A stretch of 64,000 nucleotides of DNA, from positions 1 through 64,000 of the IMG/VR virus record IMGVR_UViG_3300027759_000075; one strand, given 5' to 3'. Source of the stretch: a virus. Positions 1-64,000 of this stretch are shown in pieces. The first letter of the stretch is position 1. Each line of letters starts with the position of its first letter. The position numbers were made by a program, and so were the translations under genes. The notes below the pieces were generated by a model that did not search any database, had not been told where the DNA came from, and saw only the letters and a program-made list of their open reading frames with translations.

Positions 1-1474
1 TGTGTCCCTAACAAATGATTTATACCTGCGAGTGCGGGGCAATATCATTGACGAACCCACCCACATACATTTTGACACCGGCAACAATCAATACTTCAAT
101 CAGTTCATTGGCGATGACAACAAGTATATACAATTGGCCAACACCGGCAACATCGTGATCAATACTTCCGACTATGCGGGCAACACAGCACAATGGATAT
201 TTAATAACTTTGGCACGTTGTCATTACCGGGCAACATGATCATCAGTGGCAACACTAGTGTATTTGGAGCAAATAGAGCATTGATACAACCAGCTGATGA
301 TCTACCATTAATAGCATTATCATCAGGAGCAAATGGTGCTGTATCATCCATATGGGTAGAAGATATTGCAAATGTCGGCACTAGTAACATAGCGGCCGTG
401 TATGCTAATCCTGTTCCAGGGTCAGGCAATGTTAGAATAGTAGTAGGACAAAATGGTGTTGGCAGTGGTCCTAATCTATGGGACTTTGATACTGCTGGTA
501 CATTGACATTACCAGGTGGCAGCAGACTCAGACCTCTTGGTGCCAACCTGGATATATTTGCCGGTACTGGTAGTTATGTAAACTTGATAACGTCTGATGA
601 GAGCTCTAGTATGGGAGTTGACAACGGTGGTGGCTATGTTGTTACCGCAGGCGGAACTTGGGACTTTGATACTACAGGTAATTTAACAGCTCCTGGCAAC
701 ATCAGTGCTGTTGGCAACGTCTCAGGTAATAACTTAATTGCCACTGGTAATATTGTTCTCACTGGTAGTTTGGTAGGTAGTGGTGCAAGTCCTGCACCAA
801 ACCTGAGTGGATTTAGCTCAATCTCTACCACAGGTGCCACAGGTAATATCAGTGCAAGTGGTAATTTATTAACCGCTGGGTATGTTAGTGCCACAGGCAA
901 CGTCACAGCCGGTAACTTTGTTGGTAACGGTGCGGCTCTAACCAATGTGACTGTGAGTGTGGCTGGCAACATTGTTGGCACACAATCAAATGTGACCCTA
1001 GTAGCTGGAGCATACTCAACTGTGATTGACAACACCGGTAACTTGACACTGCCCGGCAACACATTCTCTGTGAACTATGCCAACAACACACCGGTGGATG
1101 TGGTCACAAGATTTGAGAGCTCGTGGACAGTGCCTGTGGGCAACAGCACTCAGAGTTTCACTGTGACTGCCAGCAATACCTACTACATGTGGGTGGATTG
1201 CAATATTCCCAATGGTATCTTGGTGTGGAACGCCACGGGCACTGTTACCAACACCAATGTGCCTGTGGTGGGTTATCAGTATGCCTGGGTCTACAACGGC
1301 GGAGGCACACCCATTGACTTTACCAGCATACCCAATCAGTTTATAGGCACTGCCAACACCATAGTTCGTAGCAATGTGGCTCCCAGTTCAACCACCAATA
1401 GATTTGACTTTGGCATCAACAACACCAGCGGTGGTAATGTCACTGTGCGTTACGGTTGGATCCAAATCAGTTAA
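1..1474 (+). CDS. Repetitive tail-fibre-like virion protein (5' partial)
   Basis: The open frame runs in from the window edge, so the true start probably lies upstream; the GTG at position 2 is just the first in-frame start-like codon. About 490 residues are visible, rich in Gly, Asn, Thr and Ala, with many degenerate repeats of the type T-G-N-I or P-G-N-(I/V) spaced 10-20 residues apart ('SATGN', 'TAPGN', 'TLPGN'). Such repeats are typical of beta-structured phage fibre shafts or baseplate-associated fibres. The last 130 residues are less repetitive and could be a globular tip. There is no enzyme motif. It is followed 10 bp later by a LamG-like gene on the same strand, which fits an adhesion locus. 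Virion role is inferred from composition and context. Confidence 0.65.
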   Translation, partial: VSLTNDLYLRVRGNIIDEPTHIHFDTGNNQYFNQFIGDDNKYIQLANTGNIVINTSDYAGNTAQWIFNNFGTLSLPGNMIISGNTSVFGANRALIQPADDLPLIALSSGANGAVSSIWVEDIANVGTSNIAAVYANPVPGSGNVRIVVGQNGVGSGPNLWDFDTAGTLTLPGGSRLRPLGANLDIFAGTGSYVNLITSDESSSMGVDNGGGYVVTAGGTWDFDTTGNLTAPGNISAVGNVSGNNLIATGNIVLTGSLVGSGASPAPNLSGFSSISTTGATGNISASGNLLTAGYVSATGNVTAGNFVGNGAALTNVTVSVAGNIVGTQSNVTLVAGAYSTVIDNTGNLTLPGNTFSVNYANNTPVDVVTRFESSWTVPVGNSTQSFTVTASNTYYMWVDCNIPNGILVWNATGTVTNTNVPVVGYQYAWVYNGGGTPIDFTSIPNQFIGTANTIVRSNVAPSSTTNRFDFGINNTSGGNVTVRYGWIQIS

Positions 1475-1484
1475 TGGATCAACT

Positions 1485-2201
1485 ATGATTATACAAGGTG
1501 TTACACTCAACGGCGTCACTGTAATCGATACCACTCCTATTGTGTCTAGTGGACTGCAATTATATCTTGACGCCAGCAACACCACAAGTTACCCGGGCAC
1601 GGGCACCACTTGGTTTGATCTAAGTGGGCAAGGCAACGATGTTGCGATGCAGAACTCGGGCAGTATTTCGTATACTAGTTCAGGTGGCGGATACTTTACT
1701 TTGGTCAGCAATGGATATTTTAGGCGAGCAACCACCACTGGCGTTCCTACAGGCACAAGTGCTTATACCATGAGTGTATGGGTACAGTGGTCGTCTGGAA
1801 CTTGGCCCGTGTCTGGGGGCATGATCGGTATAGGTAATTCAATTACTACTAATTTAACCAATCAATTCAGGACCACTGGCACTAACACTTTAGTAAACTA
1901 TTGGTTTGGTAATGACCTAAACGCAACCAGCACAGTTAGTCCTGCATCACAATGGTTTAATGCTGTGGCACAATGGGACGGGACCACTAGAAAAATCTGG
2001 GTCAATGGAACACAAATTGCGTCTGCTGGTGCCACAGGACTCAATGTGTCATCAAGTCTACTACAAGTTGGTGCTACCAATACAGGCGGTGCTGAACCAC
2101 TCAGTGGCAGGATTGGCCAGGCTCTGATCTATAATCGTGCGTTGACATCAACAGAAATTCAACAAAACTATAACACAACAAGATCAAGATACGGAGTTTA
2201 A
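1485..2201 (+). CDS. LamG/concanavalin A-like lectin-fold protein
   Basis: This 238-residue protein carries the hallmarks of the LamG-like jelly-roll family: 'LQLYLDASN...W.DLSGQGND' near residues 25-55, then 'YTMSVWVQW' and 'GRIGQALIYNRALTSTEI' near the C-terminus. In phages these domains usually bind glycans or decorate fibres. The in-frame ATG at 1485 is preferred over the longer upstream frame, because the upstream part overlaps the fibre gene in another frame and is low-complexity shadow. The Shine-Dalgarno is weak, so translation may be coupled to the gene ending 10 bp upstream. Its 3' end overlaps the convergent SWIM-protein gene by 18 bp. The fold call is good; the ligand is unknown. 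Confidence 0.65.
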   Translation: MIIQGVTLNGVTVIDTTPIVSSGLQLYLDASNTTSYPGTGTTWFDLSGQGNDVAMQNSGSISYTSSGGGYFTLVSNGYFRRATTTGVPTGTSAYTMSVWVQWSSGTWPVSGGMIGIGNSITTNLTNQFRTTGTNTLVNYWFGNDLNATSTVSPASQWFNAVAQWDGTTRKIWVNGTQIASAGATGLNVSSSLLQVGATNTGGAEPLSGRIGQALIYNRALTSTEIQQNYNTTRSRYGV

Positions 2202-2552
2202 ACTCTTGATATGTTTGCACTCGCCCGCTTGCCATTTTGATGCAGGGCAGGTGCAAGTCCATGAGCCTCTATCATTGGTTACAGTATAAACTGCACCTTT
2301 GCTACCCGGAATCTTATGAGTTTCGCCAACCAAGACCAGTTCCTCCCGAGGAAAGAATCCCCAGATGTTGTTGACTTCTGTAAATTTGCGACCCGAAGCC
2401 TTGAACCGGTATGGAGTGCCCATTTCTTGGATCTCACCGGTGCTGGACTTAACATAGCCATACATCTTGTCCTTTGAATCCGACAAAAAGTATACATGAT
2501 TGGGCATGTCAAACTCTGTCGCCCACTCAGTGATCTCTTTAAACGCCTTCAC
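2184..2552 (-). CDS. Small protein with SWIM-type zinc finger
   Basis: 122 residues. The C-terminus reads C-T-C-P-(x10)-C-K-H, matching the CxCx(n)CxH pattern of SWIM zinc fingers, which bind nucleic acids or partner proteins in helicases, transposases and Rad51 paralogue complexes. The first ~90 residues match nothing I recognise; they are rich in aromatic and charged residues and may form a small beta domain. It is the last gene of the early minus-strand cluster and overlaps the next gene upstream by 14 bp, suggesting co-translation. A DNA-binding or host-takeover role is inference. Confidence 0.6.
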   Translation of the reverse strand: MKAFKEITEWATEFDMPNHVYFLSDSKDKMYGYVKSSTGEIQEMGTPYRFKASGRKFTEVNNIWGFFPREELVLVGETHKIPGSKGAVYTVTNDRGSWTCTCPASKWQAGECKHIKSLNSVS

Positions 2553-2874
2553 GGTTGTACTCCCTAACTATTTTAACTAGTTTATCTCGGTGCATAATGA
2601 TAGTATCTACCACATGAGTGTAGGCTAGTGCATCGTGTCCGCCAATATGCCATTCATACTCGCCCATAGGAGTGTAGCCAACTTTATAGTCATAGATGCT
2701 GGCTACTGTACCATCCTCAAACTTTAACTTCCACTCGCACGTGACCTTGTCCATATCTCTATCGTTAGGGCCCACATCGGGCTGGCCAAAGATTTCGCAT
2801 AGCTCTGCAAATGTAATAGGGAACTCGCCCTTTAATCCAGTCATGTTAATGTTGGCACCATTGGTAAACTTCAT
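2539..2874 (-). CDS. Conserved-looking phage protein, unknown function
   Basis: 111 residues, not recognised. The composition is balanced, with no signal peptide or membrane segment. The ATG at 2872-2874 shares one base with the stop of the neighbour, and the 3' end overlaps the SWIM gene by 14 bp, so it sits in a translationally coupled run of small minus-strand genes. Sequence such as 'ITFAELCEIFGQPDVG' and 'YEWHIGGHD' looks like a folded globular protein. Probably an early accessory gene, given the sigma70-type promoter upstream near 3.9 kb. Confidence 0.55.
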   Translation of the reverse strand: MKFTNGANINMTGLKGEFPITFAELCEIFGQPDVGPNDRDMDKVTCEWKLKFEDGTVASIYDYKVGYTPMGEYEWHIGGHDALAYTHVVDTIIMHRDKLVKIVREYNREGV

Positions 2875-3086
2875 TATCTCTCCAAGATCACATAGTCGCC
2901 AAAATAGCGATCAAACACTTGCACAAGGTTTTCATAATTGCCTGACTTCATTTCTGCAATAATCATGTCGCCATCTAGGCCTAGCTGACGAGCATACTGC
3001 CCAGCCTGGCCCATTAAAAAGAAAGCATTGCCTTGCGGGCCTGTTAGATCAATTACTGGAGTGCTATCAACCCGGTCTCTAATCAT
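2874..3086 (-). CDS. Small phage protein, unknown function
   Basis: 70 residues, unrecognised. It is mixed helical in composition with no membrane segment. It overlaps the upstream 3083-3259 gene by the ATGA arrangement and abuts the downstream gene by one base, which argues strongly that it is translated as part of the cluster. Confidence 0.55.
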   Translation of the reverse strand: MIRDRVDSTPVIDLTGPQGNAFFLMGQAGQYARQLGLDGDMIIAEMKSGNYENLVQVFDRYFGDYVILER

Positions 3087-3259
3087 GACAACTCCAATTC
3101 TTTTTCTAGTGTAATAAAACCGTCTTCAATACCGTCTTGCAATTCACAAGTTTCAAGACTGTATTCGTGTACCAAGATGCGGCCCAATCTGGTTCGTTCA
3201 TTTGGAGTCAAGTCTGCAATCTGATCGGCAATTTTGAGTAATTTTTCTGTGGTAACCAT
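3083..3259 (-). CDS. Small helical phage protein, unknown function
   Basis: 58 residues. A longer frame starts at 3304, but I place the start at the ATG at 3257-3259, because an AAGGAGCAGAT Shine-Dalgarno lies directly before it and is nearly identical to the ribosome-binding site of the early genes at 3851 and 36209. The protein is acidic and predicted mostly helical ('LLKIADQIADLTPNERTRLGRIL'). A TCTAAATA box lies about 33 bp upstream, so it may also have late expression. Function unknown. Confidence 0.5.
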   Translation of the reverse strand: MVTTEKLLKIADQIADLTPNERTRLGRILVHEYSLETCELQDGIEDGFITLEKELELS

Positions 3260-3291
3260 ATCTGCTCCTTCTGTTAATAAGTGCTGGTTTT

Positions 3292-3299
3292 TATTTAGA
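3292..3299 (-). promoter_or_regulatory. Candidate late promoter box (TCTAAATA)
   Basis: Read on minus this is TCTAAATA, a variant of the T4-type late box TATAAATA. It lies about 33 bp before the ATG at 3259 with a good ribosome-binding site in between. Assigned by motif only. Confidence 0.35.
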
Positions 3300-3312
3300 G
3301 TCAAAAACTAGC

Positions 3313-3360
3313 AAAAAGCGACTGCAAGTTTCTGGGGTATCAAGGCTCCCCAAGGATCGC
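3313..3360 (-). terminator. Possible terminator after the 3378-3575 gene
   Basis: On minus, an outer GCGA/TCGC stem encloses a TGGGG/CCCCA stem and is followed directly by TTTTT. The outer stem is short and not contiguous with the inner one, so this is tentative. It would separate the gene at 3378-3575 from the small genes at 2184-3259. Confidence 0.3.
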
Positions 3361-3377
3361 ACGACCCCATTACAGCC

Positions 3378-3575
3378 TTATCCTGCCATTACTGGGCCAA
3401 GCGATGCTGGCAACGCAATGTTGAGTATTTCACAAACATCTGCAAAACCACATTGGCATTCCATACCAATATACTCAATGTCGTCGGCTTCGAATTCTGC
3501 GTAGTTGTCATAACCCATGTCTTCGCAGATGGCATCTGCTGTTTGGATCACATGATTTTTTCTGTTATAAGCCAT
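3378..3575 (-). CDS. Small acidic phage protein, unknown function
   Basis: 65 residues, acidic, with three cysteines in 'MECQCGFADVC' that could bind metal, though the spacing matches no finger I can name. The ATG is preceded by GGAGAACCAAAA, an acceptable ribosome-binding site. It lies 12 bp after the 3588-3851 gene, so both probably share the sigma70 promoter at 3882-3910. Confidence 0.5.
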   Translation of the reverse strand: MAYNRKNHVIQTADAICEDMGYDNYAEFEADDIEYIGMECQCGFADVCEILNIALPASLGPVMAG

Positions 3576-3587
3576 TTTTGGTTCTCC

Positions 3588-3851
3588 TTATCTGCTCAAG
3601 TTCATTACACGACCTTGGAACTCGCTAAACGATACTCTCCAAGGCACAAACATTTCAATGCCAACACGGCCCTTGTCTTCACTATCACTCCATGAATCAC
3701 GGGTCACACGGATCTTGTAGGCTTGGTAACCTTGCTCGGTACTGTGAGCGTCAATCACTTCACCTTCGATAAAACAGTCTTCACGGCCTTTAAGCGGTTT
3801 AAAATCGTATGCTCGAATATAATCGCCTTTTTGAACTTGTAATGTAGTCAT
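3588..3851 (-). CDS. Early small phage protein, unknown function
   Basis: 87 residues, unrecognised. The frame is open further upstream, but that extension crosses the promoter; the ATG at 3849-3851 has an AAGGAGCAGAAA ribosome-binding site and is the clear start. The sequence ('KGDYIRAYDFKPLKGREDCFIEGEVIDA') suggests a small beta-barrel-like fold, which I cannot assign. It is the first gene behind a near-consensus sigma70 promoter, so probably expressed at once after infection. Confidence 0.6.
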   Translation of the reverse strand: MTTLQVQKGDYIRAYDFKPLKGREDCFIEGEVIDAHSTEQGYQAYKIRVTRDSWSDSEDKGRVGIEMFVPWRVSFSEFQGRVMNLSR

Positions 3852-3881
3852 TTTCTGCTCCTTTATTTTCACTATACATAT

Positions 3882-3910
3882 ATTATAGCAAATAGGCCAT
3901 TTTGGGTCAA
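3882..3910 (-). promoter_or_regulatory. Early sigma70-type promoter P1
   Basis: On minus: TTGACC, 17 bp, TATAAT. The spacer carries the block AAAATGGCC-TATTTGC, and the downstream leader ends in AAGGAGCAG before the ATG at 3851. Three further copies of the same layout occur at 5184-5212, 36239-36267 and 36572-36600. Confidence 0.85.
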
Positions 3911-3927
3911 CCGTTTGGACAGCCCAC

Positions 3928-3952
3928 AAAAAACCCCCTGTTACGGGGGTTT
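3928..3952 (-). terminator. Rho-independent terminator
   Basis: On minus, AAACCCCC-GTAACA-GGGGGTTT runs into TTTTTT: an 8 bp stem with a U tail. It lies 12 bp after the stop of the 3965-4144 gene and 18 bp before the next early promoter, so it closes the 5154-3965 transcription unit. Confidence 0.85.
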
Positions 3953-3964
3953 ACGGTGTTGTTT

Positions 3965-4144
3965 TTATGCCACATCCGCCAGGCTTTTTTCGTGTAGCAT
4001 GTGAGCCAGATTCAAGGCCAAACTTGCGCCAAACCAGGCCATTCGCTTCTCTTCTGGGGTGCCAACGGACTCCAGCATTGCTGTAAGATCTTCGATACTG
4101 GTTGGTGTGGCAAACATACCATTCAACGGAATTGGATTTGACAT
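3965..4144 (-). CDS. 59-residue phage protein, unknown function
   Basis: A short frame encoding 59 residues, starting 'MSNPIPLNGMFATPTSIEDLTAM' in part and ending 'HEKSLADVA'. The ATG overlaps the stop codon of the upstream gene (TAATG), and the gene ends just before a clear terminator, so it is the last gene of this early operon. Predicted amphipathic helices; no recognised domain. Confidence 0.6.
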   Translation of the reverse strand: MSNPIPLNGMFATPTSIEDLTAMLESVGTPEEKRMAWFGASLALNLAHMLHEKSLADVA

Positions 4145-4317
4145 TATGCAGTCTTCAAGGTGTTGACTTCGTCAATTTCAAAATTGTCGCCCTCTACCGG
4201 CTCACCAAGATCTATCTCACCTCTGAGCACCTGGTCTATAGCCTCTTCCATTGACTCAGCTTCCACCACCACCCGATAGGCCACTGTTTCACTGCATAAA
4301 ATTTCAAATTTAGACAT
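4144..4317 (-). CDS. Small acidic phage protein, unknown function
   Basis: 57 residues when started at the ATG at 4315-4317, which has GGGAGGTT upstream; the frame's longer upstream part overlaps the neighbour and lacks a ribosome-binding site. The sequence 'YRVVVEAESMEEAIDQVLRGEIDLGE' resembles the beta-alpha-beta pattern of small phage-encoded proteins that copy DpnD/PcfM-like or similar folds, but I cannot assign it. It overlaps the 4310-4495 gene by 8 bp. Confidence 0.55.
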   Translation of the reverse strand: MSKFEILCSETVAYRVVVEAESMEEAIDQVLRGEIDLGEPVEGDNFEIDEVNTLKTA

Positions 4318-4495
4318 AAGCAACCTCCCAACGGGCAATACGGCGTTCAATTTCAGCTTCAAGAATCATCATTATTTCTGTTTCTATTGCTGTACGAGTT
4401 GTTGAATTTTGGAAAGTTTCGAACAGGCTGTCAATTTCTTGCACAGGCATGTTGCGAACAATTTGACGATAGTCAATGTTACGATACTTGGACAT
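4310..4495 (-). CDS. Small helical phage protein, unknown function
   Basis: 61 residues from the ATG at 4493-4495, which follows AAGGAAGATAAT; the track upstream of this lies over the neighbouring gene and is not favoured. The sequence is mostly helical and charged ('IVRNMPVQEIDSLFETFQ', 'EAEIERRIARWE'). Member of the early cluster between promoter 5184-5212 and terminator 3928-3952. Confidence 0.5.
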   Translation of the reverse strand: MSKYRNIDYRQIVRNMPVQEIDSLFETFQNSTTRTAIETEIMMILEAEIERRIARWEVAYV

Positions 4496-4496
4496 A

Positions 4497-4742
4497 TTAT
4501 CTTCCTTCAAAATAAACATTAAAAGCCCGGGCATTCGTTTTAAGAGTACCACTATTCCTGCGGTGCGGGCCACGAAACACCACACGGAATTTATAACCCA
4601 ATTGCTTCAACCGAGGACGAATAGATTCTAACTGATCAATTGGTATCATACGCATCTCAGGATTAGCACCTAGCATGGTATAGATATCTGCAAACCCAGC
4701 AATAAACGATTCTGTTTTAAGTGCTTGAGGAACATACGGCAT
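4497..4742 (-). CDS. Small basic phage protein, unknown function
   Basis: 81 residues if started at the ATG at 4740-4742, which has GGTGA at the right distance; a second ATG at 4754 is possible and would overlap the upstream stop. The C-terminal half is basic ('LKQLGYKFRVVFRGPHRRNSG'), with serine and threonine next to arginines, consistent with a nucleic-acid-contacting small protein, but no family is recognised. Confidence 0.5.
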   Translation of the reverse strand: MPYVPQALKTESFIAGFADIYTMLGANPEMRMIPIDQLESIRPRLKQLGYKFRVVFRGPHRRNSGTLKTNARAFNVYFEGR

Positions 4743-4743
4743 C

Positions 4744-5154
4744 TTATTCACCATCGTATGACAAGTGAGCATGCTTACGATTCCATGCCTCACGGATTTT
4801 TCTAGCTTCTGCTGTGCTGAGTTCTTCAGTTTCAACTTGAGCGCCGACCAAGTGTACCATTGCCTTGTTTGGCACTTTGATTTTAACTACACGAGTGGTC
4901 TTTTTAAACGGATTTTCATCGCGTACCTGAGCAACATAAAATGCTTCAAGTTCCTTGGCACCGTTGGCATGATCCAAACGAAGCAGTTCTTTGGCTGCCG
5001 CTGATTTGCTATAAACATCACCAATAATACGCATATGAACTTCTTCGCCCAGTGCTACCAATTGGTCAACACGTTTTTGGGTTGTGGCAGTACGGAATTT
5101 CATAGTGCCATCTGCTAAACGGCTGTAACCTGCGTAAATAATTGCGTCTTTCAT
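4744..5154 (-). CDS. Early phage protein, unknown function
   Basis: 136 residues, basic, no recognised domain. It is the first gene of an early operon: the ATG follows AAGGAGCCGAA and a TTGACC-17-TATACT promoter. It has a helical middle ('SAAAKELLRLDHANGAKELEAFYVAQ') and a strand-rich part ('KTTRVVKIKVPNKAMVHLV'). Its first-gene position behind a strong early promoter makes a host-takeover function plausible, but that is inference. Confidence 0.6.
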   Translation of the reverse strand: MKDAIIYAGYSRLADGTMKFRTATTQKRVDQLVALGEEVHMRIIGDVYSKSAAAKELLRLDHANGAKELEAFYVAQVRDENPFKKTTRVVKIKVPNKAMVHLVGAQVETEELSTAEARKIREAWNRKHAHLSYDGE

Positions 5155-5183
5155 TTCGGCTCCTTTTTGTTTACTATAGAACT

Positions 5184-5212
5184 AGTATAACAAATCGGGC
5201 ATTTTTGGTCAA
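5184..5212 (-). promoter_or_regulatory. Early sigma70-type promoter P2
   Basis: On minus: TTGACC, 17 bp, TATACT. The spacer AAAAATGCCCGATTTGT is identical to that of the promoter at 36239-36267. The -35 overlaps the stop codon of the upstream gene. Drives the 5154-3965 operon. Confidence 0.85.
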
Positions 5213-5634
5213 CCGATTAGCCAGCCCTGCCCAGAATGTTCATGTAGCCAGTGGTAAAAAGGGCGGTCAAATGTTAGTGTCCACTTACCATTAAATCCCA
5301 AGTAACTTGTGGGGTTATTATTATCATGATCATTAACGTATTCAGCTAGATAATCATATTTAGGTATTAATTCAATATTATCTATGGATAATCTACGGAT
5401 AATAACTGCGGTTTCATATTCTAAAGTATAATGTTTATTGGACATTATAACATCAATATTAATCAAATCCATTAATGGTAGATAATCATTGATGATTATT
5501 GAGCTTGATAATCCTGGATAATCATATTCTGTACCGTTAACGATTACTTTAGCTGTAGGATTACCCACCGGTTCTAATTCAATTATTAGATTTAACCTAG
5601 AGTCAATAGCCTGCAGATCGGAATAGGTCTTCAT
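5209..5634 (-). CDS. Phage protein of unknown function following a radical SAM gene
   Basis: 141 residues, Ile-, Asn- and Asp-rich, AT-rich in base composition compared with its neighbours. No recognised motif; alternating hydrophobic strands ('AVIIRRLSIDNIELI', 'GKWTLTFDRPFYHWLH') suggest a beta-rich fold. It overlaps the radical SAM gene by 32 bp, so the two are probably co-translated and it may be that enzyme's substrate or partner; this is speculation. The AT-rich composition may signal recent acquisition. Confidence 0.5.
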   Translation of the reverse strand: MKTYSDLQAIDSRLNLIIELEPVGNPTAKVIVNGTEYDYPGLSSSIIINDYLPLMDLINIDVIMSNKHYTLEYETAVIIRRLSIDNIELIPKYDYLAEYVNDHDNNNPTSYLGFNGKWTLTFDRPFYHWLHEHSGQGWLIG

Positions 5635-6901
5635 ATTGGGGTAGGTAAGTTAAAATACTATTACCACGACTGGCTTCTAGTCGTTGTAAATAATATACAA
5701 GATCCGGTAACCTGTGGCTTTCGTCTGCAGCAAATTCAAGATAATTCAAATAACTTCTAGCATCTTGCACAATTTGTTCCTGAGCTCGATTTGGATCTCG
5801 AGTGTTGACGATTTGTTCACTGTTATTAACTAGGTGTGCGTCAATCCATGATTTTAGATTTTGAATTGCTATCTCACGTTGATATTTGGGCAACACACTG
5901 ATTCGAAAAAATGCAGGGTCATCAATAAAATTACAACTTTCTACAGCCGTGCCGTGTTGCCAGGCATAATCATACACTGTGGTCAACTCATGCACAGTCA
6001 AACAAGTGGGAGTGATTCTAAGTTGAATTAACCAGTTGTGTTTGTGCCCTAATGCGGTCCAGCGATCTAATAATTCTTGAGTCTGGGCCTGCTGACTAGG
6101 ATATCGCACATAGTCGTTGACAGGTGTAAGAGTTTCTACGCTCATGCCTAGATGCACTTGTTGAAATTGCGTTAACAACGCAACCACCGAATCTGACCAC
6201 ACAGTGAGATTAGTGGTGAACCCAATGGAGATGTTTTTAGCTAGGTCACTATCAACCAGTGCTGATAATATTTTTTTAAAGCCTGGAGTGATTACCGTTT
6301 CACCACCGAGAAAATGCAAGTATTGTAGATTAGGGCTTGATGTTAAATCCGTGACAAATCGATTTAACAACTCCGGATCATCGCACCAGCTTGCTGGTGG
6401 CACCTGATCAATTAGGCCTATACGTTTAAATTCTGTGGCCAAGGTGCTTGAGCTTTCAGGATTGCAAAACACACAGGCACCATTGCAATAGTTACCTAGA
6501 TCTATTTGCCAATCAGTCACAGTGCGAGTGGTGATACCTTGATTGTTATTGCTGTAGTCAAATGCCGTGCGTAATGGTGAACTGGCTAGACTTTTTTCAA
6601 AGTATTTGTCTTGTACTCCAACTTTGAGCAATTGGCGTTGTCTACCGCTGGGTTTACCGTGCTGTTCCATCACATGGCAATCATTACAAATTGCAGGTGC
6701 GGCTCCTTGTAACAATTCTGTTCTGACCCTGGCCATGTGTGTTTGAAAATATGTTTGCGGTGACACGGTTTTTATGTTGCGAGTAAAGTCAACCCGGGTA
6801 CCACCATCTTTGGCCATCCATCTACATGGTTCGTAGGTGCCCGAGTTTGTAATTCTCATGTGAAACCACGGGCTGGAGCAGAATGTTTTATCGAAACTCA
6901 T
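5603..6901 (-). CDS. Radical SAM enzyme (twitch/SPASM-like)
   Basis: 432 residues. The radical SAM signature C-N-G-A-C-V-F-C (CxxxCxxC) lies at residues 139-146 and would hold a [4Fe-4S] cluster for SAM cleavage. 'FLGGETV' about 60 residues later matches the GGE motif that binds SAM. Extra cysteines near the N-terminus (about residues 8, 26, 72 and 75) could hold an auxiliary cluster; putting them before the core is unusual, since SPASM cysteines normally follow it. Such proteins modify peptides or small molecules, and the substrate is unknown. It shares a TAATG junction with clpP upstream and overlaps an unknown gene downstream. A second enzyme of this class is at 54712-55848. Confidence 0.8.
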   Translation of the reverse strand: MSFDKTFCSSPWFHMRITNSGTYEPCRWMAKDGGTRVDFTRNIKTVSPQTYFQTHMARVRTELLQGAAPAICNDCHVMEQHGKPSGRQRQLLKVGVQDKYFEKSLASSPLRTAFDYSNNNQGITTRTVTDWQIDLGNYCNGACVFCNPESSSTLATEFKRIGLIDQVPPASWCDDPELLNRFVTDLTSSPNLQYLHFLGGETVITPGFKKILSALVDSDLAKNISIGFTTNLTVWSDSVVALLTQFQQVHLGMSVETLTPVNDYVRYPSQQAQTQELLDRWTALGHKHNWLIQLRITPTCLTVHELTTVYDYAWQHGTAVESCNFIDDPAFFRISVLPKYQREIAIQNLKSWIDAHLVNNSEQIVNTRDPNRAQEQIVQDARSYLNYLEFAADESHRLPDLVYYLQRLEASRGNSILTYLPQYEDLFRSAGY

Positions 6902-7491
6902 TAATCTCTTTTTGTAATAATCCTGTCGGCCAAGCCGTATGCAACTGCTTCCTCGGCACTCATAAAGTTATCACGTTCCATATCCGCAGTGAGTTCTTCA
7001 AAGGTTTTACTAGCGGTATTGTGCGTAACGTAAATCTCTGTTAGGTATTTTTTCATTTTAAGTATTTCTTGTGCTTGAATCTGGATATCTGTTGCTTGCC
7101 CATGTGTGCCTCCGCTGGGTTGGTGGATCATGTGTCGGGCATTGGGCAGAATCAACCGCTTGCCTGCGGCTCCGGCTTGTGCTAAACATGATCCCATACT
7201 ACATGCTTGTCCCATTACTACTGTGCTCACATCGGGTTTGATAAAGTTCATGGTATCATATATGGCCATCCCGGCCGTCACTTCGCCACCACCTGAATTA
7301 ACATACACATATATATCTTTGTCTGGATCTTCACTTTCCAAAAACAGCAGTTGAGCCACAATAACATGACTCATTTCGGTACTAATTGCACCATTGATAA
7401 AAACTGTTCTATCCTTTAACAACCTGGAAAAAATATCAAATGATCTTTCCCCTTTTGCTGTCTGCTCAATCACCATTGGAACTAAATTCAT
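6901..7491 (-). CDS. clpP: ATP-dependent Clp protease proteolytic subunit ClpP
   Basis: 196 residues, collinear with bacterial ClpP from '[21 protein letters not shown]' to the end. The catalytic triad is intact: Ser98 in GQACSMG, His123 in MIHQPSGG and Asp174 in MERDNF. The usual propeptide is nearly absent, so little or no processing is needed. ClpP forms two stacked heptamers and degrades substrates fed by a AAA+ partner; the same genome encodes ClpX (27143-28336) with an IGF loop and the adaptor ClpS (23638-23946). It may replace or compete with host ClpP. It shares a TAATG junction with the radical SAM gene downstream and is divergent from the 7542 gene. The 50 bp upstream holds CATAAATA on plus. 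Confidence 0.95.
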
Positions 7492-7541
7492 AATTTTACT
7501 TTCTATACATAAATAAACATACTAAACATAAACAAACCATT

Positions 7542-8270
7542 ATGCCAAAAACACTTACAACCGCAGATTTTATCAATAGAGCCAATAAAATACACAATAA
7601 TTTTTATGACTATTCACATGTAGTATACACTAACATGCACACTAAAGTCAAGATTATTGATCCAGAGCTAGGAGAATTTTGGCAAGCACCTTTAGGGCAC
7701 ATCGGACAAAAACAAGGGCACCCGGGCCGCCGTTATGTAAAAATGGCCAACAAACGACGCAAACCAATAGAAGTATTCATACAGCAATCAAGAGAAAAAC
7801 ACGGTGTTTTGTATGACTATTCAAAAGTTGTTTATACCACCGTTGATACTAAAGTATGTATCATTGACCCAGAGTATGGAGAATTTTGGCAAAGCCCATA
7901 TCAGCACCTAAATTCGCACGGTTGTCCGGCTAGAACTGCGGAAAAAAAGTGGGTCATACATTATGATCATATTATACCGTTGTCTATCTTAAACACAGCA
8001 AATAGATCATTTAACAAATGGTATATCAGTCGTCCATTATATAAATTTCTTAACAGCGATATAAATTTAAAACCAGTTACTGCAAAGTTTAATTGTGACA
8101 AAAGTGATTTTGTTACTATTAATGGAAAAAAAGTTTCTGCTAGTTCTGTTAGAAACAATTACAATATCATAGCTCATCTAATTAGTAAGCTATTAAATGT
8201 TGATCCTACAAAAATTATCAAAGAAGATCAACAATTTGTCAATGACTACTTTGGGATTAGTGATAAGTAA
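7542..8270 (+). CDS. Putative homing endonuclease with two Hef/DUF723-like repeats
   Basis: 242 residues in a conspicuously AT-rich gene. Two tandem repeats of about 50 residues are visible (about residues 10-60 and 77-130), each with 'F.DYS.VVYT...TKV.IIDPE.GEFWQ.P..H', the pattern of repeats in Hef-like homing endonucleases and related phage proteins. After them comes 'YDHIIPLSILN', which resembles the first part of an HNH-like site (D-H-x-x-P). The composition, location between two gene blocks of opposite strand, and lack of partners suggest a mobile free-standing nuclease. The cleavage target is not visible. Family assignment is from memory of the repeat pattern. Confidence 0.6.
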   Translation: MPKTLTTADFINRANKIHNNFYDYSHVVYTNMHTKVKIIDPELGEFWQAPLGHIGQKQGHPGRRYVKMANKRRKPIEVFIQQSREKHGVLYDYSKVVYTTVDTKVCIIDPEYGEFWQSPYQHLNSHGCPARTAEKKWVIHYDHIIPLSILNTANRSFNKWYISRPLYKFLNSDINLKPVTAKFNCDKSDFVTINGKKVSASSVRNNYNIIAHLISKLLNVDPTKIIKEDQQFVNDYFGISDK

Positions 8271-8275
8271 ACTAT

Positions 8276-9952
8276 ATGCGTGATATTCTAAACTTACTTG
8301 ATTCTATACTAACCGAAGCCGCCGGCGGCATGAGCAAAAGATGGCTGGAAAGCCAGCAAAGTCCCATCTACTTTTTGGATGTCCAGGGCAACAGATACAC
8401 CATAGACAATCTAGTATTATTTCCATTAGAGCAACCCGTTTTACCCGTGGCCGAGCTTGGTGTTGAAGTTGAAGACACTATCACTCAGATGGGGCTGACT
8501 CGGCAAAATATTACATTTGTAAATCGCATGCCGGCCAAACAAGGTGCAGGTATGCTTATCATCATGAAAGACCAAAACGGTAAATTGTTTCCGTTTTTCA
8601 AATTTTTTCCTAAACGTGAAATGGACCCCTTGGGCATGCACTATAGTCCAGCGGATTTTGAAAGAGAAACAGGTCTAGCTTGGCAACAAACTCGTGTCAC
8701 TGGTACAGGTAAAGATCGCAAAGAAGAAGTTATCAGCCGGATTGAACTAAAACCAAAACAAGCTGTGCCTACTAATACTAATTTGGCCATTTCGTCTGTG
8801 CCTGCACAGTCTTACACCAAGCTGGCCTCAGATCCCAAAGTAGGACCTGAACTGGCACAAAAATTGCAAACATTGCTGAAGAATACCCTCAACGGCAGTA
8901 CAGAACCTGTGCCAGGCTTGGTTCCTTACGAGCGAGATATCAGAGTAGACTTTGGAGAAGTAGCCGCTCCTTTGGGTCTAGTGGCTGGCGCTCACGTGGG
9001 AGGTAGTTACAGTAAGGTTCAAAACGAACTGTTAGGACCTTTGGGTGTGAGTTGGGGCTCGGCCAATCAGGTTTTTTACCCCGACGCTGGCAACGAACCA
9101 TTATATGACAGCCAGATCATGTGGCCCAATGGTGAAAAACTACGTATCAGCAACAAGGCCGAAGGCAAAGGCGGAGCCGCCAGCACTACTAGTATTTTAG
9201 AAATCATAGACAAATATCCCGAACGCTTTAGCAACGAAGACAAGGCCATGCTGGCGCCAGACGGTAAGTATGGAGATTTTGTTACGGCGTTGAGAACCAT
9301 TGCAGGCGCAAAAGGGTATGAAGGTCCAGTCAAGTTGGCGCAGGAATTTAAATATATTGATTCCGCTGATGCAGAAAACGCCCTGGAAAATCTTGCGGCC
9401 AAGACCAACGATATAAATTTGTTAACACCAAAGCTACAAGAGATTGTCAATGATAAAAGCATCTTTAATGCACAAACAGACAAACCCGACTACAAGGTCT
9501 GTTATAATGCAATTGCAAGTCTAGCAAGACTTGTAGTCAAACATCTCAATGCCGACATTGGTCTGACCACAGAATTCTTCAAGTTCATGTTGAGTCGTGC
9601 TAACTTGATCCAAGTCAATCAGTTCACAGAACGGAAAGATGATGGTGTGGCCTTCAGCAGATTTGATGTGATATGGCCTCCAAATTTCACAGGCAAGATC
9701 AAGTTCAGTGCAAGTGATTTCCAAAGCAATAAAAAAGCCACTTCACGCTTGGCGTTTAGTGTGGGCAACGAACGAGCCACCAAGACCAAAGATGCCGACA
9801 CACAAACACAAGAACCCAATACTGGGATTGCTGATCCAGAAAAACTAGATGCAGTCACTCAACAAAGAAGTGGTGTCACGGCCCGTGCTGGTGGTGTTGA
9901 TCCTGAGAAATTAGGCAGTGAAAAAACTCTTGGACGCAAACGTCAGAAATAA
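8276..9952 (+). CDS. Large phage protein, possibly an internal capsid protein
   Basis: 558 residues, first recognised here only by position and N-terminus. The leader 'MRDILNLLDSILTEAAG' is amphipathic and ends in L-T-E followed by alanine, which matches the (L/I)xE cleavage rule of the T4 prohead protease and recalls capsid-targeting leaders of T4 internal proteins. The middle contains 'GAHVGGSYSKVQNELLGPLGVSWG' and 'LRISNKAEGKGGAASTTSILEII', which look like an enzyme core (a nuclease-like S.K or E.K pattern is conceivable) but I cannot assign it. The C-terminal 60 residues are low complexity with two 'DPEKLG' repeats and a basic end. Six bases separate it from the GNAT-like gene. Confidence 0.5.
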   Translation: MRDILNLLDSILTEAAGGMSKRWLESQQSPIYFLDVQGNRYTIDNLVLFPLEQPVLPVAELGVEVEDTITQMGLTRQNITFVNRMPAKQGAGMLIIMKDQNGKLFPFFKFFPKREMDPLGMHYSPADFERETGLAWQQTRVTGTGKDRKEEVISRIELKPKQAVPTNTNLAISSVPAQSYTKLASDPKVGPELAQKLQTLLKNTLNGSTEPVPGLVPYERDIRVDFGEVAAPLGLVAGAHVGGSYSKVQNELLGPLGVSWGSANQVFYPDAGNEPLYDSQIMWPNGEKLRISNKAEGKGGAASTTSILEIIDKYPERFSNEDKAMLAPDGKYGDFVTALRTIAGAKGYEGPVKLAQEFKYIDSADAENALENLAAKTNDINLLTPKLQEIVNDKSIFNAQTDKPDYKVCYNAIASLARLVVKHLNADIGLTTEFFKFMLSRANLIQVNQFTERKDDGVAFSRFDVIWPPNFTGKIKFSASDFQSNKKATSRLAFSVGNERATKTKDADTQTQEPNTGIADPEKLDAVTQQRSGVTARAGGVDPEKLGSEKTLGRKRQK

Positions 9953-9957
9953 AGATC

Positions 9958-10293
9958 ATGAGAGCTCAAGAGTTTATTGCCGAGTCCGCCCAAGTTGAGC
10001 GTAATGGTATAACACTTGACTACCAGTTCAGTCCTGATCAACAAAAATTAAAGATTGTTGCATCGAGCAACGGTCGGCAACTAGGGTTTGCCGATTTTCA
10101 AAACTATGGGCCACTTGATCAACCTCAATACAAAGGTGATCAAGTTGAAGTAGATGAACGCTATCGTGGGCAGGGTATCGCTACTATAATGTATGACCTG
10201 GCTCGGGAGTTGGTAGGACAAATTTATCCCAGCCCGTCACAGACTGCGGATGGTGAACGATTCTGGAAGGGCAAACCGGTCTGGGAAGAATAA
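9958..10293 (+). CDS. Small GNAT-like acetyltransferase with a capsid-leader-like N-terminus
   Basis: 111 residues. 'VDERYRGQGIATIMYDLARELV' (about residues 61-83) matches the GNAT acetyl-CoA loop (R/Q-x-x-G-x-A), and 'GERFWKG' near the end is seen in small phage GNAT-like proteins. The beginning 'MRAQEFIAESA' closely resembles the T4 capsid-targeting sequence of Alt and the internal proteins (M-K-T-Y-Q-E-F-I-A-E from memory), with I-A-E preceding a possible cut. If it is processed and packaged, it would be injected with the DNA and could acetylate host proteins early; that is inference. It ends at a bidirectional terminator. Confidence 0.55.
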   Translation: MRAQEFIAESAQVERNGITLDYQFSPDQQKLKIVASSNGRQLGFADFQNYGPLDQPQYKGDQVEVDERYRGQGIATIMYDLARELVGQIYPSPSQTADGERFWKGKPVWEE

Positions 10294-10318
10294 AAAAGCT
10301 CCGTAACGGAGCTTTTTT
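10292..10318. terminator. Bidirectional Rho-independent terminator
   Basis: AAAAA-AGCTCCG-TAA-CGGAGCT-TTTTT: a 7 bp stem flanked by A and T runs, so it can work on both strands. It separates the plus block 7542-10293 from the minus gene starting at 10861. A sister copy (same AGCTCCG stem) is at 11674-11703. Confidence 0.85.
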
Positions 10319-10333
10319 GTAAATGCTGTGTAG

Positions 10334-10861
10334 TTAGTTACCTGACATTTTTTTCAAATAATTACCTAATTCCTCATAGCCGCCATGTGCTGCAGAATTT
10401 TTTGACCCGGCTGGATAGTGGTTCCACTCACCATAACGATCAACATTGATCTTTCCCTTGGTAGGATGAGTTAGTTCTGCACCGTAGGTGCTTTTGCGGT
10501 GGTCTAGGCCATGTTGCTTGGCCAGAGAGGAGAGCTCCGACTCTTCGTTAACTCGGCCTGCTAACTTATTGTATTCTTGCCGTAAGTTAATACCTAAGTC
10601 GTCCATAACTTCAGTAGTTGGAGGATTTTGGATTAGGTTGTGCAGTAACCACCATTCTTTAAGTCCTAATTCCATACTTTGATAGAATGCTTTTGCTGTT
10701 TTTTGTAGGTCTATAATATCATCTTCGCTATAACCGTCTTGTCCGGCTAACTTAGAGAGATTATTAGCATAACGAGCAAAAATTTTTGCTATTTGCTGAT
10801 TTGTCGATTCTTCGGCTTCTTTGATAAGTTCTATATATTTTCTGAAAAATTCTGTGCTCAT
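10334..10861 (-). CDS. Phage protein of unknown function, possible virion-internal protein
   Basis: 175 residues. It has a long helical N-terminal half and a C-terminal 'HGGYEELGNYLKKMSG'. The leader 'MSTEFFRKYIELIKEAEE' contains I-K-E followed by alanine, again compatible with a prohead-protease site. The ATG follows AAAGGAAATT, and ACATAAATA lies 24 bp upstream, so it is probably a late gene. No known domain recognised. Confidence 0.5.
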   Translation of the reverse strand: MSTEFFRKYIELIKEAEESTNQQIAKIFARYANNLSKLAGQDGYSEDDIIDLQKTAKAFYQSMELGLKEWWLLHNLIQNPPTTEVMDDLGINLRQEYNKLAGRVNEESELSSLAKQHGLDHRKSTYGAELTHPTKGKINVDRYGEWNHYPAGSKNSAAHGGYEELGNYLKKMSGN

Positions 10862-10881
10862 ACCAATTTCCTTTTTTGATG

Positions 10882-10889
10882 TATTATTT
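10882..10889 (-). promoter_or_regulatory. Candidate late promoter box (CATAAATA)
   Basis: On minus CATAAATA, about 20 bp before the ATG at 10861, with an AAAGGAAAT ribosome-binding site between. Motif match only; the exact edge may be off by a base or two. Confidence 0.45.
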
Positions 10890-10892
10890 ATG

Positions 10893-11621
10893 TCAGTAAG
10901 TCAAATGCGTTGTAGTCTTAAAAGGACGACCATAAGCCGCATATTCCAACTGCTTGAGAATTTTCTGTTTCATCTGACGCACTTTTATATGGTCATGATC
11001 CCAATCAAACGCAGTTAAAAATTTGCAGTAGCTTGTACTCTTGTGGCGCTTGGCTCGCATGCTGTCCATGTACCGGCGTATTTCTACTGGATTATAGCCA
11101 AAGCGGTCCAACATGTCGCAGGCAATGTTAAAACTGAATGCGCCCATTTCATCTCTGTGACCATAGTATTCTTGGTCCTGGCGTTGCTTGTGATAGTGTG
11201 CTGTGCTTTCGTAGCCAGGAATCAATTTGAAATTTCTACTGCGATACTGGCGCATGTGAATCATTTCGTGCAGGATAGTATCAGCAAACAAACTACACAG
11301 TTTGGTCCAACGATATTCAGTCATTCCAATTTGTTCAGTGTCGGGGTGATAACTCAAGACTATTTCCATAAAACGAGTATAGCCTGCTTGGTCTCGGTCA
11401 CTGTAGTAAGTGCCGCCCATGTAGACCAACTTGGGATTGTGTTTTGCGTCTCGTTGAACTCGAACTACTTTGACTGGTAGTTTAGATTTGATGTGCGAAC
11501 TTAGTTTTTTTTGTAACAATCCAACTGGTATTTTTTGGCCAACAATATCACGTCCAGCACTGTACAACATACTGTACAAGTTATTGCGATCTAGCTGACT
11601 CCAGTTAAAATCTTGACGCAT
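10893..11621 (-). CDS. SprT-like zinc metallopeptidase
   Basis: 242 residues. The zinc site H118-E-M-I-H122 (HExxH) sits in 'FADTILHEMIHMRQYRSR', as in SprT/Spartan-like zincins, and a downstream His or Glu would be the third ligand. Such enzymes digest DNA-crosslinked proteins; in phages they are often encoded near structural genes. The basic C-terminus ('MRAKRHKSTSYCKFL', 'VRQMKQKILKQLEY') could bind DNA or nucleoprotein. The ATG follows GGAGAGCAAA and a CTAAATAC late-type box lies further upstream. Family call from the HExxH context is good; the substrate is unknown. Confidence 0.65.
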   Translation of the reverse strand: MRQDFNWSQLDRNNLYSMLYSAGRDIVGQKIPVGLLQKKLSSHIKSKLPVKVVRVQRDAKHNPKLVYMGGTYYSDRDQAGYTRFMEIVLSYHPDTEQIGMTEYRWTKLCSLFADTILHEMIHMRQYRSRNFKLIPGYESTAHYHKQRQDQEYYGHRDEMGAFSFNIACDMLDRFGYNPVEIRRYMDSMRAKRHKSTSYCKFLTAFDWDHDHIKVRQMKQKILKQLEYAAYGRPFKTTTHLTY

Positions 11622-11673
11622 TTTGCTCTCCGATTGGACTAGGTATTTAGTGCAAAATACCTAAAAATTAGTC

Positions 11674-11703
11674 AAAAAAAAGCTCCGGTTGACGGAGCTT
11701 TTT
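11674..11703. terminator. Bidirectional Rho-independent terminator
   Basis: AAAAAAA-AGCTCCG-GTTGA-CGGAGCT-TTTT. The stem is the same as at 10292-10318, and it lies 15 bp after the stop of the phasin-like gene. Confidence 0.85.
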
Positions 11704-11718
11704 ATGCGTTACAACCGA

Positions 11719-11985
11719 TTACTTAGCTACTTTATCTTTGGCTACTTTAGCAAAAGACTTGGTAAACTCTTCAGTCTGAGTTTTAACAATAGCTGTAATA
11801 GACTCAAATGCTGCCAATTGAGCACGAACAAAATCAGTAGTGTCGGCTGTTAATGCAACCAAAGTCTTGCTGAGTTCTTTTGGTTCTACATAGCACAAGA
11901 TAGCCTGTGTGTTCTTTTCAGCTTGATCAATGAACTTGACTGGGTTTAACGCTTCTTTGAATGTTTCAAAATTAAATTGTTGCAT
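11719..11985 (-). CDS. Phasin-like helical protein
   Basis: 88 residues starting at the ATG at 11983-11985 behind AAGGAGATTTACC. The longer frame from 12042 has no ribosome-binding site and is rejected. The protein is wholly helical, with a pattern resembling bacterial phasins ('FKEALNPVKFIDQAEKNTQAIL' then 'ALTADTTDFVRAQLAAFESI', ending in Lys- and Ala-rich sequence). Phasins coat polyhydroxyalkanoate granules and can act as chaperones. If correct, this suggests a polymer-storing host. Monocistronic: late-like box at 12060-12067 upstream, terminator downstream. A generic coiled-coil protein is the alternative. Confidence 0.45.
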   Translation of the reverse strand: MQQFNFETFKEALNPVKFIDQAEKNTQAILCYVEPKELSKTLVALTADTTDFVRAQLAAFESITAIVKTQTEEFTKSFAKVAKDKVAK

Positions 11986-12059
11986 GGTAAATCTCCTTGT
12001 TGGACAATTTGTAGGACCCTCACAAACCCAACTATTTGGCATTTGCTGTCCTGCAATAT

Positions 12060-12067
12060 TATTTATC
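12060..12067 (-). promoter_or_regulatory. Candidate late promoter box (GATAAATA) for the phasin-like gene
   Basis: On minus GATAAATA. The roughly 70 nt leader that follows contains a long imperfect hairpin (about 12000-12032, GTTGG/CCAAC outer and TTTGT/ACAAA inner stems) just before the Shine-Dalgarno. Confidence 0.45.
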
Positions 12068-12077
12068 TATTATGTGC

Positions 12078-12104
12078 GGTTGCAACATTTTTTGCAACCT
12101 TTTT
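12078..12104 (+). terminator. Terminator-like hairpin between divergent promoters
   Basis: GGTTGCAA-CATTTT-TTGCAACC followed by TTTTT on plus. The 8 bp stem is perfect, but no plus-strand gene lies upstream, so it may block antisense readthrough from the 10-12 kb region. Confidence 0.55.
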
Positions 12105-12115
12105 GGTAAAATTGA

Positions 12116-12158
12116 GGTAAATAAAGGTGTAGTTCGCGATACGGACATATCCAACTAC
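12116..12158 (+). promoter_or_regulatory. Late-type promoter box with stem-loop at the predicted transcript start
   Basis: GGTAAATA at 12116-12123 is followed by a 6 bp stem GTAGTT (12129-12134) / AACTAC (12153-12158). The stem begins exactly six bases after the box, where a T4-type late transcript would start. The Shine-Dalgarno of the 12186 gene lies 15 bp after the stem. Confidence 0.5.
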
Positions 12159-12185
12159 TCTAACAGTTTATAAGGAACTATCAGC

Positions 12186-12650
12186 ATGACTCATATTTAT
12201 AAATCCACAAAGACACTACCATATGTTTATATGTGTCAGGAAAAAAATAGCCCATATTTCTACATTGGATATCGTTGGGCTAACTATAACCCATCAACAG
12301 AAGATTTTGGTAAAAAATATTTTACCTCAAATAAGTATGTAAAGGAAAATTTTGATAATTTTGAACATACAATTATAGCTGAATTTTACACAAAAGAGGA
12401 TGCGTATGCATTTGAATCACAGCTCATAAAAGAAACCAGATCCGATTATCAAATAAACTATCTAAAATCTAAAAAAATTATAGGCACTTTTTATCCAAGG
12501 CCTAAAATTAAAATTAACAGCGAAGAGAAAATATGTGCGTTACCAGGTTGCGGAAAGATTCATACTAATTGGCGCATGAAATGTTGCTGTAAATCACACC
12601 ATTATGCTTACGCTGGCATGAAAGCGCATCAGACTACTTCCGAAGTGTAG
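12186..12650 (+). CDS. GIY-YIG homing endonuclease-like protein
   Basis: 154 residues, AT-rich. 'YVYMCQ...YFYIGYR' near residues 13-37 matches the GIY-YIG nuclease core, followed by 'NFEHTIIAEF' and 'AYAFESQLIKE', where the conserved glutamate sits. The C-terminus has a Cys/His cluster ('CALPGCGK', 'CCCKSHHYAY') likely to bind zinc and DNA. This matches the Seg class of free-standing T4 nucleases. It lies alone on plus between minus genes, overlapping the desaturase by 17 bp at the 3' ends, consistent with insertion. Confidence 0.75.
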   Translation: MTHIYKSTKTLPYVYMCQEKNSPYFYIGYRWANYNPSTEDFGKKYFTSNKYVKENFDNFEHTIIAEFYTKEDAYAFESQLIKETRSDYQINYLKSKKIIGTFYPRPKIKINSEEKICALPGCGKIHTNWRMKCCCKSHHYAYAGMKAHQTTSEV

Positions 12651-13341
12651 CCAAACCTACAGATTTTAAAATACAAATATACATCCAACCAATATCAAAT
12701 TCCCACCATTTGGTACTGAATCTAGGACTGGCACCATCTGCGTGGTGATTATTATGAAGTTCTTCGCCGCCAATCCAAACAGCCAATGGCCATAGGTTGC
12801 GTGATGTATCTTTGGTATCTGTATTTCGATATCCCCACCAATGACTAAGGCCGTTAATAACTCCAGCCGCCCACAGTGGAATCCATAGCATCTGTACACC
12901 CCAAACTAGCCATCCCCATAGACCAAATAAACACAGATCTATAATTAACATAAGCAGAATACCTAACGTATTATATTTTTTGTATAAATGACGCTCAATC
13001 CAATCGTTAGGAGTGCCTGTGCTTAATTGTGAGATCATTATGCGATCTTTGGCCGCTTGTTTGTAAAGAAATACACCGCCAAACAGCACACGCCAAATTC
13101 CATAGATTTGTGGACTATGTGGATCACCGGGTTGATCTGACTTTTGATGGTGTTTTCTGTGTACTGCGACCCATTCTTCGGTGACCATTGCTGTGGTCAG
13201 ATACAACCAGGCTCGCATGGCATGTTCTACCACCGGGTGGAATGTAACTCCTCTGTGTGCTTGACTACGGTGTAGGTAAAGGGTAACACAGGCTATGGTG
13301 ATTTGAACCATCACCAAGGTTGATAAGATTATATACATCAT
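12634..13341 (-). CDS. Membrane fatty-acid desaturase (acyl-lipid/acyl-CoA delta-9 type)
   Basis: 235 residues with the three histidine boxes of membrane desaturases: HRSQAH (24-29), HRKHH (61-65) and HNNHH (about 200). These hold the di-iron centre that inserts a cis double bond in fatty acyl chains. Hydrophobic segments lie at the N-terminus and near residues 125-165. It is shorter than typical cellular enzymes (around 300 or more) but all boxes and the intervening membrane segments are present, so it could be active. Probably acts on host membrane lipids. Four bases after the acetyltransferase gene, so likely one operon. A host-derived metabolic gene is the simplest explanation. Confidence 0.85.
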   Translation of the reverse strand: MMYIILSTLVMVQITIACVTLYLHRSQAHRGVTFHPVVEHAMRAWLYLTTAMVTEEWVAVHRKHHQKSDQPGDPHSPQIYGIWRVLFGGVFLYKQAAKDRIMISQLSTGTPNDWIERHLYKKYNTLGILLMLIIDLCLFGLWGWLVWGVQMLWIPLWAAGVINGLSHWWGYRNTDTKDTSRNLWPLAVWIGGEELHNNHHADGASPRFSTKWWEFDIGWMYICILKSVGLATLRK

Positions 13342-13345
13342 TTAC

Positions 13346-13903
13346 TTATCCGTACATCTCTTGGTATAAAAACTGGCTATTTTGTAAAAATGTATGGTAA
13401 ACATTGCGTTGTTTGATGCCGACCTCGGAAGCAACGGTAGCCCAGCTTGGAGGATCTAAGTGCATGTTTACTTCACTGTCGCCCAAGATACTACGTGGCA
13501 ATAGGCCATGTTTTTGGCACAAATGTTGTATGGGTTTGTTCCAGCCAAGACAATGCATGAACAACTCACTGTAGTTACGGTTGCGGGCCCAAACTATGGC
13601 TTCTTCTAACATGGCATTGCCAATACCCTGGTTGCGATGATCCGCATGAACAATTATACCAAACTCCACTGTGGTCGTGTTAATTTTGGCAATGTGAACA
13701 GTTCCTAGCCAACCAGCACAATTTTTTGCCACTAAAATTTCGTGTTGGGTTGGCTCGGCTTCTATACGTTCTATCAAGCGTTCTATTAGGCCCGTACCGC
13801 TGGCCACACCAAAATACAGTTGTTGAGTGTCAACGTCCTGGGCGTTTAGCCAATCTCCGTATCGATAACGATCCGTTTTAGCTAGGAATTCTGTGGTGAA
13901 CAT
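13346..13903 (-). CDS. GNAT-family N-acetyltransferase
   Basis: 185 residues. The core reads 'TVEFGIIVHADHRNQGIGNAMLEEAIVWARNRN', with R-N-Q-G-I-G as the acetyl-CoA pyrophosphate loop, followed by 'ELFMHCLGWNKPIQHLCQKHG', the usual beta-alpha end of the fold. The substrate cannot be predicted; rimI-like protein acetylation or small-molecule acetylation are both possible. It precedes the desaturase by 4 bp, suggesting linked expression. Confidence 0.8.
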   Translation of the reverse strand: MFTTEFLAKTDRYRYGDWLNAQDVDTQQLYFGVASGTGLIERLIERIEAEPTQHEILVAKNCAGWLGTVHIAKINTTTVEFGIIVHADHRNQGIGNAMLEEAIVWARNRNYSELFMHCLGWNKPIQHLCQKHGLLPRSILGDSEVNMHLDPPSWATVASEVGIKQRNVYHTFLQNSQFLYQEMYG

Positions 13904-13907
13904 ACTA

Positions 13908-14021
13908 CTACTTATATGCGGCCTTGGCTTCGTTAAACTTGCCGTTACGGGCCAGGTGTGCAGAGTGGCTGGCTTGTTTAATGTCTTGGATTGCAGACCA
14001 AATAAATTTTAAAATTTTCAT
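13908..14021 (-). CDS. 37-residue microprotein
   Basis: Reads 'MKILKFIWSAIQDIKQ..' and ends 'LARNGKFNEAKAAYK'. The ATG has GGAGTTAACGTC in front. An amphipathic helix at the start and an Ala/Lys-rich helix at the end are predicted. It starts 4 bp after the next microprotein gene and ends 4 bp before the acetyltransferase start codon region, in the same direction. Function unknown. Confidence 0.55.
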   Translation of the reverse strand: MKILKFIWSAIQDIKQASHSAHLARNGKFNEAKAAYK

Positions 14022-14025
14022 GACG

Positions 14026-14136
14026 TTAACTCCAGTAAATGTGTTTGCTGTTACCTAAAATCCGCGTTGCTTTTGCTTGGGCAGATATTTCCATTGCTTC
14101 AATAAATTTGTTTAATGCCTGATGAATTATTTTCAT
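14026..14136 (-). CDS. 36-residue microprotein
   Basis: Starts 'MKIIHQALNKFIEAMEIS', a predicted amphipathic helix, with GGGAGAACACT upstream. It overlaps the 14133-14297 gene by 4 bp (ATGA), so translation is probably coupled. Its N-terminus resembles that of the next microprotein (M-K-I-x-x), hinting at a small duplicated family. Confidence 0.5.
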   Translation of the reverse strand: MKIIHQALNKFIEAMEISAQAKATRILGNSKHIYWS

Positions 14137-14297
14137 AGTGTTCTCCCACAGATGCCACGATTCAGGTACCGCTGTGCCAAACGCTCTGCTTCGGCCACTG
14201 ACTGTGGATTTTTGCCGGTAATATAAGCATCCAGTCCGGTGCTTACACTGTCTTTGATGCTGAAAAACTTTTTGAGTTTTTGTAATAGTTTTGACAT
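14133..14297 (-). CDS. 54-residue basic microprotein
   Basis: Start chosen at the ATG at 14295-14297, behind AAGGAGACACACA; the upstream open frame covers another small gene. 'MSKLLQKLKKFFSIKDS' is a strongly basic amphipathic helix, and 'AEAERLAQRYLNRG' recalls short phage proteins of unknown role. Possible membrane-surface or nucleic-acid binding. Confidence 0.5.
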   Translation of the reverse strand: MSKLLQKLKKFFSIKDSVSTGLDAYITGKNPQSVAEAERLAQRYLNRGICGRTL

Positions 14298-14308
14298 TGT
14301 GTGTCTCC

Positions 14309-14380
14309 TTAAATGGTAAAGATCATGAGAATAAAAATTATAAAAAATACAATTGTTGCGTGTTTTTCTTGTTTTGACAT
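14309..14380 (-). CDS. 23-residue single-pass membrane peptide
   Basis: 'MSKQEKHATIVFFIIFILMI' plus three more residues: a short charged head followed by one hydrophobic membrane segment. AGAGGAATAAACT precedes the ATG. It is the first gene behind a late-type promoter with a 5' stem-loop. Size and shape match small membrane peptides that inhibit or modulate host membrane enzymes, but the target is unknown. Confidence 0.5.
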   Translation of the reverse strand: MSKQEKHATIVFFIIFILMIFTI

Positions 14381-14390
14381 AGTTTATTCC

Positions 14391-14418
14391 TCTCAGTGTT
14401 TCTACTGAGATATTTACC
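14391..14418 (-). promoter_or_regulatory. Late-type promoter box with 5' stem-loop (microprotein operon)
   Basis: On minus GGTAAATA (14411-14418) is followed by a 7 bp stem with a 6 base loop (14104-type numbering avoided: arms 14404-14410 and 14391-14397). The predicted start lies inside or at the edge of the first arm. The ribosome-binding site of the 23-residue peptide starts directly after the second arm. Confidence 0.5.
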
Positions 14419-14461
14419 TGGCAACGCAATAGATAATATTAAAGTTTAATGATCAAAAATT

Positions 14462-14469
14462 ACTAAATA
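14462..14469 (+). promoter_or_regulatory. Candidate late promoter box (ACTAAATA)
   Basis: ACTAAATA, with an AAGGAG Shine-Dalgarno about 6 bases after the predicted start and the ATG of the 14489 gene 19 bp after the box. Divergent from the 14411-14418 promoter. Confidence 0.5.
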
Positions 14470-14488
14470 TTCAACAAGGAGAATTATT

Positions 14489-14680
14489 ATGTTAGAATTT
14501 TTTAAGAAACTTTTTGGCTCCGTGCCAGCAGAAACACCGGCACCTTACAAGGTAGAAGCACCTGTGATCAAGGTTGATGAGTTTCCGTTTCCAGAAGCTA
14601 AAGCGGTAAAGAAACCTTCGGTTAAAAAACCAGCTGTAAAAGCCAAAGCACCTCGTAAACCACGAGCTCCCAAGGCTTAA
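14489..14680 (+). CDS. Basic Lys/Pro/Ala-rich small protein (histone H1-tail-like)
   Basis: 63 residues. The first 12 residues form an amphipathic helix ('MLEFFKKLFGSV'), and the second half is a low-complexity tail of K-K-P, V-K and R-K-P repeats. Such tails bind DNA or RNA and resemble bacterial H1-like proteins. It starts behind AAGGAGAATTATT and a late-type box. It could be a DNA-condensing or capsid-internal protein; function not established. Confidence 0.6.
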   Translation: MLEFFKKLFGSVPAETPAPYKVEAPVIKVDEFPFPEAKAVKKPSVKKPAVKAKAPRKPRAPKA

Positions 14681-14979
14681 TGTTGTACAAAGTATCGTAT
14701 CAACCCAACAACATCAATAACAACCAGGAACACGGAGTTGGCCATTAGGCCAAAACTCCTTCTGGTATAACAGGCCCAGGCACTGGCACAACAGCCTACA
14801 ATAAAAATTGTATAAAGCGGTACCACCGGAATCGCAGGTACTGTGGCCGCAAATATCACAGCCGACGTCACACTGCATGCCCAGGCAAATACTTCAGCAC
14901 AGAATCTAACACGATTGGATTTCCAATCTTGTCGAATATAATTCCAAAAATTGCCTGCACCAACAAAAATAAAATCCAT
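14677..14979 (-). CDS. Small multi-pass membrane protein
   Basis: 100 residues with three to four hydrophobic segments (about residues 25-50, 52-70 and 76-95). The pattern resembles PnuC-related or generic small phage membrane proteins but no family is certain. The stop overlaps the convergent basic protein by 4 bp; the ATG overlaps the stop of the 14979-15212 gene by one base. Confidence 0.55.
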   Translation of the reverse strand: MDFIFVGAGNFWNYIRQDWKSNRVRFCAEVFAWACSVTSAVIFAATVPAIPVVPLYTIFIVGCCASAWACYTRRSFGLMANSVFLVVIDVVGLIRYFVQH

Positions 14980-15212
14980 TATTCACAATTCCAAGTTAAT
15001 TTAAAAATAATTGCATCTCTAGGGTCTTCAAATCTAAACGCAAATCCTTCAGTTGATTGCCACCCATGCACATGATATCTACCTGTGCTCACATGATTGT
15101 TGCACCAATCGTACAATGCTTGAGGATAAGGCCTGTGGTTTTGTAATATATAATCCCAACTGACCACACACTCGGTCCAATCAGGCGGCGGCCACGCTTG
15201 AAAGTTTATCAT
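14979..15212 (-). CDS. Small phage protein, unknown function
   Basis: 77 residues with many Trp, Tyr and His ('FQAWPPPDWTECVVSWDYIL', 'GRYHVHGWQS'). Not recognised. It overlaps the 3' end of the UV endonuclease gene by 32 bp, so it belongs to that transcription unit. Confidence 0.5.
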   Translation of the reverse strand: MINFQAWPPPDWTECVVSWDYILQNHRPYPQALYDWCNNHVSTGRYHVHGWQSTEGFAFRFEDPRDAIIFKLTWNCE

Positions 15213-16242
15213 CTACCAGTCCTAGTTCCACAGCACGATTGTAGACCTGCTCGCTGGCTAGGTTTTTACCTTTGGATTCACATTGTATATCAAACTGGTT
15301 CCAGAAAGTCAAGGCCCAATCAGTGGTTGCTTGATTCCAGTAAAAGTCTGAATGCGCCCTTAGTTTTTGTTTCTTATGTCCTGCTTCAAGTAACACTGCA
15401 CGGTCAGGGGCTTGGGTTACATCATGTCCTGTAAGAACATCTTCCCGACTGCAAGAGTAATGAAGAGCAGGCCTAACACCGCGCCAACTATCAACAACTC
15501 TTTTACAACGGTCATCTCCGGCGTTGATATACTCGCCCTCGCGGATCCAGTGATGATGAATGTCCAAGACAATAGGAACAATATCAGAAATGCTAATGCA
15601 ATCATTTAACCCCCATGAGTTTTCTTCGTTTTCAATTGTAATACAACTGCGGGCCTCGGGTGAGAGCCTGCCGTAGGTGTCTCGTAAACCTTCGGGACCG
15701 CGTTTACCCGAGATGTGTACGTTGATTTTAAAATCCTGAAAGGATTTCCCAAAGCCCATCCATCTGGCCATATCCGCATGATATTCAAACTCCTGTATTG
15801 ATCTTTCTACAATGCCCGGGTTCTCACTAGCCAACACACAAAACTGTCCTGGATGAAAACTTAACCTAACATCTAAACGCCTAGCAGTTTCGCCAATAGG
15901 AGCAAAAATCTTCTCCAGGTGATTCTGCACATCAGTCTGTTTCCACCAGTTAATCCATGATGGTTCAGTATAGCCCTGCAACATCTCACTACCTAAGCGA
16001 ACCATTCTGCGATTAGCGGGCAACGTGGCCACACGTTCAATCATCTTGACAGCTGCCGAGGTATTGTGATTCATAATGTCCCACTGTCGCTGTTCAGCTT
16101 CAGCTGGATGCTCACGCAACCAACGCATGGTAGTTGACCGCCCGTTAAGGTCTCGATCCACTGCATTGACTTTCATGCCGCCACATTCGGACGGATCATT
16201 TAGCCATTTGCAACAGAACCCAATACGCTTTAGTGTAGTCAT
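15181..16242 (-). CDS. uvsE: UV damage endonuclease (UvdE/UvsE family)
   Basis: 353 residues, a full-length UVDE-type TIM-barrel nuclease. Diagnostic segments are 'LSFHPGQFCVLASENPGIVERS', 'INVHISGKRG', 'ITIENEENSW' and 'IVLDIHHHW', which supply His, Glu and Asp ligands for the metal cluster. The enzyme nicks 5' to pyrimidine dimers and other lesions, giving the phage a light-damage repair route different from T4 endonuclease V. I start at the ATG at 16240-16242 rather than 16260 because a perfect sigma70 promoter ends 6 bp before it; the mRNA would therefore be leaderless. Confidence 0.9.
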   Translation of the reverse strand: MTTLKRIGFCCKWLNDPSECGGMKVNAVDRDLNGRSTTMRWLREHPAEAEQRQWDIMNHNTSAAVKMIERVATLPANRRMVRLGSEMLQGYTEPSWINWWKQTDVQNHLEKIFAPIGETARRLDVRLSFHPGQFCVLASENPGIVERSIQEFEYHADMARWMGFGKSFQDFKINVHISGKRGPEGLRDTYGRLSPEARSCITIENEENSWGLNDCISISDIVPIVLDIHHHWIREGEYINAGDDRCKRVVDSWRGVRPALHYSCSREDVLTGHDVTQAPDRAVLLEAGHKKQKLRAHSDFYWNQATTDWALTFWNQFDIQCESKGKNLASEQVYNRAVELGLVDDKLSSVAAA

Positions 16243-16248
16243 ACAAGT

Positions 16249-16277
16249 ATTATATGACAAAATGAAATTAATGTCAA
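16249..16277 (-). promoter_or_regulatory. Consensus sigma70 promoter for a leaderless UV endonuclease mRNA
   Basis: On minus: TTGACA, 17 bp, TATAAT, then 6 bases and the ATG. A start at the usual 7 bases after the -10 falls on the A of the ATG. No Shine-Dalgarno is present. The -35 overlaps the stop of the upstream gene. Confidence 0.85.
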
Positions 16278-16831
16278 TCAGGTGCTAGAGACAAAACGGC
16301 CTGCAGAGTATCAGTAGATATATTGTCTAAATTAACCAAATTTGGATCCAACTCACCTGTATGATCCACGATGACCCACTGTATCTGATCATAATCCTTA
16401 ACAGCTTGATGTATGTGATTACGATGATGGTGTGCTTTGTGTGATAGTAACCGATCTGGATTTGGCTGTAATTCGGTCAGGTCAAATCCAAATAGCAGGA
16501 CAATATCACTAGTAGTGGCGGCCAAGTGTACGGCCACGATTTCTTCTTGGCGATCAACATCGTGTACAAATGCCCCTTCATATAGTCGAACATCGTCGGG
16601 TCTGTTTAGGCTTGTGTATACCGAGTTAGGTATATAAAAATTACAGTTGTGTTGAAAGTTACGTTTGGTTAATTCATCTGCTTTACTTTGATCATGACAA
16701 ATCACATTGTCAGTTTGCCATGCTCGCCATGTACGCCAGCTTCCCCAAAAGGCACCAAGACGTTTAAGTTCAGCAATATCTACAGCGGGATCTGCTGTTG
16801 CTGAATCTGCTAGTACCCAACTAATGTTCAT
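16274..16831 (-). CDS. Phage protein of unknown function behind a fibre gene
   Basis: 185 residues from the ATG at 16829-16831, which overlaps the fibre stop codon as ATGA; the longer frame reaches into the fibre gene and is not favoured. It has a Rossmann-like look ('ISWVLADSATADP', 'DNVICHDQSK', 'DIVLLFGFDLTEL') and a His-rich loop ('HKAHHHRNHIHQ'). It may be a small glycosyltransferase-like or chaperone protein for the fibre, but I cannot assign a family. Confidence 0.5.
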   Translation of the reverse strand: MNISWVLADSATADPAVDIAELKRLGAFWGSWRTWRAWQTDNVICHDQSKADELTKRNFQHNCNFYIPNSVYTSLNRPDDVRLYEGAFVHDVDRQEEIVAVHLAATTSDIVLLFGFDLTELQPNPDRLLSHKAHHHRNHIHQAVKDYDQIQWVIVDHTGELDPNLVNLDNISTDTLQAVLSLAPD

Positions 16832-17877
16832 TCGGCACTCTTGAGTGTTTGCCATCGATAAGCGCCTAAACATACCCATGCAAACACACGGTCAGCACCA
16901 TGATTGGCGTTGAACACTATATCACCTTTATTTCCCGACCATCCTGGAACTTGTGTAGCATGACTGATTTTGTGTAGGCCTACTTGTAATTTTTTCACAG
17001 TAGTTAATCCATCAGTGTTGATTTCAATCTGTGGTTCACGATTAACTCCAATAGTAACACTTTGTTCTCTATTGGTGCCAAAGTAGGCCTGATTTAGTTT
17101 ATGCTTACCAATCACTATGCTAACTTCTTCGTCCCACACGCCAAGAGCTTTTTCTGGTGCCTCTGTGTTTACTCCCAGACGTTTGTTTAATACTGTAAGA
17201 GTATTGTTGTTAAACTTGGCTTCTCCACTAACTGATAGATTTTTTAATGTGCCCACTGATTGTAAACTAGATTCTGTGACTGTACGAGTTAATTGATTTC
17301 CAGCAATAATTGTTTGTCCATTGACTGTAACCTGATCAAAATCAATACCATGTTCTTGTATTTGTGTGACCACTTGGTCAACTAAATTGTTATTCCATGA
17401 TTCAGTTAATTGATCTAAAGTTTTTTGACTGATGTCGGCTGCCAGAGCTGTCCAAGACAAATTATCAGTATTAATACTTCCTGTGACCACAAGATTTTGT
17501 ACTCGCAGTGAATCTACCGCTTCAATACTATTAGCGGTTAAACAATTTTCTACTACCACACCATCTTCTAATACAATTAACTCGCACTTTGTAGCTTGGT
17601 CAACAATGCCTGTGCTAGTAAAGTTTTTTAATATTGAGTCAGTAAACAACGCCATACGTGCATCAACTTGATTTTTAATTGCAGGCCCAATATCAATTGC
17701 ACTCAACCTAGCAACAGTTTCTTGAGCCACAGTCTGATTGATCATACGTTCAACACGTTGGGTCCATACTGGATCGGCACATATTTGATCGACTAATTTG
17801 TTTATATTGATTTCAACTGCCTGTTCGACTAGTTGCTGAACTAAATTTGGATCAACTGTTATTCCAATATCAGCCAT
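16828..17877 (-). CDS. Tail fibre-like virion protein
   Basis: 349 residues. A helical N-terminus ('PNLVQQLVEQAVEININKLVDQI') is followed by repeated short strands with V-x-N-L-x-V and V-T-G-S-I-N motifs, a common form for trimeric phage fibres, and a C-terminal part ending 'GDIVFNANHGADRVFAWVCLGAYRWQTL' like fibre tips of T4-like marine phages. It overlaps the amidinotransferase by 8 bp upstream and the unknown gene by 4 bp downstream. Virion role is inferred. Confidence 0.65.
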   Translation of the reverse strand: MADIGITVDPNLVQQLVEQAVEININKLVDQICADPVWTQRVERMINQTVAQETVARLSAIDIGPAIKNQVDARMALFTDSILKNFTSTGIVDQATKCELIVLEDGVVVENCLTANSIEAVDSLRVQNLVVTGSINTDNLSWTALAADISQKTLDQLTESWNNNLVDQVVTQIQEHGIDFDQVTVNGQTIIAGNQLTRTVTESSLQSVGTLKNLSVSGEAKFNNNTLTVLNKRLGVNTEAPEKALGVWDEEVSIVIGKHKLNQAYFGTNREQSVTIGVNREPQIEINTDGLTTVKKLQVGLHKISHATQVPGWSGNKGDIVFNANHGADRVFAWVCLGAYRWQTLKSAE

Positions 17878-18799
17878 GTTTTCTCCTAGTATCTAAAGTT
17901 ACACAATGAAAACCGCCACCTAGTGTACGACTATGACTTAAGGTTAGTGGAATACTATCAATTCCTTTGGACTTTAGTATTGTAATTAGCTGAGTTTGTG
18001 CGGCATCTATAATAACTGTTTCTGGGTCCAATACTAACATATTCATAGCTATCCATTTGCTTGCATACGGATATTGATAAAAGTCTTGTGCTACAATTTG
18101 ATCTTCAGTTACCCAAATCTTTTCCCAATCTTTTAGTGCCGTAGGACAGTTTTTTTCTGTAACTCTGCTGGCATTGAGCATTACTAGTCCTTCACGTAAG
18201 GGAGTGATAGTTGAATCAATATGCACACCGGCATAAAAATTACAAAGTTCAATTGTGATCTTAGGAAATTTACTGCATAGCCATTCGTGTGCCGCACGGT
18301 TACCGCTTGCTGATTCTAAGAATAACCAAGTATCCCCCAAGCGACATATATTGGCCGCATCCAACGTCATATCTTGATCTCTAGGCATAGTGAATACCTC
18401 GCGAGCTTCTTCTATTAGTCTGGTATAGTTTTTACTTTCCTGATTGCGGCAAGGATACATCATATTACAATCAACAACAATGTCGCCGGCAATTAACATA
18501 CGATCTCTAGGACAATAGTTATACATTCCTTGTTCCGCTACAAAATCCATTGGTTTGGGTCTGTAAACTGCGGCACCATAACGCAATAATGTTTCTGCCA
18601 GATTATCTAATTCGCAATTAGCTTTATCGATAATAAATTGTGGCACTGGTCCGCTAGGTGCTGGAGTTTCAGTCCATAAACTGTTGCGAGCTTCTTCAGC
18701 AAACACAGGATCTGTCATAGGCCAGTTGGCATTGGTAGCAGTACCTACAATAATAGCTTCTAAAGGATCCCACTCATTGCAACTATTAATCATCGACAT
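17870..18799 (-). CDS. Amidinotransferase-family enzyme (glycine amidinotransferase-like)
   Basis: 309 residues of the guanidino-group-modifying fold. The catalytic Cys299 is in 'GGGFHCVTLDTRR', nearly the same as the active-site loop of glycine/inosamine amidinotransferases. His193 in 'GVHIDST' and Asp147 in 'DAANICRLGD' complete the triad. Such enzymes move an amidino group from arginine to an amine or hydrolyse it. In a phage it could modify a virion protein, nucleotide or host metabolite. It overlaps the 2OG-oxygenase gene by 14 bp and the fibre gene by 8 bp, so all three are probably co-translated. Confidence 0.8.
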   Translation of the reverse strand: MSMINSCNEWDPLEAIIVGTATNANWPMTDPVFAEEARNSLWTETPAPSGPVPQFIIDKANCELDNLAETLLRYGAAVYRPKPMDFVAEQGMYNYCPRDRMLIAGDIVVDCNMMYPCRNQESKNYTRLIEEAREVFTMPRDQDMTLDAANICRLGDTWLFLESASGNRAAHEWLCSKFPKITIELCNFYAGVHIDSTITPLREGLVMLNASRVTEKNCPTALKDWEKIWVTEDQIVAQDFYQYPYASKWIAMNMLVLDPETVIIDAAQTQLITILKSKGIDSIPLTLSHSRTLGGGFHCVTLDTRRKHG

Positions 18800-19310
18800 G
18801 TCCGGTTATTTGTAGTGTGTATCTTGGTGTCAATCCTAAATTGGCTGCCATGTGTGGAGTGTCATAGGCCCATTCAACTGTGGCACCGGCTTTCCAATCA
18901 GTATAGGGTCTACTTAAACTTTCAAAATAATGTCCAGGTTGCCAGTCTTCTAAAAATACTATAGCACGACGGATAGTGTGTTCTTGGCCTTTGAGATCAA
19001 ATAAGTCAATGTATTTTAAATATAAATCACCGTGTGTAGGCAACACTGTTCCGGTGTTCATTCTATAATAACTGGTGCCAACGTCTTTCCACCCTTGACC
19101 AGTAAAAATGTCTAGGAAACGTTGATTCCAGCTGGGTTGTGGACTGCGCATGTCGCACATGTCTCCAGTGAATCGATTGGCATACCCTTGAGTTAACCAT
19201 TGCTGAGCTAGTGCAATATCATTAAATGATTCATTGATATAGTTTAATGTTTTGTACTCGTTATTCCAAAAAGGATACAGTTGATATCGGTGTATCATGT
19301 GCTGGGTCAT
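18786..19310 (-). CDS. 2-oxoglutarate/Fe(II) oxygenase-like protein
   Basis: 174 residues. An iron site can be read as His93-x-Asp95 in 'PTHGDLYLKY', distal His153 in 'TPHMAANLG', with Arg163 in 'TPRYTLQITG' to hold 2-oxoglutarate. The region between gives the expected jelly-roll strands ('AIVFLEDWQPGHYFE'). This would hydroxylate a protein or metabolite side chain. It is directly followed by the amidinotransferase and fibre genes, suggesting modification of a virion or cell-surface part. The family is likely, the substrate unknown. Confidence 0.65.
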   Translation of the reverse strand: MTQHMIHRYQLYPFWNNEYKTLNYINESFNDIALAQQWLTQGYANRFTGDMCDMRSPQPSWNQRFLDIFTGQGWKDVGTSYYRMNTGTVLPTHGDLYLKYIDLFDLKGQEHTIRRAIVFLEDWQPGHYFESLSRPYTDWKAGATVEWAYDTPHMAANLGLTPRYTLQITGHVDD

Positions 19311-19336
19311 ATTTTATTGATGCCTATGTTTTTATA

Positions 19337-19344
19337 ATTAAATA
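19337..19344 (+). promoter_or_regulatory. Candidate late promoter box placed for a leaderless mRNA
   Basis: ATTAAATA, 7 bases before the ATG of the glycosyltransferase. A T4-type start six bases after the box leaves about 2 nt of leader. No Shine-Dalgarno is visible. Confidence 0.4.
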
Positions 19345-19351
19345 ACTTCAT

Positions 19352-20752
19352 ATGAATATTCCATTAGATCGATTGTATCAGTTTATCAATAATCTAGCCA
19401 ATGAAATTTACGGAGATCGTGTAATAATTTATCGTTTTTGGCCCAACGGCTCAAAAAATATCCAGGATTTAAATCATCTAGATGGTGAGTTGCCCAACAA
19501 CTGGTATGATGAAAATATTACACCAGCCATATGGTGTAATGATCAAGAACCACTGGATCATGAATTTTATGAAAAGAACCTCAGGCAACCTGGGTTATCA
19601 AGTAAATTTTTTGACCTGTTAAAATCATTAAATGTATATGTGCCCCCTAAAAATTTAAATTATAACAAAAATATATTTGAAAAAGGTTTATTAATACACA
19701 GCGAAAAACTATCCAGTAACTTGAAAAAATATAAACTAGATAATAATCTAATTCCAGTGTATTACTGGAGTCATGCTATAATTGCTCGAGACTGGTTTAG
19801 ATACGCAGAACATGTTGAACAAAAAAAGAATGTCAAAAAAGCCTTCTTAATCTATAATCGTGCATGGGCTGGCACTAGAGAATATAGATTAAAATTTGCT
19901 GAACTGCTAATCGAATCAGGCTTAGAGAATTATTGCCAAATCAGTATCAACCCAATTGAGCCTCAATTGGGCATACACTACAAAATGCACAAATTTAAAA
20001 ATCCAAACTGGCAACCTCATATTGTATTAGAAAATTTCTTTTCAATCAACACTGCACCCAGTCATTACAGTGCCGATTTTGACACAGTAGACTATAACTT
20101 TACTGATATCGAAGTGGTACTTGAAACGCTGTTTGACGATAAGCGATTACATCTGACTGAAAAAAGTCTACGACCTATTGCTTGTGGACAACCTTTTATT
20201 CTTGCAAGCACATCAGGCAGTTTAGAATATTTGCGCAGTTACGGATTTAAAACATTTGGACATATCTGGGATGAACAGTATGATTTAGAGCAAGATTCAG
20301 AAACACGGTTGATACAAATTGCGGATCTTATGAAGTCGATTGCCAACTGGAGTCCCAAGATTCGAGAACAAAAAATGGCACAAGCTCAAGCTATTGTTGA
20401 ATACAATCGTAAATACTTTTTTAGTAAAGAATTTTTTGATTTTGTAATTGATGAATTAAAAACAAATTTAAAATTAGCATTTGACGAGTTTGAGCAGTCC
20501 AATAATTATAAAACCTGGATTGACCGTTGGGCCCAATTAATATCGTATCCAGAAATACAACATTTTTTGAATAGCAATCAAGACTCCGCACAACCAACAA
20601 TGTCTCAGTTGACCCGTATACAAGCGTTAATAAAAAATAAATTAAAAGGCAATAATACTGAAACTATAGAAAACCCTAAACATAGAACAACCGAACGCCC
20701 TAGTGGTGCCCAGAATCCAAGTGACAGTTCTATACATCCGATTAAAAAATAG
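19352..20752 (+). CDS. Putative glycosyltransferase
   Basis: 466 residues, AT-rich. The C-terminal half contains 'LHLTEKSLRPIACGQPFILASTSGSLEYLRSYGFKTFGHIWDE' (about 263-305), a pattern common to phage exostosin/fucosyltransferase-like proteins that use nucleotide sugars: T-E-K-x-x-R-P and the G-Q-P-F loop. The last 70 residues are low complexity and charged. The N-terminal half is not recognised. The target may be DNA, a virion protein or cell envelope. No Shine-Dalgarno is seen, and the late-type box lies 7 bp upstream. Lower GC than neighbours suggests transfer. Confidence 0.6.
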   Translation: MNIPLDRLYQFINNLANEIYGDRVIIYRFWPNGSKNIQDLNHLDGELPNNWYDENITPAIWCNDQEPLDHEFYEKNLRQPGLSSKFFDLLKSLNVYVPPKNLNYNKNIFEKGLLIHSEKLSSNLKKYKLDNNLIPVYYWSHAIIARDWFRYAEHVEQKKNVKKAFLIYNRAWAGTREYRLKFAELLIESGLENYCQISINPIEPQLGIHYKMHKFKNPNWQPHIVLENFFSINTAPSHYSADFDTVDYNFTDIEVVLETLFDDKRLHLTEKSLRPIACGQPFILASTSGSLEYLRSYGFKTFGHIWDEQYDLEQDSETRLIQIADLMKSIANWSPKIREQKMAQAQAIVEYNRKYFFSKEFFDFVIDELKTNLKLAFDEFEQSNNYKTWIDRWAQLISYPEIQHFLNSNQDSAQPTMSQLTRIQALIKNKLKGNNTETIENPKHRTTERPSGAQNPSDSSIHPIKK

Positions 20753-20842
20753 TACACTGTTGTTGAATAACAGAAAAAAACAAAAAAGTCTAACATCAAT
20801 TATATATGTTTTATTTTACCAGTGGGTTGTGTATTTTACTGT
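20753..20842. other. Short intergenic region, no feature seen
   Basis: 90 bp of AT-rich sequence between convergent genes. I see a short palindrome around ACATATATAATT but no clear terminator stem with a U tail and no gene-like frame. Confidence 0.4.
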
Positions 20843-21043
20843 CTATTTGTTTGCGTGATACACTTGTCCTTTAATAACAACCATTCCGTCTTTGACTGCT
20901 TGTAGATACAGTTGCCCCCAGCGTTCGGCCACATTCGAGTCACCTATGTATGGGGAGATTGTTTTGCCAGTGTCGTCAGTCCAGTACCAAGTGACATTCA
21001 TTGCATCGCCATAGTGTTGTAATTGTATATTGGCTTTGTCCAT
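20843..21043 (-). CDS. Small phage protein, unknown function
   Basis: 66 residues with 'YWTDDTGKTISPYIGDSNVAERWGQLYL', a plausible beta-hairpin/helix fold. The ATG overlaps the stop of the upstream gene (TAATG). No recognised family. Confidence 0.5.
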   Translation of the reverse strand: MDKANIQLQHYGDAMNVTWYWTDDTGKTISPYIGDSNVAERWGQLYLQAVKDGMVVIKGQVYHANK

Positions 21044-21228
21044 TATTTTAGTATTTTCTTGTTTAAAATCTTTACAGCTATATGATAAGCTTCTTCGTGA
21101 TCCAATGCTTCAACTGTTTCAAAATCTGTTTGTCCATCTTGAGTTTGATAAACAACATTCCATAGTTTACCGTTAACATGTGTAACACTTGTAACAAAAA
21201 ACAACTGCAACTGTAGGCCGGGTATCAC
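21043..21228 (-). CDS. Small phage protein with a coupled GTG start
   Basis: 61 residues starting at GTG (21226-21228), which overlaps the TGA stop of the 28-residue peptide gene as GTGA; this overlap is the reason to accept the GTG. The sequence 'GKLWNVVYQTQDGQTDFETVEALDHEEAYHIAVKILN' looks like a small alpha/beta fold. No family recognised. Confidence 0.5.
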   Translation of the reverse strand: MIPGLQLQLFFVTSVTHVNGKLWNVVYQTQDGQTDFETVEALDHEEAYHIAVKILNKKILK

Positions 21229-21311
21229 GTGATCTTTGCCAAAGCTTCTAACATGGCAAGACCTAGTGATCCTATAAGGACCAGTGCAAATACTATCGGT
21301 GCTAAATTCAT
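21225..21311 (-). CDS. 28-residue membrane peptide
   Basis: 'MNLAPIVFALVLIGSLGLAM' plus eight residues: a single hydrophobic segment. The ATG follows AGGAGAATGAT. Its stop overlaps the GTG start of the next gene. One of a run of tiny membrane peptides here; function unknown. Confidence 0.5.
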   Translation of the reverse strand: MNLAPIVFALVLIGSLGLAMLEALAKIT

Positions 21312-21337
21312 ATCATTCTCCTTTGGTAAAATTTTTA

Positions 21338-21451
21338 TCAACGTGATTGTGTTGCTGTAACTCGTTGTGACTGACTTCGCATGACATCAGATTCCAGCAC
21401 TATCATTGACAATAAAACAACTAATATGGCTATAAAAAATAAAGGTTGCAT
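21338..21451 (-). CDS. 37-residue membrane peptide
   Basis: 'MQPLFFIAILVVLLSMIVLE' followed by a polar 17-residue tail rich in Ser, Gln and Arg. One membrane segment with a cytoplasmic or periplasmic tail. The ATG lies one base after the stop of the coiled-coil gene; there is no good Shine-Dalgarno, so coupling is assumed. Confidence 0.45.
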   Translation of the reverse strand: MQPLFFIAILVVLLSMIVLESDVMRSQSQRVTATQSR

Positions 21452-21452
21452 G

Positions 21453-21893
21453 TTATTTGTATAATTTAAAAAAGTAAGTGACCAAGGCCGCTGCAGTCAT
21501 GCACCACCAAAACGCTTGAACTTGGCGTTGCCGGTCATAATCTACCAGCTTGTCTTCTTCTTCTTTTTCCTTTTGCAGTTTGGCCTTTAGGGCCTCTACT
21601 TCAATCCAGGCATTTTTTCCATGTTTGCGTATGGTATCCTGTTTGACCTTTTCTATTTCTTTTTCGTGTGCCTTTTGTTGTTCGTATTTTTCTACAGCAC
21701 GTACTTCTAACATAGCAGCACGCCTTTCCTCTGCCAGCTTGGCCTGAACTCGTGCTCGATGTTGTTGTTGTACTGCTGCTTCCATATCGGCTTGCTGTGA
21801 AGTCACAACTGACCCTAGTTCTTTACCTGCGGCTTGTGCTCCTTTTAGTGTGCTGGCCGCTGACTTTGCTCCGCTTACTGGATCCATAACCAT
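21453..21893 (-). CDS. Coiled-coil protein with C-terminal membrane anchor
   Basis: 146 residues. Residues 30-120 are a long charged helix or coiled coil rich in Ala, Gln, Glu, Lys and Arg; residues 126-146 are hydrophobic ('AFWWCMTAAALVTYFFKLYK'), a tail anchor. ATG at 21893 or 21887 are both possible. It overlaps the DUF4337-like gene by 19 bp. It could be part of an envelope-remodelling or lysis set, though the topology is opposite to a classical i-spanin. Confidence 0.5.
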   Translation of the reverse strand: MVMDPVSGAKSAASTLKGAQAAGKELGSVVTSQQADMEAAVQQQHRARVQAKLAEERRAAMLEVRAVEKYEQQKAHEKEIEKVKQDTIRKHGKNAWIEVEALKAKLQKEKEEEDKLVDYDRQRQVQAFWWCMTAAALVTYFFKLYK

Positions 21894-22411
21894 ATGGCCT
21901 CGGTCATTGATATAGAACCTAGGATACCAACCGCAATGCTGGCCCAGAACAGATTCATGTTGACTGCCAAGATACTAGCAGTTAATAGTACAATGGCTAT
22001 TTGGAACAAGCTACCAGCATAGGTATACCAAGGACTACGATTTTTAGCATCAGCCCTGCTGACTTCCAAGTGTTTAGCTTTGGCCATTAATTCGCGTTTG
22101 CCTTCACCTGTAGCAGGATCAGATTCGTATCGATCAATCCGGGCCTGTAGGTCTTGAGCCTTTTTCTTGTCGCCCGAACGCACAGCATCATCGTGTGCCA
22201 TTTCAGCTAGAGTTTGTTTGATACTTTTGGCTTGATAAAATGCCCAGGTGTTGTTGGCATCTATGGTATTGTTAAGTATTCGACTGGAATTTGATCCGCC
22301 CATTAAGGTGTTGATAGCCAACAGGGCTGCAAGTACAGTAATTATCCATCCAGCACGGTCTTTGATGTGTGTTTCTCTTTCGCTCCTAGAGAGAGATTTT
22401 ACTTCGGACAT
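21875..22411 (-). CDS. DUF4337-like membrane protein
   Basis: 178 residues with an N-terminal membrane segment ('WIITVLAALLAINTLMGG'), then 'NNTIDANNTWAFYQAKSIKQTL', the hallmark of DUF4337, a charged helical region, and two C-terminal membrane segments. Family function is not known. ATG behind AAGGAGTAAGT, with TATAAT and TTAAATA elements upstream. First of a five-gene membrane-protein run. Confidence 0.65.
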   Translation of the reverse strand: MSEVKSLSRSERETHIKDRAGWIITVLAALLAINTLMGGSNSSRILNNTIDANNTWAFYQAKSIKQTLAEMAHDDAVRSGDKKKAQDLQARIDRYESDPATGEGKRELMAKAKHLEVSRADAKNRSPWYTYAGSLFQIAIVLLTASILAVNMNLFWASIAVGILGSISMTEAIWLWIQ

Positions 22412-22473
22412 ACTTACTCCTTATTGTTATTATTATAACAGTATTTAATGAGGAGTTAGTAAGGAATTATATG

Positions 22474-22824
22474 CTAGGTTTTTGGTATTACAGGGGACCA
22501 ACGGTCATCAAGGGTTAACGTCTTTAGACGGTTCACTCTGGAGCGAATGTCTTCATAAAAAGAGTCAACTTCGCCGCCCCATTTGCCTACTAATTGCTCT
22601 ATAGCTTGTTCGCATTGATCCCAGTTGCGTTGACCGTAACTTGCTATTAGGTCAGCATGTACAGCTTTGAGATTTTCTGTTTCTGACAATTCAGTAATGG
22701 GAATGTTTTCAACCACACAGCAAACTGTGTGTGTTGATCCATCTGGAATACTAAAAGTATCCAGGTCTAATACCACATATCGTTTCTCTATGTCTGCCGA
22801 ATTCTCTTTAAAAATTATGTTCAT
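22474..22824 (-). CDS. Phage protein of unknown function
   Basis: 116 residues, acidic, predicted strand-rich at the N-terminus ('KRYVVLDLDTFSIPDGSTHTVCCVV') and helical at the C-terminus. ATG behind GAGAGGATCAAG. Divergently transcribed from the phosphoesterase, 25 bp apart. No recognised domain. Confidence 0.5.
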   Translation of the reverse strand: MNIIFKENSADIEKRYVVLDLDTFSIPDGSTHTVCCVVENIPITELSETENLKAVHADLIASYGQRNWDQCEQAIEQLVGKWGGEVDSFYEDIRSRVNRLKTLTLDDRWSPVIPKT

Positions 22825-22835
22825 CTTGATCCTCT

Positions 22836-22843
22836 CTTAAATA
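22836..22843 (+). promoter_or_regulatory. Candidate late promoter box placed for a leaderless mRNA
   Basis: CTTAAATA, 6 bases before the ATG at 22850; the predicted start is one base before the ATG. No Shine-Dalgarno on plus. Confidence 0.4.
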
Positions 22844-22849
22844 GTTATC

Positions 22850-23641
22850 ATGACTTTTGCTTTTGATTTAATTTCTGACCTACATGTTGAAACCTGGGAC
22901 AGCTTTGACTGGACTGGGCAAGCCACCAGCCCGTACTGTGTTGTTGCTGGGGATGTAGCACGTGATCGTCAACTACTGCTGGACGCATTAACCCATCTTG
23001 GCCAGTGTTACCCGGGTGGTGTTTTTTACGTTGATGGCAACGAAGAGCACAAAGATTATCTTGATGATCTAGGAGCCAGTTACCGAGATTTAGCCAAGGA
23101 TATAGATGCTATAAAAAATGTAGTGTACCTGCAGGACAATGTGGTTATTGTAAATGGAGTAGCATTGTTAGGTACCAATGCTTGGTGGACTTATGACTTT
23201 GATCCGGAAGTAAATGTGGATACCAGCATACAACACATACAAGATCATTTTGGCATCGATAGTTCAGCAGCCACAAACATCATGGGCGTGGCCTACAACG
23301 ATGCGGCCTACATGATCAACAGTGTACACAAACTACAAACTCACCAAGAAGTAGGGGTCATAGTCATAGTCAGCCACACAGTTCCAGCACCCTGGGTCAT
23401 TAGACACGATCCAGAACTGGTAGGAACTTGGAGATTTAACGGCATGGGCAACAGTCATATCACACGAGCCATCAACGAAGATACCGAAAACAAAATTAAA
23501 ACATGGTGCTTTGGGCACTATCATAGGCCCGTACATCAACAACTGGATGGAATAGAGTACATATCTAACCCTCGTGGTCGTGGCAACACCGATTGGTGTC
23601 AACCAGCTTACTATCCAAAAAGAATAGAAATAAAAATTTAA
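22850..23641 (+). CDS. Calcineurin-like metallophosphoesterase
   Basis: 263 residues with the metallophosphoesterase signature in order: 'DLISDLHVE' (D-x-H), 'VVAGDVARD' (G-D), 'YVDGNEEH' (G-N-[D/E]-H), 'IVSHTVPA' and 'CFGHYHRP' (G-H-x-H). These bind two metals and cut phosphomono- or diesters. The substrate may be nucleotides, phosphoproteins or nucleic acid. It ends overlapping the convergent clpS gene by 4 bp. Confidence 0.85.
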   Translation: MTFAFDLISDLHVETWDSFDWTGQATSPYCVVAGDVARDRQLLLDALTHLGQCYPGGVFYVDGNEEHKDYLDDLGASYRDLAKDIDAIKNVVYLQDNVVIVNGVALLGTNAWWTYDFDPEVNVDTSIQHIQDHFGIDSSAATNIMGVAYNDAAYMINSVHKLQTHQEVGVIVIVSHTVPAPWVIRHDPELVGTWRFNGMGNSHITRAINEDTENKIKTWCFGHYHRPVHQQLDGIEYISNPRGRGNTDWCQPAYYPKRIEIKI

Positions 23642-23946
23642 ACCGTTTCGGGTTCTAGTTTGATTTGCAAGGGATAATCACGGCTACGAGCACATACCGT
23701 GACTTCGATACCTTTTTGTTCAGCAATCTCATATGGCAATACTGCTACCACAGCTGATCCAGAGTTATGAATATCTTGTGTAATCTCCATGGCCGTTTGT
23801 TCAGTATAGTTGAATGAATCTAACAAGGTTTCGATTACAAACTCCATAGGTGTGGTGTTATCGTTAAGATAGATAATCTTAAACATCGGTGGCTCTGAGA
23901 GACCTTGATTGATTTGTGTTTTTGTAACTGTGCCAGCTTGTGACAT
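23638..23946 (-). CDS. clpS: Clp protease adaptor ClpS
   Basis: 102 residues starting at the ATG behind AAAGGGACCAAAC; the longer upstream frame covers the 5' hairpin and is rejected. The core 'PPMFKIIYLNDNTTPMEFVIETL' matches ClpS (N-D-x-x-T-P-M-E-F-V), followed by 'ITQDIHNSGSAVVAVLPYEIAEQK', where bacterial ClpS has 'M..vH..G..v.g.y..evAE.K'. ClpS delivers N-end-rule substrates to ClpA, or in other settings blocks SsrA substrates. No ClpA is encoded here, so it must act on the host ClpA/ClpP or redirect the phage ClpXP. It follows hsp20 in the chaperone cluster. Confidence 0.9.
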   Translation of the reverse strand: MSQAGTVTKTQINQGLSEPPMFKIIYLNDNTTPMEFVIETLLDSFNYTEQTAMEITQDIHNSGSAVVAVLPYEIAEQKGIEVTVCARSRDYPLQIKLEPETV

Positions 23947-23964
23947 GTTTGGTCCCTTTAATGT

Positions 23965-23998
23965 AGTGGAGAGCAACATGCCCTCCACTGTATTTACT
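23965..23998 (-). promoter_or_regulatory. Late-type promoter box with 5' stem-loop (clpS)
   Basis: On minus AGTAAATA (23991-23998), then a 7 bp stem AGTGGAG/CTCCACT (arms 23983-23989 and 23965-23971). The predicted start is near 23985, inside the first arm. The clpS ribosome-binding site follows 12 bases later. Confidence 0.5.
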
Positions 23999-24006
23999 AT
24001 ATTATA

Positions 24007-24453
24007 TTATTTCTTGTAGGTAATAGCAATAGTCTTTGGTAGAAGTGCTTCAGGAACACGACGCTCTAAGCTAACAGTGAGAATACCATCTTGACTTTGA
24101 GCATCAATAACTTCTACATAATCTGCCAAGGTAAATGTACGTATAAAACGACGAGCACTAATACCTTGATGCTCATACACTTGTCCTTCAGGCAACTCAG
24201 TGGACAGCTTTTCACCAGTGATGATTAATTGACCTTCGTTAACATTAACTGTGACTTCACCCTGAGAAAAGCCAGCAACAGCTACTTGAATTTCGTAGGT
24301 GTTTTCGCCAGTCTTTACAATATTGTACGGTGGATAGTTAGTAGTTGTTGCGGCCGCTGTATCAATTTGATGAATCATACGATCAAATAAATGATCGATA
24401 CCAACGGAATTACGATAGAATGGACTGAGGTCCAGAGTTGTGAGTCTTGTCAT
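24007..24453 (-). CDS. Small heat-shock protein Hsp20 (IbpA-like)
   Basis: 148 residues. The N-terminus ('LTTLDLSPFYRNSVGIDHLFDRM') is like IbpA/IbpB, residues 38-128 form the alpha-crystallin domain ('YEIQVAVAGFSQGEVTVNVNEGQLIITG', 'ISARRFIRTFTL', 'DGILTVSLERR'), and the tail carries an I-x-I motif (I-A-I) used in oligomer assembly. sHsps hold unfolding proteins for refolding by GroEL or Hsp70. It has its own TTGACA-17-TATAAA promoter and leader hairpin just after groEL and is followed by clpS. Confidence 0.95.
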   Translation of the reverse strand: MTRLTTLDLSPFYRNSVGIDHLFDRMIHQIDTAAATTTNYPPYNIVKTGENTYEIQVAVAGFSQGEVTVNVNEGQLIITGEKLSTELPEGQVYEHQGISARRFIRTFTLADYVEVIDAQSQDGILTVSLERRVPEALLPKTIAITYKK

Positions 24454-24484
24454 TGTTTTCTCCTTTAATTAAACGAAGTGACAT

Positions 24485-24549
24485 ATAGTGTGGACCCGAC
24501 CATCGGCATCCACACTATTATTTATAACAGATTTTTACATATCTGTCAA
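24485..24549 (-). promoter_or_regulatory. hsp20 promoter with overlapping late box and leader hairpin
   Basis: On minus: TTGACA (24544-24549), 17 bp, TATAAA within TATAAATA (24519-24526), a perfect T4 late box. A 10 bp inverted repeat follows (arms 24509-24518 and 24485-24494). The same composite order (TTGACA-17-TATAAATA-hairpin) recurs before groES at 26656-26715. May allow both early and late expression. Confidence 0.7.
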
Positions 24550-24550
24550 G

Positions 24551-26197
<1,647 letters not shown>

Positions 26198-26485
26198 TTA
26201 TTCTACAATTGCCATTACGTCATCTTCTTTGAGGATGAGGTATTCTTCACTATCGACCTTGATTGTTTGTCCAGCGTGTTTGCTAAACAACACACGGTCA
26301 CCAATTTTTACATCCATTGGTACTACTGTACCATCTTCAGTAACACGGCCTCCACCAGCAGCTAATACTTCACCTTGGCTGGGTTTTTCTGTTGCTGCAT
26401 CCGGAATAATAATTCCAGATTTAGTAGCAGTTTCGGCTTCCAATACTCGAATTACAATACGGTCCTTGATAGGTTTTAAATTCAT
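26198..26485 (-). CDS. groES: Co-chaperonin GroES (10 kDa subunit)
   Basis: 95 residues, collinear with cellular GroES rather than T4 gp31. It contains '[16 protein letters not shown]', the mobile loop with 'SGIIIPD' (about 23-29) that docks onto GroEL, and '[34 protein letters not shown]'. It caps the GroEL chamber. ATG behind AAAAGGAGTCAG. It precedes groEL by 9 bp. T4 needs gp31 to enlarge the cage for gp23 folding; this phage may instead bring a whole matched chaperonin. Confidence 0.97.
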
Positions 26486-26527
26486 TCTGACTCCTTTTAA
26501 ATGTAAATGATATTACCACAACACTAA

Positions 26528-26556
26528 ATTATAACACAGGCAATGAGTTGTGTCAA
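26528..26556 (-). promoter_or_regulatory. Consensus sigma70 promoter for groES-groEL
   Basis: On minus: TTGACA, 17 bp, TATAAT, about 43 bp before the groES ATG. This is a perfect match to both hexamers, predicting very strong constitutive early transcription by host polymerase. Confidence 0.9.
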
Positions 26557-26596
26557 CAACTATGTTGTTAATTAGATAGATTTTGGGAGTATGACG

Positions 26597-26623
26597 CTAG
26601 GTCACGTAGGTGTGCTTTGACAT
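26597..26623 (-). CDS. 8-residue leader peptide frame (MSKHTYVT)
   Basis: A tiny frame with a strong AAGGAGAAATCAT ribosome-binding site, lying between a composite promoter/hairpin and the groES promoter. Its leader resembles that of hsp20 (AAGGAGAAAACA before ATG), so it may be a remnant of a lost gene or a regulatory uORF. Evidence that it is translated is only the Shine-Dalgarno. Confidence 0.35.
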   Translation of the reverse strand: MSKHTYVT

Positions 26624-26655
26624 ATGATTTCTCCTTAAAAATAAGCAAGTAATAA

Positions 26656-26715
26656 TGTAGACCCCACCCGGGCATCTACAATTTTATTTATAACACTTTT
26701 ACCACCGTCTGTCAA
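26656..26715 (-). promoter_or_regulatory. Composite promoter with late box and leader hairpin upstream of groES
   Basis: On minus: TTGACA (26710-26715), 17 bp, TATAAATA (26685-26692), then a TGTAGA/TCTACA stem (arms 26675-26680 and 26656-26661). Same architecture as the hsp20 promoter. It overlaps the last codons of the 26699-26923 gene and feeds the 8-residue frame and groES. Confidence 0.65.
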
Positions 26716-26923
26716 TAAGTTGGTATTCTATTTTGGAATTCCAAGTGGTGGCAAATACAGTATAGTATTGAGCATTATCAAACGCCAATCTATGAGTGTA
26801 TTTTATTGTTTTTTGTGTGTAAGGAATATTGTAACGAGTTGCCCAATCAACAATGTCAAGTCGAACAAGATTTAAAACGTACCCGTAACTTTCGTCTTGG
26901 GGCAATTCAAATTCTATAAACAC
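26699..26923 (-). CDS. Small phage protein coupled to S21, unknown function
   Basis: 74 residues if started at the GTG at 26921-26923, one base after the S21 stop codon; the frame is open further upstream but only across S21. No good Shine-Dalgarno, so translational coupling is assumed. The sequence ('LVRLDIVDWATRYNIPYTQKTIKY', 'YTVFATTWNSKIEYQLIDRRW') looks like a real alpha/beta protein. Unrecognised. Confidence 0.5.
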   Translation of the reverse strand: MFIEFELPQDESYGYVLNLVRLDIVDWATRYNIPYTQKTIKYTHRLAFDNAQYYTVFATTWNSKIEYQLIDRRW

Positions 26924-26924
26924 A

Positions 26925-27146
26925 CTAGTAAAGTTTTTTTGGAAGTTGTTGGTCGCGTAAGCGTTTGCGTAAGCGGGCTCTAGCAGAACCTTTTTTACGT
27001 TTGCGTTCAGTGGTAGGTTTTTCGTAGGTTTCTCTAGCACGTAGTTCGTCTAACAACCCATCTTCTTGTATTTTTTTCTTAAATTTACGGAGAGCCTGGT
27101 CAACTTTGCCATCGACAACTTTAACTCCTCGTTTGTACTCTCTCAT
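26925..27146 (-). CDS. rpsU: Ribosomal protein bS21
   Basis: 73 residues, matching bacterial S21: '[38 protein letters not shown]' followed by a basic tail. S21 sits at the platform of the 30S subunit near the anti-Shine-Dalgarno and helps initiation. Phage-borne S21 could replace the host copy and shift initiation toward phage messages; this fits a genome with many messages lacking a Shine-Dalgarno. Its ATG overlaps the clpX stop by 4 bp and a GGTAAATAC box lies about 30 bp upstream within clpX. Confidence 0.93.
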
Positions 27147-28336
27147 GCATTTCCTTGTATCAGTGTCATAGGAGTATTTACCTGGGTTTTATTGATTGTA
27201 ACCTGCAAAATATTGTTTTTTTGATAGCGAGGCAAATCAAACATGTGCGGTAACAATATGCGCTCTAGCTCGTTATGTAGGCCGCGGGCACCTGTTTTGG
27301 TTTTAAGTGTGCGTTCGGCTATAAGATCCAGGCTTTCTGCATCAAAATGTAATTCAACACCATCTTCTTCGAACAACCATTGATATTGTTCAACAAAATT
27401 GCCTTTTATCTGTGTAAGGATACTGACCAATTGGTCTTTATCAAGATCGTGTAGGGTTACATAACTACTAAAACGACCTACAAATTCAGGAATCATTCCA
27501 TACTTGACTAAATCATCCGGGGTCACTGGTTCATTATCAATGGCAGATGCAAGATGAGCTCCAAATCCTATAGCAGTTCCTCGAGCACGTCGTTGTATAA
27601 TTGTGTTCATGCCAACAAAAGCGCCACCAGCGATAAACAAAATATTGGTAGTATCAATTTCTACCGTTTCACTACTGTTGATTTTTTTATTTCCTTGAGC
27701 TGGTACACGACACTTGGTTCCTTCTATCAATTTAAGCAAGGCTTGTTGTACGCCTTCACCCGAAACATCTTTAGTAACTGTAGAACTTTCACTTTTTCTA
27801 GAAATTTTATCAATCTCATCTAGGAATATAATACCACGCTGACAACGTTCTACATCGCCATCAGCAGCAGTATATAGTCTTGTGATCATGCTTTCAACAT
27901 CATCACCCACATAGCCAGCTTCAGTCAAGCAAGTGGCGTCGGCCACTACAAATGGCACATTTAAATATTGTGCCACAATTCGAGCCAACAAGGTCTTGCC
28001 TGTACCGGTTGGACCAAGCATAAGTATGTTGGCTTTTTGCACGTCAGTATCGGTTCGCTTGATACGTTTGTAATGATTGACTACTGCAACCCCCAGCACA
28101 ATCTTGGCTTGATGTTGGCCAATTACATATTGATCAAGATACTCTGTTATATCTTTAGGATCAGGAATAGTAACAGAGTTGTCCGTGGATTGCTTAACTG
28201 TTTTGCCATCTTTTAATAAATTACCGCACAAGTCCACACATTCATTACAAATGGCCACCTTATGACTTACAATTAATTTACCAACTCGATCTTTGTGTTT
28301 ATCACAAAAACTACAATGGGCTAGTGCCTCTGACAT
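27143..28336 (-). CDS. clpX: ATP-dependent Clp protease ATP-binding subunit ClpX
   Basis: 397 residues, full length. The N-terminal zinc domain has Cys8, Cys11, Cys30 and Cys33. The AAA+ module shows Walker A GPTGTGKT (108-115), pore loop GYVG (141-144) and Walker B F-L-D-E-I-D (171-176). The IGF loop for docking onto ClpP is present at 256-258. ClpX unfolds substrates and passes them to ClpP. With ClpP at 6901-7491 the phage encodes a full ClpXP machine. Compared with cellular ClpX the linker and C-terminus are close to normal length. Start ATG overlaps nothing upstream; a 2 bp gap separates it from the membrane-protein gene. Confidence 0.96.
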
Positions 28337-28338
28337 TT

Positions 28339-30018
28339 TTATGCTCCACTTAGTCGTTGTTCAATACTGGTTCTTTCGGCGTCGCTCAATAATTCAGGAT
28401 CATACTCACCAGTACTAATCTTACTGATAAGATGATCAATATATGCAGCATCATAGGCATGTTGGTCGCTTAGGGCTTTGTCTACTTCAATCCAAATGTT
28501 GCCATTAAATTTATACAACGCACTTGGCAATCGATCCACACGCAAAAACATATCGCCTTTGCCGGGATTGGCTGGAAATTGTGTACCAAATCCCTTGACT
28601 TCTCCTGAATGAGGAATGTTGTCAGCTATTAGTCCAAGTTGTGCCTGATAGTCAGGATGATAGTCTGGGGTGTTCCATGGCAAGTCAGTAATATGGCCAG
28701 CATCGTATAAAGATCTTTGTTTTTTAATTGTATCTCCGGGATTAGCCGTCTTCCATGCTCGTTGTGCTTCTTTTTCTGCATCGGTGGTGCCATCTTCATG
28801 ATCATCCGTCGTTTCTTCGTTCACTAATAGCGTGTCAATTATTTGTGGTTCAACAGGAGCATGCTCGGCTTCGGAATCTTTTTTGAATACACTTGTGGCA
28901 CGGCTCCACATTGCGTCTAGACTGGATAATACATTTTTCTTTTTGTTTTCTTGAGGAACTAATTGCGCAATTTGTTCAATCTGCTCGTCGGTTATAGGAC
29001 TATCGTCGGGTTCATACGTAGGAGCGGCGGGCTCAAAATATTCATTTTCTGCGGCTGTGTTGGATTGATTTTCAACCATAGGTTCAAGGTGATCCACAGC
29101 CGAGGTAGTAAAAGTGCTTGGCGTTTCGTGTTGTGTTTCTTGTTTTTTATCCCAAAAACGGGCACGTTCCTTGGCACGATCAAACCACGACTCTGTATCT
29201 GTGTCTTTGTCTTTATTGTCAGTGACTTTACCATTCTTCTTGGTGGGTGCTAGTATATTAATACCACGTTCCCATTCAAAGGTCTTGGTGGCGGCCAATA
29301 ACAGCGTAAGTGCCAGCGGGTCAAACACAATGACAATTAAAATAATTACCCAGCGTACTGCTTTTTCCAACAAGTTGGCGTCGGGGTTGTCGCCGTAGAT
29401 CAGTGCGGCAATGTATTTGATAGGACCCACTTCGGCTTCTACCTGACGTGCTTGGCTGGCAATAGGAGCTCGTTGCTCTTGTAGCCGGGTGATTTCTGTT
29501 TGTGCTTTTGAGATATCATTTTGCAAGGCTGTGCGTTCACGAGCTTGGCTACGACGGATTGCCACTGCCTTGTCTGCACCTTTTTCATCTGAACTACGAC
29601 CCATAACTTGGTCTACAGCACTATCTATCTGTGTCAAGGCCGCACGGGCTGTTTTGATGTTATCTTTTTGTGTTTGAATCTTGTCGTCAAATATTTGAAC
29701 TTGAGCTTGTATATCACCTGACGGAACTGCCTGGTCAAGGTGTGCTTTGCTTAAGAAACCAAACACACCCATACTGGTCAACACCATGAGAATAATCACT
29801 GCACTACATAGATAAAGTTTATATTGTAGTTCGGCCCGAGTCCAATACTTGTGAAGCCACAAGGTTGTTACTATCTTGCCAATCTCAAGACTGCTGCCGA
29901 GCACCACAATGGGCCAAAAAGCCGCGGCAAAGATAGCTGTTAGACCAAGAATAGAATATACTGCCGCCGACATTGACAATATCAAGGCTGTAAATAAAGT
30001 TAGGTATCCGAACATCAT
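28339..30018 (-). CDS. Large membrane protein with coiled coil and acidic C-terminal region
   Basis: 559 residues from the ATG at 30016-30018. Four hydrophobic segments (about 1-25, 27-50, 65-95 and 220-245), a coiled coil between about 105 and 205, and a 300-residue cytoplasmic-looking tail rich in Asp, Glu, Thr and Pro. The frame extends to a TTG at 30084, but the ATG at 30018 lies 7 bases after an AATAAATA box, suggesting a leaderless late mRNA. The end region ('GDMFLRVDRLPSALYKFNGNIWIEVDK') resembles a small virion/fibre module. Function unknown. Confidence 0.6.
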   Translation of the reverse strand: MMFGYLTLFTALILSMSAAVYSILGLTAIFAAAFWPIVVLGSSLEIGKIVTTLWLHKYWTRAELQYKLYLCSAVIILMVLTSMGVFGFLSKAHLDQAVPSGDIQAQVQIFDDKIQTQKDNIKTARAALTQIDSAVDQVMGRSSDEKGADKAVAIRRSQARERTALQNDISKAQTEITRLQEQRAPIASQARQVEAEVGPIKYIAALIYGDNPDANLLEKAVRWVIILIVIVFDPLALTLLLAATKTFEWERGINILAPTKKNGKVTDNKDKDTDTESWFDRAKERARFWDKKQETQHETPSTFTTSAVDHLEPMVENQSNTAAENEYFEPAAPTYEPDDSPITDEQIEQIAQLVPQENKKKNVLSSLDAMWSRATSVFKKDSEAEHAPVEPQIIDTLLVNEETTDDHEDGTTDAEKEAQRAWKTANPGDTIKKQRSLYDAGHITDLPWNTPDYHPDYQAQLGLIADNIPHSGEVKGFGTQFPANPGKGDMFLRVDRLPSALYKFNGNIWIEVDKALSDQHAYDAAYIDHLISKISTGEYDPELLSDAERTSIEQRLSGA

Positions 30019-30025
30019 AGAGTAA

Positions 30026-30033
30026 TATTTATT
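30026..30033 (-). promoter_or_regulatory. Candidate late promoter box placed for a leaderless mRNA
   Basis: On minus AATAAATA, 7 bases before the ATG at 30018. Predicted start about 2 nt before the ATG. It lies inside the end of the upstream gene. Confidence 0.4.
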
Positions 30034-30253
30034 TAGATTTTTGGTCGTTGATTGAGAGATTATAGTCTCGTTCAGCGTGTACAAGACGGTGTTCTAAACG
30101 ATCAACACGACGTTGCAAATTAACTGTACGTATCAATAATAAGACCAATGCCACTACTACTAAAGTAAAGGTTAGACCCCAACCGGCGATGATTCCATAG
30201 GTCCAATACCAAAGACTATCAACACCATCAGCTAATAGTTTGATAGGATTCAT
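30029..30253 (-). CDS. Small membrane protein with a cytoplasmic helix
   Basis: 74 residues: a membrane segment at about 20-42 ('GIIAGWGLTFTLVVVALVLLLI') followed by a charged helix ('LQRRVDRLEHRLVHAERDYN') that could form a coiled coil. It overlaps the upstream Cys-rich gene by 4 bp. Function unknown. Confidence 0.55.
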   Translation of the reverse strand: MNPIKLLADGVDSLWYWTYGIIAGWGLTFTLVVVALVLLLIRTVNLQRRVDRLEHRLVHAERDYNLSINDQKSK

Positions 30254-30444
30254 TCGGGTTTACCACCCGTACAACTTCCTCCACTAAACCATTCTTCCTC
30301 GGCTTGAACACGATATACAGCTAGGTCGTATTCATCTTTTTTAACACGATACTGGTCTTCAGTCAGGGCATGCCACCCACAACAACGACCTGTTGGGCTA
30401 CGACCACATCCGCACTGTCCTACTGTTTCTGGTTTGGCTTGCAT
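30250..30444 (-). CDS. Small Cys-rich protein
   Basis: 64 residues. 'CGCGRSPTGRCCGWHAL' in the first third gives a Cys cluster with a nearby His, compatible with a small zinc or Fe-S site such as a CDGSH-like or SEC-C-like motif ('C.CG...+.CC.H'). The rest is acidic and helical. It sits one base from the Bax-inhibitor-like gene. Metal binding is inferred only from the Cys pattern. Confidence 0.5.
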   Translation of the reverse strand: MQAKPETVGQCGCGRSPTGRCCGWHALTEDQYRVKKDEYDLAVYRVQAEEEWFSGGSCTGGKPE

Positions 30445-31118
30445 TAGTCTTTCCTTCCGCCAAACAACTGTAACAAGCTCAAGAACAGGTTGATGAAATC
30501 CAGGTACAAGCTAAGGGCACCTAGCACTTCTTCGCGGCCAGTGTCAGTATCTTGAGATACCAACTGACGAATTGTTTGTGTGTCGTATGCAGTTAGTCCC
30601 AGAAAGATAATGATAGCAACGGCACTGATAACCATTTGCAATACTGTGCTACCAATAAAAATATTAACAATGCTGGCAATAACAATAGCAATTAGTCCTA
30701 CAAACATAAAAGAACCAACACTAGTCAAATCCTTTTTAGTGAAGTAACCATACATGCTCATGGTTGCAAACAATACTGCACCGCCCATGAACGCTGTAAA
30801 GATACTGCCCATAGTAAACACAGCAAAGATTGTGGCAAAACTCAAGCCCATCAATGCGGCAAATGCCTGCAAGAACACTTGCAATTCAAACTTGCTGAAC
30901 CGTTCTGCGGCAAACGACATTATTAAAATAGCTGCCAGTGGAGCAAAAATTACAACCCATTTTGTAACACCTGTAAAAAAGAACTGTAATAACTCGGGGC
31001 TGGTGCCTACAACGTAACTCACAATCATTGATACAACAACGGCAAGACTCATGTAACCATACACACGACCCATTGCTTCGTTAATACCTGCGGCACTGCG
31101 ATAAACTGCTGTATTCAT
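30444..31118 (-). CDS. Bax inhibitor-1/YccA-family membrane protein
   Basis: 224 residues with seven hydrophobic segments and the family marks 'GLTAYDTQTIRQLV' and 'ALSLYLDFINLFLSLLQLFG' near the C-terminus. Bacterial members YccA and YbhL interact with FtsH and slow its proteolysis; FtsH controls lysis-lysogeny and membrane-protein turnover. In this phage it may shield its many membrane proteins or stress proteins. It lies 2 kb upstream of clpX in the same direction, so it can be read as part of the protein-quality-control theme, but that link is inference. Confidence 0.85.
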   Translation of the reverse strand: MNTAVYRSAAGINEAMGRVYGYMSLAVVVSMIVSYVVGTSPELLQFFFTGVTKWVVIFAPLAAILIMSFAAERFSKFELQVFLQAFAALMGLSFATIFAVFTMGSIFTAFMGGAVLFATMSMYGYFTKKDLTSVGSFMFVGLIAIVIASIVNIFIGSTVLQMVISAVAIIIFLGLTAYDTQTIRQLVSQDTDTGREEVLGALSLYLDFINLFLSLLQLFGGRKD

Positions 31119-31128
31119 ACGTTTCTCC

Positions 31129-32301
31129 TTAAATTAATATGGATGCTACAATCTTTTCCAAAGATTCAATAGGATCCCACGGCCGACAAAATTTTTCACG
31201 ATTTGCACGACCTTCTTTAGTATCTGGATCATAGTCAATCCAACTAAACTCTGTGCCATCACACTCAGGGCAATGATCATCGTAGTTGTCGTCTGTACGG
31301 CGATCTGACCCCATTCCTATCCAACCACACTCTTTATTGTCGCAAACAACATCTACTGGCTCTGGGGGTTGATTGACCCAACTACTTGTGTCCCAATTAT
31401 AACCGCTCCAAGACTCTACACCCGACTGTGGTTTAAACTTGCCGTATTCCCACTCGCCAAACTCTTTACCATCCCAGTACAAACTACCATAGGTTGTGCC
31501 AAAGTTGCTCCATACTGCACTATAATAACCTGGAATTGTTGGTTTAACTTTTTTAAACTTAAATGTTTCAGACTTTTCCCAAGTGCTTGGACTGGTACCA
31601 TATTCGGGATGGCCCCAATCTTTTTCTTTGGGCTCGTAGCGTTCCCAATTGCCCTCATCATCAATAAGTCTAACCATAGTAAAGTCAGAACTTTTGCCGT
31701 CGGTGCTACCACCCCAGTTGTCAAGATCTTCACCGTCGTACTGTACACCGCTAACAATTTCTTCGCCGTCAACTTCTTCGTAGCACAAGGTTAGCTTGGT
31801 GATGTCAAATGGTGCTGTAAGTTCAAAGTCTGATTCATAGAATGTGCCTTTTTCATTTGAACTACCAACAAATACAATCTCGCCCTTTTTGCGAGATCCT
31901 ATAAAGCATTCATCTGTGCATGACCAGTCTGGACTGTCGTCGCTAGATCCATCTAACGCATCTAATGACTTTTCAAACACAGTATTGCCGTTTTCATCTT
32001 CAATCTGTAGTGTGCCACTATCGCGGCTAACACCATTGGTGTGTGTCATGTCATCACACTCATACCATGATCCAGGAGGAAATGGCAACATATCTTCGTC
32101 AAGATCCATTTCTTCTGCGGCATCACTGTTCCACGCAATGTCACTCAAGTCAACTTGATGCTCCATACAGTAATCCCAAACTTCTTGGGTTGTTGTGCCC
32201 ATGACTCGTTCACCACCGTAACCCCACATACTAATTTTGTATGTGCGTGGAGTAAATTTTAGTGTTTCAATTAACTGTTCTTTTTCTGCTTGTGTTGCCA
32301 T
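31129..32301 (-). CDS. Acidic phage protein with C-terminal zinc ribbon
   Basis: 390 residues, strongly acidic (many D, E, S, G, W), with a low-complexity middle. Near the C-terminus 'CDNKECGWIG...HCPECDGTEF' forms a CxxxxC...CxxC zinc ribbon. The N-terminus 'LKFTPRTYKISMWGYGGERVMGT' looks like a folded part. No recognised enzyme motif. The acidic surface could mimic DNA. The ATG overlaps the stop of the 38-residue membrane peptide gene. Confidence 0.55.
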   Translation of the reverse strand: MATQAEKEQLIETLKFTPRTYKISMWGYGGERVMGTTTQEVWDYCMEHQVDLSDIAWNSDAAEEMDLDEDMLPFPPGSWYECDDMTHTNGVSRDSGTLQIEDENGNTVFEKSLDALDGSSDDSPDWSCTDECFIGSRKKGEIVFVGSSNEKGTFYESDFELTAPFDITKLTLCYEEVDGEEIVSGVQYDGEDLDNWGGSTDGKSSDFTMVRLIDDEGNWERYEPKEKDWGHPEYGTSPSTWEKSETFKFKKVKPTIPGYYSAVWSNFGTTYGSLYWDGKEFGEWEYGKFKPQSGVESWSGYNWDTSSWVNQPPEPVDVVCDNKECGWIGMGSDRRTDDNYDDHCPECDGTEFSWIDYDPDTKEGRANREKFCRPWDPIESLEKIVASILI

Positions 32302-32417
32302 TATTCGCCTCTAAAATGTTCTACCCAAAAATAAACAATAGTTGCTACCATTGCGGCTACACTCATTGTAACTAGGCCTTCGATTAACCAAGTCTGTTCC
32401 ATAAACCAATCAATCAT
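32301..32417 (-). CDS. 38-residue membrane peptide
   Basis: 'MIDWFMEQTW' then a hydrophobic segment ('LVTMSVAAMVATIVYFWV') and a charged end. The ATG overlaps the ligase stop (ATGA), and its own TAA overlaps the start of the acidic protein (TAATG). Both overlaps argue for real translation. Function unknown. Confidence 0.55.
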   Translation of the reverse strand: MIDWFMEQTWLIEGLVTMSVAAMVATIVYFWVEHFRGE

Positions 32418-33793
32418 AATTTTTCTCCAGGTTCAAATCCACGAAAACGAACAAAACGAGGGAATCTTAAACTGTAAGTTCCGTCTTGATTTTGTGTGAC
32501 TGCGTCTGCTTCAACTTCAACCACATTGCCAAGTAGCTGATCTCTGGCACTCCAATATTCATCACGATTAGCATCGGAAAGGCCACTGCCCACATTAACA
32601 TTAATACGACGATCATTATCGACTCCTTCACATATTATAGCACCCAAGCGGCCGGCATTGCGACCTGTGCCTTGTTCAAATCCAACAATATTTAAGTCTA
32701 CCGTGATTGTAGGTTTCCATTTCATCCAGTGAGTTGATCTACGACATTCATATGGAGCACCCATGTCTTTTATAACAATACCTTCAAACCCGGCCGCCAC
32801 AGAATCTTCTGCATAGCGACGCATGACATCATGACCTTCGGCTGTAGCTAGGTCTACAGTAATACCGTCCATGATACGAACACAATCTGTAGCATCAAAT
32901 ACTGCGCGATATTCTTCCAAGATAGCCAGGCGTTTATATTGTTGGGCATTCCAAAAACCACGCTCAAAGTCGGCTAACGGTACAACATCAAACACACTAT
33001 AAGTCATGCCATCTGTTTTGACATCTGTTTTGCGTTGTGCCTGCTTCATTAATGCTTGAAAACTTTCACCAATGATCTCACCATCTAATACAAACCCATG
33101 TTGGCTAGACTGTAATAGTTTGGCAAATTTATTTCTAATATCTTCTAATGACTCTACAATCTGTGGAAAGTTATCAAACGGTTTGCCGTTACGGCTGTAA
33201 AGATTTACGGTGGTTTTAGTTACCACAGCCAACACACGCACACCATCCAACTTCTGTTCCAGGCGTTTAATACCAGTCATCTTGGCTGTATGCTTTTCAC
33301 TGTCTGTGGCCAGTTGACAAGTAAACACTGGAATTTTCCATTCAGTATTACCAAGAACTTTGTTTAGAGTCTTTTCACTAATGCCACAGCGTAGGTCTTT
33401 AATAATAACTCTACGAGCAAGGTTGTTCCACTCTACTGAATCGAATTGTTCGCTCATGAACTCAATAGCTGTCTTGGCATTGTGTCCGGTTAGACTGCGA
33501 GTGCGTAGACCTTCCAGCATGGCCCAAAACTTTGGCCAAGGATTAGACTTGTGCTCTAGCCCTATAGTTTCTGGAACTTTCTTTACTCCAAATACATAGT
33601 AGGGGTTGTAGGCCTGATAGCAGTTGAACAAAAAGCATTGAGCATTAGACGACCCTAACTTACTTGCCATTAGGGCCTTTTCAATGACGGATTCTTTGTG
33701 TAAACGGCTGTCGCTTGATTCCAGGTCTCTAATCCAGTCTGCGGCCACTTTGATCTCATTAAATTGCTCGGAGGTGAAGTCTATCGAGTCCAT
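32414..33793 (-). CDS. ATP-dependent DNA ligase (T4 gp30-like)
   Basis: 459 residues. The adenylation lysine is Lys181 in 'EQKLDGVRVL' (K-x-D-G). Further motifs are 'NLYSRNGKPFDNFPQ' (S-R-x-G), 'FVLDGEIIG', 'YSVFDVVPL', 'FEGIVIKD' and 'HWMKWKP', followed by an OB-fold with 'GSGLSD' and 'VEVEAD'. The helical first 170 residues are like the DNA-binding part of T4 ligase. It seals nicks in Okazaki fragments and recombination products. Ends in the 4 bp overlap with a membrane peptide gene. Confidence 0.95.
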   Translation of the reverse strand: MDSIDFTSEQFNEIKVAADWIRDLESSDSRLHKESVIEKALMASKLGSSNAQCFLFNCYQAYNPYYVFGVKKVPETIGLEHKSNPWPKFWAMLEGLRTRSLTGHNAKTAIEFMSEQFDSVEWNNLARRVIIKDLRCGISEKTLNKVLGNTEWKIPVFTCQLATDSEKHTAKMTGIKRLEQKLDGVRVLAVVTKTTVNLYSRNGKPFDNFPQIVESLEDIRNKFAKLLQSSQHGFVLDGEIIGESFQALMKQAQRKTDVKTDGMTYSVFDVVPLADFERGFWNAQQYKRLAILEEYRAVFDATDCVRIMDGITVDLATAEGHDVMRRYAEDSVAAGFEGIVIKDMGAPYECRRSTHWMKWKPTITVDLNIVGFEQGTGRNAGRLGAIICEGVDNDRRINVNVGSGLSDANRDEYWSARDQLLGNVVEVEADAVTQNQDGTYSLRFPRFVRFRGFEPGEKL

Positions 33794-33805
33794 TTATTTA
33801 ATCAG

Positions 33806-34537
33806 TTAGTTGGAGACTGAAACTTGTCCTATTACGGCACCAGGCTTTTTCAATGCTTCATCTCGACGTGCCTTGTATTCAGCATTGTCTACTGGCATCA
33901 AATTAAAAGTAGATGTGCCACCACTGGGTTGCACTACACTAATCTCAGTACCTTTTTGTGGAGCGACCGGAGTTACTTCTACAGGTTTCTTAGCACCAGT
34001 AACTTCATCTAACTCTTTGAACGCTTCTGGAGCACGGGCCTGTGCATCTTTAGTAGCCTTCAACACATTCTTGTCACCAAGTGGCAGTGTAACCAACACA
34101 TAGGTACGAATACGATTGCCTTCTGACACATGTTTCATTTCTACAGTCTCTACACCAGTGATGTCAACGTCGGCACACATGCTACGGATGGCCAATTCAC
34201 TTTGATCCACACCAACATCGCCTGAATCGGATTTGAACATCTTGGTTTGCTGACGGATCTTACCGCCTGCGGCTGTACAAATCTTTGCATAGGCCATGGT
34301 CTTGGCTTTGATATCAGCAAATCCAAAGTCGCTACTTGTGGCTGTGCCGTTTTCAAAGATATAGCCAGGTGCCTTGGGCAACTTGCTCATCCACTCTGGT
34401 GCTTGGCTGATTGCTGAACTCATTTGTGCAGTTTTTACACTGTCTTGACCAGAATACATAGCACTGTAATTGGTGCCTTTTGTACCACATGCTGTTAAAA
34501 TACCTGTTACTGCTAGTGCAATTGCTACTTTTTTCAT
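33806..34537 (-). CDS. Phage-encoded lipoprotein, LPP20-like
   Basis: 243 residues from the ATG behind AAGGGGAATAAA; the upstream frame is not used. The N-terminus 'MKKVAIALAVTGILTACG' is a bacterial lipoprotein signal with lipobox L-T-A-C, so the mature protein would be attached to a membrane by Cys18. The region 'FADIKAKTMAYAKICTAAGGKIRQQ' to 'YVLVTLPLGDKN' resembles the LPP20 fold found in flagellar FlgP/FlgT-type lipoproteins. Exported lipoproteins in phages can block receptors (as with T5 Llp). Target unknown. Confidence 0.7.
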   Translation of the reverse strand: MKKVAIALAVTGILTACGTKGTNYSAMYSGQDSVKTAQMSSAISQAPEWMSKLPKAPGYIFENGTATSSDFGFADIKAKTMAYAKICTAAGGKIRQQTKMFKSDSGDVGVDQSELAIRSMCADVDITGVETVEMKHVSEGNRIRTYVLVTLPLGDKNVLKATKDAQARAPEAFKELDEVTGAKKPVEVTPVAPQKGTEISVVQPSGGTSTFNLMPVDNAEYKARRDEALKKPGAVIGQVSVSN

Positions 34538-34586
34538 TTTATTCCCCTTAGGGTTCGGTTTCAATAATAACATTATACTACAATCC

Positions 34587-35153
34587 TTACCATTTGTCAA
34601 CTACCTGCCATTCATTACCATTCACTTGACAAATAATACCCTGGCGTTGTAGTAAATCACGACCAGGGTGTACTTCAGGTTCAATAAACCATCTGCATTG
34701 AGCAGTTCGGTAAGCAAAAGGCTTTGGAAAGTGTGGGTGCGGACGCACTTCGCTTTCACGAACCGTTTCACCACGCTTGACTGTACGCACCTTTATTTCG
34801 GGTTGCTCGTTACATACCATGTTTTGTTCTACTGCTAGATTAGCACCACCAGCTCTACTTAGTATCTGAATACGTCCAGAATCCACTGCACTAGCACATA
34901 GGTCCTTTTCACTGATCGATTTTGGACCAATCTTTTCTCCCTCGGCCGTAATCCACTGCCCATTTACTTGTGCCCTAAACATTACAATACACTTGTTCTG
35001 TGTAAAGGAAATAGGAACAACCAATGGCTCTACATCAGCCACCGCGGTAATCGATATTGCGGTTTGGTTGGTCACAGCCGATCTGACATAGCAGTCGGCA
35101 TACGCCGTACTAGTCATAGTCAATGCAAGAATTACAGTTGTTTTACGGAACAT
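34587..35153 (-). CDS. Secreted periplasmic protein
   Basis: 188 residues. 'MFRKTTVILALTMTSTAYA' is a signal peptide with a likely A-Y-A cut. The mature part has seven or so cysteines and strand-like segments ('TVKRGETVRESEVRPHPHF', 'CRWFIEPEVHPGRDLLQRQGIICQVN'); 'LLQRQGIICQV' recalls flagellar/pilus accessory proteins but this is not firm. It overlaps the small lipoprotein gene by 22 bp and lies between two lipoprotein genes. Confidence 0.65.
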   Translation of the reverse strand: MFRKTTVILALTMTSTAYADCYVRSAVTNQTAISITAVADVEPLVVPISFTQNKCIVMFRAQVNGQWITAEGEKIGPKSISEKDLCASAVDSGRIQILSRAGGANLAVEQNMVCNEQPEIKVRTVKRGETVRESEVRPHPHFPKPFAYRTAQCRWFIEPEVHPGRDLLQRQGIICQVNGNEWQVVDKW

Positions 35154-35401
35154 GATGATCTCAAGGACCAAAGAACATTTTTCATCTGACCATACATTCT
35201 ACGATCTTCCAAGGTAGTAGGGCGATCTTTATAATACTCATTGTAACTGTTTATTTCTTGAGTTAGATAATCAATTTGAGTACGGGCTTGGCTACAGCTG
35301 GCCACAAAGTTTTTCATGTCAGGAGGATAATATTTCTTCTCTGGCTGACTTGCACATCCAACCAAAAACACAATGCTGAGAATAATTAAATGTTTAATCA
35401 T
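35132..35401 (-). CDS. Small lipoprotein
   Basis: 89 residues. 'MIKHLIILSIVFLVGCAS' is a lipoprotein signal with lipobox L-V-G-C. The mature part is helical and charged. First of three exported proteins in a row. It may be an outer-membrane lysis or exclusion component; a Rz1-like role is possible but the protein lacks a Pro-rich mature part. Confidence 0.7.
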   Translation of the reverse strand: MIKHLIILSIVFLVGCASQPEKKYYPPDMKNFVASCSQARTQIDYLTQEINSYNEYYKDRPTTLEDRRMYGQMKNVLWSLRSSCSVKQL

Positions 35402-35552
35402 TTTGTTGGTGACGATATTCGCGCTTTAACCAAAATTTATACATACGAAAATATGTATCAGCATCACATGGAGTGTATCCTAACTCTATAGCTTCATCTT
35501 TGTGATCCATGTAGATTTTTTGCAACCAACGTCTAAAGGCAGATTGTTTCAT
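35394..35552 (-). CDS. 52-residue phage protein, unknown function
   Basis: 'MKQSAFRRWLQKIYMDHKDE' to 'REYRHQQND'. Strong Shine-Dalgarno ATGGAGAAGAA. It overlaps the neighbour upstream by 4 bp (ATGA) and downstream by 8 bp. Helical and basic; unrecognised. Confidence 0.55.
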   Translation of the reverse strand: MKQSAFRRWLQKIYMDHKDEAIELGYTPCDADTYFRMYKFWLKREYRHQQND

Positions 35553-35737
35553 TTCTTCTCCATGATGTGTTTAATCACTGCAGAGGCTTCTGGAAAACCT
35601 TGTTTTTCTTTTGCGGTCACTGTTAATTCAATCATTTGTCGTTGGGTTTCGTGTAGACCTGATACAAAGGTCATAATCTGATCTCGGGTCAGGACCTGAC
35701 GAAGTGACGTAATTATGTCTTTTTTCTTAGAATCCAT
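35549..35737 (-). CDS. 62-residue phage protein, unknown function
   Basis: Helical, with basic and acidic segments ('DIITSLRQVLTRDQIMTFVSGL'). GAGGAGACAGTGTA precedes the ATG, which overlaps the upstream stop (TAATG). Part of the early cluster from the 36239-36267 promoter. Confidence 0.55.
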   Translation of the reverse strand: MDSKKKDIITSLRQVLTRDQIMTFVSGLHETQRQMIELTVTAKEKQGFPEASAVIKHIMEKK

Positions 35738-35889
35738 TACACTGTCTCCTCATTACAGTCACGGGCAAAGATACGGGCCACATCTTCCTGGGTCACATAG
35801 TCTTTGAAGTAGATGTAAGTCCCTTCTTGGCTACGACCCAGGGCCTGCCATTCCATGATTTCGATTTCAATATCTTTATAAAAACCCAT
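35737..35889 (-). CDS. 50-residue phage protein, unknown function
   Basis: 'MGFYKDIEIEIMEWQALGRS' to 'FARDCNEETV'. TAATG overlaps join it to both neighbours. Acidic, one helix and strands; unrecognised. Confidence 0.55.
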   Translation of the reverse strand: MGFYKDIEIEIMEWQALGRSQEGTYIYFKDYVTQEDVARIFARDCNEETV

Positions 35890-36209
35890 TATACCATCTC
35901 CCCATAGGCCTGTACATCACCATCAGCGGACCACTCGGCATATTCTTTAGGGTCAACAGTATTGTCAAATTCTGCTTCGTCAACTACCCAACCCTGGCGA
36001 CGTAGTTCTTCACGACCAACAAAGGTCTCTTTCATTGCATCCATAGTGTCGTGGATACGGGTAATCTGTGCTTCTAACCACTCACGGTTGTTCCAGTCTT
36101 CACTACTACCAAGGGTGCGTGGACGGAAACCATAAAAGTCCTTGTGGAAGTCACTGAAGTAGCCTTGTAATTCTTCTACATTGTACTGGGCTAAATGGTT
36201 CTGTGTCAT
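35889..36209 (-). CDS. Early phage protein, unknown function
   Basis: 106 residues, acidic, helical. First gene behind a sigma70 promoter (36239-36267), with AAGGAGCAGAT before the ATG. 'YGFRPRTLGSSEDWNNREWLEAQITRIHDTMDAM' is a typical charged helix. Unrecognised. Confidence 0.6.
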   Translation of the reverse strand: MTQNHLAQYNVEELQGYFSDFHKDFYGFRPRTLGSSEDWNNREWLEAQITRIHDTMDAMKETFVGREELRRQGWVVDEAEFDNTVDPKEYAEWSADGDVQAYGEMV

Positions 36210-36238
36210 ATCTGCTCCTTATTATTAACTATACAACT

Positions 36239-36267
36239 ATTATAACAAATCGGGCATTTTTGGTCAA
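36239..36267 (-). promoter_or_regulatory. Early sigma70-type promoter P3
   Basis: On minus: TTGACC, 17 bp, TATAAT. Spacer AAAAATGCCCGATTTGT is the same as P2. It sits 2 bp after the stop of the 36269-36541 gene and drives a run of small genes down to the exported proteins. Confidence 0.9.
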
Positions 36268-36268
36268 C

Positions 36269-36541
36269 CTAGCTGTTTACAGTAGCAAACGGGCTAAAAT
36301 CTTCAGATTTAGACTGTTGTTTTTCCGCAACAAAGTCGTAAGCATATTCACCGGTGCTGAGTATTTTAGGAGTTACTTGAACACGGCCTACTCCATAGTT
36401 TTTACTCAACATATGGAAAACTTGGCGAGCTTCTTTTTCGTTTATACTACCCACAAATAAAGTGCCATTATAAAATTCAGCTAGATCATCTTGTTTAAGA
36501 GTGTCGGCTACTTGATTTAATACAATTGATTCAAATCCCAT
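36269..36541 (-). CDS. Early phage protein, unknown function
   Basis: 90 residues from the second of two adjacent ATGs (36539-36541), which gives the same GGAG-to-ATG distance (6 bases) as its sister early genes. Helical with a strand-rich middle ('GTLFVGSINEKEARQVFHMLSKNYGVGRVQVTPKIL'), consistent with a small alpha/beta fold. Flanked by its own promoter and by P3. Unrecognised. Confidence 0.6.
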   Translation of the reverse strand: MGFESIVLNQVADTLKQDDLAEFYNGTLFVGSINEKEARQVFHMLSKNYGVGRVQVTPKILSTGEYAYDFVAEKQQSKSEDFSPFATVNS

Positions 36542-36571
36542 CATCTGCTCCTTTATTTTCACTATACAAGT

Positions 36572-36600
36572 ATTATAGCAAATTGGGCATTTTGAGTCAA
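36572..36600 (-). promoter_or_regulatory. Early sigma70-type promoter P4
   Basis: On minus: TTGACT, 17 bp, TATAAT. The leader is nearly the same as P1 (TATAGTGAAAATAAAGGAGCAG). Drives the single gene 36269-36541. Confidence 0.9.
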
Positions 36601-36628
36601 CCGTTTGGGTGTGGCTTTTTTACAACAC

Positions 36629-37651
36629 CTATTTGACTACTAAATTGGCGGCCTGTTGGGCTGTATAAGTAGAGGGGATTAAATTTGCTGTTGGAATAGG
36701 TGGGTTAGGAGTATCTGGAACAAAGGAACTAGTCTGTATGCCAGCATTACCTAGATATGCTAAGTTTTGCCCTTCTCTTAGTACTGCTACAACAGCCTGG
36801 CCCGTGAACGTGCTGATGATGGCAACCCCTTCCCAGAACTGTGCCATGCCACCTTGTTCGGTCTGTCGACCATAACTAGGCAAACTATTGATCAAACTGT
36901 AGACTGTGGGATTATTATTAGCAATAAGATTTCCAAAATCTATTTGGGCTGCTGATTGTAAATTTTGTTCTTGCACAATCTGTACGCCAAGAGAATTAAA
37001 ATTTGAATTAAGAACGGCAACTTGTGCTGGACTATTAGTGACAATATTTCCAATTTCGGGATATGTCACTGCAAATAATCCAGGCCCAGTAGCTGGAAGA
37101 ACATTGCCGGTTCCATCATCGCCAGCACCGCCAGTAAATGCATTATCTGCCGCTGTAGCTACCACAGTAAGAACATTGCCCACATTAGCTATGTTTGCAT
37201 AGTATGTTCCGGCAGCTGGTTGACCGCTAGGAATTGTCACAGGGCCGTTGACTGGATTACCGTATACGCTACCGACTACACTATTCATGTTTTGATATAT
37301 TGTGGTTAGATAGGTAGTGTTAGTATTTGCTAGGGTAGACACTGTATTAATAAAAATATCAGAAACTAGATATCCAGCGGCAATTCCTAAAACGTCACAA
37401 ATGACAACTGAATTTCCATTAGAGGCGGCAATATTTGATAGATAGCTGGCCACATTAGCAGGAACTGCTTGTGTTAGTGCTGATATTTGGTCAAGATTAT
37501 TAGTAGTTTGTAAATTAATAGTTGTATTAGCCAGCACTGGCAAAGTTATATTTTTAACGCCAGAGATTCGTTGAAGGCTGGTAGCCAACGCTTTAGCAGC
37601 CAAAGCCTGGTCTGGAGGAATAATTTGACTGAGTCTATCGTAGGTTATCAT
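36629..37651 (-). CDS. Virion-like protein, Asn/Thr/Ala-rich
   Basis: 340 residues, rich in Asn, Thr, Ala, Val and Leu. The first half is helical, the second half strand-rich with 'GQPAAGTYYANIANVGNVLTVVATAADNAFTGGAGDDGTGN'. The composition is like baseplate or tail structural proteins. It overlaps the next gene by 4 bp, and both lie next to the PAAR tip, suggesting a baseplate locus. No named family recognised. Confidence 0.55.
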   Translation of the reverse strand: MITYDRLSQIIPPDQALAAKALATSLQRISGVKNITLPVLANTTINLQTTNNLDQISALTQAVPANVASYLSNIAASNGNSVVICDVLGIAAGYLVSDIFINTVSTLANTNTTYLTTIYQNMNSVVGSVYGNPVNGPVTIPSGQPAAGTYYANIANVGNVLTVVATAADNAFTGGAGDDGTGNVLPATGPGLFAVTYPEIGNIVTNSPAQVAVLNSNFNSLGVQIVQEQNLQSAAQIDFGNLIANNNPTVYSLINSLPSYGRQTEQGGMAQFWEGVAIISTFTGQAVVAVLREGQNLAYLGNAGIQTSSFVPDTPNPPIPTANLIPSTYTAQQAANLVVK

Positions 37652-38604
37652 ACTAGGCTACTTATTACGTAAGGTGGTAACTGTGTGGCCAATGCAGTAT
37701 TAACCGACCCAACAGCATCAAGATATATTGCTCTAGGACCATTGGCCGTAGGTGCTGTTAGACTCTGATAACTGTTAGGAAATAATTTTAGTGGATTCAA
37801 CAAGTCGGCCATAGTACTAATGCCCGTGGTAGTCACACCTAACACTGTTAAAACTTGATTTAAATTGTCTCCGGTAATTGTAGTCATTGCCTGATACATA
37901 AGTTTTTGTATACTGTCGGTCACTGACGTTGTTGGTCTGTTTATGTTCAGTACTATATCTGTTGATATACCAGCCGCAACAAACGCTTGTGATAAAATAG
38001 GAATAACTCCAGCCACGGAATACAATTGTTGTGTTAAGGCCAGCGGACTTCCAAAATTTCCAAGGTTGTTTAGATTGATTAATCTGCCTAAATTTTGTAG
38101 GTCAGTACCAAATGGGCCTGTAGCTAAATTTACATTAGTAATCTCTCCAGTAGTCATACTATTCATCGAAGTGAATGTATCAGCAAGATAGGTTTGAGAA
38201 TTTACTGCGCTATTAATGAATATGCTAGATTGTTCAGTATAAGACTGTGCTTGGTTGACTGCTTGTGCAAGTTTGCTAACATTATTACTACATATATCCA
38301 CTGCGGCCTCTGCTAATACTGCTGTGGTCATTTGGGTGCCAAGACTACTGTATGCAGGAGGAATACTGTTGCTTAGTGCCGAACACGTATTAGCCGCCAA
38401 GGTTTCAACATTACTAATGACATTAGCTGATAATATATTTCCAGTGGATCCCACACTGATTGTGCTTAACAACGGAGAAATTAACGATGTATTTTCGTAA
38501 CTAGAAATTGCAGAAGTTAAGTTGGCACTAATGCCAATGCCTTGATTTTGTAATAATCCTGCAGCAGCGTTAAGTTGTAATGCGGTTAAAGTTCCTGTGG
38601 CCAT
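37648..38604 (-). CDS. Virion-like protein, helical and Ser/Thr/Asn-rich
   Basis: 318 residues, with a mainly helical pattern and many S, T, N and L. Similar in composition to its downstream neighbour, and 2 bp after the PAAR gene. Could be a spike-associated or baseplate wedge protein. Unrecognised. Confidence 0.55.
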   Translation of the reverse strand: MATGTLTALQLNAAAGLLQNQGIGISANLTSAISSYENTSLISPLLSTISVGSTGNILSANVISNVETLAANTCSALSNSIPPAYSSLGTQMTTAVLAEAAVDICSNNVSKLAQAVNQAQSYTEQSSIFINSAVNSQTYLADTFTSMNSMTTGEITNVNLATGPFGTDLQNLGRLINLNNLGNFGSPLALTQQLYSVAGVIPILSQAFVAAGISTDIVLNINRPTTSVTDSIQKLMYQAMTTITGDNLNQVLTVLGVTTTGISTMADLLNPLKLFPNSYQSLTAPTANGPRAIYLDAVGSVNTALATQLPPYVISSLV

Positions 38605-38606
38605 GA

Positions 38607-38897
38607 TTACCCTACTATTACGTTGGGGCTGCCGCTTGCTCTAGGATGTCCACATGTGTCAACATCATCGGTAAAAATCAACGGAACACCATTAACCAAT
38701 ACAGTAGAATTGCTGGCTTGAGTCTTTGCATTACAATGTGTTGGTGGGCAACCCTTACGGCCACAACAAGGATGTGGACTTACAGAGACTCCACGGATAG
38801 CTACAGCACGACCGTTGACCAATACTGTGTCATCTCCATTGAGAATTACGCCGCCGGCAGTATTTCGATCTCCTACACGCTGTATTGACTTGCCCAT
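38607..38897 (-). CDS. PAAR-domain spike tip protein
   Basis: 96 residues. The PAAR pattern is clear: 'RVGDRNTAGGVILNGDDTVLVNGRAVAIRG', then 'HPCCGRKGC..THCNAKT', then 'STVLVNGVPLIFTDDVDTCGHP'. These sharpen the gp5/VgrG-like central spike of contractile machines and bind a metal at the tip by Cys/His. Its presence supports a contractile tail. It is followed by virion-like genes on the same strand. Confidence 0.85.
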   Translation of the reverse strand: MGKSIQRVGDRNTAGGVILNGDDTVLVNGRAVAIRGVSVSPHPCCGRKGCPPTHCNAKTQASNSTVLVNGVPLIFTDDVDTCGHPRASGSPNVIVG

Positions 38898-38898
38898 C

Positions 38899-39201
38899 TT
38901 AGCCCATTAAAATTTTACTATTACGTACCGGCTTAATACCAGTGGTTGCTTCCAAGTAACTATCGCACACTTCTTCACGGCTAGGTGCAATAATTGATAC
39001 CTGTTGTTTATTTATAGAGACCGTTTTGTCAGGATCTGCTGTAAATAAACTATTCATCATGTTAATACCCTGCGGACCCGGAATTACTGTCAATGGTTTT
39101 GCCACTGTGTATGCGGTGTCGTTTTCTGCGATAATTTTTGCTACAATTTCGTCGCCGTTGGCAATTTTAAATGTATAAACTTGATCTAATTCTACTTTCA
39201 T
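38899..39201 (-). CDS. Small beta-barrel-like phage protein (Sm-like pattern)
   Basis: 100 residues. 'DQVYTFKIANGDEIVAKIIAENDTAYTVAKPLTVI' looks like an Sm/LSm or SH3-like barrel (strand-G-D-E-strand), seen in conserved small proteins of T4-like phages. The helper C-terminal 'REEVCDSYLEATTGI' is helical. It abuts the PAAR and glutaredoxin genes by one base. Function unknown. Confidence 0.5.
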   Translation of the reverse strand: MKVELDQVYTFKIANGDEIVAKIIAENDTAYTVAKPLTVIPGPQGINMMNSLFTADPDKTVSINKQQVSIIAPSREEVCDSYLEATTGIKPVRNSKILMG

Positions 39202-39202
39202 G

Positions 39203-39427
39203 TTATCCTTGTAAATGTTTTCTTAATTCTGTAAATCCACCAATATACGCTTTGTCTAAAAAGATTTGTGGTAAAGTGCGGGCTGTAGGTACGGCTTCTA
39301 ACAACTGCTCTCGAGTCCAATCTTTACTTACGTTACGTTCTTCAAATTCAATACCACGTGATTCCAATAATGCTTTTGCCTGAACACAAAAAGGACAGGC
39401 GTCCTTGCTCCATACTATCGCTTGCAT
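39203..39427 (-). CDS. Glutaredoxin
   Basis: 74 residues from the ATG behind AAGGAGAAGATT; the upstream open frame is not used. Active site C-P-F-C at about 10-13, cis-Pro in 'TLPQIF' and the GSH-binding 'GGFTEL'. It reduces the disulfide formed in NrdA in each catalytic cycle. It lies 19 bp from nrdB, in an nrdA-HNH-nrdB-grx order as expected for a phage nucleotide-supply locus. Confidence 0.92.
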   Translation of the reverse strand: MQAIVWSKDACPFCVQAKALLESRGIEFEERNVSKDWTREQLLEAVPTARTLPQIFLDKAYIGGFTELRKHLQG

Positions 39428-39446
39428 AATCTTCTCCTTATTATTA

Positions 39447-40547
39447 TTATAAACTAGGCAACTGGTCGTAGTCAAGTGTGTCCGACATGACTCCTATTAC
39501 ATAGTTAGTTGACTCTGACTCTTGTAGTGCAGTTTGTTTATTACTTGTATTCACGTGTTTGTTAAACCACGGAATAGGTGTTGTCTTAGGAGCAGGAGTT
39601 TGATACTTGATACCTACTTCTTTGAGTGCGCCCACTGCTGTATAGTCAACAAAGTCTTTGAGAATGTTGGCGTTGAGTCCAATAACCGGCCCTTTGTTAA
39701 ACAAATAGTCAGCCCATTGTTTTTCTTCACGGATAACATCCTGATACAGTGCATATACTTCAGCTTCACACTCAGCACGAGCTTCAGCAAAGCGTGGATC
39801 TTCTTTGCATACTTGATTAATCATCCAAGCAGTCCAGTCCTTGTGTAAAATTTCATCTTGTAGGATCAGACTGATAATGTTGCCGTTGCCAATAAAGATA
39901 CGGTTTTCTACCATGGCCAAACTGGTAGCAAAACTTACCATGAAACGGAATGCTTCAAGAGCATAGCTGGCATGTAAGGCCATCCAGATGGCACGGATGT
40001 GTTCTTTTTCTGTTACAGCTTCGCCCAGTTCTTTACGACAGTTGACCAAGTGCAAGGCTTCGTAGTAGTTGCCTACACTGCTAGCCATGTCAACAATTTC
40101 TTTAGTGTCATGAATTGTGTTAAACGCATCCTTAGGAACATTGTAGATATTACGGATAATATGACTGTAACTGCGACTGTGAATGTTGGTTTCCATAAAC
40201 GACCATACCATCACCAGTGCTTCGAGTTCAGGAATGGAACATACAGGACCAAACACTTGTACTGGACCACGGCCTTGCAAACTATCTAGTGCGGTTTGAC
40301 GCAACAAGTTGCTGGTAAAGATATGACGAACTGTGTCACTTGCCTCTTTAAAGTCATTAGCATCTTTGGTTAACGATACTTCTTCGGGTACCCAAAAGAA
40401 CCCTCTTTGTTCCTGCTCAAACTTACCAAGTTTTTGATATTTAATTTCTTCAAACCTTTGTATTGTGACAGGTCCAGCAGGATCAAGGAACATTTTCCTG
40501 CGTGTATAATCTGTTTTTGTTGATAAATCATATTGCGCTCGTGACAT
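39447..40547 (-). CDS. nrdB: Class Ia ribonucleotide reductase beta subunit
   Basis: 366 residues from the ATG behind AAGGAAAAAT; the frame's upstream part runs over the HNH gene. The di-iron/tyrosyl radical site is seen in 'METNIHSRSYSHIIRNIYN' (His and radical Tyr in HSRSY) and later 'DEILHKDW' (E-x-x-H). It makes the radical for NrdA. Overlaps the HNH gene by 20 bp. Normal length. Confidence 0.93.
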   Translation of the reverse strand: MSRAQYDLSTKTDYTRRKMFLDPAGPVTIQRFEEIKYQKLGKFEQEQRGFFWVPEEVSLTKDANDFKEASDTVRHIFTSNLLRQTALDSLQGRGPVQVFGPVCSIPELEALVMVWSFMETNIHSRSYSHIIRNIYNVPKDAFNTIHDTKEIVDMASSVGNYYEALHLVNCRKELGEAVTEKEHIRAIWMALHASYALEAFRFMVSFATSLAMVENRIFIGNGNIISLILQDEILHKDWTAWMINQVCKEDPRFAEARAECEAEVYALYQDVIREEKQWADYLFNKGPVIGLNANILKDFVDYTAVGALKEVGIKYQTPAPKTTPIPWFNKHVNTSNKQTALQESESTNYVIGVMSDTLDYDQLPSL

Positions 40548-41100
40548 ATTTTTCCTTACAGTTGTCAAAGTGCCAACGACTCATTGATAAGAACCCGCCT
40601 TCTTTTTTACAATGCGGACATACCCTATTAGCTCGCGGCTTTAATTTCATTGATGCTCTAGTTTTGTTTTTTGATTCTTCTTTGTGTTTAGCAGGTCCAT
40701 TACCGCCATTGGCCCGTTGCGCTTTACTTATGTTTGCTCTGTGTTCAGCACTTTTTGGCTTACGCATTTTTGCTTTTGTTTCTTCTGACTTAGGTACACC
40801 TTTAGCTAATTCAGATGCTTTTTTTCTTAGCCAGCCAAATAGTTTGTTATTCATCCTGGCTTCTGTGTTATGTATAGTCATAATCATTGCGGCATTAGCT
40901 AAGTGAACATTAGTAGGATGTATTTTAACAAGGAGTTGGTGAGCAAGATAATGTTCTTCAGGATAAAGACTTACAATATTTTCTTTAGCATCGGTGCCAC
41001 CAAGACAACGAGGAACTATGTGATGTTTTTCAACATAGCCTTCGCTTATCCTGCATAATGCACGATTTATTAAATTATTATAAATTTCTTGATATTTCAC
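40528..41100 (-). CDS. HNH homing endonuclease between nrdA and nrdB
   Basis: 190 residues. 'EKHHIVPRCLGGTDAKENIVSLYPEEHYLAH' is a classic HNH core (H-H-I-V-P, N, H). The middle has repeated basic segments like NUMOD-type DNA-binding motifs ('SEETKAKMRKPKSAEHRANISKAQRA'), and a C2H2-like end 'CPHCKKEG...HFDNCK' is likely a zinc finger. A free-standing nuclease placed within the nrd operon, as is common in T4-like phages. It overlaps nrdA by one base and nrdB by 20 bp. Confidence 0.88.
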   Translation of the reverse strand: MKYQEIYNNLINRALCRISEGYVEKHHIVPRCLGGTDAKENIVSLYPEEHYLAHQLLVKIHPTNVHLANAAMIMTIHNTEARMNNKLFGWLRKKASELAKGVPKSEETKAKMRKPKSAEHRANISKAQRANGGNGPAKHKEESKNKTRASMKLKPRANRVCPHCKKEGGFLSMSRWHFDNCKEKYVTSAI

Positions 41101-43418
41101 TAAAGTTTACAACCTTCGCAATCGGCTTCTTCATCAAAGTCAACAACTTCTAACTTTGTTTCTGGTTCATCTTGACCTTTACTACCGGTCTTGTTAATTA
41201 AACTATAATAAAATGTTTTCAGGCCCCAACGGTGTGCCTGCATCAAGTTCTTGGCAATCAGGGTAGTTGGTACTTTGCGGTCGGCAAAGTGTGCTGGATT
41301 ATAAAAAGTGTTGGTACTGATACTTTGATCAACATAAGCAGCAATAACTGCCGCGGTCTTGATATAACCGTCACAGTCTTTCTGTTCCCACATGAGTTGA
41401 TACTTGTTTTTTAACTTGTTGTACTCTGGAGCAACTTGAATTAAACTTCCTGCTTTGCTTTCTTTAACCGTGATCAAGCTCATTGGCATTTCAATACCGT
41501 TGGTTGAGTTAATAACAACTGAACTGGATTCAACCGGAGCCACGGCCATTAGGGTAGCATTACGCACACCGTGAACTTTCATTAGCTCACGTAATTTTTC
41601 CCAGTCTAATTCTGGTTTAAAATTAGCCAACTCATTGACTGCTCTAGCACGACGCTCCCATGGAAACTCTCCCTGGCCATAACGTGTTAATCCGCTATGA
41701 CTGCACGGACCACGTTCCTTGGCTAATTCTACAGTGGCTTCTGTCAAGTAGTAGGCTTGGTGTTCCATCCATGATTTAACTTCTTGTAGAGCATCCTTTT
41801 CACCATACAATAGGCTACGCTTGGCGTGCCAGTAGGCCAAGTTAGTAATACCAATACCCAAAGGCTGGATCTCTTGGTTACTTAACTGTGACTGAATGGA
41901 AAGAAAATCTTGGTAGTCCAGAATATTACACAAGCTACGCTGGAGTATACGACAAGCACGCCGCATGTCTTCTGGATTACGGAAAGCTCCCCAATTGATG
42001 GAACCCAACGTACAAAGAGCGATACGGCCATCGCTGTCATCCAGACGTTTAAAGGATTTAGTAGGAAGAAGTATTTCACAACAAAGGTTACTCTGGTAAA
42101 TGGTATGGAATTCAGGATCAAATGGACCTTGATTCTGAACATTGTCAATGAACACAAGATAGATACGTCCTGTGTCAGTGCGCTCTTTTAATATGCCACC
42201 TTTGAATACATCCTCGGCGGCCATAGTTTTAGTTCTTAAATCCTTACGCTTTTCATACTTGACATATAATTCTTCAAACTGTTCTGTATTCTTGTAAAAA
42301 GCTTCATACAAGTCTGGTACTTCATTAGGATCAAAGAATGTGATTGATTCTTTGTTTTTGAATCTACGCCAAAAGAAACTGTTGAGCACTACACCATAGT
42401 CCATAAAGCGAACTCGGGTTTCTTCAGTGCCTTGATTATTTTTAAGCACGATTAGATCGTCAAATTGATAATGCCAGATAGGATAAAATACCGTGGCACT
42501 TGCGTTACGAATACCACCTTGACTACAACTACGCAAATCACCAAACCACTTTTTTAGGAATGGTATCATGCCTGTATGCATGACTTCTCCGCCGCGAATA
42601 GGAGCACCCAGGGGACGTAGGCGACCAATTTCTAATCCTATGCCGGCACGTTTGGCCGCATACTTGGCCATCATCTCCCCACTAGCAAATATGCTATCCA
42701 GGTTGTCGTCACTGCGGATAAGCACACAACTAGAAAACTGTTTAGTTGGAGTGCCAAGGCCAGCCAGGACAGGTGTAGCAAGAGTAAACAAACCATCTGA
42801 CGCACAGTTGTAATACTCTTTGATGTAACGCATACGTGCCGATCCAGGTTCTTCTTTATGAAAGACCGTAGCGGCCGCGACCATATACCTAATTTGTGGA
42901 GTCTCGTAGATCTCCTTTGTAGCGCGATTGCGTACAAGATACTTCTCAATAAGTTGTTCAATAGCTGCATAACTGTATTCCTCATCTTTGTCATGGTCAA
43001 GCATGTCGTTCATGCGGTTCCAATCTTCTTGGGTATACCACTCAAGAAGTTCAGATGTGTATAAGCCTGTGTCTACGTTTTTCTTTACAATTTCATATAG
43101 ATGCGGAACATCATATGTTCCATACACATCTTTACGCAACATACTCAGGCGTTGTTTACCTGCTACATATTGATAATTGGTGTGACCTACATCTGGATTT
43201 GATTCTATATCAATTAAGTCCACAATAGCTCGCAATGTAATACCATCAATTTCTGTCGTGGTAATGCCATCGTAGAAATGCAATTGTGCTTTGATCTCAA
43301 TCATACTTTGACTTACGTCAGCAATGCCTTGACAGACTTTGGCAACCTGTGCCTGCCACTTTTCAATATGCAGTGGCTCTTTTTGTCCGCTTCTTTTAAC
43401 TACTGTAATCTGCGTCAT
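41100..43418 (-). CDS. nrdA: Class Ia ribonucleotide reductase alpha subunit
   Basis: 772 residues, full length. The N-terminal ATP-cone ('ITVVKRSGQKEPLHIEKWQAQ') can serve overall activity control. The active site has 'SSCVLIRSDDNLDSI', 'NLCCEILLPTK' (N-x-C-x-E) and 'ALCTLGSINWG', equivalent to the three redox/radical cysteines and Glu of E. coli NrdA. The C-terminus C-E-G-C-K-L is the shuttle Cys pair reduced by the glutaredoxin encoded 1.7 kb downstream. It reduces ribonucleotides for phage DNA synthesis. Confidence 0.95.
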   Translation of the reverse strand: MTQITVVKRSGQKEPLHIEKWQAQVAKVCQGIADVSQSMIEIKAQLHFYDGITTTEIDGITLRAIVDLIDIESNPDVGHTNYQYVAGKQRLSMLRKDVYGTYDVPHLYEIVKKNVDTGLYTSELLEWYTQEDWNRMNDMLDHDKDEEYSYAAIEQLIEKYLVRNRATKEIYETPQIRYMVAAATVFHKEEPGSARMRYIKEYYNCASDGLFTLATPVLAGLGTPTKQFSSCVLIRSDDNLDSIFASGEMMAKYAAKRAGIGLEIGRLRPLGAPIRGGEVMHTGMIPFLKKWFGDLRSCSQGGIRNASATVFYPIWHYQFDDLIVLKNNQGTEETRVRFMDYGVVLNSFFWRRFKNKESITFFDPNEVPDLYEAFYKNTEQFEELYVKYEKRKDLRTKTMAAEDVFKGGILKERTDTGRIYLVFIDNVQNQGPFDPEFHTIYQSNLCCEILLPTKSFKRLDDSDGRIALCTLGSINWGAFRNPEDMRRACRILQRSLCNILDYQDFLSIQSQLSNQEIQPLGIGITNLAYWHAKRSLLYGEKDALQEVKSWMEHQAYYLTEATVELAKERGPCSHSGLTRYGQGEFPWERRARAVNELANFKPELDWEKLRELMKVHGVRNATLMAVAPVESSSVVINSTNGIEMPMSLITVKESKAGSLIQVAPEYNKLKNKYQLMWEQKDCDGYIKTAAVIAAYVDQSISTNTFYNPAHFADRKVPTTLIAKNLMQAHRWGLKTFYYSLINKTGSKGQDEPETKLEVVDFDEEADCEGCKL

Positions 43419-43452
43419 TAATACTCTCTATTCTTAATTGTACTGTTTACTG

Positions 43453-43869
43453 CTAGATAATTTGGTCCAGCTGGTATTGCCTTTTGATTTTTACTTTAGT
43501 GAAGGTATTTACGACCTGTTCAGCTTGCCAATTAAGTATATATTTTTCTTTTGCAACCTGTACTAAATTACTGCCATCTTCAGTCAAAACCAAGGTTGTA
43601 GGCGCCATATCCGCACGATCCAGCATACTGATAGTATACACTATTCCAAGCCCTCTTGCAAGATCGCAATAGACATCATCGCTCAAAAGTTGCCAGGGAT
43701 CGGGCCAGGCGGATTGATCATCCCAATGTAGGTAATATGGTCGCCATGGGGCCGTAAACCACCAGGCATTGATGTCTTCAAGTGCTGATTCTATGGATAG
43801 ATTTTGAACTTGATCTCGTAGCTGGTTCCAGCTTTCCAGCCGGGCAGAAAATGTAGAGGGCCAGATCAA
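43453..43869 (-). CDS. Phage protein of unknown function, Trp-rich
   Basis: 138 residues with nine or so Trp and 'INAWWFTAPWRPYYLHWDDQSAWPDPWQLL'. This aromatic pattern is seen in conserved small proteins next to virion genes of T4-like marine phages. It overlaps the spike gene by 4 bp, so it may be a spike chaperone or connector; this is inference. Confidence 0.5.
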   Translation of the reverse strand: MIWPSTFSARLESWNQLRDQVQNLSIESALEDINAWWFTAPWRPYYLHWDDQSAWPDPWQLLSDDVYCDLARGLGIVYTISMLDRADMAPTTLVLTEDGSNLVQVAKEKYILNWQAEQVVNTFTKVKIKRQYQLDQII

Positions 43870-45458
43870 GCTAGGTATGTGATACTATAGGTCATTGTGG
43901 CATTGGTGCCAGCGTTGTCAGCAGTGTAAGTTAGACTAACTATGTCGCCTGCTTGATCAACTGTTAAGGTAACACCAGTGTTGTTGTTTTCTACATAGTC
44001 GTCGCTGGAGGTGATTCCTAGACTAGAATCTCCAACGTCGGTGGCTACCATGATAGTACCGGTACGATATACAGGACCTCTCACAATAGTGTAGTTGACA
44101 CTGAATGCTCGAATTGTTGTAGCATTGAGTTCAAACACAGTACCTGTGTCATTGTCGGTTAGCGTGGCCGAGTCGCCACTTTCACGTGTGTATGTGCCCA
44201 TGGCCAACTGACCACCGTTGGTGGTGGCTATGCTGACAGTGTTGTTGAGATCAATTCTAGGATAGGTTGTGGCAAATGTATCAGTGCGTTCAAACAGATC
44301 GCTGATACTGACGTTGTTGTTGCTTTGTATGCTGATAATGCTGGTAGCAGGCGTGCCTGTGCTGCCTGTAAAGTGGTTGCCCACATCATAAAAAATGTTA
44401 TGACCACTGGCATTGATTGCCAACACAAGATTGCTGCCAAATACAATACCCTCGGCATAGATATCGTCAAACAGGTTGCCTACAATTCTTGTGCCAGTTG
44501 GACCACCATTGGTCACTGCCGCGGTTCCTAGCACAACACCTCTGTATAAAGTATTAAACTGACTGGTAGAAACGGTAACTGCTTTAGTTTGCTGGTTAGT
44601 GTTGATGCCCCATACTAGTCCAGAGAACACACAACCATCAAAGGTAATTTGTTCACAAACAAGACTGCTGGTGCTGGCAAAACTTACACCAATACTTCCG
44701 TTAGCATCAGAGTCTAAGTCTGCAGTAGTTGATACTCCACGAAATCCTACATTTTGAAAACGACAATTAGTAGCGTCTTGAACTAGGAACACACTGCCTG
44801 TAGGATCAGAGTGTGTGAATCCCATGTTGGTAATGGTAATATATTGAGGTGTTATTGCGCCAGCATCACCAATGTTTACTCCTATGTTTTGTAAACTATC
44901 CGCCGTGCGTGATACATAATCGTCAACACCAGAATCCATAACAATTAAAGAATTGTCTCCACCTTCACCTACTAATGTGGCATAAGGAGGAATCTTAATA
45001 GCACTGGTCACACGATATACACCAGCTGGAAAAAACAAACTGCGGCGTATTTGTGGATTTACTTCTCTGCAATACAGTTGATACAAGGCACGATTGATGG
45101 CCGCAGTATCATCTGTAACTCCATCACCTGTTGCACCAAAGTCCAACACACTGGCAAACTGATCCAACCATGATTGCAAACTTAAGGTTATTGGATCGCC
45201 AGCAGTGGGTCCTGTTTGTACAGTATACCCAGCGGCTTGACCTTTGTAGGTGTAAGTGTTAGTGAAGTTTAAAATGTCACTGAATTCTGTTAAGATTTCA
45301 GTGTTGCCAATAACCGGGGCGCCATCTTGTAGTGTACCATTACCAATCCATAACTGGCGGGTGTCTGTTGACCAGCCCAATTCTGCACCAGCTAACTGTG
45401 GTAAATTTTCTGCTAACCCTTTGCGGTTAGTAATTTGAGAGATCTGTACAATGGCCAA
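43866..45458 (-). CDS. Pectate-lyase-fold tail spike
   Basis: 530 residues. Start is TTG (45456-45458) behind AAGGAAGACTAAA; no ATG fits. The N-terminus 'AGAELGWSTDTRQLWIGNGTLQDGAPVIGNTEI' is a short structural module common to phage fibres. From about residue 86, 'SVLDFGATGDGVTDDTAAINRALYQLY' and 'LFFPAGVYRVTSAIKIPPYATLVGEG' match Pectate_lyase_3 right-handed beta-helices, followed by helix turns and a beta end. Such spikes bind or cut surface polysaccharides. A GCTAAATAC late box lies 27 bp before the start. Confidence 0.85.
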   Translation of the reverse strand: MAIVQISQITNRKGLAENLPQLAGAELGWSTDTRQLWIGNGTLQDGAPVIGNTEILTEFSDILNFTNTYTYKGQAAGYTVQTGPTAGDPITLSLQSWLDQFASVLDFGATGDGVTDDTAAINRALYQLYCREVNPQIRRSLFFPAGVYRVTSAIKIPPYATLVGEGGDNSLIVMDSGVDDYVSRTADSLQNIGVNIGDAGAITPQYITITNMGFTHSDPTGSVFLVQDATNCRFQNVGFRGVSTTADLDSDANGSIGVSFASTSSLVCEQITFDGCVFSGLVWGINTNQQTKAVTVSTSQFNTLYRGVVLGTAAVTNGGPTGTRIVGNLFDDIYAEGIVFGSNLVLAINASGHNIFYDVGNHFTGSTGTPATSIISIQSNNNVSISDLFERTDTFATTYPRIDLNNTVSIATTNGGQLAMGTYTRESGDSATLTDNDTGTVFELNATTIRAFSVNYTIVRGPVYRTGTIMVATDVGDSSLGITSSDDYVENNNTGVTLTVDQAGDIVSLTYTADNAGTNATMTYSITYLA

Positions 45459-45484
45459 TTTAGTCTTCCTTGAATTCTATCCAG

Positions 45485-45492
45485 TATTTAGC
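45485..45492 (-). promoter_or_regulatory. Candidate late promoter box (GCTAAATA) for the spike gene
   Basis: On minus GCTAAATA, with an AAGGAAG ribosome-binding site between box and the TTG start. Predicted leader about 21 nt. Confidence 0.5.
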
Positions 45493-45495
45493 TGG

Positions 45496-46209
45496 TTAGG
45501 CCAGTAGGTAGTACTGCTCTAATCTGCGCCACCAAGCATCAGACCAGTAGCTAAAATCCTCAGGTTTTAGTATGAATTCTTGATAAACCGGACGGGCCAA
45601 TGGGTTCCCCATGTCGTCTACTGGCGGCTTTACTGCCATTAGCACTACACCCTTGCGTATGTTGGTTCCATACACTTCATTGTGTGCCAGTGCATAGGCT
45701 GTAAGCTGTAAGTAATAGTCTTCAATCCACTCCGCTTTTTTAGGTTTGTTAGTCTGTTTAAAGTCCAGGATACTTTCGTCTTGTTGATGAATGCCTACAC
45801 AGTCTGTTGTGCCTGCATACAGCTTGGGAAAATACAAAGGAATTTCTACACCCCAAAATTCATTAACATTTACCAGTCCGTCTTCAATCACAGTCTGTGC
45901 CATGGCATGACTGGCCCAGCCAAACGGATTTGTTCCACGGTCCTTTAGTTCACCTTCTTTTACATAATGCTCTAGATAGGTGTGCATTCTGGTGCCGCGG
46001 TTGGCAGCTTCTGTGGTAATTTGTTGTGCTTTGGCATGCCCTACATTTTTACGCCACTGTTCTAGTGCGGCTTTAGTTTCAGCGGGTTTGGTCTTGTCTA
46101 GGATAGTGGTTACACTAGGTACTCGGCTACCATCTGGGGTAGAATACAAGCGTCGGCCTTCATCTGTGGTACGACTTAGTTCATGATAGATAAATTTTGG
46201 ATTATACAT
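45496..46209 (-). CDS. PD-(D/E)XK nuclease (RecB-like exonuclease family)
   Basis: 237 residues from the ATG at 46207-46209. The motif I glutamates lie in 'GTRMHTYLEHYV', and the metal site reads 'AGTTDCVGIHQQDESILDFKQTNK' (G-T-x-D, then D-F-K), with 'YYLQLTAYALA' (Q-x-x-x-Y) after it. This is the Cas4/RecB-type fold found in many phage genomes, acting in recombination or end processing. A TTGACT-17-TATACT promoter ends 6 bp before the ATG, so its mRNA would be leaderless. Confidence 0.75.
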   Translation of the reverse strand: MYNPKFIYHELSRTTDEGRRLYSTPDGSRVPSVTTILDKTKPAETKAALEQWRKNVGHAKAQQITTEAANRGTRMHTYLEHYVKEGELKDRGTNPFGWASHAMAQTVIEDGLVNVNEFWGVEIPLYFPKLYAGTTDCVGIHQQDESILDFKQTNKPKKAEWIEDYYLQLTAYALAHNEVYGTNIRKGVVLMAVKPPVDDMGNPLARPVYQEFILKPEDFSYWSDAWWRRLEQYYLLA

Positions 46210-46215
46210 CAAGTT

Positions 46216-46244
46216 AGTATAACAGAATTATTGGACAGAGTCAA
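46216..46244 (-). promoter_or_regulatory. Sigma70-type promoter for a leaderless nuclease mRNA
   Basis: On minus: TTGACT, 17 bp, TATACT, then 6 bases and the ATG. No Shine-Dalgarno. It lies in the 36 bp gap behind the HNH gene. Confidence 0.75.
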
Positions 46245-46245
46245 G

Positions 46246-46830
46246 TTAAACAAGTTCATATCTTGCTGTACCTCTATTAAAAATAACAAGACCCTGTTTG
46301 ACTAATTCAAATATAATAGATTCAGATTCGGCATGTAATTTATTATGTTCTGCTACTGTAGTTAAAAATAAATTTTCAAGTTTATTATTTCTTTTATTAC
46401 CGTCTATATGATGTACTATTTCCCCTTTTTCTATTCGACGTTGTAAATAGGTTTCCATTACAAATATATGTTCTCGAATACATCTATATCCGCCCGGGCG
46501 ATAAGGATAATCTTTACCAATATATACTTCTGGATAGCCTTCTTTACCTGAGATTACTGTTCCAATTCTATTTGTAAATTTATTTTTAATTTTTGCTTGA
46601 TATCCTGCAGATCCCGCTAATTTTGCTACACCTATTTTAGAAATACAATTTTTACAGTAGGATTTAGATTCTGGGTCATATATTTTGCCATTTTTTGCTT
46701 TAGTAAATTCAGCAAAACAATGATCACATTTCCAGCGTATTATTTTTTTGGTTCTGGTATATTCTGAAAGTTTACCAAATTTGCTTTTCTTTGTGTAATT
46801 ATTTGTTTCTGTTAATTCTTCTATAAACAT
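46246..46830 (-). CDS. HNH homing endonuclease
   Basis: 194 residues, AT-rich. The first half has two CxxC pairs ('CDHCFAEF', 'CKNCISK') for zinc, and residues about 130-170 hold the HNH core 'EIVHHIDGNKRNNKLENLFLTTVAEHNKLH'. A free-standing mobile nuclease inserted between iscA and the PD-(D/E)XK gene. ATG behind TAGGAGAAATT, with a GATAAATA box upstream. Confidence 0.88.
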   Translation of the reverse strand: MFIEELTETNNYTKKSKFGKLSEYTRTKKIIRWKCDHCFAEFTKAKNGKIYDPESKSYCKNCISKIGVAKLAGSAGYQAKIKNKFTNRIGTVISGKEGYPEVYIGKDYPYRPGGYRCIREHIFVMETYLQRRIEKGEIVHHIDGNKRNNKLENLFLTTVAEHNKLHAESESIIFELVKQGLVIFNRGTARYELV

Positions 46831-46846
46831 AATTTCTCCTATATTT

Positions 46847-46854
46847 TATTTATC
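46847..46854 (-). promoter_or_regulatory. Candidate late promoter box (GATAAATA) for the HNH gene
   Basis: On minus GATAAATA followed by a short leader with TAGGAG. T4 homing nucleases often carry their own late promoters. Confidence 0.45.
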
Positions 46855-46897
46855 CACAAGAGGATATTTTATAGGATTTTTATTATCTAATGGATTG

Positions 46898-47218
46898 TTA
46901 AATGCGGAAGCTAGTACCGCAACCACAGCGGTCTTTTTCCAAGGGATTTATAAATTCAAAGCCTTCGTTTAGACCCTGGCGTACATAGTCTACTTCTAAT
47001 CCTTCAAGATATGCAGAACTTTTAGGATCAACTACAACCACAAATCCATCTTGCTCAAAGGCAATATCCTCTGAATTTACAGTATCAATATATTCCAACA
47101 CATAAGCAAGTCCAGAACATCCGGTAGTTCTTACACCCAGACGAATACCCATGCCCCGACCACGTTTGTTTAAATTGGCCACAATTTTTTTAGCGGCTAT
47201 TTCAGTCACTGATATCAT
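46898..47218 (-). CDS. iscA: Iron-sulfur cluster assembly protein IscA/HesB family
   Basis: 106 residues with the three conserved cysteines of A-type carriers: Cys34 in 'TTGCSGLAYVLEY' and Cys98/Cys100 in 'DRCGCGTSFRI'. A-type proteins carry [2Fe-2S] or [4Fe-4S] clusters from the scaffold to target enzymes. It overlaps iscU by one base, so both are co-translated. Possible clients are the two phage radical SAM enzymes. Confidence 0.95.
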   Translation of the reverse strand: MISVTEIAAKKIVANLNKRGRGMGIRLGVRTTGCSGLAYVLEYIDTVNSEDIAFEQDGFVVVVDPKSSAYLEGLEVDYVRQGLNEGFEFINPLEKDRCGCGTSFRI

Positions 47219-47589
47219 TAGTGTTTGCTTTTGTAATCTGCTACTGCAGCCTTAATAGCGTCTTCCGCAAGGATACTACAATGGATCTTAACTGGCGGGA
47301 GTGCAAGTTCCTCTGCAATTTGAGAGTTCTTAATTGCTCCGGCCTCGTCCAGCGTTTTGCCCTTGACCCATTCTGTGACAAGTGAGCTCGAAGCGATCGC
47401 CGACCCACAACCATAAGTTTTGAATTTTGCATCTGTTATAATTCCATCTTCAACTCGGATCTGTAATTTCATCACGTCACCGCAAGCGGGGGCTCCCACC
47501 ATGCCAGTGCCAACAGTATCATCTATTTCTAATTTTCCAACGTTGCGTGGATTTTCGTAGTGATCAATTACTTTTTCTGAATAGGCCAT
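47218..47589 (-). CDS. iscU: Iron-sulfur cluster scaffold IscU
   Basis: 123 residues, full length. All three cluster cysteines (Cys36, Cys61, Cys104), the Asp38 that makes clusters labile and the HscA-binding motif L-P-P-V-K (97-101) are present, so it should dock with host IscS and HscA. Phage genomes rarely have IscU; with IscA it gives an assembly and delivery pair but no desulfurase, so sulfur must come from the host. TTGTAA-17-TATAAT and an AAAGGAG ribosome-binding site lie upstream. Confidence 0.96.
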   Translation of the reverse strand: MAYSEKVIDHYENPRNVGKLEIDDTVGTGMVGAPACGDVMKLQIRVEDGIITDAKFKTYGCGSAIASSSLVTEWVKGKTLDEAGAIKNSQIAEELALPPVKIHCSILAEDAIKAAVADYKSKH

Positions 47590-47606
47590 TGTATACTCCT
47601 TTGTGT

Positions 47607-47635
47607 ATTATAACATGTTACCAAATTATTTACAA
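47607..47635 (-). promoter_or_regulatory. Sigma70-like promoter for iscU-iscA, with overlapping TAAATA
   Basis: On minus: TTGTAA, 17 bp, TATAAT. The -35 is a partial match, but the -10 is perfect. A GTAAATAA late-like box overlaps the -35, so expression may extend to late times. Confidence 0.65.
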
Positions 47636-47644
47636 CCGTTTTGA

Positions 47645-47980
47645 TTAAGAACGACGCTTCATTGCCGCTTTGGCATTAGAATCTACTACCGCACGGGCTT
47701 GGTCCACGCTCATGCCAGTAGCAACCTCTGTGTCACCTTTGAATCGAACCACATTAGAATTTGGTTCCAATGGCTCTAGTATGTTGCTCAGTGGTTCTTG
47801 ACTGATTAGGTCGCCTAAATTGTCTGCGGTAACATTCACTCCTAAACTCTTGGCTAGATCAATAAAAGCTGTTTGACTGATTTGTTTTTTGGCCGTTTCG
47901 TCTTGACTGCGTCCAAGCAAAAACTGGCTTAATGCAGCCAGTCGTTGTGTGTTAGGGTCTGCAACTTCGCGGATTAACAT
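47645..47980 (-). CDS. Phage protein of unknown function, virion-associated candidate
   Basis: 111 residues. 'MLIREVADPNTQRLAALSQFLLGR' resembles the short leader of neighbouring late genes ('MKLQELAVANPTKQAAKVF'). Helical, ending in basic 'KAAMKRRS'. It shares one base with the next gene. No recognised domain. Confidence 0.5.
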   Translation of the reverse strand: MLIREVADPNTQRLAALSQFLLGRSQDETAKKQISQTAFIDLAKSLGVNVTADNLGDLISQEPLSNILEPLEPNSNVVRFKGDTEVATGMSVDQARAVVDSNAKAAMKRRS

Positions 47981-48828
47981 TATCTACGTTCACGTCCTAG
48001 ACCAGCGGGTTCAATATTGGCATCCATTTCTGCATCAATATCTTCTTCACCGTTGACGGTTGGAATTTCAGCATCAATAGCAACTTCCTCTTGACCTGGC
48101 ACAGGTGGTGCAGGTTCTTCACCTGGAACAGTAGGAGCTTGCCCAGTTACTACGCCCAATGCCTGCTCCAGTTGAGTCTTGGCGCCTTGCAAATTTTGTA
48201 ACAGTCCAGCCAATGCAGCTGTAGCGTCTGTGTTAAACTGCATGGCTTGATCAACCCCAACTTCGTTCTTGATCTGGTCAACCAAGGCTGGTAAATCTTT
48301 AAACTGCATGGCACTGATTTGTTCACTCATTTTTTGCACTTGGTCAACCATGTCTTGACTGGCCAACACAACTTGAGCCTGCTGAACTTCGCTAGCTTCG
48401 CGCAATCGACGAGCAATTTTGCTTTCTGCCATGGCCATCATTGTAGGATCGTTCATTTGTTTTTGCAATTGGGCAATTTCTTCTTGTTTGGCTCGGATAG
48501 TGTCTTGTATTTGCTTTTTCTTTTGTTGAACCTGGGCGGCCATCAAGGCTTGTTGTTGTTGAGGATTAGCAGCGGGTTGACCTGCAACAGCTTGAGTGGC
48601 TAGAGCCTGCTCTAACATTACCAATTTAAGATATGCTGGGTTACGTTCACTTTGATGGAACTCAGGAGTGCGACGGTGTTCGCTGATCAATGAGCGTACA
48701 CGGTTTAATAGGCCTTGAGCTTGGCGGCGAGAAATAGTATCAAATTTGATACTGGTTCCAAAATAGCTTTCAAAAACCTTAGCGGCTTGTTTTGTTGGGT
48801 TGGCTACGGCCAGTTCTTGCAGTTTCAT
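47980..48828 (-). CDS. Helical phage protein with Gln-rich coiled coil, virion-associated candidate
   Basis: 282 residues. The N-terminal part 'FDTISRRQAQGLLNRVRSLISEHRRTPEFHQSERNPAYLKLVMLEQAL' is well conserved in my memory of T4-like marine phage genomes, though unnamed. Residues 85-150 are Gln-rich coiled coil, and the C-terminus is Pro- and Glu-rich and likely disordered. ATG behind AAAGGG, with a CTAAATAT box upstream within the next gene. A scaffolding or internal head role is possible. Confidence 0.55.
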   Translation of the reverse strand: MKLQELAVANPTKQAAKVFESYFGTSIKFDTISRRQAQGLLNRVRSLISEHRRTPEFHQSERNPAYLKLVMLEQALATQAVAGQPAANPQQQQALMAAQVQQKKKQIQDTIRAKQEEIAQLQKQMNDPTMMAMAESKIARRLREASEVQQAQVVLASQDMVDQVQKMSEQISAMQFKDLPALVDQIKNEVGVDQAMQFNTDATAALAGLLQNLQGAKTQLEQALGVVTGQAPTVPGEEPAPPVPGQEEVAIDAEIPTVNGEEDIDAEMDANIEPAGLGRERR

Positions 48829-49276
48829 TATCGAATCCCTTTTGTTGAATATATTTAGCCCATTCTACACATTTGGTTAGTTGATTTTCTAGTTGTTTTT
48901 TGTGTATGATCTTGCTTTCTAGCTTGGTTAAAATAGTTTCACGTAACGCTGGGCTTTGACTACGGTCACCTACAGCAGCTCTAGCATTGATATCCTGTGT
49001 CAATGCATTTAATTTGTTGTCTACTGTTAGCAGTTCACGTGCTGTATTGTAGGCACGGTTTTTGTCGGCTATACACCAACTGAGTGCAGTTTTAGTACTG
49101 TGGAATGTGCCCACTTCTGTGGCTGAACAAAATACTTGGTATCCAGGACGCAACGGAACAATGCGATATCGTCCAAATGCTTCGTATTCGCCTGCATCGG
49201 TTTGCCAGATCAAATTAGGAGTAATATTCTTAAATTCCTGGCGAAACAGGCGTTCAAATTCTTGGTCTGGCTTCAT
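48779..49276 (-). CDS. Conserved-looking phage protein, unknown function
   Basis: 165 residues: a small N-terminal domain ('IWQTDAGEYEAFGRYRIVPLRPGYQVFCSATEVGTF') and a helical C-terminal half. It overlaps the downstream gene by 50 bp and the membrane gene upstream by 4 bp, which is a large overlap but typical for this region. Function unknown. Confidence 0.55.
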   Translation of the reverse strand: MKPDQEFERLFRQEFKNITPNLIWQTDAGEYEAFGRYRIVPLRPGYQVFCSATEVGTFHSTKTALSWCIADKNRAYNTARELLTVDNKLNALTQDINARAAVGDRSQSPALRETILTKLESKIIHKKQLENQLTKCVEWAKYIQQKGFDNETARTGRSQPNKTSR

Positions 49277-49536
49277 TTAAGAACGTAGTGAGATATAAGA
49301 TAAATTACCGAAGCTGCTAAAAATCCAATGATTCCAACACCCCACCCAATTAATCTATCTGTGTTTTTTTCACTTAACTTACTTACACTGGATTTAACTT
49401 CTTGTACCATAGTGCAAAGATGTGCAATGCTTTCGCTCATGGCGGACATTTTATCTTCTAGTGCATTATAGCGTTCAGCACACAGTTCCACATGCGCTTC
49501 TAGGCTTTTCTTTTCAATATCCGTAGCTTCAATCAT
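49273..49536 (-). CDS. Coiled-coil protein with C-terminal membrane segment
   Basis: 87 residues: a long helix (5-60) and one membrane segment ('WGVGIIGFLAASVIYLISHYVL', 66-87). The shape resembles XhlA-like or other holin-associated phage proteins, making it a candidate in lysis, but there is no firm match. Late-type promoter with 5' stem-loop upstream. Confidence 0.55.
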   Translation of the reverse strand: MIEATDIEKKSLEAHVELCAERYNALEDKMSAMSESIAHLCTMVQEVKSSVSKLSEKNTDRLIGWGVGIIGFLAASVIYLISHYVLK

Positions 49537-49556
49537 AGTATTTTCTCTATTTTTGT

Positions 49557-49593
49557 GGATCGGCTCTTGTGCAGATCCTATTAATTATTTATG
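49557..49593 (-). promoter_or_regulatory. Late-type promoter box with 5' stem-loop
   Basis: On minus CATAAATA (49586-49593), then a GGATC/GATCC stem (arms 49574-49578 and 49557-49561) starting about 2 bases after the predicted start. The ribosome-binding site AGAGAAAA of the membrane protein follows. Confidence 0.5.
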
Positions 49594-50009
49594 GAAATAG
49601 GTGCAAACCAAATGTTTTGTTTGGGTCCGTCGGTGACTAAAATAGATTCAATATCTGGAGTGTTATTGAGTTCACGCAACATAGGAACTCCGTTGGCATC
49701 TGCTCTTAGCACTTGTGTAGGGTCGTTGTTGGGGCCATAAATGCCATCGGTTTCTGTTTCAAATTCAAACATCCATCGAGTACCAGTTTGATCCGGTATT
49801 GGGTCGGTAAGAGCAAATAATTGTGTGCGAAGGCCCAGGATTTGTGTAAGTGTTTCCCAATTGCGTTGTTGATTACGACTGCGATTCCAAGATTCAGTAT
49901 CTTGTATCAATTGTCCAGCACGATCCCGGAATGGCATATGAGCTGATTTAAAATGACCAGTTATGCCGGTCACGGTAATATCAAATTGAGTTTGACAGGC
50001 AAACTTCAT
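49581..50009 (-). CDS. Conserved-looking phage protein, unknown function
   Basis: 142 residues. 'LGLRTQLFALTDPIPDQTGTRWMFEFETETDGIYG' and 'DIESILVTDGPKQNIWFAPISIN' give a folded beta-rich protein. It shares 4 bp with the gene upstream. I associate it with T4-like structural clusters but cannot name it. Confidence 0.5.
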   Translation of the reverse strand: MKFACQTQFDITVTGITGHFKSAHMPFRDRAGQLIQDTESWNRSRNQQRNWETLTQILGLRTQLFALTDPIPDQTGTRWMFEFETETDGIYGPNNDPTQVLRADANGVPMLRELNNTPDIESILVTDGPKQNIWFAPISINN

Positions 50010-50260
50010 TTGGAGTTCCTACCGAGTTCATATAGGATTTCAACCTGTTCACACAAGTGGTCGAGTTCTGGATCGTCTCGTCGAGCTTGTAAAATTTCTA
50101 CCCAACGTTTTGAATTTTCTAAATCTTTAAGTTCTTGTTGCAAGGCCGGATCTTGACTGTACAATTCTCGGTTGGTATTACCGGGTTGCCGGGCATATAC
50201 TGTACGTCCACCATCAGGACTTTCAAATATTGTTACTTCGGTAATTTTATTAACCATCAT
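50006..50260 (-). CDS. Small phage protein with likely leaderless late mRNA
   Basis: 84 residues. Two adjacent ATGs open the frame; the first (50258-50260) lies exactly where a transcript from the TTAAATAC box would begin. A beta-hairpin start ('TEVTIFESPDGGRTVYAR') precedes a helical part. Function unknown. Confidence 0.5.
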   Translation of the reverse strand: MMVNKITEVTIFESPDGGRTVYARQPGNTNRELYSQDPALQQELKDLENSKRWVEILQARRDDPELDHLCEQVEILYELGRNSK

Positions 50261-50265
50261 ACCAG

Positions 50266-50273
50266 TATTTAAG
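50266..50273 (-). promoter_or_regulatory. Candidate late promoter box placed for a leaderless mRNA
   Basis: On minus CTTAAATA, 5 bases before the ATG at 50260, so the predicted +1 is the A of the ATG. Confidence 0.45.
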
Positions 50274-50292
50274 TTATTATATTAAAGTCAAC

Positions 50293-50316
50293 AAAAAACC
50301 CACCGAAGTGGGTTTT
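50293..50316 (-). terminator. Strong Rho-independent terminator with UUCG loop
   Basis: On minus AAAACCCAC-TTCG-GTGGGTTTT followed by TT: a 9 bp stem closed by the very stable C(UUCG)G tetraloop. It ends the single-gene unit 50337-50726. Confidence 0.88.
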
Positions 50317-50336
50317 GAGCATCAATAAAAAATTGA

Positions 50337-50726
50337 TTAGGTTGACAACTTGAAACCAACATTGGTTGAGCTGTTGATTTGATTAACACCAACAACACCA
50401 GCTGTGTTAGCTGCAGCTGTTGCAACTGTGGTGTTAGCAAATGCGCCAGTAGGATAGAGACCAACGCTGAGGGCTGTGCCATCAACTTGATACATCGCAA
50501 CTGTGGTTGTTTGCTGAAGAGCTTGCAACACGTTAGCCACGAAACCGTTAACTTCACCTTGTGTGTTCATTGTGTTAGCAGCAACGAAACGGAAAAAGTC
50601 TAGTTTAGGACCTTGTGGTTGAACTGAATTACCAGCTAGGCTGGTACTTTGTGGCAATGGACCATTCAATGTGTCTAATGCAAATACTGGTTGTGATCCA
50701 CCAGAAACTACGGTAATATAAGCCAT
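50337..50726 (-). CDS. Small abundant-type virion protein candidate
   Basis: 129 residues, rich in Val, Thr, Asn and Ala, with no charge clusters: 'YITVVSGGSQPVFALDTLNGPLP', 'DFFRFVAANTMNTQGEVNGFVANVLQALQQTTTVAMYQ'. It sits alone between a late promoter with 5' stem-loop and AAGGAG Shine-Dalgarno and a very strong terminator, the set-up of a highly expressed structural gene such as a head decoration or tail tube-like protein. Identity not recognised. Confidence 0.6.
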   Translation of the reverse strand: MAYITVVSGGSQPVFALDTLNGPLPQSTSLAGNSVQPQGPKLDFFRFVAANTMNTQGEVNGFVANVLQALQQTTTVAMYQVDGTALSVGLYPTGAFANTTVATAAANTAGVVGVNQINSSTNVGFKLST

Positions 50727-50746
50727 TTTAAATCTCCTTAATATAT

Positions 50747-50774
50747 GGACACTGAGGTCCTGCTAATATTTACC
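50747..50774 (-). promoter_or_regulatory. Late-type promoter box with short 5' stem-loop
   Basis: On minus GGTAAATA (50767-50774), then GGAC/GTCC (arms 50757-50760 and 50747-50750) starting at about +2. AAGGAG follows before the ATG at 50726. Confidence 0.5.
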
Positions 50775-50795
50775 TTTTGGGACAAAAAAGTAGAG

Positions 50796-52709
50796 TTAGG
50801 CTGGTTGTTTTGAGTTGTTTATTTCGCGATTGGCCGCTGTAAATCCACCGGCTAAGCGGTTAACAGCCTTGGCCATGCCGGCTCCTGTGGCCATTACCCA
50901 GCCTTCTTGACCCGGATGTTGTAGATCCAATTGATTTAAAATATCCATCTTGATATCGTGTAGCAAGACCCAGGCTGTAAATGCCGCGGCCATGCCATCT
51001 AAATTGCTACGTGGGCTTTGGATATATTCTACAATGTTGTTGAACTTTTTAGGGGTAACGTGTTGTTGGAGCCATGGTCCAAACTGCGCCAATAAATTAT
51101 CAAACCCAGTGCCTACTCTACTATTAATATAGTCTATACATAATCGAGGCAAATCAGTGATTTGTAATGCACGAAGATCTGTAGGATCAAACAGCTGATC
51201 AATTGCAGCACCTTGACTGTTGTACACATCTTTAACTTGCTGTACTAGCTGACGATTTGGTCGTACATTTTCTTTGGCATACACCGGCTCTAATAGCAGT
51301 AGTCCAGGAACCTGTTTAAAATCAACACGGCCAATAGGCTCTTTAGGAGAACCAGGTTCTGCATACCGTGTGTGCATGGCAATACCAACTTTGCTATTGG
51401 TAATACGTTGACCTACATCGCTTGCCACTGGAATTTTATATTCTACAGTGTTGGGTGTAAACACAAAATTACCGGCTTGTTCAGGAGGACGCTGTGTGTA
51501 CAACAGGTCGCCTTGCACATATCCTTTAAAATCTTTAGGAACAGCAGATTCTAACATGGGCCATAATTGAACATACAAAGGCAACAGTGTTTCAACGCGA
51601 GTAGCTGGTCGGCCTTGTGCTTCAGCATCACGATCACGCTGTTCCAAATGTCTTGCCACTTGTCGTGGACTTGTAAACAGACCATTATATCCTCGAGCTG
51701 TAAATCCTGATACATCAGTAAGAACAAATGTTCCCTCTGGATCACGACCAAATACTAGAGCAGGTTTGCCATCCCACTTGACTGTGGTGGTTTTGCCTGT
51801 GTCAGCTGAGGTATGTTTGACAATGTCTAGAGCTTTTTTAATACCTGCACTGCCGCTACGGAACACAAGATCTTCTAAGTGTTCGATGCCTTTGGCACGG
51901 CCGCCTTGAACCTCGGCTTCAACAATGACCTGCATGCCTTGATTCACAATACGATCACGTAGTTTGGCTAAGAAGTTTACATCACTAACCGGTTGATATA
52001 GTTCTGCACTTTCAAGGAATGGCAGGCCTTCGCGTTCCATGTGTTGTTTAAAGTCTGCTAATTTAGCGTCACGGTTGGGATCTGTGCTAAGTGCTTGTAG
52101 AATTGTTTCTACACTGGCCAAGTCTTGACGTGTAGCTGTTTTATTCAATAATAATTTGGCTACAGCATCTGGATTGTCAGTAATAATTTTGTTGGTGGCA
52201 CGATCAGCAATTCCAGCAATTTGATTCAATTTGTAACCCATGCTTTTGGCAACTGAATTCATTAGCACATTGCGCTCACGACCTTTGTACTTTGAATCTG
52301 TGGGCATGGCACCAAGTACAAATTTGCTCCAAGGTATGTTGTTTAAAAACATAAAGTCTGTTTGCACATACCCTAGGTCTGGACGACCGTTGATAGGTGT
52401 TTTAAAATGTACGCCAGCGCCGGTTTGTTTGACCCAGTCTTCGGGTTTTTGTTTTTGGCTGGTTGCCCAGCGTGTTAATTGTGCTATTAATTGTTCTTTG
52501 GTTAATTGTTTGGCGTCAACAGCAATATCCAAATCGCCTGAGGTGTCTTTAATGCCGGTTGATCCCAGGGTGTTGTTTTGTAGGTCAAGTCCTGGCAACA
52601 TTTGCTCAAGCCATGCTAGGGTTGTTTTTACGTCAGTCTGATTAATGCGTTGGGTTAACGCACGGCCGTTGCCGTCTTTGAACACATTACCGCCTTCAAG
52701 TATGTTCAT
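50796..52709 (-). CDS. Nucleotidyltransferase plus ligase-like fusion protein
   Basis: 637 residues. The N-terminus has a pol-beta-type nucleotidyltransferase motif: 'LGSTGIKDTSGDLDIAV' gives G-S (49-50) and D59-L-D61, with a third Asp118 in 'VQTDFMF'. From about 300, 'TTTVKWDGKPALVFG' has K311-W-D-G, the adenylation motif of DNA/RNA ligases and capping enzymes; 'GYVQGDLLY' and 'NTVEYKIPV' may be motifs III and IV. The remaining C-terminus is helical. Two nucleotidyl-transfer modules in one protein suggest RNA or DNA end repair or a modification role. The gene lies in a virion-like block with no other replication gene beside it. Motif-based; function not demonstrated. Confidence 0.6.
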   Translation of the reverse strand: MNILEGGNVFKDGNGRALTQRINQTDVKTTLAWLEQMLPGLDLQNNTLGSTGIKDTSGDLDIAVDAKQLTKEQLIAQLTRWATSQKQKPEDWVKQTGAGVHFKTPINGRPDLGYVQTDFMFLNNIPWSKFVLGAMPTDSKYKGRERNVLMNSVAKSMGYKLNQIAGIADRATNKIITDNPDAVAKLLLNKTATRQDLASVETILQALSTDPNRDAKLADFKQHMEREGLPFLESAELYQPVSDVNFLAKLRDRIVNQGMQVIVEAEVQGGRAKGIEHLEDLVFRSGSAGIKKALDIVKHTSADTGKTTTVKWDGKPALVFGRDPEGTFVLTDVSGFTARGYNGLFTSPRQVARHLEQRDRDAEAQGRPATRVETLLPLYVQLWPMLESAVPKDFKGYVQGDLLYTQRPPEQAGNFVFTPNTVEYKIPVASDVGQRITNSKVGIAMHTRYAEPGSPKEPIGRVDFKQVPGLLLLEPVYAKENVRPNRQLVQQVKDVYNSQGAAIDQLFDPTDLRALQITDLPRLCIDYINSRVGTGFDNLLAQFGPWLQQHVTPKKFNNIVEYIQSPRSNLDGMAAAFTAWVLLHDIKMDILNQLDLQHPGQEGWVMATGAGMAKAVNRLAGGFTAANREINNSKQPA

Positions 52710-53896
52710 TAGAGACCCTGAAAACCCATTAGTAGTAACAATCCATCCGCCGCAGGGTTGCCTGTTGATTTTACTTGTTTAGTGCCAGTTAGTTTTGCCG
52801 CTGTTGCGCCAAGTGCCGGTAGGCCTTTAGCAATTGCTGGATCCAGTTGTTGTTTTAATGTTTGTGCCATTCCTTCTGCATCTTGAGTGCTGCCCTGAGT
52901 ACCACCCGGTGCAATAGTTGACTGACCGGTGGCATTGCCGTTGCCTGCGCCCGGAGCTGATGTTTGTGCCAATCCTGCCTGTTGAACCAATTGTTTAAAT
53001 AATTCTTTTTCGTTGGTCGGTGCAACAGCAGGTGCAGGTGCTGCTGGTGTTGCAGGTGCGGGGGTTGCCGGTGGTTTAGCAGTTGCTGGTGTTGCAGGTG
53101 TAGGTTGACCAGCAACCGGTGCTGGTGCGTTTCTTTGCGCCGATCTTGCTGCCAATCCGCCAACAGGTCGTGCTGTGGGTTTTACAGTAGGGATTGCTTC
53201 TTCAAGATCCGATGTCATTCCTTGTATTCCACCTTTTGGTTTACCATATGCCTTTATTGTATTTTTTCCTTTAGGACTGTTGGCAACACTGGCAGGCATC
53301 TGTCCAGGTTTTGCTGGTGCAGTGGCAGAAGGAACTCTACCAAATGTTGCCGCAGGTTTCTGTCCTTGCACTTGTTGTTGTAGAGCTGTTGCTTGTTGCA
53401 ATGGTGTTTGTTGTGGCTGATTAGGATTGCCTGATTTAGCTACATTAGTTTTACTAATTGGGGCCGTGGCCGCGCCGGCACTTGCGGTATTAGTTTGTGT
53501 TGCAGGCGGTTGTTGTGCAGGTGCCCCACTATTGCTTATTTGTTTGACCAGACTGACAATTTTATCTTTGTTAATAACATTTGGCAAATACATACCACCA
53601 AGTAAATTTTTGTTTACAAATGCTAATAATGCTTGTTCAAGTTGCCCGTTTGCACGGGCATTTGGATTGGTTCTTAGCAACTGTCTTTCATATTTTTTCC
53701 ATATAGGATAGGCCTTATTAAACAGCTCACCAGTTTTACGATCTGCAGATGCATCTTGATAAGCACCTTTAAAATTTGAAACAGCACCGCCTACTTTTTG
53801 AGCGGCTCCCTTGGCTTTGTTTGCAATCCATTCAGAAGGAAGTGTAACTTCTTCTAGTTCAAATTGTTTCTTTTTTGTTAGTTCATGAATTTGCAT
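52709..53896 (-). CDS. Pro/Ala-rich linker protein, virion-associated candidate
   Basis: 395 residues. A leader 'MQIHELTKKKQFELEEVTLP' (L-E-E before V) and a helical N-terminal part up to about 110 precede a long disordered region of Gln, Ala, Pro and Thr, with a repeated T-P-A-T/P-A-P-A stretch (about 265-295). The C-terminus (about 340-395) is helical with 'GNPAADGLLLLMGFQGL'. Such proteins occur as internal head or tail-length-related parts. It shares one base with the next gene. Confidence 0.5.
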   Translation of the reverse strand: MQIHELTKKKQFELEEVTLPSEWIANKAKGAAQKVGGAVSNFKGAYQDASADRKTGELFNKAYPIWKKYERQLLRTNPNARANGQLEQALLAFVNKNLLGGMYLPNVINKDKIVSLVKQISNSGAPAQQPPATQTNTASAGAATAPISKTNVAKSGNPNQPQQTPLQQATALQQQVQGQKPAATFGRVPSATAPAKPGQMPASVANSPKGKNTIKAYGKPKGGIQGMTSDLEEAIPTVKPTARPVGGLAARSAQRNAPAPVAGQPTPATPATAKPPATPAPATPAAPAPAVAPTNEKELFKQLVQQAGLAQTSAPGAGNGNATGQSTIAPGGTQGSTQDAEGMAQTLKQQLDPAIAKGLPALGATAAKLTGTKQVKSTGNPAADGLLLLMGFQGL

Positions 53897-54131
53897 CTGT
53901 GCGTCTCACTGTGCGTGTAAATTTGCCTGGGTCACGCTGATTAATAGCGTTGAGTAATTTTCTCTGTAGATTCTGAGCATCTTCTACACTGTAACTGGAG
54001 TCAATCTGCTCTAGCAAGCGTATAGCACTAGATATAATGTTGGTGGCGCGGTTTTCAATAACATGGCGTTGATCACGCTCAACATACATTGAGTCTAATT
54101 CTTCCAATAAACTACGTGTTTTCTTTTGCAT
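53883..54131 (-). CDS. Small helical phage protein
   Basis: 82 residues: 'MQKKTRSLLEELDSMYVERD' opening, then charged helices. It overlaps the Pro/Ala-rich gene by 14 bp. GAATAAATA lies about 35 bp before the ATG. Unrecognised. Confidence 0.5.
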   Translation of the reverse strand: MQKKTRSLLEELDSMYVERDQRHVIENRATNIISSAIRLLEQIDSSYSVEDAQNLQRKLLNAINQRDPGKFTRTVRRTDANS

Positions 54132-54151
54132 TTTAGTCCAGGACCTTTTTA

Positions 54152-54715
54152 TTATTTATTCGGTTTTAAATGGTTTGCCCGGATCTCTATCAATGGAATT
54201 ATGCAAGGATGGGCCATAACCCATGCAATAGTATCAGCAATGTGGGTTAACTCTAACCATGTTTCATGCCCCGGAGCATTATCGTTTAATCCGCCAGCAA
54301 TAATGTGTGTGGTCTTAATATTGTTTAATCCATTTAACTGCAAACTACGGTCTTTTAACGCTCTTTTTTGAATTGAATAGGTGCCATATAGTTTGTCTTT
54401 GGCTTTATTATCGTTTATACCTATGTACTCTGCTGTGCTTCCGATATTAATAATGTGACCATAGATTCCAAGTTTAGCCCACTCCTCGTGTGTTGTCTCT
54501 AATAAAGCTAGTTGACCGTTACCACAGATAAAAGAACTATTAATAAATATGGTGTAGTGAGCAATTTGTTGTCTAAAATGTTGTTCGCTACCTGGATCCC
54601 AAAATCTTAAATCATACCCTGTAGCTCGACTAGCAAACTCCGCAGAAGGAAAACGTTGTTTTACTGCGCTAGCCACTGTCGAATGATATGGATTTCCAGA
54701 ACATAATATATTCAT
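54152..54715 (-). CDS. Short-chain dehydrogenase-like protein
   Basis: 187 residues from the ATG at 54713-54715, overlapping the radical SAM stop as ATGA. 'INIGSTAEYIG' and 'YGTYSIQKRALKDRSLQL' supply the Ser/Tyr-x-x-x-Lys core of SDR enzymes. The nucleotide-binding Gly motif at the N-terminus ('ILCSGNPYHSTVASAV') is atypical, and the protein is shorter than usual SDRs (about 250). It may bind NAD(P) weakly or act on the product of the coupled radical SAM enzyme; this is inference. Confidence 0.6.
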   Translation of the reverse strand: MNILCSGNPYHSTVASAVKQRFPSAEFASRATGYDLRFWDPGSEQHFRQQIAHYTIFINSSFICGNGQLALLETTHEEWAKLGIYGHIINIGSTAEYIGINDNKAKDKLYGTYSIQKRALKDRSLQLNGLNNIKTTHIIAGGLNDNAPGHETWLELTHIADTIAWVMAHPCIIPLIEIRANHLKPNK

Positions 54716-55848
54716 AGTAGTTGACTCCATTCTGGAAACACACTTTTATAATCAATTTGACGAATTTGGTCAATTTTTTGAATAAGCTCCCAGAACGCCA
54801 AGTGTGGAGTATTGTCGATTTCAATCCCGTCTAACAACTTGTGCAATTGCGGATAGTTTGAGAATCTGTCAGATAAAATTTTCTTTGCAGTAGAATTTAA
54901 GTGCACAATATTAAAATCTCCAATAGCACGTTGAAAAATTAAATTTACAGGATCTCCATATCGATTAGTTAAAAAATTAGATTGGTACCAATCTACTAAT
55001 TCTGTTAGATAATATAAATTTAAATAACTCCAAGTACAATTTATGTTAAACATATGATTATGAGGCATATTTTCTTGATACCATAATAAATTATTAGTTA
55101 CCGATTTCCAATCTGCACCAGTTCGTTGATAATTAAATCTATCGCCTACGTCATCGATGCTAAAATATAATTCAATTAACTGACATTCTCCCCACAAATT
55201 TAATAATTCTTGTGTGGCTTGTTGTGTACCATTGGTATTATAAAATACACGAACATTGTCAAGGCCTTTAACTTTTTTTATTTCTTTAAGTAAATTAATA
55301 TGGTTATTGCTCATCAGCGGCTCGCCGCCACCATGAAAGTGCAAAGTTTTTATATTTTTAAGTAATTTTGAATCAAATGTTTCAAGTTGATTAAATTTTT
55401 CATATTTGAATTGATCGATTGTCTTAAGGGGGTAAAGTTTTTGATAGTCAGATACCCACGCTGTACTGTTGTGTGGGCCACATATAACACATTTTAAATT
55501 GCAAAGATTTCCTACGCTGTAATCTAAACCTTGTGGTGCATTTAAATCAATGTCGGTATCATAATGATAGTTTTCATATAAATTTTGGCTGGCTAAGCGA
55601 CGACTTACTAATCCGTTTTCTTCAGCTTTGTAACAACTAGAACATCCGGGAATAGGAGTATCTGTTTCTACACATCGTTTTAATTCTGCACGTTCTGGGC
55701 CATTCCAGATGCTATCTAAATCAAATACCTCAGACGTTTTAATATATCCTTTAAAGAAACTGCATGGATTATAACCTAATTGACCGTTGTAGGACCATAT
55801 GGCAAGATTTTTATATATTTCATAACAGAAATATTTCTTGTCTTTCAT
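54712..55848 (-). CDS. Radical SAM enzyme, twitch/SPASM-like (second copy)
   Basis: 378 residues. C116-x3-C120-x2-C123 in 'NLCNLKCVICGPHNS' is the radical SAM cluster site, followed by 'LHFHGGGEPLMSNNH' with the GGE motif, and 'ELYFSIDDVGDRF'. N-terminal Cys8, Cys29, Cys69 and Cys72 could hold an auxiliary cluster, as in the 5603-6901 protein; the two are distant homologues by layout. AT-rich. Translation is coupled to a helicase gene upstream (4 bp) and an SDR-like gene downstream (4 bp). Confidence 0.8.
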   Translation of the reverse strand: MKDKKYFCYEIYKNLAIWSYNGQLGYNPCSFFKGYIKTSEVFDLDSIWNGPERAELKRCVETDTPIPGCSSCYKAEENGLVSRRLASQNLYENYHYDTDIDLNAPQGLDYSVGNLCNLKCVICGPHNSTAWVSDYQKLYPLKTIDQFKYEKFNQLETFDSKLLKNIKTLHFHGGGEPLMSNNHINLLKEIKKVKGLDNVRVFYNTNGTQQATQELLNLWGECQLIELYFSIDDVGDRFNYQRTGADWKSVTNNLLWYQENMPHNHMFNINCTWSYLNLYYLTELVDWYQSNFLTNRYGDPVNLIFQRAIGDFNIVHLNSTAKKILSDRFSNYPQLHKLLDGIEIDNTPHLAFWELIQKIDQIRQIDYKSVFPEWSQLL

Positions 55849-57254
55849 GACTGTTTGATTTGGCCTAGCAATTGTTTTAACTTGGCACTTTGCACATCTG
55901 CTGTAATTTTTACATTGTCTTCGCGCTCAACTGGACTAGCAGGCTCTGTTCCGTTAATCATTGTGCTTTTTGCTTTGATACTATCTAGTAAATTGCCTTT
56001 GGCAAAGGAATTAACAGGGCCGGCTTCCTCGCCTGGGTCAGTGATGCGCATGGTTTCAATGTTATAATCTAAATCAATTTTCATGCCTACACCTGTACTA
56101 CTACGACTCTTCATACATTGTATTTGATACTTGCCACGCTCACGCATGGCACGGCTTGTGAAGATACCAAACACGTTGTCAGCTGTATTGATCTTAGAGA
56201 TACCACCTGAAATATGACTGTGATCAAATTCTACTTCTTCTACAGCACTACGATTCAACTGCGACGCTGTGACAAACAACACATTGAGTTCTTTGGCCAA
56301 GTTGCGCAACTCTTCACTCACATATTTGTCTTTGACAAACAAGTCATTTGGGCTTACTTTGGCGCTGACCGGCATCAACAAATCCAAGTAATCGCACATG
56401 ATAAAATCTACTCGAATGCCTGTCTGTACTTGAACTTCTTTTATGTAACTGCGAATGTCATTGATGTTGCTCTGCGCCGGCAATGCTTTAATACGATACT
56501 GCCCAGCTTTCTTACTTACAAGTTTAACTTTAAGTTCGGTTTGATCAATGTCTTTGCGGATTTCTTTTGTGCTCATCCCGGCCAACATGGCATCAGTTCT
56601 TAGGGCGCACAGTTCTTCACTCAGTTCTAAACTGATATAAACACCACTGAGTCCGGCCTGTAACCAACTCAATGCTATGTTCATCATAACAAGCGATTTA
56701 CCCGAACCAGATCCACCGGCAAAAATGTTAAGTTCGCCACGACTGAATCCACCATACAAGATCTTGTCCATTTGTGGCCATCCTGTTGACACTTGTCCGC
56801 CCGAATTAAAGTATTTGTTGATACGAGCCTGCGGGTCAGCAAAGTAGTCTGTGCCCATGTCCTTGGTCAAACTGATTTGAACTGCATCCTTGATTAGTTT
56901 TTCTACAGGATCATACTCGCCTTTTTCCAACAAGTCGGCTGATTTTAAGATTGCACGTTCTAGTTCTTGTCTGCGAGTAAATCCCTCAAACTCAGTCATA
57001 AACCATTCAAAGTGACCTTCGTTTAGGTCAGGAATGTGATTCAATACCACGCCGGTTGCAGCTCGAATTTGGTCTGTACCCGGTAATGTTTTATATTCAT
57101 TGCTATGTGTGGCAATAAACTCTGCTACTGGTCGTAAACTACGATCAAAATTTTCTGGGTTATAGATGTTCTGCACACGCACATAGCTTTCGGCGTCTTG
57201 CAACATCATTTCTAAAAATAGTTTTTGGACATCAAGCCCGTAGTCTTTTAACAA
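55845..57254 (-). CDS. Replicative DNA helicase (T4 gp41/DnaB-like)
   Basis: 469 residues. The RecA-type core begins at about 155 with 'VSTGWPQMDKILYGGFSRGELNIFAGGSGSGKSLVMMNIALSWLQ' (Walker A GGSGSGKS), then 'YISLELSE', Walker B-like 'FIMCDYLDLLMP', 'FVTASQLNRS' and 'QIQCMKSRSST'. The N-terminal 150 residues are the helical domain of the gp41 family. It unwinds DNA at the fork on the lagging strand. It overlaps the primase gene by 23 bp, as expected for co-working gp41-gp61. Confidence 0.95.
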   Translation of the reverse strand: MLKDYGLDVQKLFLEMMLQDAESYVRVQNIYNPENFDRSLRPVAEFIATHSNEYKTLPGTDQIRAATGVVLNHIPDLNEGHFEWFMTEFEGFTRRQELERAILKSADLLEKGEYDPVEKLIKDAVQISLTKDMGTDYFADPQARINKYFNSGGQVSTGWPQMDKILYGGFSRGELNIFAGGSGSGKSLVMMNIALSWLQAGLSGVYISLELSEELCALRTDAMLAGMSTKEIRKDIDQTELKVKLVSKKAGQYRIKALPAQSNINDIRSYIKEVQVQTGIRVDFIMCDYLDLLMPVSAKVSPNDLFVKDKYVSEELRNLAKELNVLFVTASQLNRSAVEEVEFDHSHISGGISKINTADNVFGIFTSRAMRERGKYQIQCMKSRSSTGVGMKIDLDYNIETMRITDPGEEAGPVNSFAKGNLLDSIKAKSTMINGTEPASPVEREDNVKITADVQSAKLKQLLGQIKQS

Positions 57255-58203
57255 GTTGTTTCTTCCTTAGTTCTATTTTAATTTTGCTGGTTTCTTTGGC
57301 CTGCATAATAGTTATCAATGCGGCCAATCTACCCAACTGAATTACTGCATCGTTTACATCTTTAATACCTGCGGGCCACTCAGGCATACTTACTGCCCAC
57401 CCTAGTTCTACTGCACGATCCACTAACTTCATACCAGCGGCATCTTGATCTGGCACTACTATAGCTTCACGTCCTAGACTGCGTATTAATCTAACTTGTG
57501 CATCACTAATTTCTGCGTGTAATACTGCTAGGCCGTTGATGCTGAGTGCATCAAACACACCTTCTACTATAATTACTGTTTGCCAGTTGGACTTTTGCAA
57601 ATCTGTGCCAAAAACATAACCCGGTTGTATGTCTTGAATGTACCTGGGCGTACGATCGTCTAAAAATCTTGTGGTGTGACCAACCACTTGATTATCATGT
57701 GTAAATGGAATTACTACTCCAGGACGTGGCATGGTTTTATACAAAAATGGATAATCTAGCGGAATACATCTATTCCGCAGATACTCTTTGGCCTGCTCAT
57801 TAAGTGTTTGTGTATCTGCTGGTAGATCTCTGTCTTCAAATTCAATATTTTGTAATTTATTAATAATCTCTTGGCGCTCTCCAAGTAAACCTTCTATACT
57901 CTTATGTTTAAGGCTTTCAAGATTTATGCGCTCGATTTCTTCTGTGGGTACGTTCAACCACTCTAATAGCTTACGAGCTTTGAATGTTAAATTTCTACCC
58001 AATACAAAACTAGCAGTATAGCCACAATTGAAACACGAATAACTCCAGCCAGAATCTGATATTTTTAGACCGCCACGGCCTCTCTTATCTTGTGTGTCGC
58101 TACGATGTGTGCAACAAACAGCATTTCCAGATAACCAGCCAGAAGATGTTTGCTTAATCTTTCGACCTTGCCTCCAGTAAGTTTCAACTGTCTGATTTAT
58201 CAA
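57232..58203 (-). CDS. DNA primase (T4 gp61/DnaG-like)
   Basis: 323 residues. A zinc-binding region near the N-terminus ('AVCCTHRSDTQDKRG' and 'SYSCFNCGYTAS') is followed by a TOPRIM core with 'VIIVEGVFDALS' and 'EAIVVPDQDAAGMKLVD' (E and D-x-D). It makes RNA primers for lagging-strand synthesis. It overlaps the helicase by 23 bp and the GIY-YIG gene by 20 bp. Confidence 0.93.
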   Translation of the reverse strand: MINQTVETYWRQGRKIKQTSSGWLSGNAVCCTHRSDTQDKRGRGGLKISDSGWSYSCFNCGYTASFVLGRNLTFKARKLLEWLNVPTEEIERINLESLKHKSIEGLLGERQEIINKLQNIEFEDRDLPADTQTLNEQAKEYLRNRCIPLDYPFLYKTMPRPGVVIPFTHDNQVVGHTTRFLDDRTPRYIQDIQPGYVFGTDLQKSNWQTVIIVEGVFDALSINGLAVLHAEISDAQVRLIRSLGREAIVVPDQDAAGMKLVDRAVELGWAVSMPEWPAGIKDVNDAVIQLGRLAALITIMQAKETSKIKIELRKKQLVKRLRA

Positions 58204-58843
58204 TTCTTGTTACTATCCATTTGTTAATGTTTTTTGATGTTCGTATGTTTACTGTGTTAGTATAACACTTTCTATAGGCATTAAACAAGCCCCAATATGA
58301 GATTTTTAGCTCTGTTTGAAACTGTTCGGCAAACCCTTTTAACCCAATATCTGTTTCCCAAACTCTGCCATCTGGTGATTCAATTCTATAGGATCCATTA
58401 TGAGCATCACTTTTGCGTTTTTTGGTTTTTTCTGATTCAGGATTGTCTTTAAATCTTTTTAATTGCCCTTTGCTACAATTCAATGCCCTTTTTTGTTTCC
58501 AGTCGCTCGATGCATTGGCCCAAAATAGTTTAGCCGATTCTGAATCATGCCCCTCACCTCCGCCGGTAATATTATATCCAGTGTGTAATGTTTTATAATA
58601 TTGTATCCAATACTTTTCTTTTGTATTTAGATCTTGAGTTGTCCACTTATTGTTTTGCTCAATAATTTCAAATTTCATATTATCCCAACCGTATTTTCTA
58701 ATTGCAATCAGAATGGGTCTTTTAATGTCAGGGTAATATTTGGCAGCCGATTGATACAATACTGCTTTTTGTTCCAGCGGTAATGTACACTTGCCAACAT
58801 ATTGTTTTCCAGATGGCGAGGTAATCAGATAGATATATTTCAT
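58184..58843 (-). CDS. GIY-YIG homing endonuclease (Seg-like)
   Basis: 219 residues, AT-rich, from the ATG at 58841-58843. 'KYIYLITSPSGKQYVGK' is the GIY-YIG motif, 'NTKEKYWIQYYKTLHTGYNITGGGEG' has the conserved Glu and N-x-x-x-G-G loop typical of Seg/Tev-type nucleases, followed by NUMOD-like parts ('SEKTKKRKSDAHNG', 'IGLKGFAEQFQ'). A CATAAATA late box is placed so that the transcript starts on the ATG. Likely a mobile element next to the primase gene. Confidence 0.9.
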   Translation of the reverse strand: MKYIYLITSPSGKQYVGKCTLPLEQKAVLYQSAAKYYPDIKRPILIAIRKYGWDNMKFEIIEQNNKWTTQDLNTKEKYWIQYYKTLHTGYNITGGGEGHDSESAKLFWANASSDWKQKRALNCSKGQLKRFKDNPESEKTKKRKSDAHNGSYRIESPDGRVWETDIGLKGFAEQFQTELKISYWGLFNAYRKCYTNTVNIRTSKNINKWIVTRIDKSDS

Positions 58844-58848
58844 ATACC

Positions 58849-58856
58849 TATTTATG
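58849..58856 (-). promoter_or_regulatory. Late-type promoter box placed for a leaderless mRNA
   Basis: On minus CATAAATA, 5 bases before the ATG at 58843, so predicted +1 equals the A of the ATG. Confidence 0.5.
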
Positions 58857-58881
58857 CTAATCCACAATTAAAACAAATTAG

Positions 58882-60030
58882 TTATCGGTACAGTAGATCA
58901 ACCACATAACCGGTACTGATCACTACTGCGGCGCCAGTCTGGGCAGGATTGTTTGGGTATGTACCTACTCCAAATCCGGCATTGGGTAGATACCAGTACC
59001 CACTTCCACCATTGGTCACAGTAATACCAGTGACCACACCTCCTGACACTGCGGCCACTGCTGTGGCTCCGGCACCATCGCCAATGATGTTGATCTTGGG
59101 CGGTGCTAGATATCCTGATCCACCGTTGGTCACTGTGATGCCGGTAACCACACCGTTGGTTGTTGTGGCAAAAGCTATAGCCGGAAAACTGGGTTGATCT
59201 GGTACAGCAAAAATGCTGTTGTTAAAACACATGCGGATTAAGGGATACCAACCCACAATGTTCATGTAGATGGTGCCAGTCTTGTCCAAATAGGTAGTTG
59301 ATTCGGTTACATTGTACCAAAGACTTTCATAGTTTTCGGCGGCCTGTGCTTTGATTGTTCCTGTGTAGCCATCCAAGGTCATTTGTACTGTAGTTACTGC
59401 ATTAACTGGCTCAATAAAACTGCTGAAATATTCTGTGTTTGTAAAACTGTTCCAGTAGTTTCCGCCATTGGGATTACCGGCCCAGTAAGGATTACTAGGA
59501 TTTTGGCTCCAGGCAGTGCCATCAACACTGGCCTGTGCTGTTAATTTAAGCGTGGGTATTGTGAGTGGAGCACTGGGCACATACTGTGGTAACACGCTGT
59601 CCACAATGTTTACAGGAGCACGGGCTCCAGCTTGAGCATTAGTAAACACTGCCTCGACTAGGCCGCCGGGTTGTGTACGTTGTATACTATAGGTGGCTGG
59701 TTGTGCTAGCACTTCCAACATTTCAGCTGTGGTCAATGTGACCTTGGCTCGGCCAGTAGTGGCACTCAAGGTAACCAGCTCCTTTTCAACTAGTATACGG
59801 TCGCCGGCAGTGTTGATTGCACGGAATAGGAACGTACTACCTGTGATATTAACAGGTTTTTCTTGTTGATTAATGAATTCAAACAAAAGCACGTTATCTA
59901 CGCCTTTGTTTATGGTTAGTTGTTTTGCGTACACAGGATCGTACCTATAAGTAAAAGTTTCCCCCGCACCTGTATCCATGAGTAACACTCGCGTGAGCTG
60001 TTGATAGATATAGACCTGGGTAGAGTACAT
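58882..60030 (-). CDS. Virion structural protein with Gly-rich repeats
   Basis: 382 residues. The start 'MYSTQVYIYQQLTRVLLMD' is kept because the late box ends 6 bases before this ATG; an internal ATG at 59979 is an alternative. The N-terminal half is strand-rich ('VDNVLLFEFINQQEKPVNITGSTFLFR'), and a C-terminal duplicated segment 'VTGITVTNGGSGY' occurs twice around 'PPKINIIGDGAGATA', a repeat known from phage baseplate/fibre proteins. Virion role is likely; position in the particle is not known. Confidence 0.65.
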   Translation of the reverse strand: MYSTQVYIYQQLTRVLLMDTGAGETFTYRYDPVYAKQLTINKGVDNVLLFEFINQQEKPVNITGSTFLFRAINTAGDRILVEKELVTLSATTGRAKVTLTTAEMLEVLAQPATYSIQRTQPGGLVEAVFTNAQAGARAPVNIVDSVLPQYVPSAPLTIPTLKLTAQASVDGTAWSQNPSNPYWAGNPNGGNYWNSFTNTEYFSSFIEPVNAVTTVQMTLDGYTGTIKAQAAENYESLWYNVTESTTYLDKTGTIYMNIVGWYPLIRMCFNNSIFAVPDQPSFPAIAFATTTNGVVTGITVTNGGSGYLAPPKINIIGDGAGATAVAAVSGGVVTGITVTNGGSGYWYLPNAGFGVGTYPNNPAQTGAAVVISTGYVVDLLYR

Positions 60031-60036
60031 ACAGAG

Positions 60037-60044
60037 TATTTAGC
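60037..60044 (-). promoter_or_regulatory. Late-type promoter box placed for a near-leaderless mRNA
   Basis: On minus GCTAAATA; the predicted start is one base before the ATG at 60030. Divergent from the 60074-60081 box. Confidence 0.5.
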
Positions 60045-60073
60045 CGGTTTAGAATAGGGTCTCAGAATGGTTT

Positions 60074-60081
60074 GGTAAATA
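60074..60081 (+). promoter_or_regulatory. Candidate late promoter box (GGTAAATA)
   Basis: GGTAAATA, 9 bases before the ATG at 60091; the predicted leader is only about 4 nt. No Shine-Dalgarno. Confidence 0.45.
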
Positions 60082-60090
60082 TCCGTAGAT

Positions 60091-60468
60091 ATGAACAATG
60101 ATTTCTTTGAAAAACTAGCGGAAAAATACCCATTTATAACCTTGTGTGTTTATGCCACAACGGAATACGTGGGCATTATACAAAATCAGGACGATGCTAT
60201 AACTACTATCTATGATTTTGGCGCCATACAAGACTTGGAAATCAAGCAACAATTTTTAGAGTTGGCCAATGTTTGGTGGTGGGAAAGTAATCGCAGTGTA
60301 CCTATTAACATATTCCTCAAGCACGATTGGGATCAATTTAAACCTTACCTGCGTACTTTTATTAACAAAGATTTAGAAGTATTGCACGGCCCTGTTTGTA
60401 GTCTTAGCGACATGGGTCGCAAAAAGTCTAAGAGAAAATCAATTACACTTGTTCGACGGATTGACTAA
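60091..60468 (+). CDS. Phage protein of unknown function
   Basis: 125 residues. 'YPFITLCVYATTEYVGIIQNQDDAITTIYDFGAIQD' then 'WWWESNRSVPINIFLKHDWDQFKPYL', ending in a basic 'GRKKSKRKSITLVRRID'. I associate this layout with conserved proteins of T4-like marine phages but know no function. It lies alone on plus and overlaps the convergent DnaE-like gene by 26 bp. Confidence 0.6.
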   Translation: MNNDFFEKLAEKYPFITLCVYATTEYVGIIQNQDDAITTIYDFGAIQDLEIKQQFLELANVWWWESNRSVPINIFLKHDWDQFKPYLRTFINKDLEVLHGPVCSLSDMGRKKSKRKSITLVRRID

Positions 60469-61021
60469 GCAGATTCATATGTAACGACACCAAGGCTGCA
60501 TAGCCGATAGCGTGAGCATGTTTGAACACAAATCCGCGGCTGTCATCACCATCCCACACCGATTCAAACACTTTGTTCCAGGCCGTGTTTTGCAGATGCG
60601 CTTTGCCAGGTCTAATAATACTAATAAATGCTGCCATTCTTGGAATAGAATCTGGCTTCATTGTGGCAAGTAAATCTGTATAATTGCCCACGTGTACTAA
60701 CTGCTTTGCCCACTCAGAATCTGTCCATAAACGTGACCAGGCGGGTTCTTGACCCAACATTTGCTCATAGTGCTCTGGGTTTTTTATCAGTTGATAAACA
60801 CTCATGTTTAACAAATCTATTTTAAAATACCCCAGTTGTTCAGCTTGTTCATAATCTATAGCCGCACAAGCATTAACAGGATCATATGGAATATCAGTAA
60901 CGTACACACCACTGTTATGGCGACGTGCTTGGCCTTGATGCAGTTGTCTAGCCGGGATTGCTTGAATTAATTTTAACAGCTGATCTCTATCAGCTAAATC
61001 TAAGTCAATATCTGCGCTCAT
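60443..61021 (-). CDS. Miniature DnaE/PolC-like (C-family DNA polymerase alpha) protein
   Basis: 192 residues from the ATG at 61019-61021, overlapping the upstream stop (TAATG). Motifs occur in the DnaE order: 'ADIDLDLADRD' (3-13; DnaE P-D-x-D-x-D-F with two catalytic Asp), 'RRHNSGVYVT' (33-42; DnaE 'H.sGvvi'), 'LGYFKIDLL' (63-71; DnaE 'GLvKfDfLGL', third Asp here D69), 'IRPGK' (136-140; DnaE 'RPGP') and 'HAHAIGYAALVSLH' near the C-terminus (DnaE 'SHa.aYa...y.t'). A cellular DnaE is about 1,100 residues, so PHP, beta-binding and most fingers are missing. It lies by gp62-like and UvsW genes. Whether it polymerises is unknown. Confidence 0.65.
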   Translation of the reverse strand: MSADIDLDLADRDQLLKLIQAIPARQLHQGQARRHNSGVYVTDIPYDPVNACAAIDYEQAEQLGYFKIDLLNMSVYQLIKNPEHYEQMLGQEPAWSRLWTDSEWAKQLVHVGNYTDLLATMKPDSIPRMAAFISIIRPGKAHLQNTAWNKVFESVWDGDDSRGFVFKHAHAIGYAALVSLHMNLLSQSVEQV

Positions 61022-61695
61022 TACCAACCTGCCTTAGTTAGTATATCTCGAGCGTATTCTTGATCTGCTGGATAGTCTCGAAATTTCTTCATCCAAAAAT
61101 CTGCATCAATGTAGGGCCATATCATAGAGACCTGCGTGGCGTCTAACTCTGCTAGGAATTTTTGTCCTGCGGCACTATTGTAGATAATCCATGGACTGAT
61201 ACGTCCTGCGGTCACAGCATAGACCATGGCATTGGTGTTGCCATACCGTAAGCAATCTTCTGCAGGGTGACCGTGTTGTTCACTCCAGTCTATACCAAAC
61301 TCCATGGCACGGGCTAGTGCATCATTTACATTTTCCACACGCAAATAGTCTGTAAGATATTCAGTGTAGACGCTATCCTTACACCAGTGATCGATTTTTT
61401 TATTTTGTTTCAGTACCCACTCAGTAAATCGCGCTGGATTGATAGCTCGAACGTCTACACAATAACGACCAAACTTTACAAAAGCACGATAGTAAGGGCT
61501 TTCGCAAAAGTCATCATAAGTTTTTAGTTTGGCGCTGCCTTGTGTAAGTTCGTAAAATTTTATGTAAGCGTGAAACCCTAGACGTACTCCGGCTTCGTCT
61601 TTTTGCTGACGACGACGACGAGGTTCACATGAATGCACTGCCAGACTAGATTCTTTAATAAAATCTTTCTTACAATACTGGCAGGTATATTTCAT
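61021..61695 (-). CDS. Zinc-finger phage protein of unknown function
   Basis: 224 residues. The N-terminus 'YTCQYCKKDFIKESSLAVHSCEPRRRRQQ' is a C2HC-type finger followed by a basic patch, so DNA or RNA binding is likely. The rest is helical with many aromatics and no enzyme motif. It overlaps the clamp-loader-like gene by 4 bp and the DnaE-like gene by one base. I would place it in the replication or late-transcription set by context. Confidence 0.55.
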   Translation of the reverse strand: MKYTCQYCKKDFIKESSLAVHSCEPRRRRQQKDEAGVRLGFHAYIKFYELTQGSAKLKTYDDFCESPYYRAFVKFGRYCVDVRAINPARFTEWVLKQNKKIDHWCKDSVYTEYLTDYLRVENVNDALARAMEFGIDWSEQHGHPAEDCLRYGNTNAMVYAVTAGRISPWIIYNSAAGQKFLAELDATQVSMIWPYIDADFWMKKFRDYPADQEYARDILTKAGW

Positions 61696-62138
61696 TTTTT
61701 AACTTCTTGCCCTAGCTGTTTAAGGTAAGCATCAATGTCTTTTTTGGTATTGATCTTGGCCATTAGTTCCACTTCGTCATCTTTTAAATGTGGGAACAAT
61801 TCAACAATTTGTTTTCGAATACCACTGGCGCCGGCTTCTTTTTTCTTAGGAGCAATCCATTGATGTCGTTGTGTACCTAGGCCTGGGCTCACTGCTGTAG
61901 CACATAACCATTGCAGTTTAGGATGACGATTAATTGCAAAAAAATGTTTGTTGACATAGTGATTACTACTTTGCAAATAATAATGTTGTAACTCTGCACT
62001 GCCTTGGATACTTGAGCCCCAGCGTATCATTAGGAAGTTGCTGAACTTCTTGCGCTCTTCGTCTGTAAGGCTGGAATAAAAATCTCGATCTTTGCGATCA
62101 AAGCACATCATTTCATTTTGTATTGACAGTTTATCCAC
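61692..62138 (-). CDS. Probable clamp-loader small subunit (T4 gp62-like)
   Basis: 148 residues with a GTG start (62136-62138) sharing a base with the upstream TAG; a TTG at 62144 is less likely. 'KFSNFLMIRWGSSIQGSAELQHYYLQSSNHYVNKHFF....HPKLQWLCATAVSP.....HQWIAPKKK' matches the pattern I recall for gp62 of T4-like phages (R-x-x-S, N-x-x-x-N, H-x-x-L, W). With gp44 it loads the sliding clamp; gp44 is not in this window. Moderate confidence, based on pattern. Confidence 0.5.
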   Translation of the reverse strand: MDKLSIQNEMMCFDRKDRDFYSSLTDEERKKFSNFLMIRWGSSIQGSAELQHYYLQSSNHYVNKHFFAINRHPKLQWLCATAVSPGLGTQRHQWIAPKKKEAGASGIRKQIVELFPHLKDDEVELMAKINTKKDIDAYLKQLGQEVKK

Positions 62139-62638
62139 TACCAAGCCTGATTGTAATTTACCACTTCACAGTTGCGACTAATGTCCTTGACAAAATAAAC
62201 ACAGTCAGGCTTTTCACCAATGCCTAATGGTACACACAACATTTGACCGTTTTTTAATTTAGGAGCATACCATGTTACTTCTTGATATACATCAATAATC
62301 TCAATATCTAGAAAACTAGGACGGAAACTGCTAAGAGGGTTGAATTGAAATGCTTTAAATCCGCGATCATTAATACTGGTTAATGGCAATACTTCCAGGT
62401 CTCCTAGATCAGGTTCACCTATGAGTATTTGCCAGTCCACAGGCATACGCACTCTATGTTCGCCAACACGTAAAACTAGTGCGGGTGCTGTGAAACTTTC
62501 TAAAAAGATTAAGGGAATGTAATGATAGTCTGGGTCTTTAGGATCGCTATTATCAAATATGGCAAACCGCATGTCATCCACTTCCTCTGGTAGATGATCC
62601 AAATCAAATGGTGTGTTATCTAATGTAAGTATACGCAT
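62138..62638 (-). CDS. Phage protein of unknown function with leaderless early mRNA
   Basis: 166 residues, strand-rich, with no membrane segment. 'LEVLPLTSINDRGFKAFQFNPLSSFRPSFLDIEIIDVYQEVTWYAPKLKNGQMLCVPLG' resembles a conserved T4-like marine-phage protein next to uvsW, as I recall, but without a known function. A TTGCAT-16-TATAAT promoter ends 6 bases before the ATG. No Shine-Dalgarno is present. Confidence 0.6.
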   Translation of the reverse strand: MRILTLDNTPFDLDHLPEEVDDMRFAIFDNSDPKDPDYHYIPLIFLESFTAPALVLRVGEHRVRMPVDWQILIGEPDLGDLEVLPLTSINDRGFKAFQFNPLSSFRPSFLDIEIIDVYQEVTWYAPKLKNGQMLCVPLGIGEKPDCVYFVKDISRNCEVVNYNQAW

Positions 62639-62644
62639 GAATTT

Positions 62645-62672
62645 ATTATAACATAGTTTGTAGTAGATGCAA
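62645..62672 (-). promoter_or_regulatory. Sigma70-type promoter for a leaderless mRNA
   Basis: On minus: TTGCAT, 16 bp, TATAAT, then 6 bases and the ATG at 62638. It is in the gap after uvsW. Confidence 0.6.
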
Positions 62673-62675
62673 CCT

Positions 62676-64000
62676 TTATTTCCATTCTAGTTTTTCTTGA
62701 GTGAATGGATAATTAGCTTCTCGATAAAAAACTTTGCGTTTGGTTAGATGTCTTTTCGCAAATTTGCAGGTGCTGGTTACGTCCCAGATTTGCACATGAT
62801 CTTTATCTTCAGCTTTTCGTATTCCGCGGCCGATCGACTGGATGACCCGGACAAAACTCTTGCCAGGTTCGACAAGAACAAGATTAAAAATCCTAGGCAA
62901 ATTAATACCCACAGCAGCAACACCATAGGTAGCCACAATGATTTTTCCAGTACTAGTTGCCACTTCGTCATATTCATCTTGTCGATCCTTTGCTTTTGTA
63001 GCTCCACTAACAAACACTGCCTGATCGCCTAACAAGTCCACTAAGGCATGACCGCCTGCTACACGATCTACTAACACCAGAGTATTACCTGTGGCATTAA
63101 CCTGTGCTATCAGGTGTGCTATGGTTTTAAGTCTGTCTGGCTCTTCTAGTAGGAACTTTAGTTCACTTTGATAGTTAGAGAACTCTGCATGATCAACTAA
63201 CTGTACCACATTCACGTGGCATTGCGCTAGTACACCACGATCCTGTAACTCACTGGCACTGAGCTGATTAATTACCGGACCAAGACTACACTTTAAGGCT
63301 TGAAATTCAAAGGGTTCTTTAGGTATGGTTCCTGTGAGTCCCCAACGCAATGGTATACGACTCATTACACCTGTAAGCAAACTTTTTAATGCATCAGCTT
63401 TGGCCATATGCACTTCGTCAACAATAACGCACACAACATCTTCAAGAAACTCGCCAATAGTAACATCACCTACAGAGTTTTTTGTATTCTTCAATAACAC
63501 ATTCAAACTTTGCCATGTACATATAGTATGCTGGCGGCCCCATTCCTTACGATCGCCAAAGTAAACACCAACATCCTGTTGCATGTTGATATAGTCTTTT
63601 TCTGTTTGTGTTACTAGACTCTTGTTGGGCACAATAACAATGGTGCGACCATATGGTGCCACTGCATTACTGAGTGAGGCTGTGATTACAGTCTTGCCTG
63701 CGCCAGTGGCGATCTCCTGGATACATTGTGGGTTCTCAAGGAAGTTGTTGATGATCTCAACTTGATAGTCGCGCAACTCCATTGGTTTACCTTCTAATGG
63801 ATGTCCTTTTCCCCACACAATATGACTGAATGTTTTTTCTGTCACTTTCTCAAAAGTAAATGTCGTAGAATAATCTCGTTGGTCATCTAAGTCAATGTCA
63901 TAGTTAAACTTTTCAAGTATAGGAATAATCTCCGGTAGCAAGTTTACATAAGTGCTACCACCCAGTTGGAAGTAACTTACCTTGCCGTCCCATCGTCCAA
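62676..64000 (-). CDS. uvsW: UvsW-like SF2 helicase (5' partial at window end)
   Basis: The frame stays open to the window end: before the TTG at 63941, in-frame codons read 'GRWDGKVSYFQLGG', so the N-terminus lies outside. About 441 residues are visible. Motifs: Q-like 'LRDYQVEIINNF', Walker A 'IATGAGKTVI', 'DEVHMAKAD' (motif II), 'LTGTIPKE' (III), 'VFVSGATK', and 'QSIGRGIRKAEDK' (VI). UvsW remodels recombination and replication forks (branch migration, R-loop removal) in T4. Followed by a 37 bp gap with a promoter. Confidence 0.9.
   Translation of the reverse strand, partial: GRWDGKVSYFQLGGSTYVNLLPEIIPILEKFNYDIDLDDQRDYSTTFTFEKVTEKTFSHIVWGKGHPLEGKPMELRDYQVEIINNFLENPQCIQEIATGAGKTVITASLSNAVAPYGRTIVIVPNKSLVTQTEKDYINMQQDVGVYFGDRKEWGRQHTICTWQSLNVLLKNTKNSVGDVTIGEFLEDVVCVIVDEVHMAKADALKSLLTGVMSRIPLRWGLTGTIPKEPFEFQALKCSLGPVINQLSASELQDRGVLAQCHVNVVQLVDHAEFSNYQSELKFLLEEPDRLKTIAHLIAQVNATGNTLVLVDRVAGGHALVDLLGDQAVFVSGATKAKDRQDEYDEVATSTGKIIVATYGVAAVGINLPRIFNLVLVEPGKSFVRVIQSIGRGIRKAEDKDHVQIWDVTSTCKFAKRHLTKRKVFYREANYPFTQEKLEWK

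Follow-up and report, generated by a model that had tools for sequence, protein, structure and literature searches.

Candidate capsid-targeting leaders on a GNAT-family protein and its operon neighbour in an uncultured giant freshwater phage

The locus studied here raises the question whether three neighbouring genes of an uncultured virus encode proteins that are packed into the phage head and delivered to the host. The window, by which we mean the whole 64,000-nucleotide stretch analysed, covers positions 1 to 64,000 of IMG/VR record IMGVR_UViG_3300027759_000075, and this record (G000, 74,332 bases) is itself a fragment of about 74 kb. Its source is a giant freshwater phage with distant kinship to T4 in the head, and no DNA neighbours of the window were found among 50,697 phage records. 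An earlier note, made from the letters alone, had read short leaders ending in I/L-x-E at the start of the three genes and had proposed packaging and injection of their products by analogy with T4 internal proteins and Alt. For comparison we used an entire related record of 349,369 bases (G001) and nine other related records, in which genes were predicted by a simple caller. The features of the window are collected in Table 1, where, as in the text, a slash marks a predicted cut site.

Table 1. Features of the window that bear on the leader question
Feature	Position	Strand	Remarks
Late-promoter-like ATAAATA	7509..7515	+	Upstream of the 7542-8276-9958 operon
Endonuclease-like gene (HNH/homing type), first of the operon	7542..8270	+	PHROG endonuclease matches
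ATAAGTA variant	8263..8269	+	Just upstream of 8276
Second-type leader MRDILNLLDSILTE	8276..8317	+	Predicted cut after E14; L-x-E before A or S kept in homologues
558-aa protein, no assigned function	8276..9952	+	Basic C-terminal tail ...TLGRKRQK; conserved DSxI..SxKxxGKG block
Leader MRAQEFIAE of the GNAT protein	9958..9984	+	Strict motif, T4 match; predicted cut after E9
Minimal GNAT acetyltransferase, acetyl-CoA loop RGQGIA	9958..10293	+	PF00583, model, Foldseek
175-aa protein, loose leader MSTEFFRKYIELIKE/A	10334..10861	-	Loose motif at chance level; candidate member
Virion-protein family member, start MKLQELAVANPTKQAAKVFE/S	47980..48828	-	PA5oct gp247 homologue
DUF6267 protein, very short leader MNILE/GG	50796..52709	-	Pfam PF19782; PA5oct gp253 homologue
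395-aa protein, loose leader MQIHELTKKKQFELEE/V	52709..53896	-	Possible member

The leaders and the proteins that carry them

The gene at 9958 encodes a protein of 111 residues (102 once the predicted cleavage is done) whose N-terminus reads MRAQEFIAE/SA. That it is GNAT-like, as had been suspected from the letters, is confirmed by a Pfam match above threshold (27.0 bits, where the cut-off is 20.7) and by its predicted structure. In the AlphaFold model, which is built on three sequences and has a pLDDT of 81, residues 1-7 are of low confidence and the GNAT fold begins at residue 9. A Foldseek search of this model against the PDB ranks GNATs first, at probability 1.00; an integron-cassette protein and a RimI-type enzyme head the list, and among the top folds are ribosomal-protein acetyltransferases of RimI type as well as small-molecule acetyltransferases. 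The RGQGIA segment fits the acetyl-CoA-binding loop R/Q-x-x-G-x-G/A and sits immediately ahead of an invariant TIMYD in the GNAT sequence. Among the 50,697 phage records the protein has only a distant match, inside a protein called ADP-ribosyltransferase of a 308-kb soil phage. Homologues in related records retain the leader, as MRFKEFITE in G005 and MRAQEFVGE in G001. One 35.6-kb relative (L044) has successive genes that start MKASEFITE, MRFKEFITE, MRLREF, MRFYEILE and MRANEFIVE, the second of which encodes the GNAT homologue, with 44% identity across residues 1-110.

From the GNAT leader and T4 we derived a strict motif, MRxxEF[ILVF]xE, and for a wider view we used a loose one, Mx(4-12)[LIV]xE, with its chance level set by shuffling residues 2-21. 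The strict motif opens 20 of 1,750 non-identical proteins in the related records, where shuffling gives a mean of 0.006 and a maximum of 1 in 500 runs; at internal methionines it is found at none of 8,084. When the leaders are removed from a broader collection of 32 leader proteins, the bodies fall into 15 BLAST groups, and the strict leader is present on at least eight of these, with unrelated bodies; the group with the GNAT protein is joined partly through a common kinase-like domain and not through GNAT alone. One leader protein of 123 residues has no match in the 50,697 phage records. In two conserved families the mean identity of the leader exceeds that of the body (73% vs 47% and 82% vs 49%), and the invariant leader residues are written with differing synonymous codons, which together indicate that the leader is kept at the protein level. 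A superoxide dismutase (SOD) of a Vibrio phage aligns well yet carries no leader, which marks the leader as an added segment. QGVAEG repeats between domains were considered as extra cut sites and set aside: there are four in G001 (0.008 expected) and none in the record of the window.

The protein encoded at 8276 begins MRDILNLLDSILTE/AA, with the P5-P1 context S-I-L-T-E/A. All of its close homologues retain the leader, and L-x-E followed by A or S is present in 8 of 8 distinct family members compared, the window counted, one of them at 25% identity. Two distant homologues start MREFITLLDQLNE/S (G006_143330; hhalign probability 96.5, 25% identity) and MIRNLLDKFDLLTE/S (G009_135502; 45 bits). 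Because the cut-site pattern is conserved across the family, including these distant members, the leader can be regarded as beyond chance. This second type is found on unrelated bodies only in part, namely in the 8276 family and on the SOD of G006 (MRDIITLLEE). Relatives in IMG/VR are found at seven loci with 70-88% identity, one of them in G001, and a search of the 50,697 phage records gave no match. Pfam, PHROG and a PDB profile search were likewise empty for this protein, and the structure model from a six-sequence alignment has low confidence, with a pLDDT of 44. We considered whether its conserved block might be nuclease-type (PD-(D/E)XK-like), and no search backed this. Homologues in G001, G003, G006 and G009 adjoin a ClpP-like gene; in the window the endonuclease-like gene intervenes. 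As this gene is absent beside the homologues in the same four records, it is probably an insertion outside the system.

The third leader of the earlier note, on the 10334 protein, reads MSTEFFRKYIELIKE/AE, with E-L-I-K-E/A before the predicted cut. A loose match alone says little, because 17 of 100 G000 proteins start with the loose motif and shuffling already gives 10.9 +/- 2.95; with shuffled N-termini matching almost as often, we dropped the motif as proof for this protein. Its search of the 50,697 phage records returned no match, and its one partial relative stops short of the leader. In our judgement the odds lean towards coincidence, with a plain helical N-terminus that happens to match and has no connection to the head. 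Speaking against chance are an ATAAATA motif at about 10885-10891, 23 bases upstream of the gene, and the comparable long leaders on G001_7979 and on the SOD of PA5oct. All three neighbouring leaders thus read as first described; the GNAT leader gains from the strict motif and the 8276 leader from conservation, and the 10334 leader stays at chance level.

The timing of expression offers a further hint. The T4 late promoter, TATAAATA, is close to ATAAATA, and in the Pseudomonas phage PA5oct this heptamer lies upstream of 24 of 93 genes detected by mass spectrometry (MS) and of 17 of 472 other genes (p=1.6e-10). The GNAT gene begins five bases past the 8276 gene in a plus-strand operon headed by the endonuclease-like gene, and the operon has motifs of this kind both at its head and directly before 8276. 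The ATAAGTA variant was also seen upstream of the 8276 homologues checked (L002, L003, L004, L006 and L008). Such late-type motifs fit packaging, which needs late expression, without proving it.

Head machinery and virion evidence in relatives

Cleavage of the leaders would require a prohead protease. No S77 prohead protease was found in the 74-kb fragment, from which the head genes are absent, and the link between the window and a protease runs through relatives. The protease is encoded in G001 (E=2e-23) and also in G006, G007, G008, G010 and PA5oct, and it retains the gp21 blocks LGE[VL]DHP and GVSSRG. The head module of G001 has the order portal, 72-aa protein, core protein, protease, scaffold and major capsid protein, an order repeated in the same five phages and much like that of T4 (gp20, gp67, gp68, gp21, gp22, gp23). 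The relatives' capsid protein is homologous to T4 gp23 (E=1e-40), and in 27 of 27 aligned capsid proteins L-x-E lies immediately ahead of the mature domain (LKE/N, LAE/S, LSE/S, LVE/N, LME/T).

PA5oct (Arenbergviridae), a cultured relative, has the same head module, and families that bear leaders are marked as detected in it. Its record tags 93 genes 'ESI-MS/MS', a tag that we take as virion proteomics, on a list that includes enzymes which are perhaps contaminants, such as ribonucleotide reductase and thymidylate synthase. The PA5oct SOD, which has its own leader MNDSIKKYISIAE/A, is among the detected proteins, as are homologues of the families of G001_131297 (MKTFANYLAE/S), G006_120507 (MRATEFITE) and G007_678 (MRATEFLIE). 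Counted by family, leader pattern C gives 12 of 16 MS-positive against 37 of 92 without leader (p=0.010), and an a priori core pattern gives 4 of 4 (p=0.04), one of which, the 4,900-aa baseplate-type G001_39206, is probably a chance match. Within PA5oct itself four leader patterns were tried, with raw p values of 0.39, 0.053, 0.005 and 0.0008; the first belongs to the strict pattern A, which shows no enrichment (2 of 93 detected vs 6 of 472 others). The strict MRxxEF leader is absent from PA5oct, whose leaders differ from those of the window (MKINDIITE, MKIKDILVE) and take the form M[KR][IL]x[DE][IF]..E, and no homologue of the GNAT or the 8276 protein was found there. The predicted leader ends in PA5oct include IAE13 of the SOD (gp223), ITE9 of gp333, LVE9 of gp246 and the ITE of gp247.

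These observations could also be read in another way, in which the leader is not cut and serves virion assembly in general (core, neck or tail) as a tag for docking or targeting, so that its carriers remain in the virion as minor structural components. Some leader families are indeed located among tail and neck genes; G001_131297 adjoins the tube and sheath genes, and the PA5oct homologues of such families are annotated as structural. This is nevertheless unlikely, since the leader ends in a protease P3-x-P1 motif that is the same as at the capsid-protein cut site, and a structural role is hard to see for enzymes like GNAT and SOD. We consider it likely that the leaders of the GNAT and 8276 proteins are T4-type capsid-targeting signals and that both proteins are packaged and processed by a gp21-type protease. 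Such targeting, with its predicted cleavage, has strong support in the case of the GNAT protein and support also in that of the 8276 protein. The proposal that all three neighbours enter the head is thereby narrowed to these two, for which the relatives' protease, the L-x-E of the capsid proteins, the modular leader and the MS-detected families speak; 10334 does not go beyond chance.

Comparison with T4 and other phage acetyltransferases

The closest known parallels are the T4 internal proteins. In the T4 genome both IPII and IPIII start MKTYQEFIAE/A; QEFIAE is identical in the GNAT leader, and P5-P1 (EFIAE) is equal when the sequences are aligned at the cut. The T4-type signal is a short N-terminal leader with hydrophobic residues at P4 and P3 and Glu at P1, a pattern that the GNAT and 8276 leaders share and that the 10334 leader matches at chance level. 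For the capsid-targeting sequence of IPII and IPIII (Mullaney and Black 1996; PMC9026906; PMC3012670), the residues that matter most for targeting of IPIII are 4 and 7, and its processing relies on 8 and 10; a change of Glu10 to Asp stops processing in T4 and leaves packaging intact (PMC9026906). The signal has formerly served to identify T4 internal-protein genes (PMC12373910). Both systems have a leader of 9-10 residues, a small residue after EFIAE, a constant leader on differing bodies and, in the group of the GNAT phage, a gp21-type protease with a gp23-type capsid protein. They differ in that the consensus of the clade, MRAxEF[ILV]xE, lacks the Tyr4 of the T4 internal proteins, and in what the leader is attached to: enzymes (GNAT, SOD) and unknown families in the clade, small inhibitors of type IV restriction in T4 (PMC12373910).

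The earlier note had ascribed the MKTYQEFIAE-type leader to T4 Alt as well. This stands for IPII and IPIII, but in Alt the cut follows another short leader, ITE-6 (PMC5694885). Alt and, by prediction, the GNAT protein are alike as protein-modifying enzymes packaged by a cleavable N-terminal leader, but the fold is GNAT instead of ADP-ribosyltransferase, the leader is a nine-residue one of internal-protein type, and no evidence of a C-terminal cut was seen for the GNAT protein, in contrast to Alt. The domain is a GNAT and not the ADP-ribosyltransferase fold of an Alt-like RNA polymerase modifier, so the protein could resemble Alt at most in the way it works. An analogy to Alt in which acetylation replaces ADP-ribosylation is a plausible conjecture.

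Other phage GNATs are known. Rac, of phiKMV-type phages, is a GNAT with a proposed action on the host RNA polymerase alpha subunit, and neither a leader nor packaging is noted for it (PMC7552054). GNATs of injected polyvalent proteins (PMC5512222) and of jumbo phages (PMC7824862) are predicted to modify host proteins, and they resemble the present case in their predicted delivery with the phage DNA and in having stand-alone versions close to structural genes. Domain content and gene neighbourhood are what those predictions were drawn from; the window GNAT has a specific packaging signal and is a single small domain, unlike the GNAT domains of polyvalent proteins.

Proposed fate of the proteins and further candidates in the window

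As the leaders of the GNAT and 8276 proteins read as a T4-type signal for capsid targeting and gp21 processing, both proteins are likely to be packaged and trimmed, and are probably ejected. The leader would carry each protein into the prohead core during head assembly, and a gp21-family protease would cut after phi-x-E. The mature head would then hold the GNAT protein, shortened to about 102 residues, together with an 8276 protein that has lost its first 14, and both would leave the head together with the DNA at infection. By analogy with T4, we regard ejection into the host as reasonably probable, with less confidence than packaging. Early in infection the GNAT protein might acetylate a host protein, for which RNA polymerase, a ribosomal protein or a defence protein are first guesses; this last step is tentative. 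A late role of both proteins in the infected cell, with the leaders as incidental N-terminal helices or a translation-level feature, is very unlikely: the loose motif is common by chance and late-type motifs suit a late cytoplasmic role too, but the strict motif is nil at internal methionines and nearly nil in shuffles, and on unrelated bodies the leader persists as a protein sequence although its codons vary.

One may speculate that a widespread clade of uncultured giant phages packs leader-tagged enzymes into the head that act on the host before phage gene expression, with virion-borne protein acetylation as a mode of host takeover for which we found no demonstration in any phage; we think this wider reading doubtful at present. 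The proposed arsenal comprises the GNAT, a superoxide dismutase, a GNAT joined to a kinase-like domain and a RegB/colicin-E5-like protein. Neither the signal nor the protease logic is novel, and that modifying enzymes may be injected is also a known idea. New are the tagged GNAT, the tagged SOD, many tagged families without known function and the clade consensus. There is now sequence-level ground for placing both enzymes, the GNAT and the superoxide dismutase, within a phage head. The injected proteins of giant phages are mostly unknown and cannot be guessed by gene name, and a readable packaging signal yields a list of them: clade genes starting MRAxEF[ILV]xE or related forms are candidate injected effectors, open to proteomics.

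A looser leader had also been pointed out at 52709. The leader itself is weak, and a gene at the equivalent position in G003 starts similarly, MQIHEITRRNINE/G, with no detectable similarity of the bodies. The region shares synteny with gp257-gp259 of PA5oct, two of which (gp257 and gp258) carry the ESI-MS/MS mark. The 52709 protein is a fair candidate for a leader-bearing protein.

Two further window proteins, absent from the earlier note, are better-supported candidates, and their families are MS-detected in PA5oct. The 50796 protein has homologues that start MRLLE/GG, MTYHVITE/GG and MINRLLE/GG, and its PA5oct homologue gp253 is marked ESI-MS/MS. The 47980 protein has a start of the form MKLQEL...VFE/S, and its PA5oct homologue gp247 (MFLKDVKITE/S) is a virion structural protein, also marked ESI-MS/MS.

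Probable core head proteins and a ClpP-like neighbour

Two leader proteins of 123 and 128 aa, encoded side by side in one of the related stretches (L017:14261-15015) and kept in several relatives, have the C-terminal tail SPVKAFKGYPR in common, and in this clade they are likely to be core head proteins. The PA5oct homologue of the ClpP-like protease in the window is labelled as a head maturation protease and is MS-positive.

Features in the window and in related stretches (L-handles; L185, PA5oct)
Feature	Location	Remark
ClpP-like protease	window 6901-7491	adjoins 8276 gene in several relatives
Fe/Mn superoxide dismutase with leader	L185:22979-23527; L023:1841-2401; L136:1601-2155	L185 gene, PA5oct gp223
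QGVAEG/QGVAE inter-domain repeats	L025:4693-14597; L035:6950-7795	
Leader proteins fusing GNAT or DUF6934-like domain to kinase-like domain	L044:4001-4912; L136:507-1604	

Leader-bearing proteins

The superoxide dismutase has an added leader in the related records G001, G004 and G006 and in PA5oct, whose protein carries an ESI-MS/MS mark and yet is annotated as hypothetical; this enzyme is probably virion-borne. For the kinase-like domain of the fusion proteins, the Kinase-PolyVal match is weak and below cut-off. A 119-aa leader protein (L146:1596-1955) weakly matches T4 RegB (E 0.011) and colicin E5 ribonuclease (E 0.039).

By eye, a 138-aa leader protein (L146:262-678) appears ADP-ribosyltransferase-like, an assignment without Pfam support. 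In the 35.6-kb relative L044, a row of adjoining genes with MKxxEF or MRxxEF leaders (3441-7205) lies beside the gene for a Dps/ferritin-like protein (PF00210) and looks like a cargo cluster.

Inter-domain repeats and the right end of the record

QGVAEG recurs between domains of multidomain proteins in the 349-kb G001 (4 vs 0.008 expected), with the shorter QGVAE in G004. These repeats could mark places where a protease cuts internally, or they could be a linker that recombines.

The record to which the window belongs has a cluster of glycosyltransferase-like and sugar-epimerase-like genes at its right end (L001:4140-11110).
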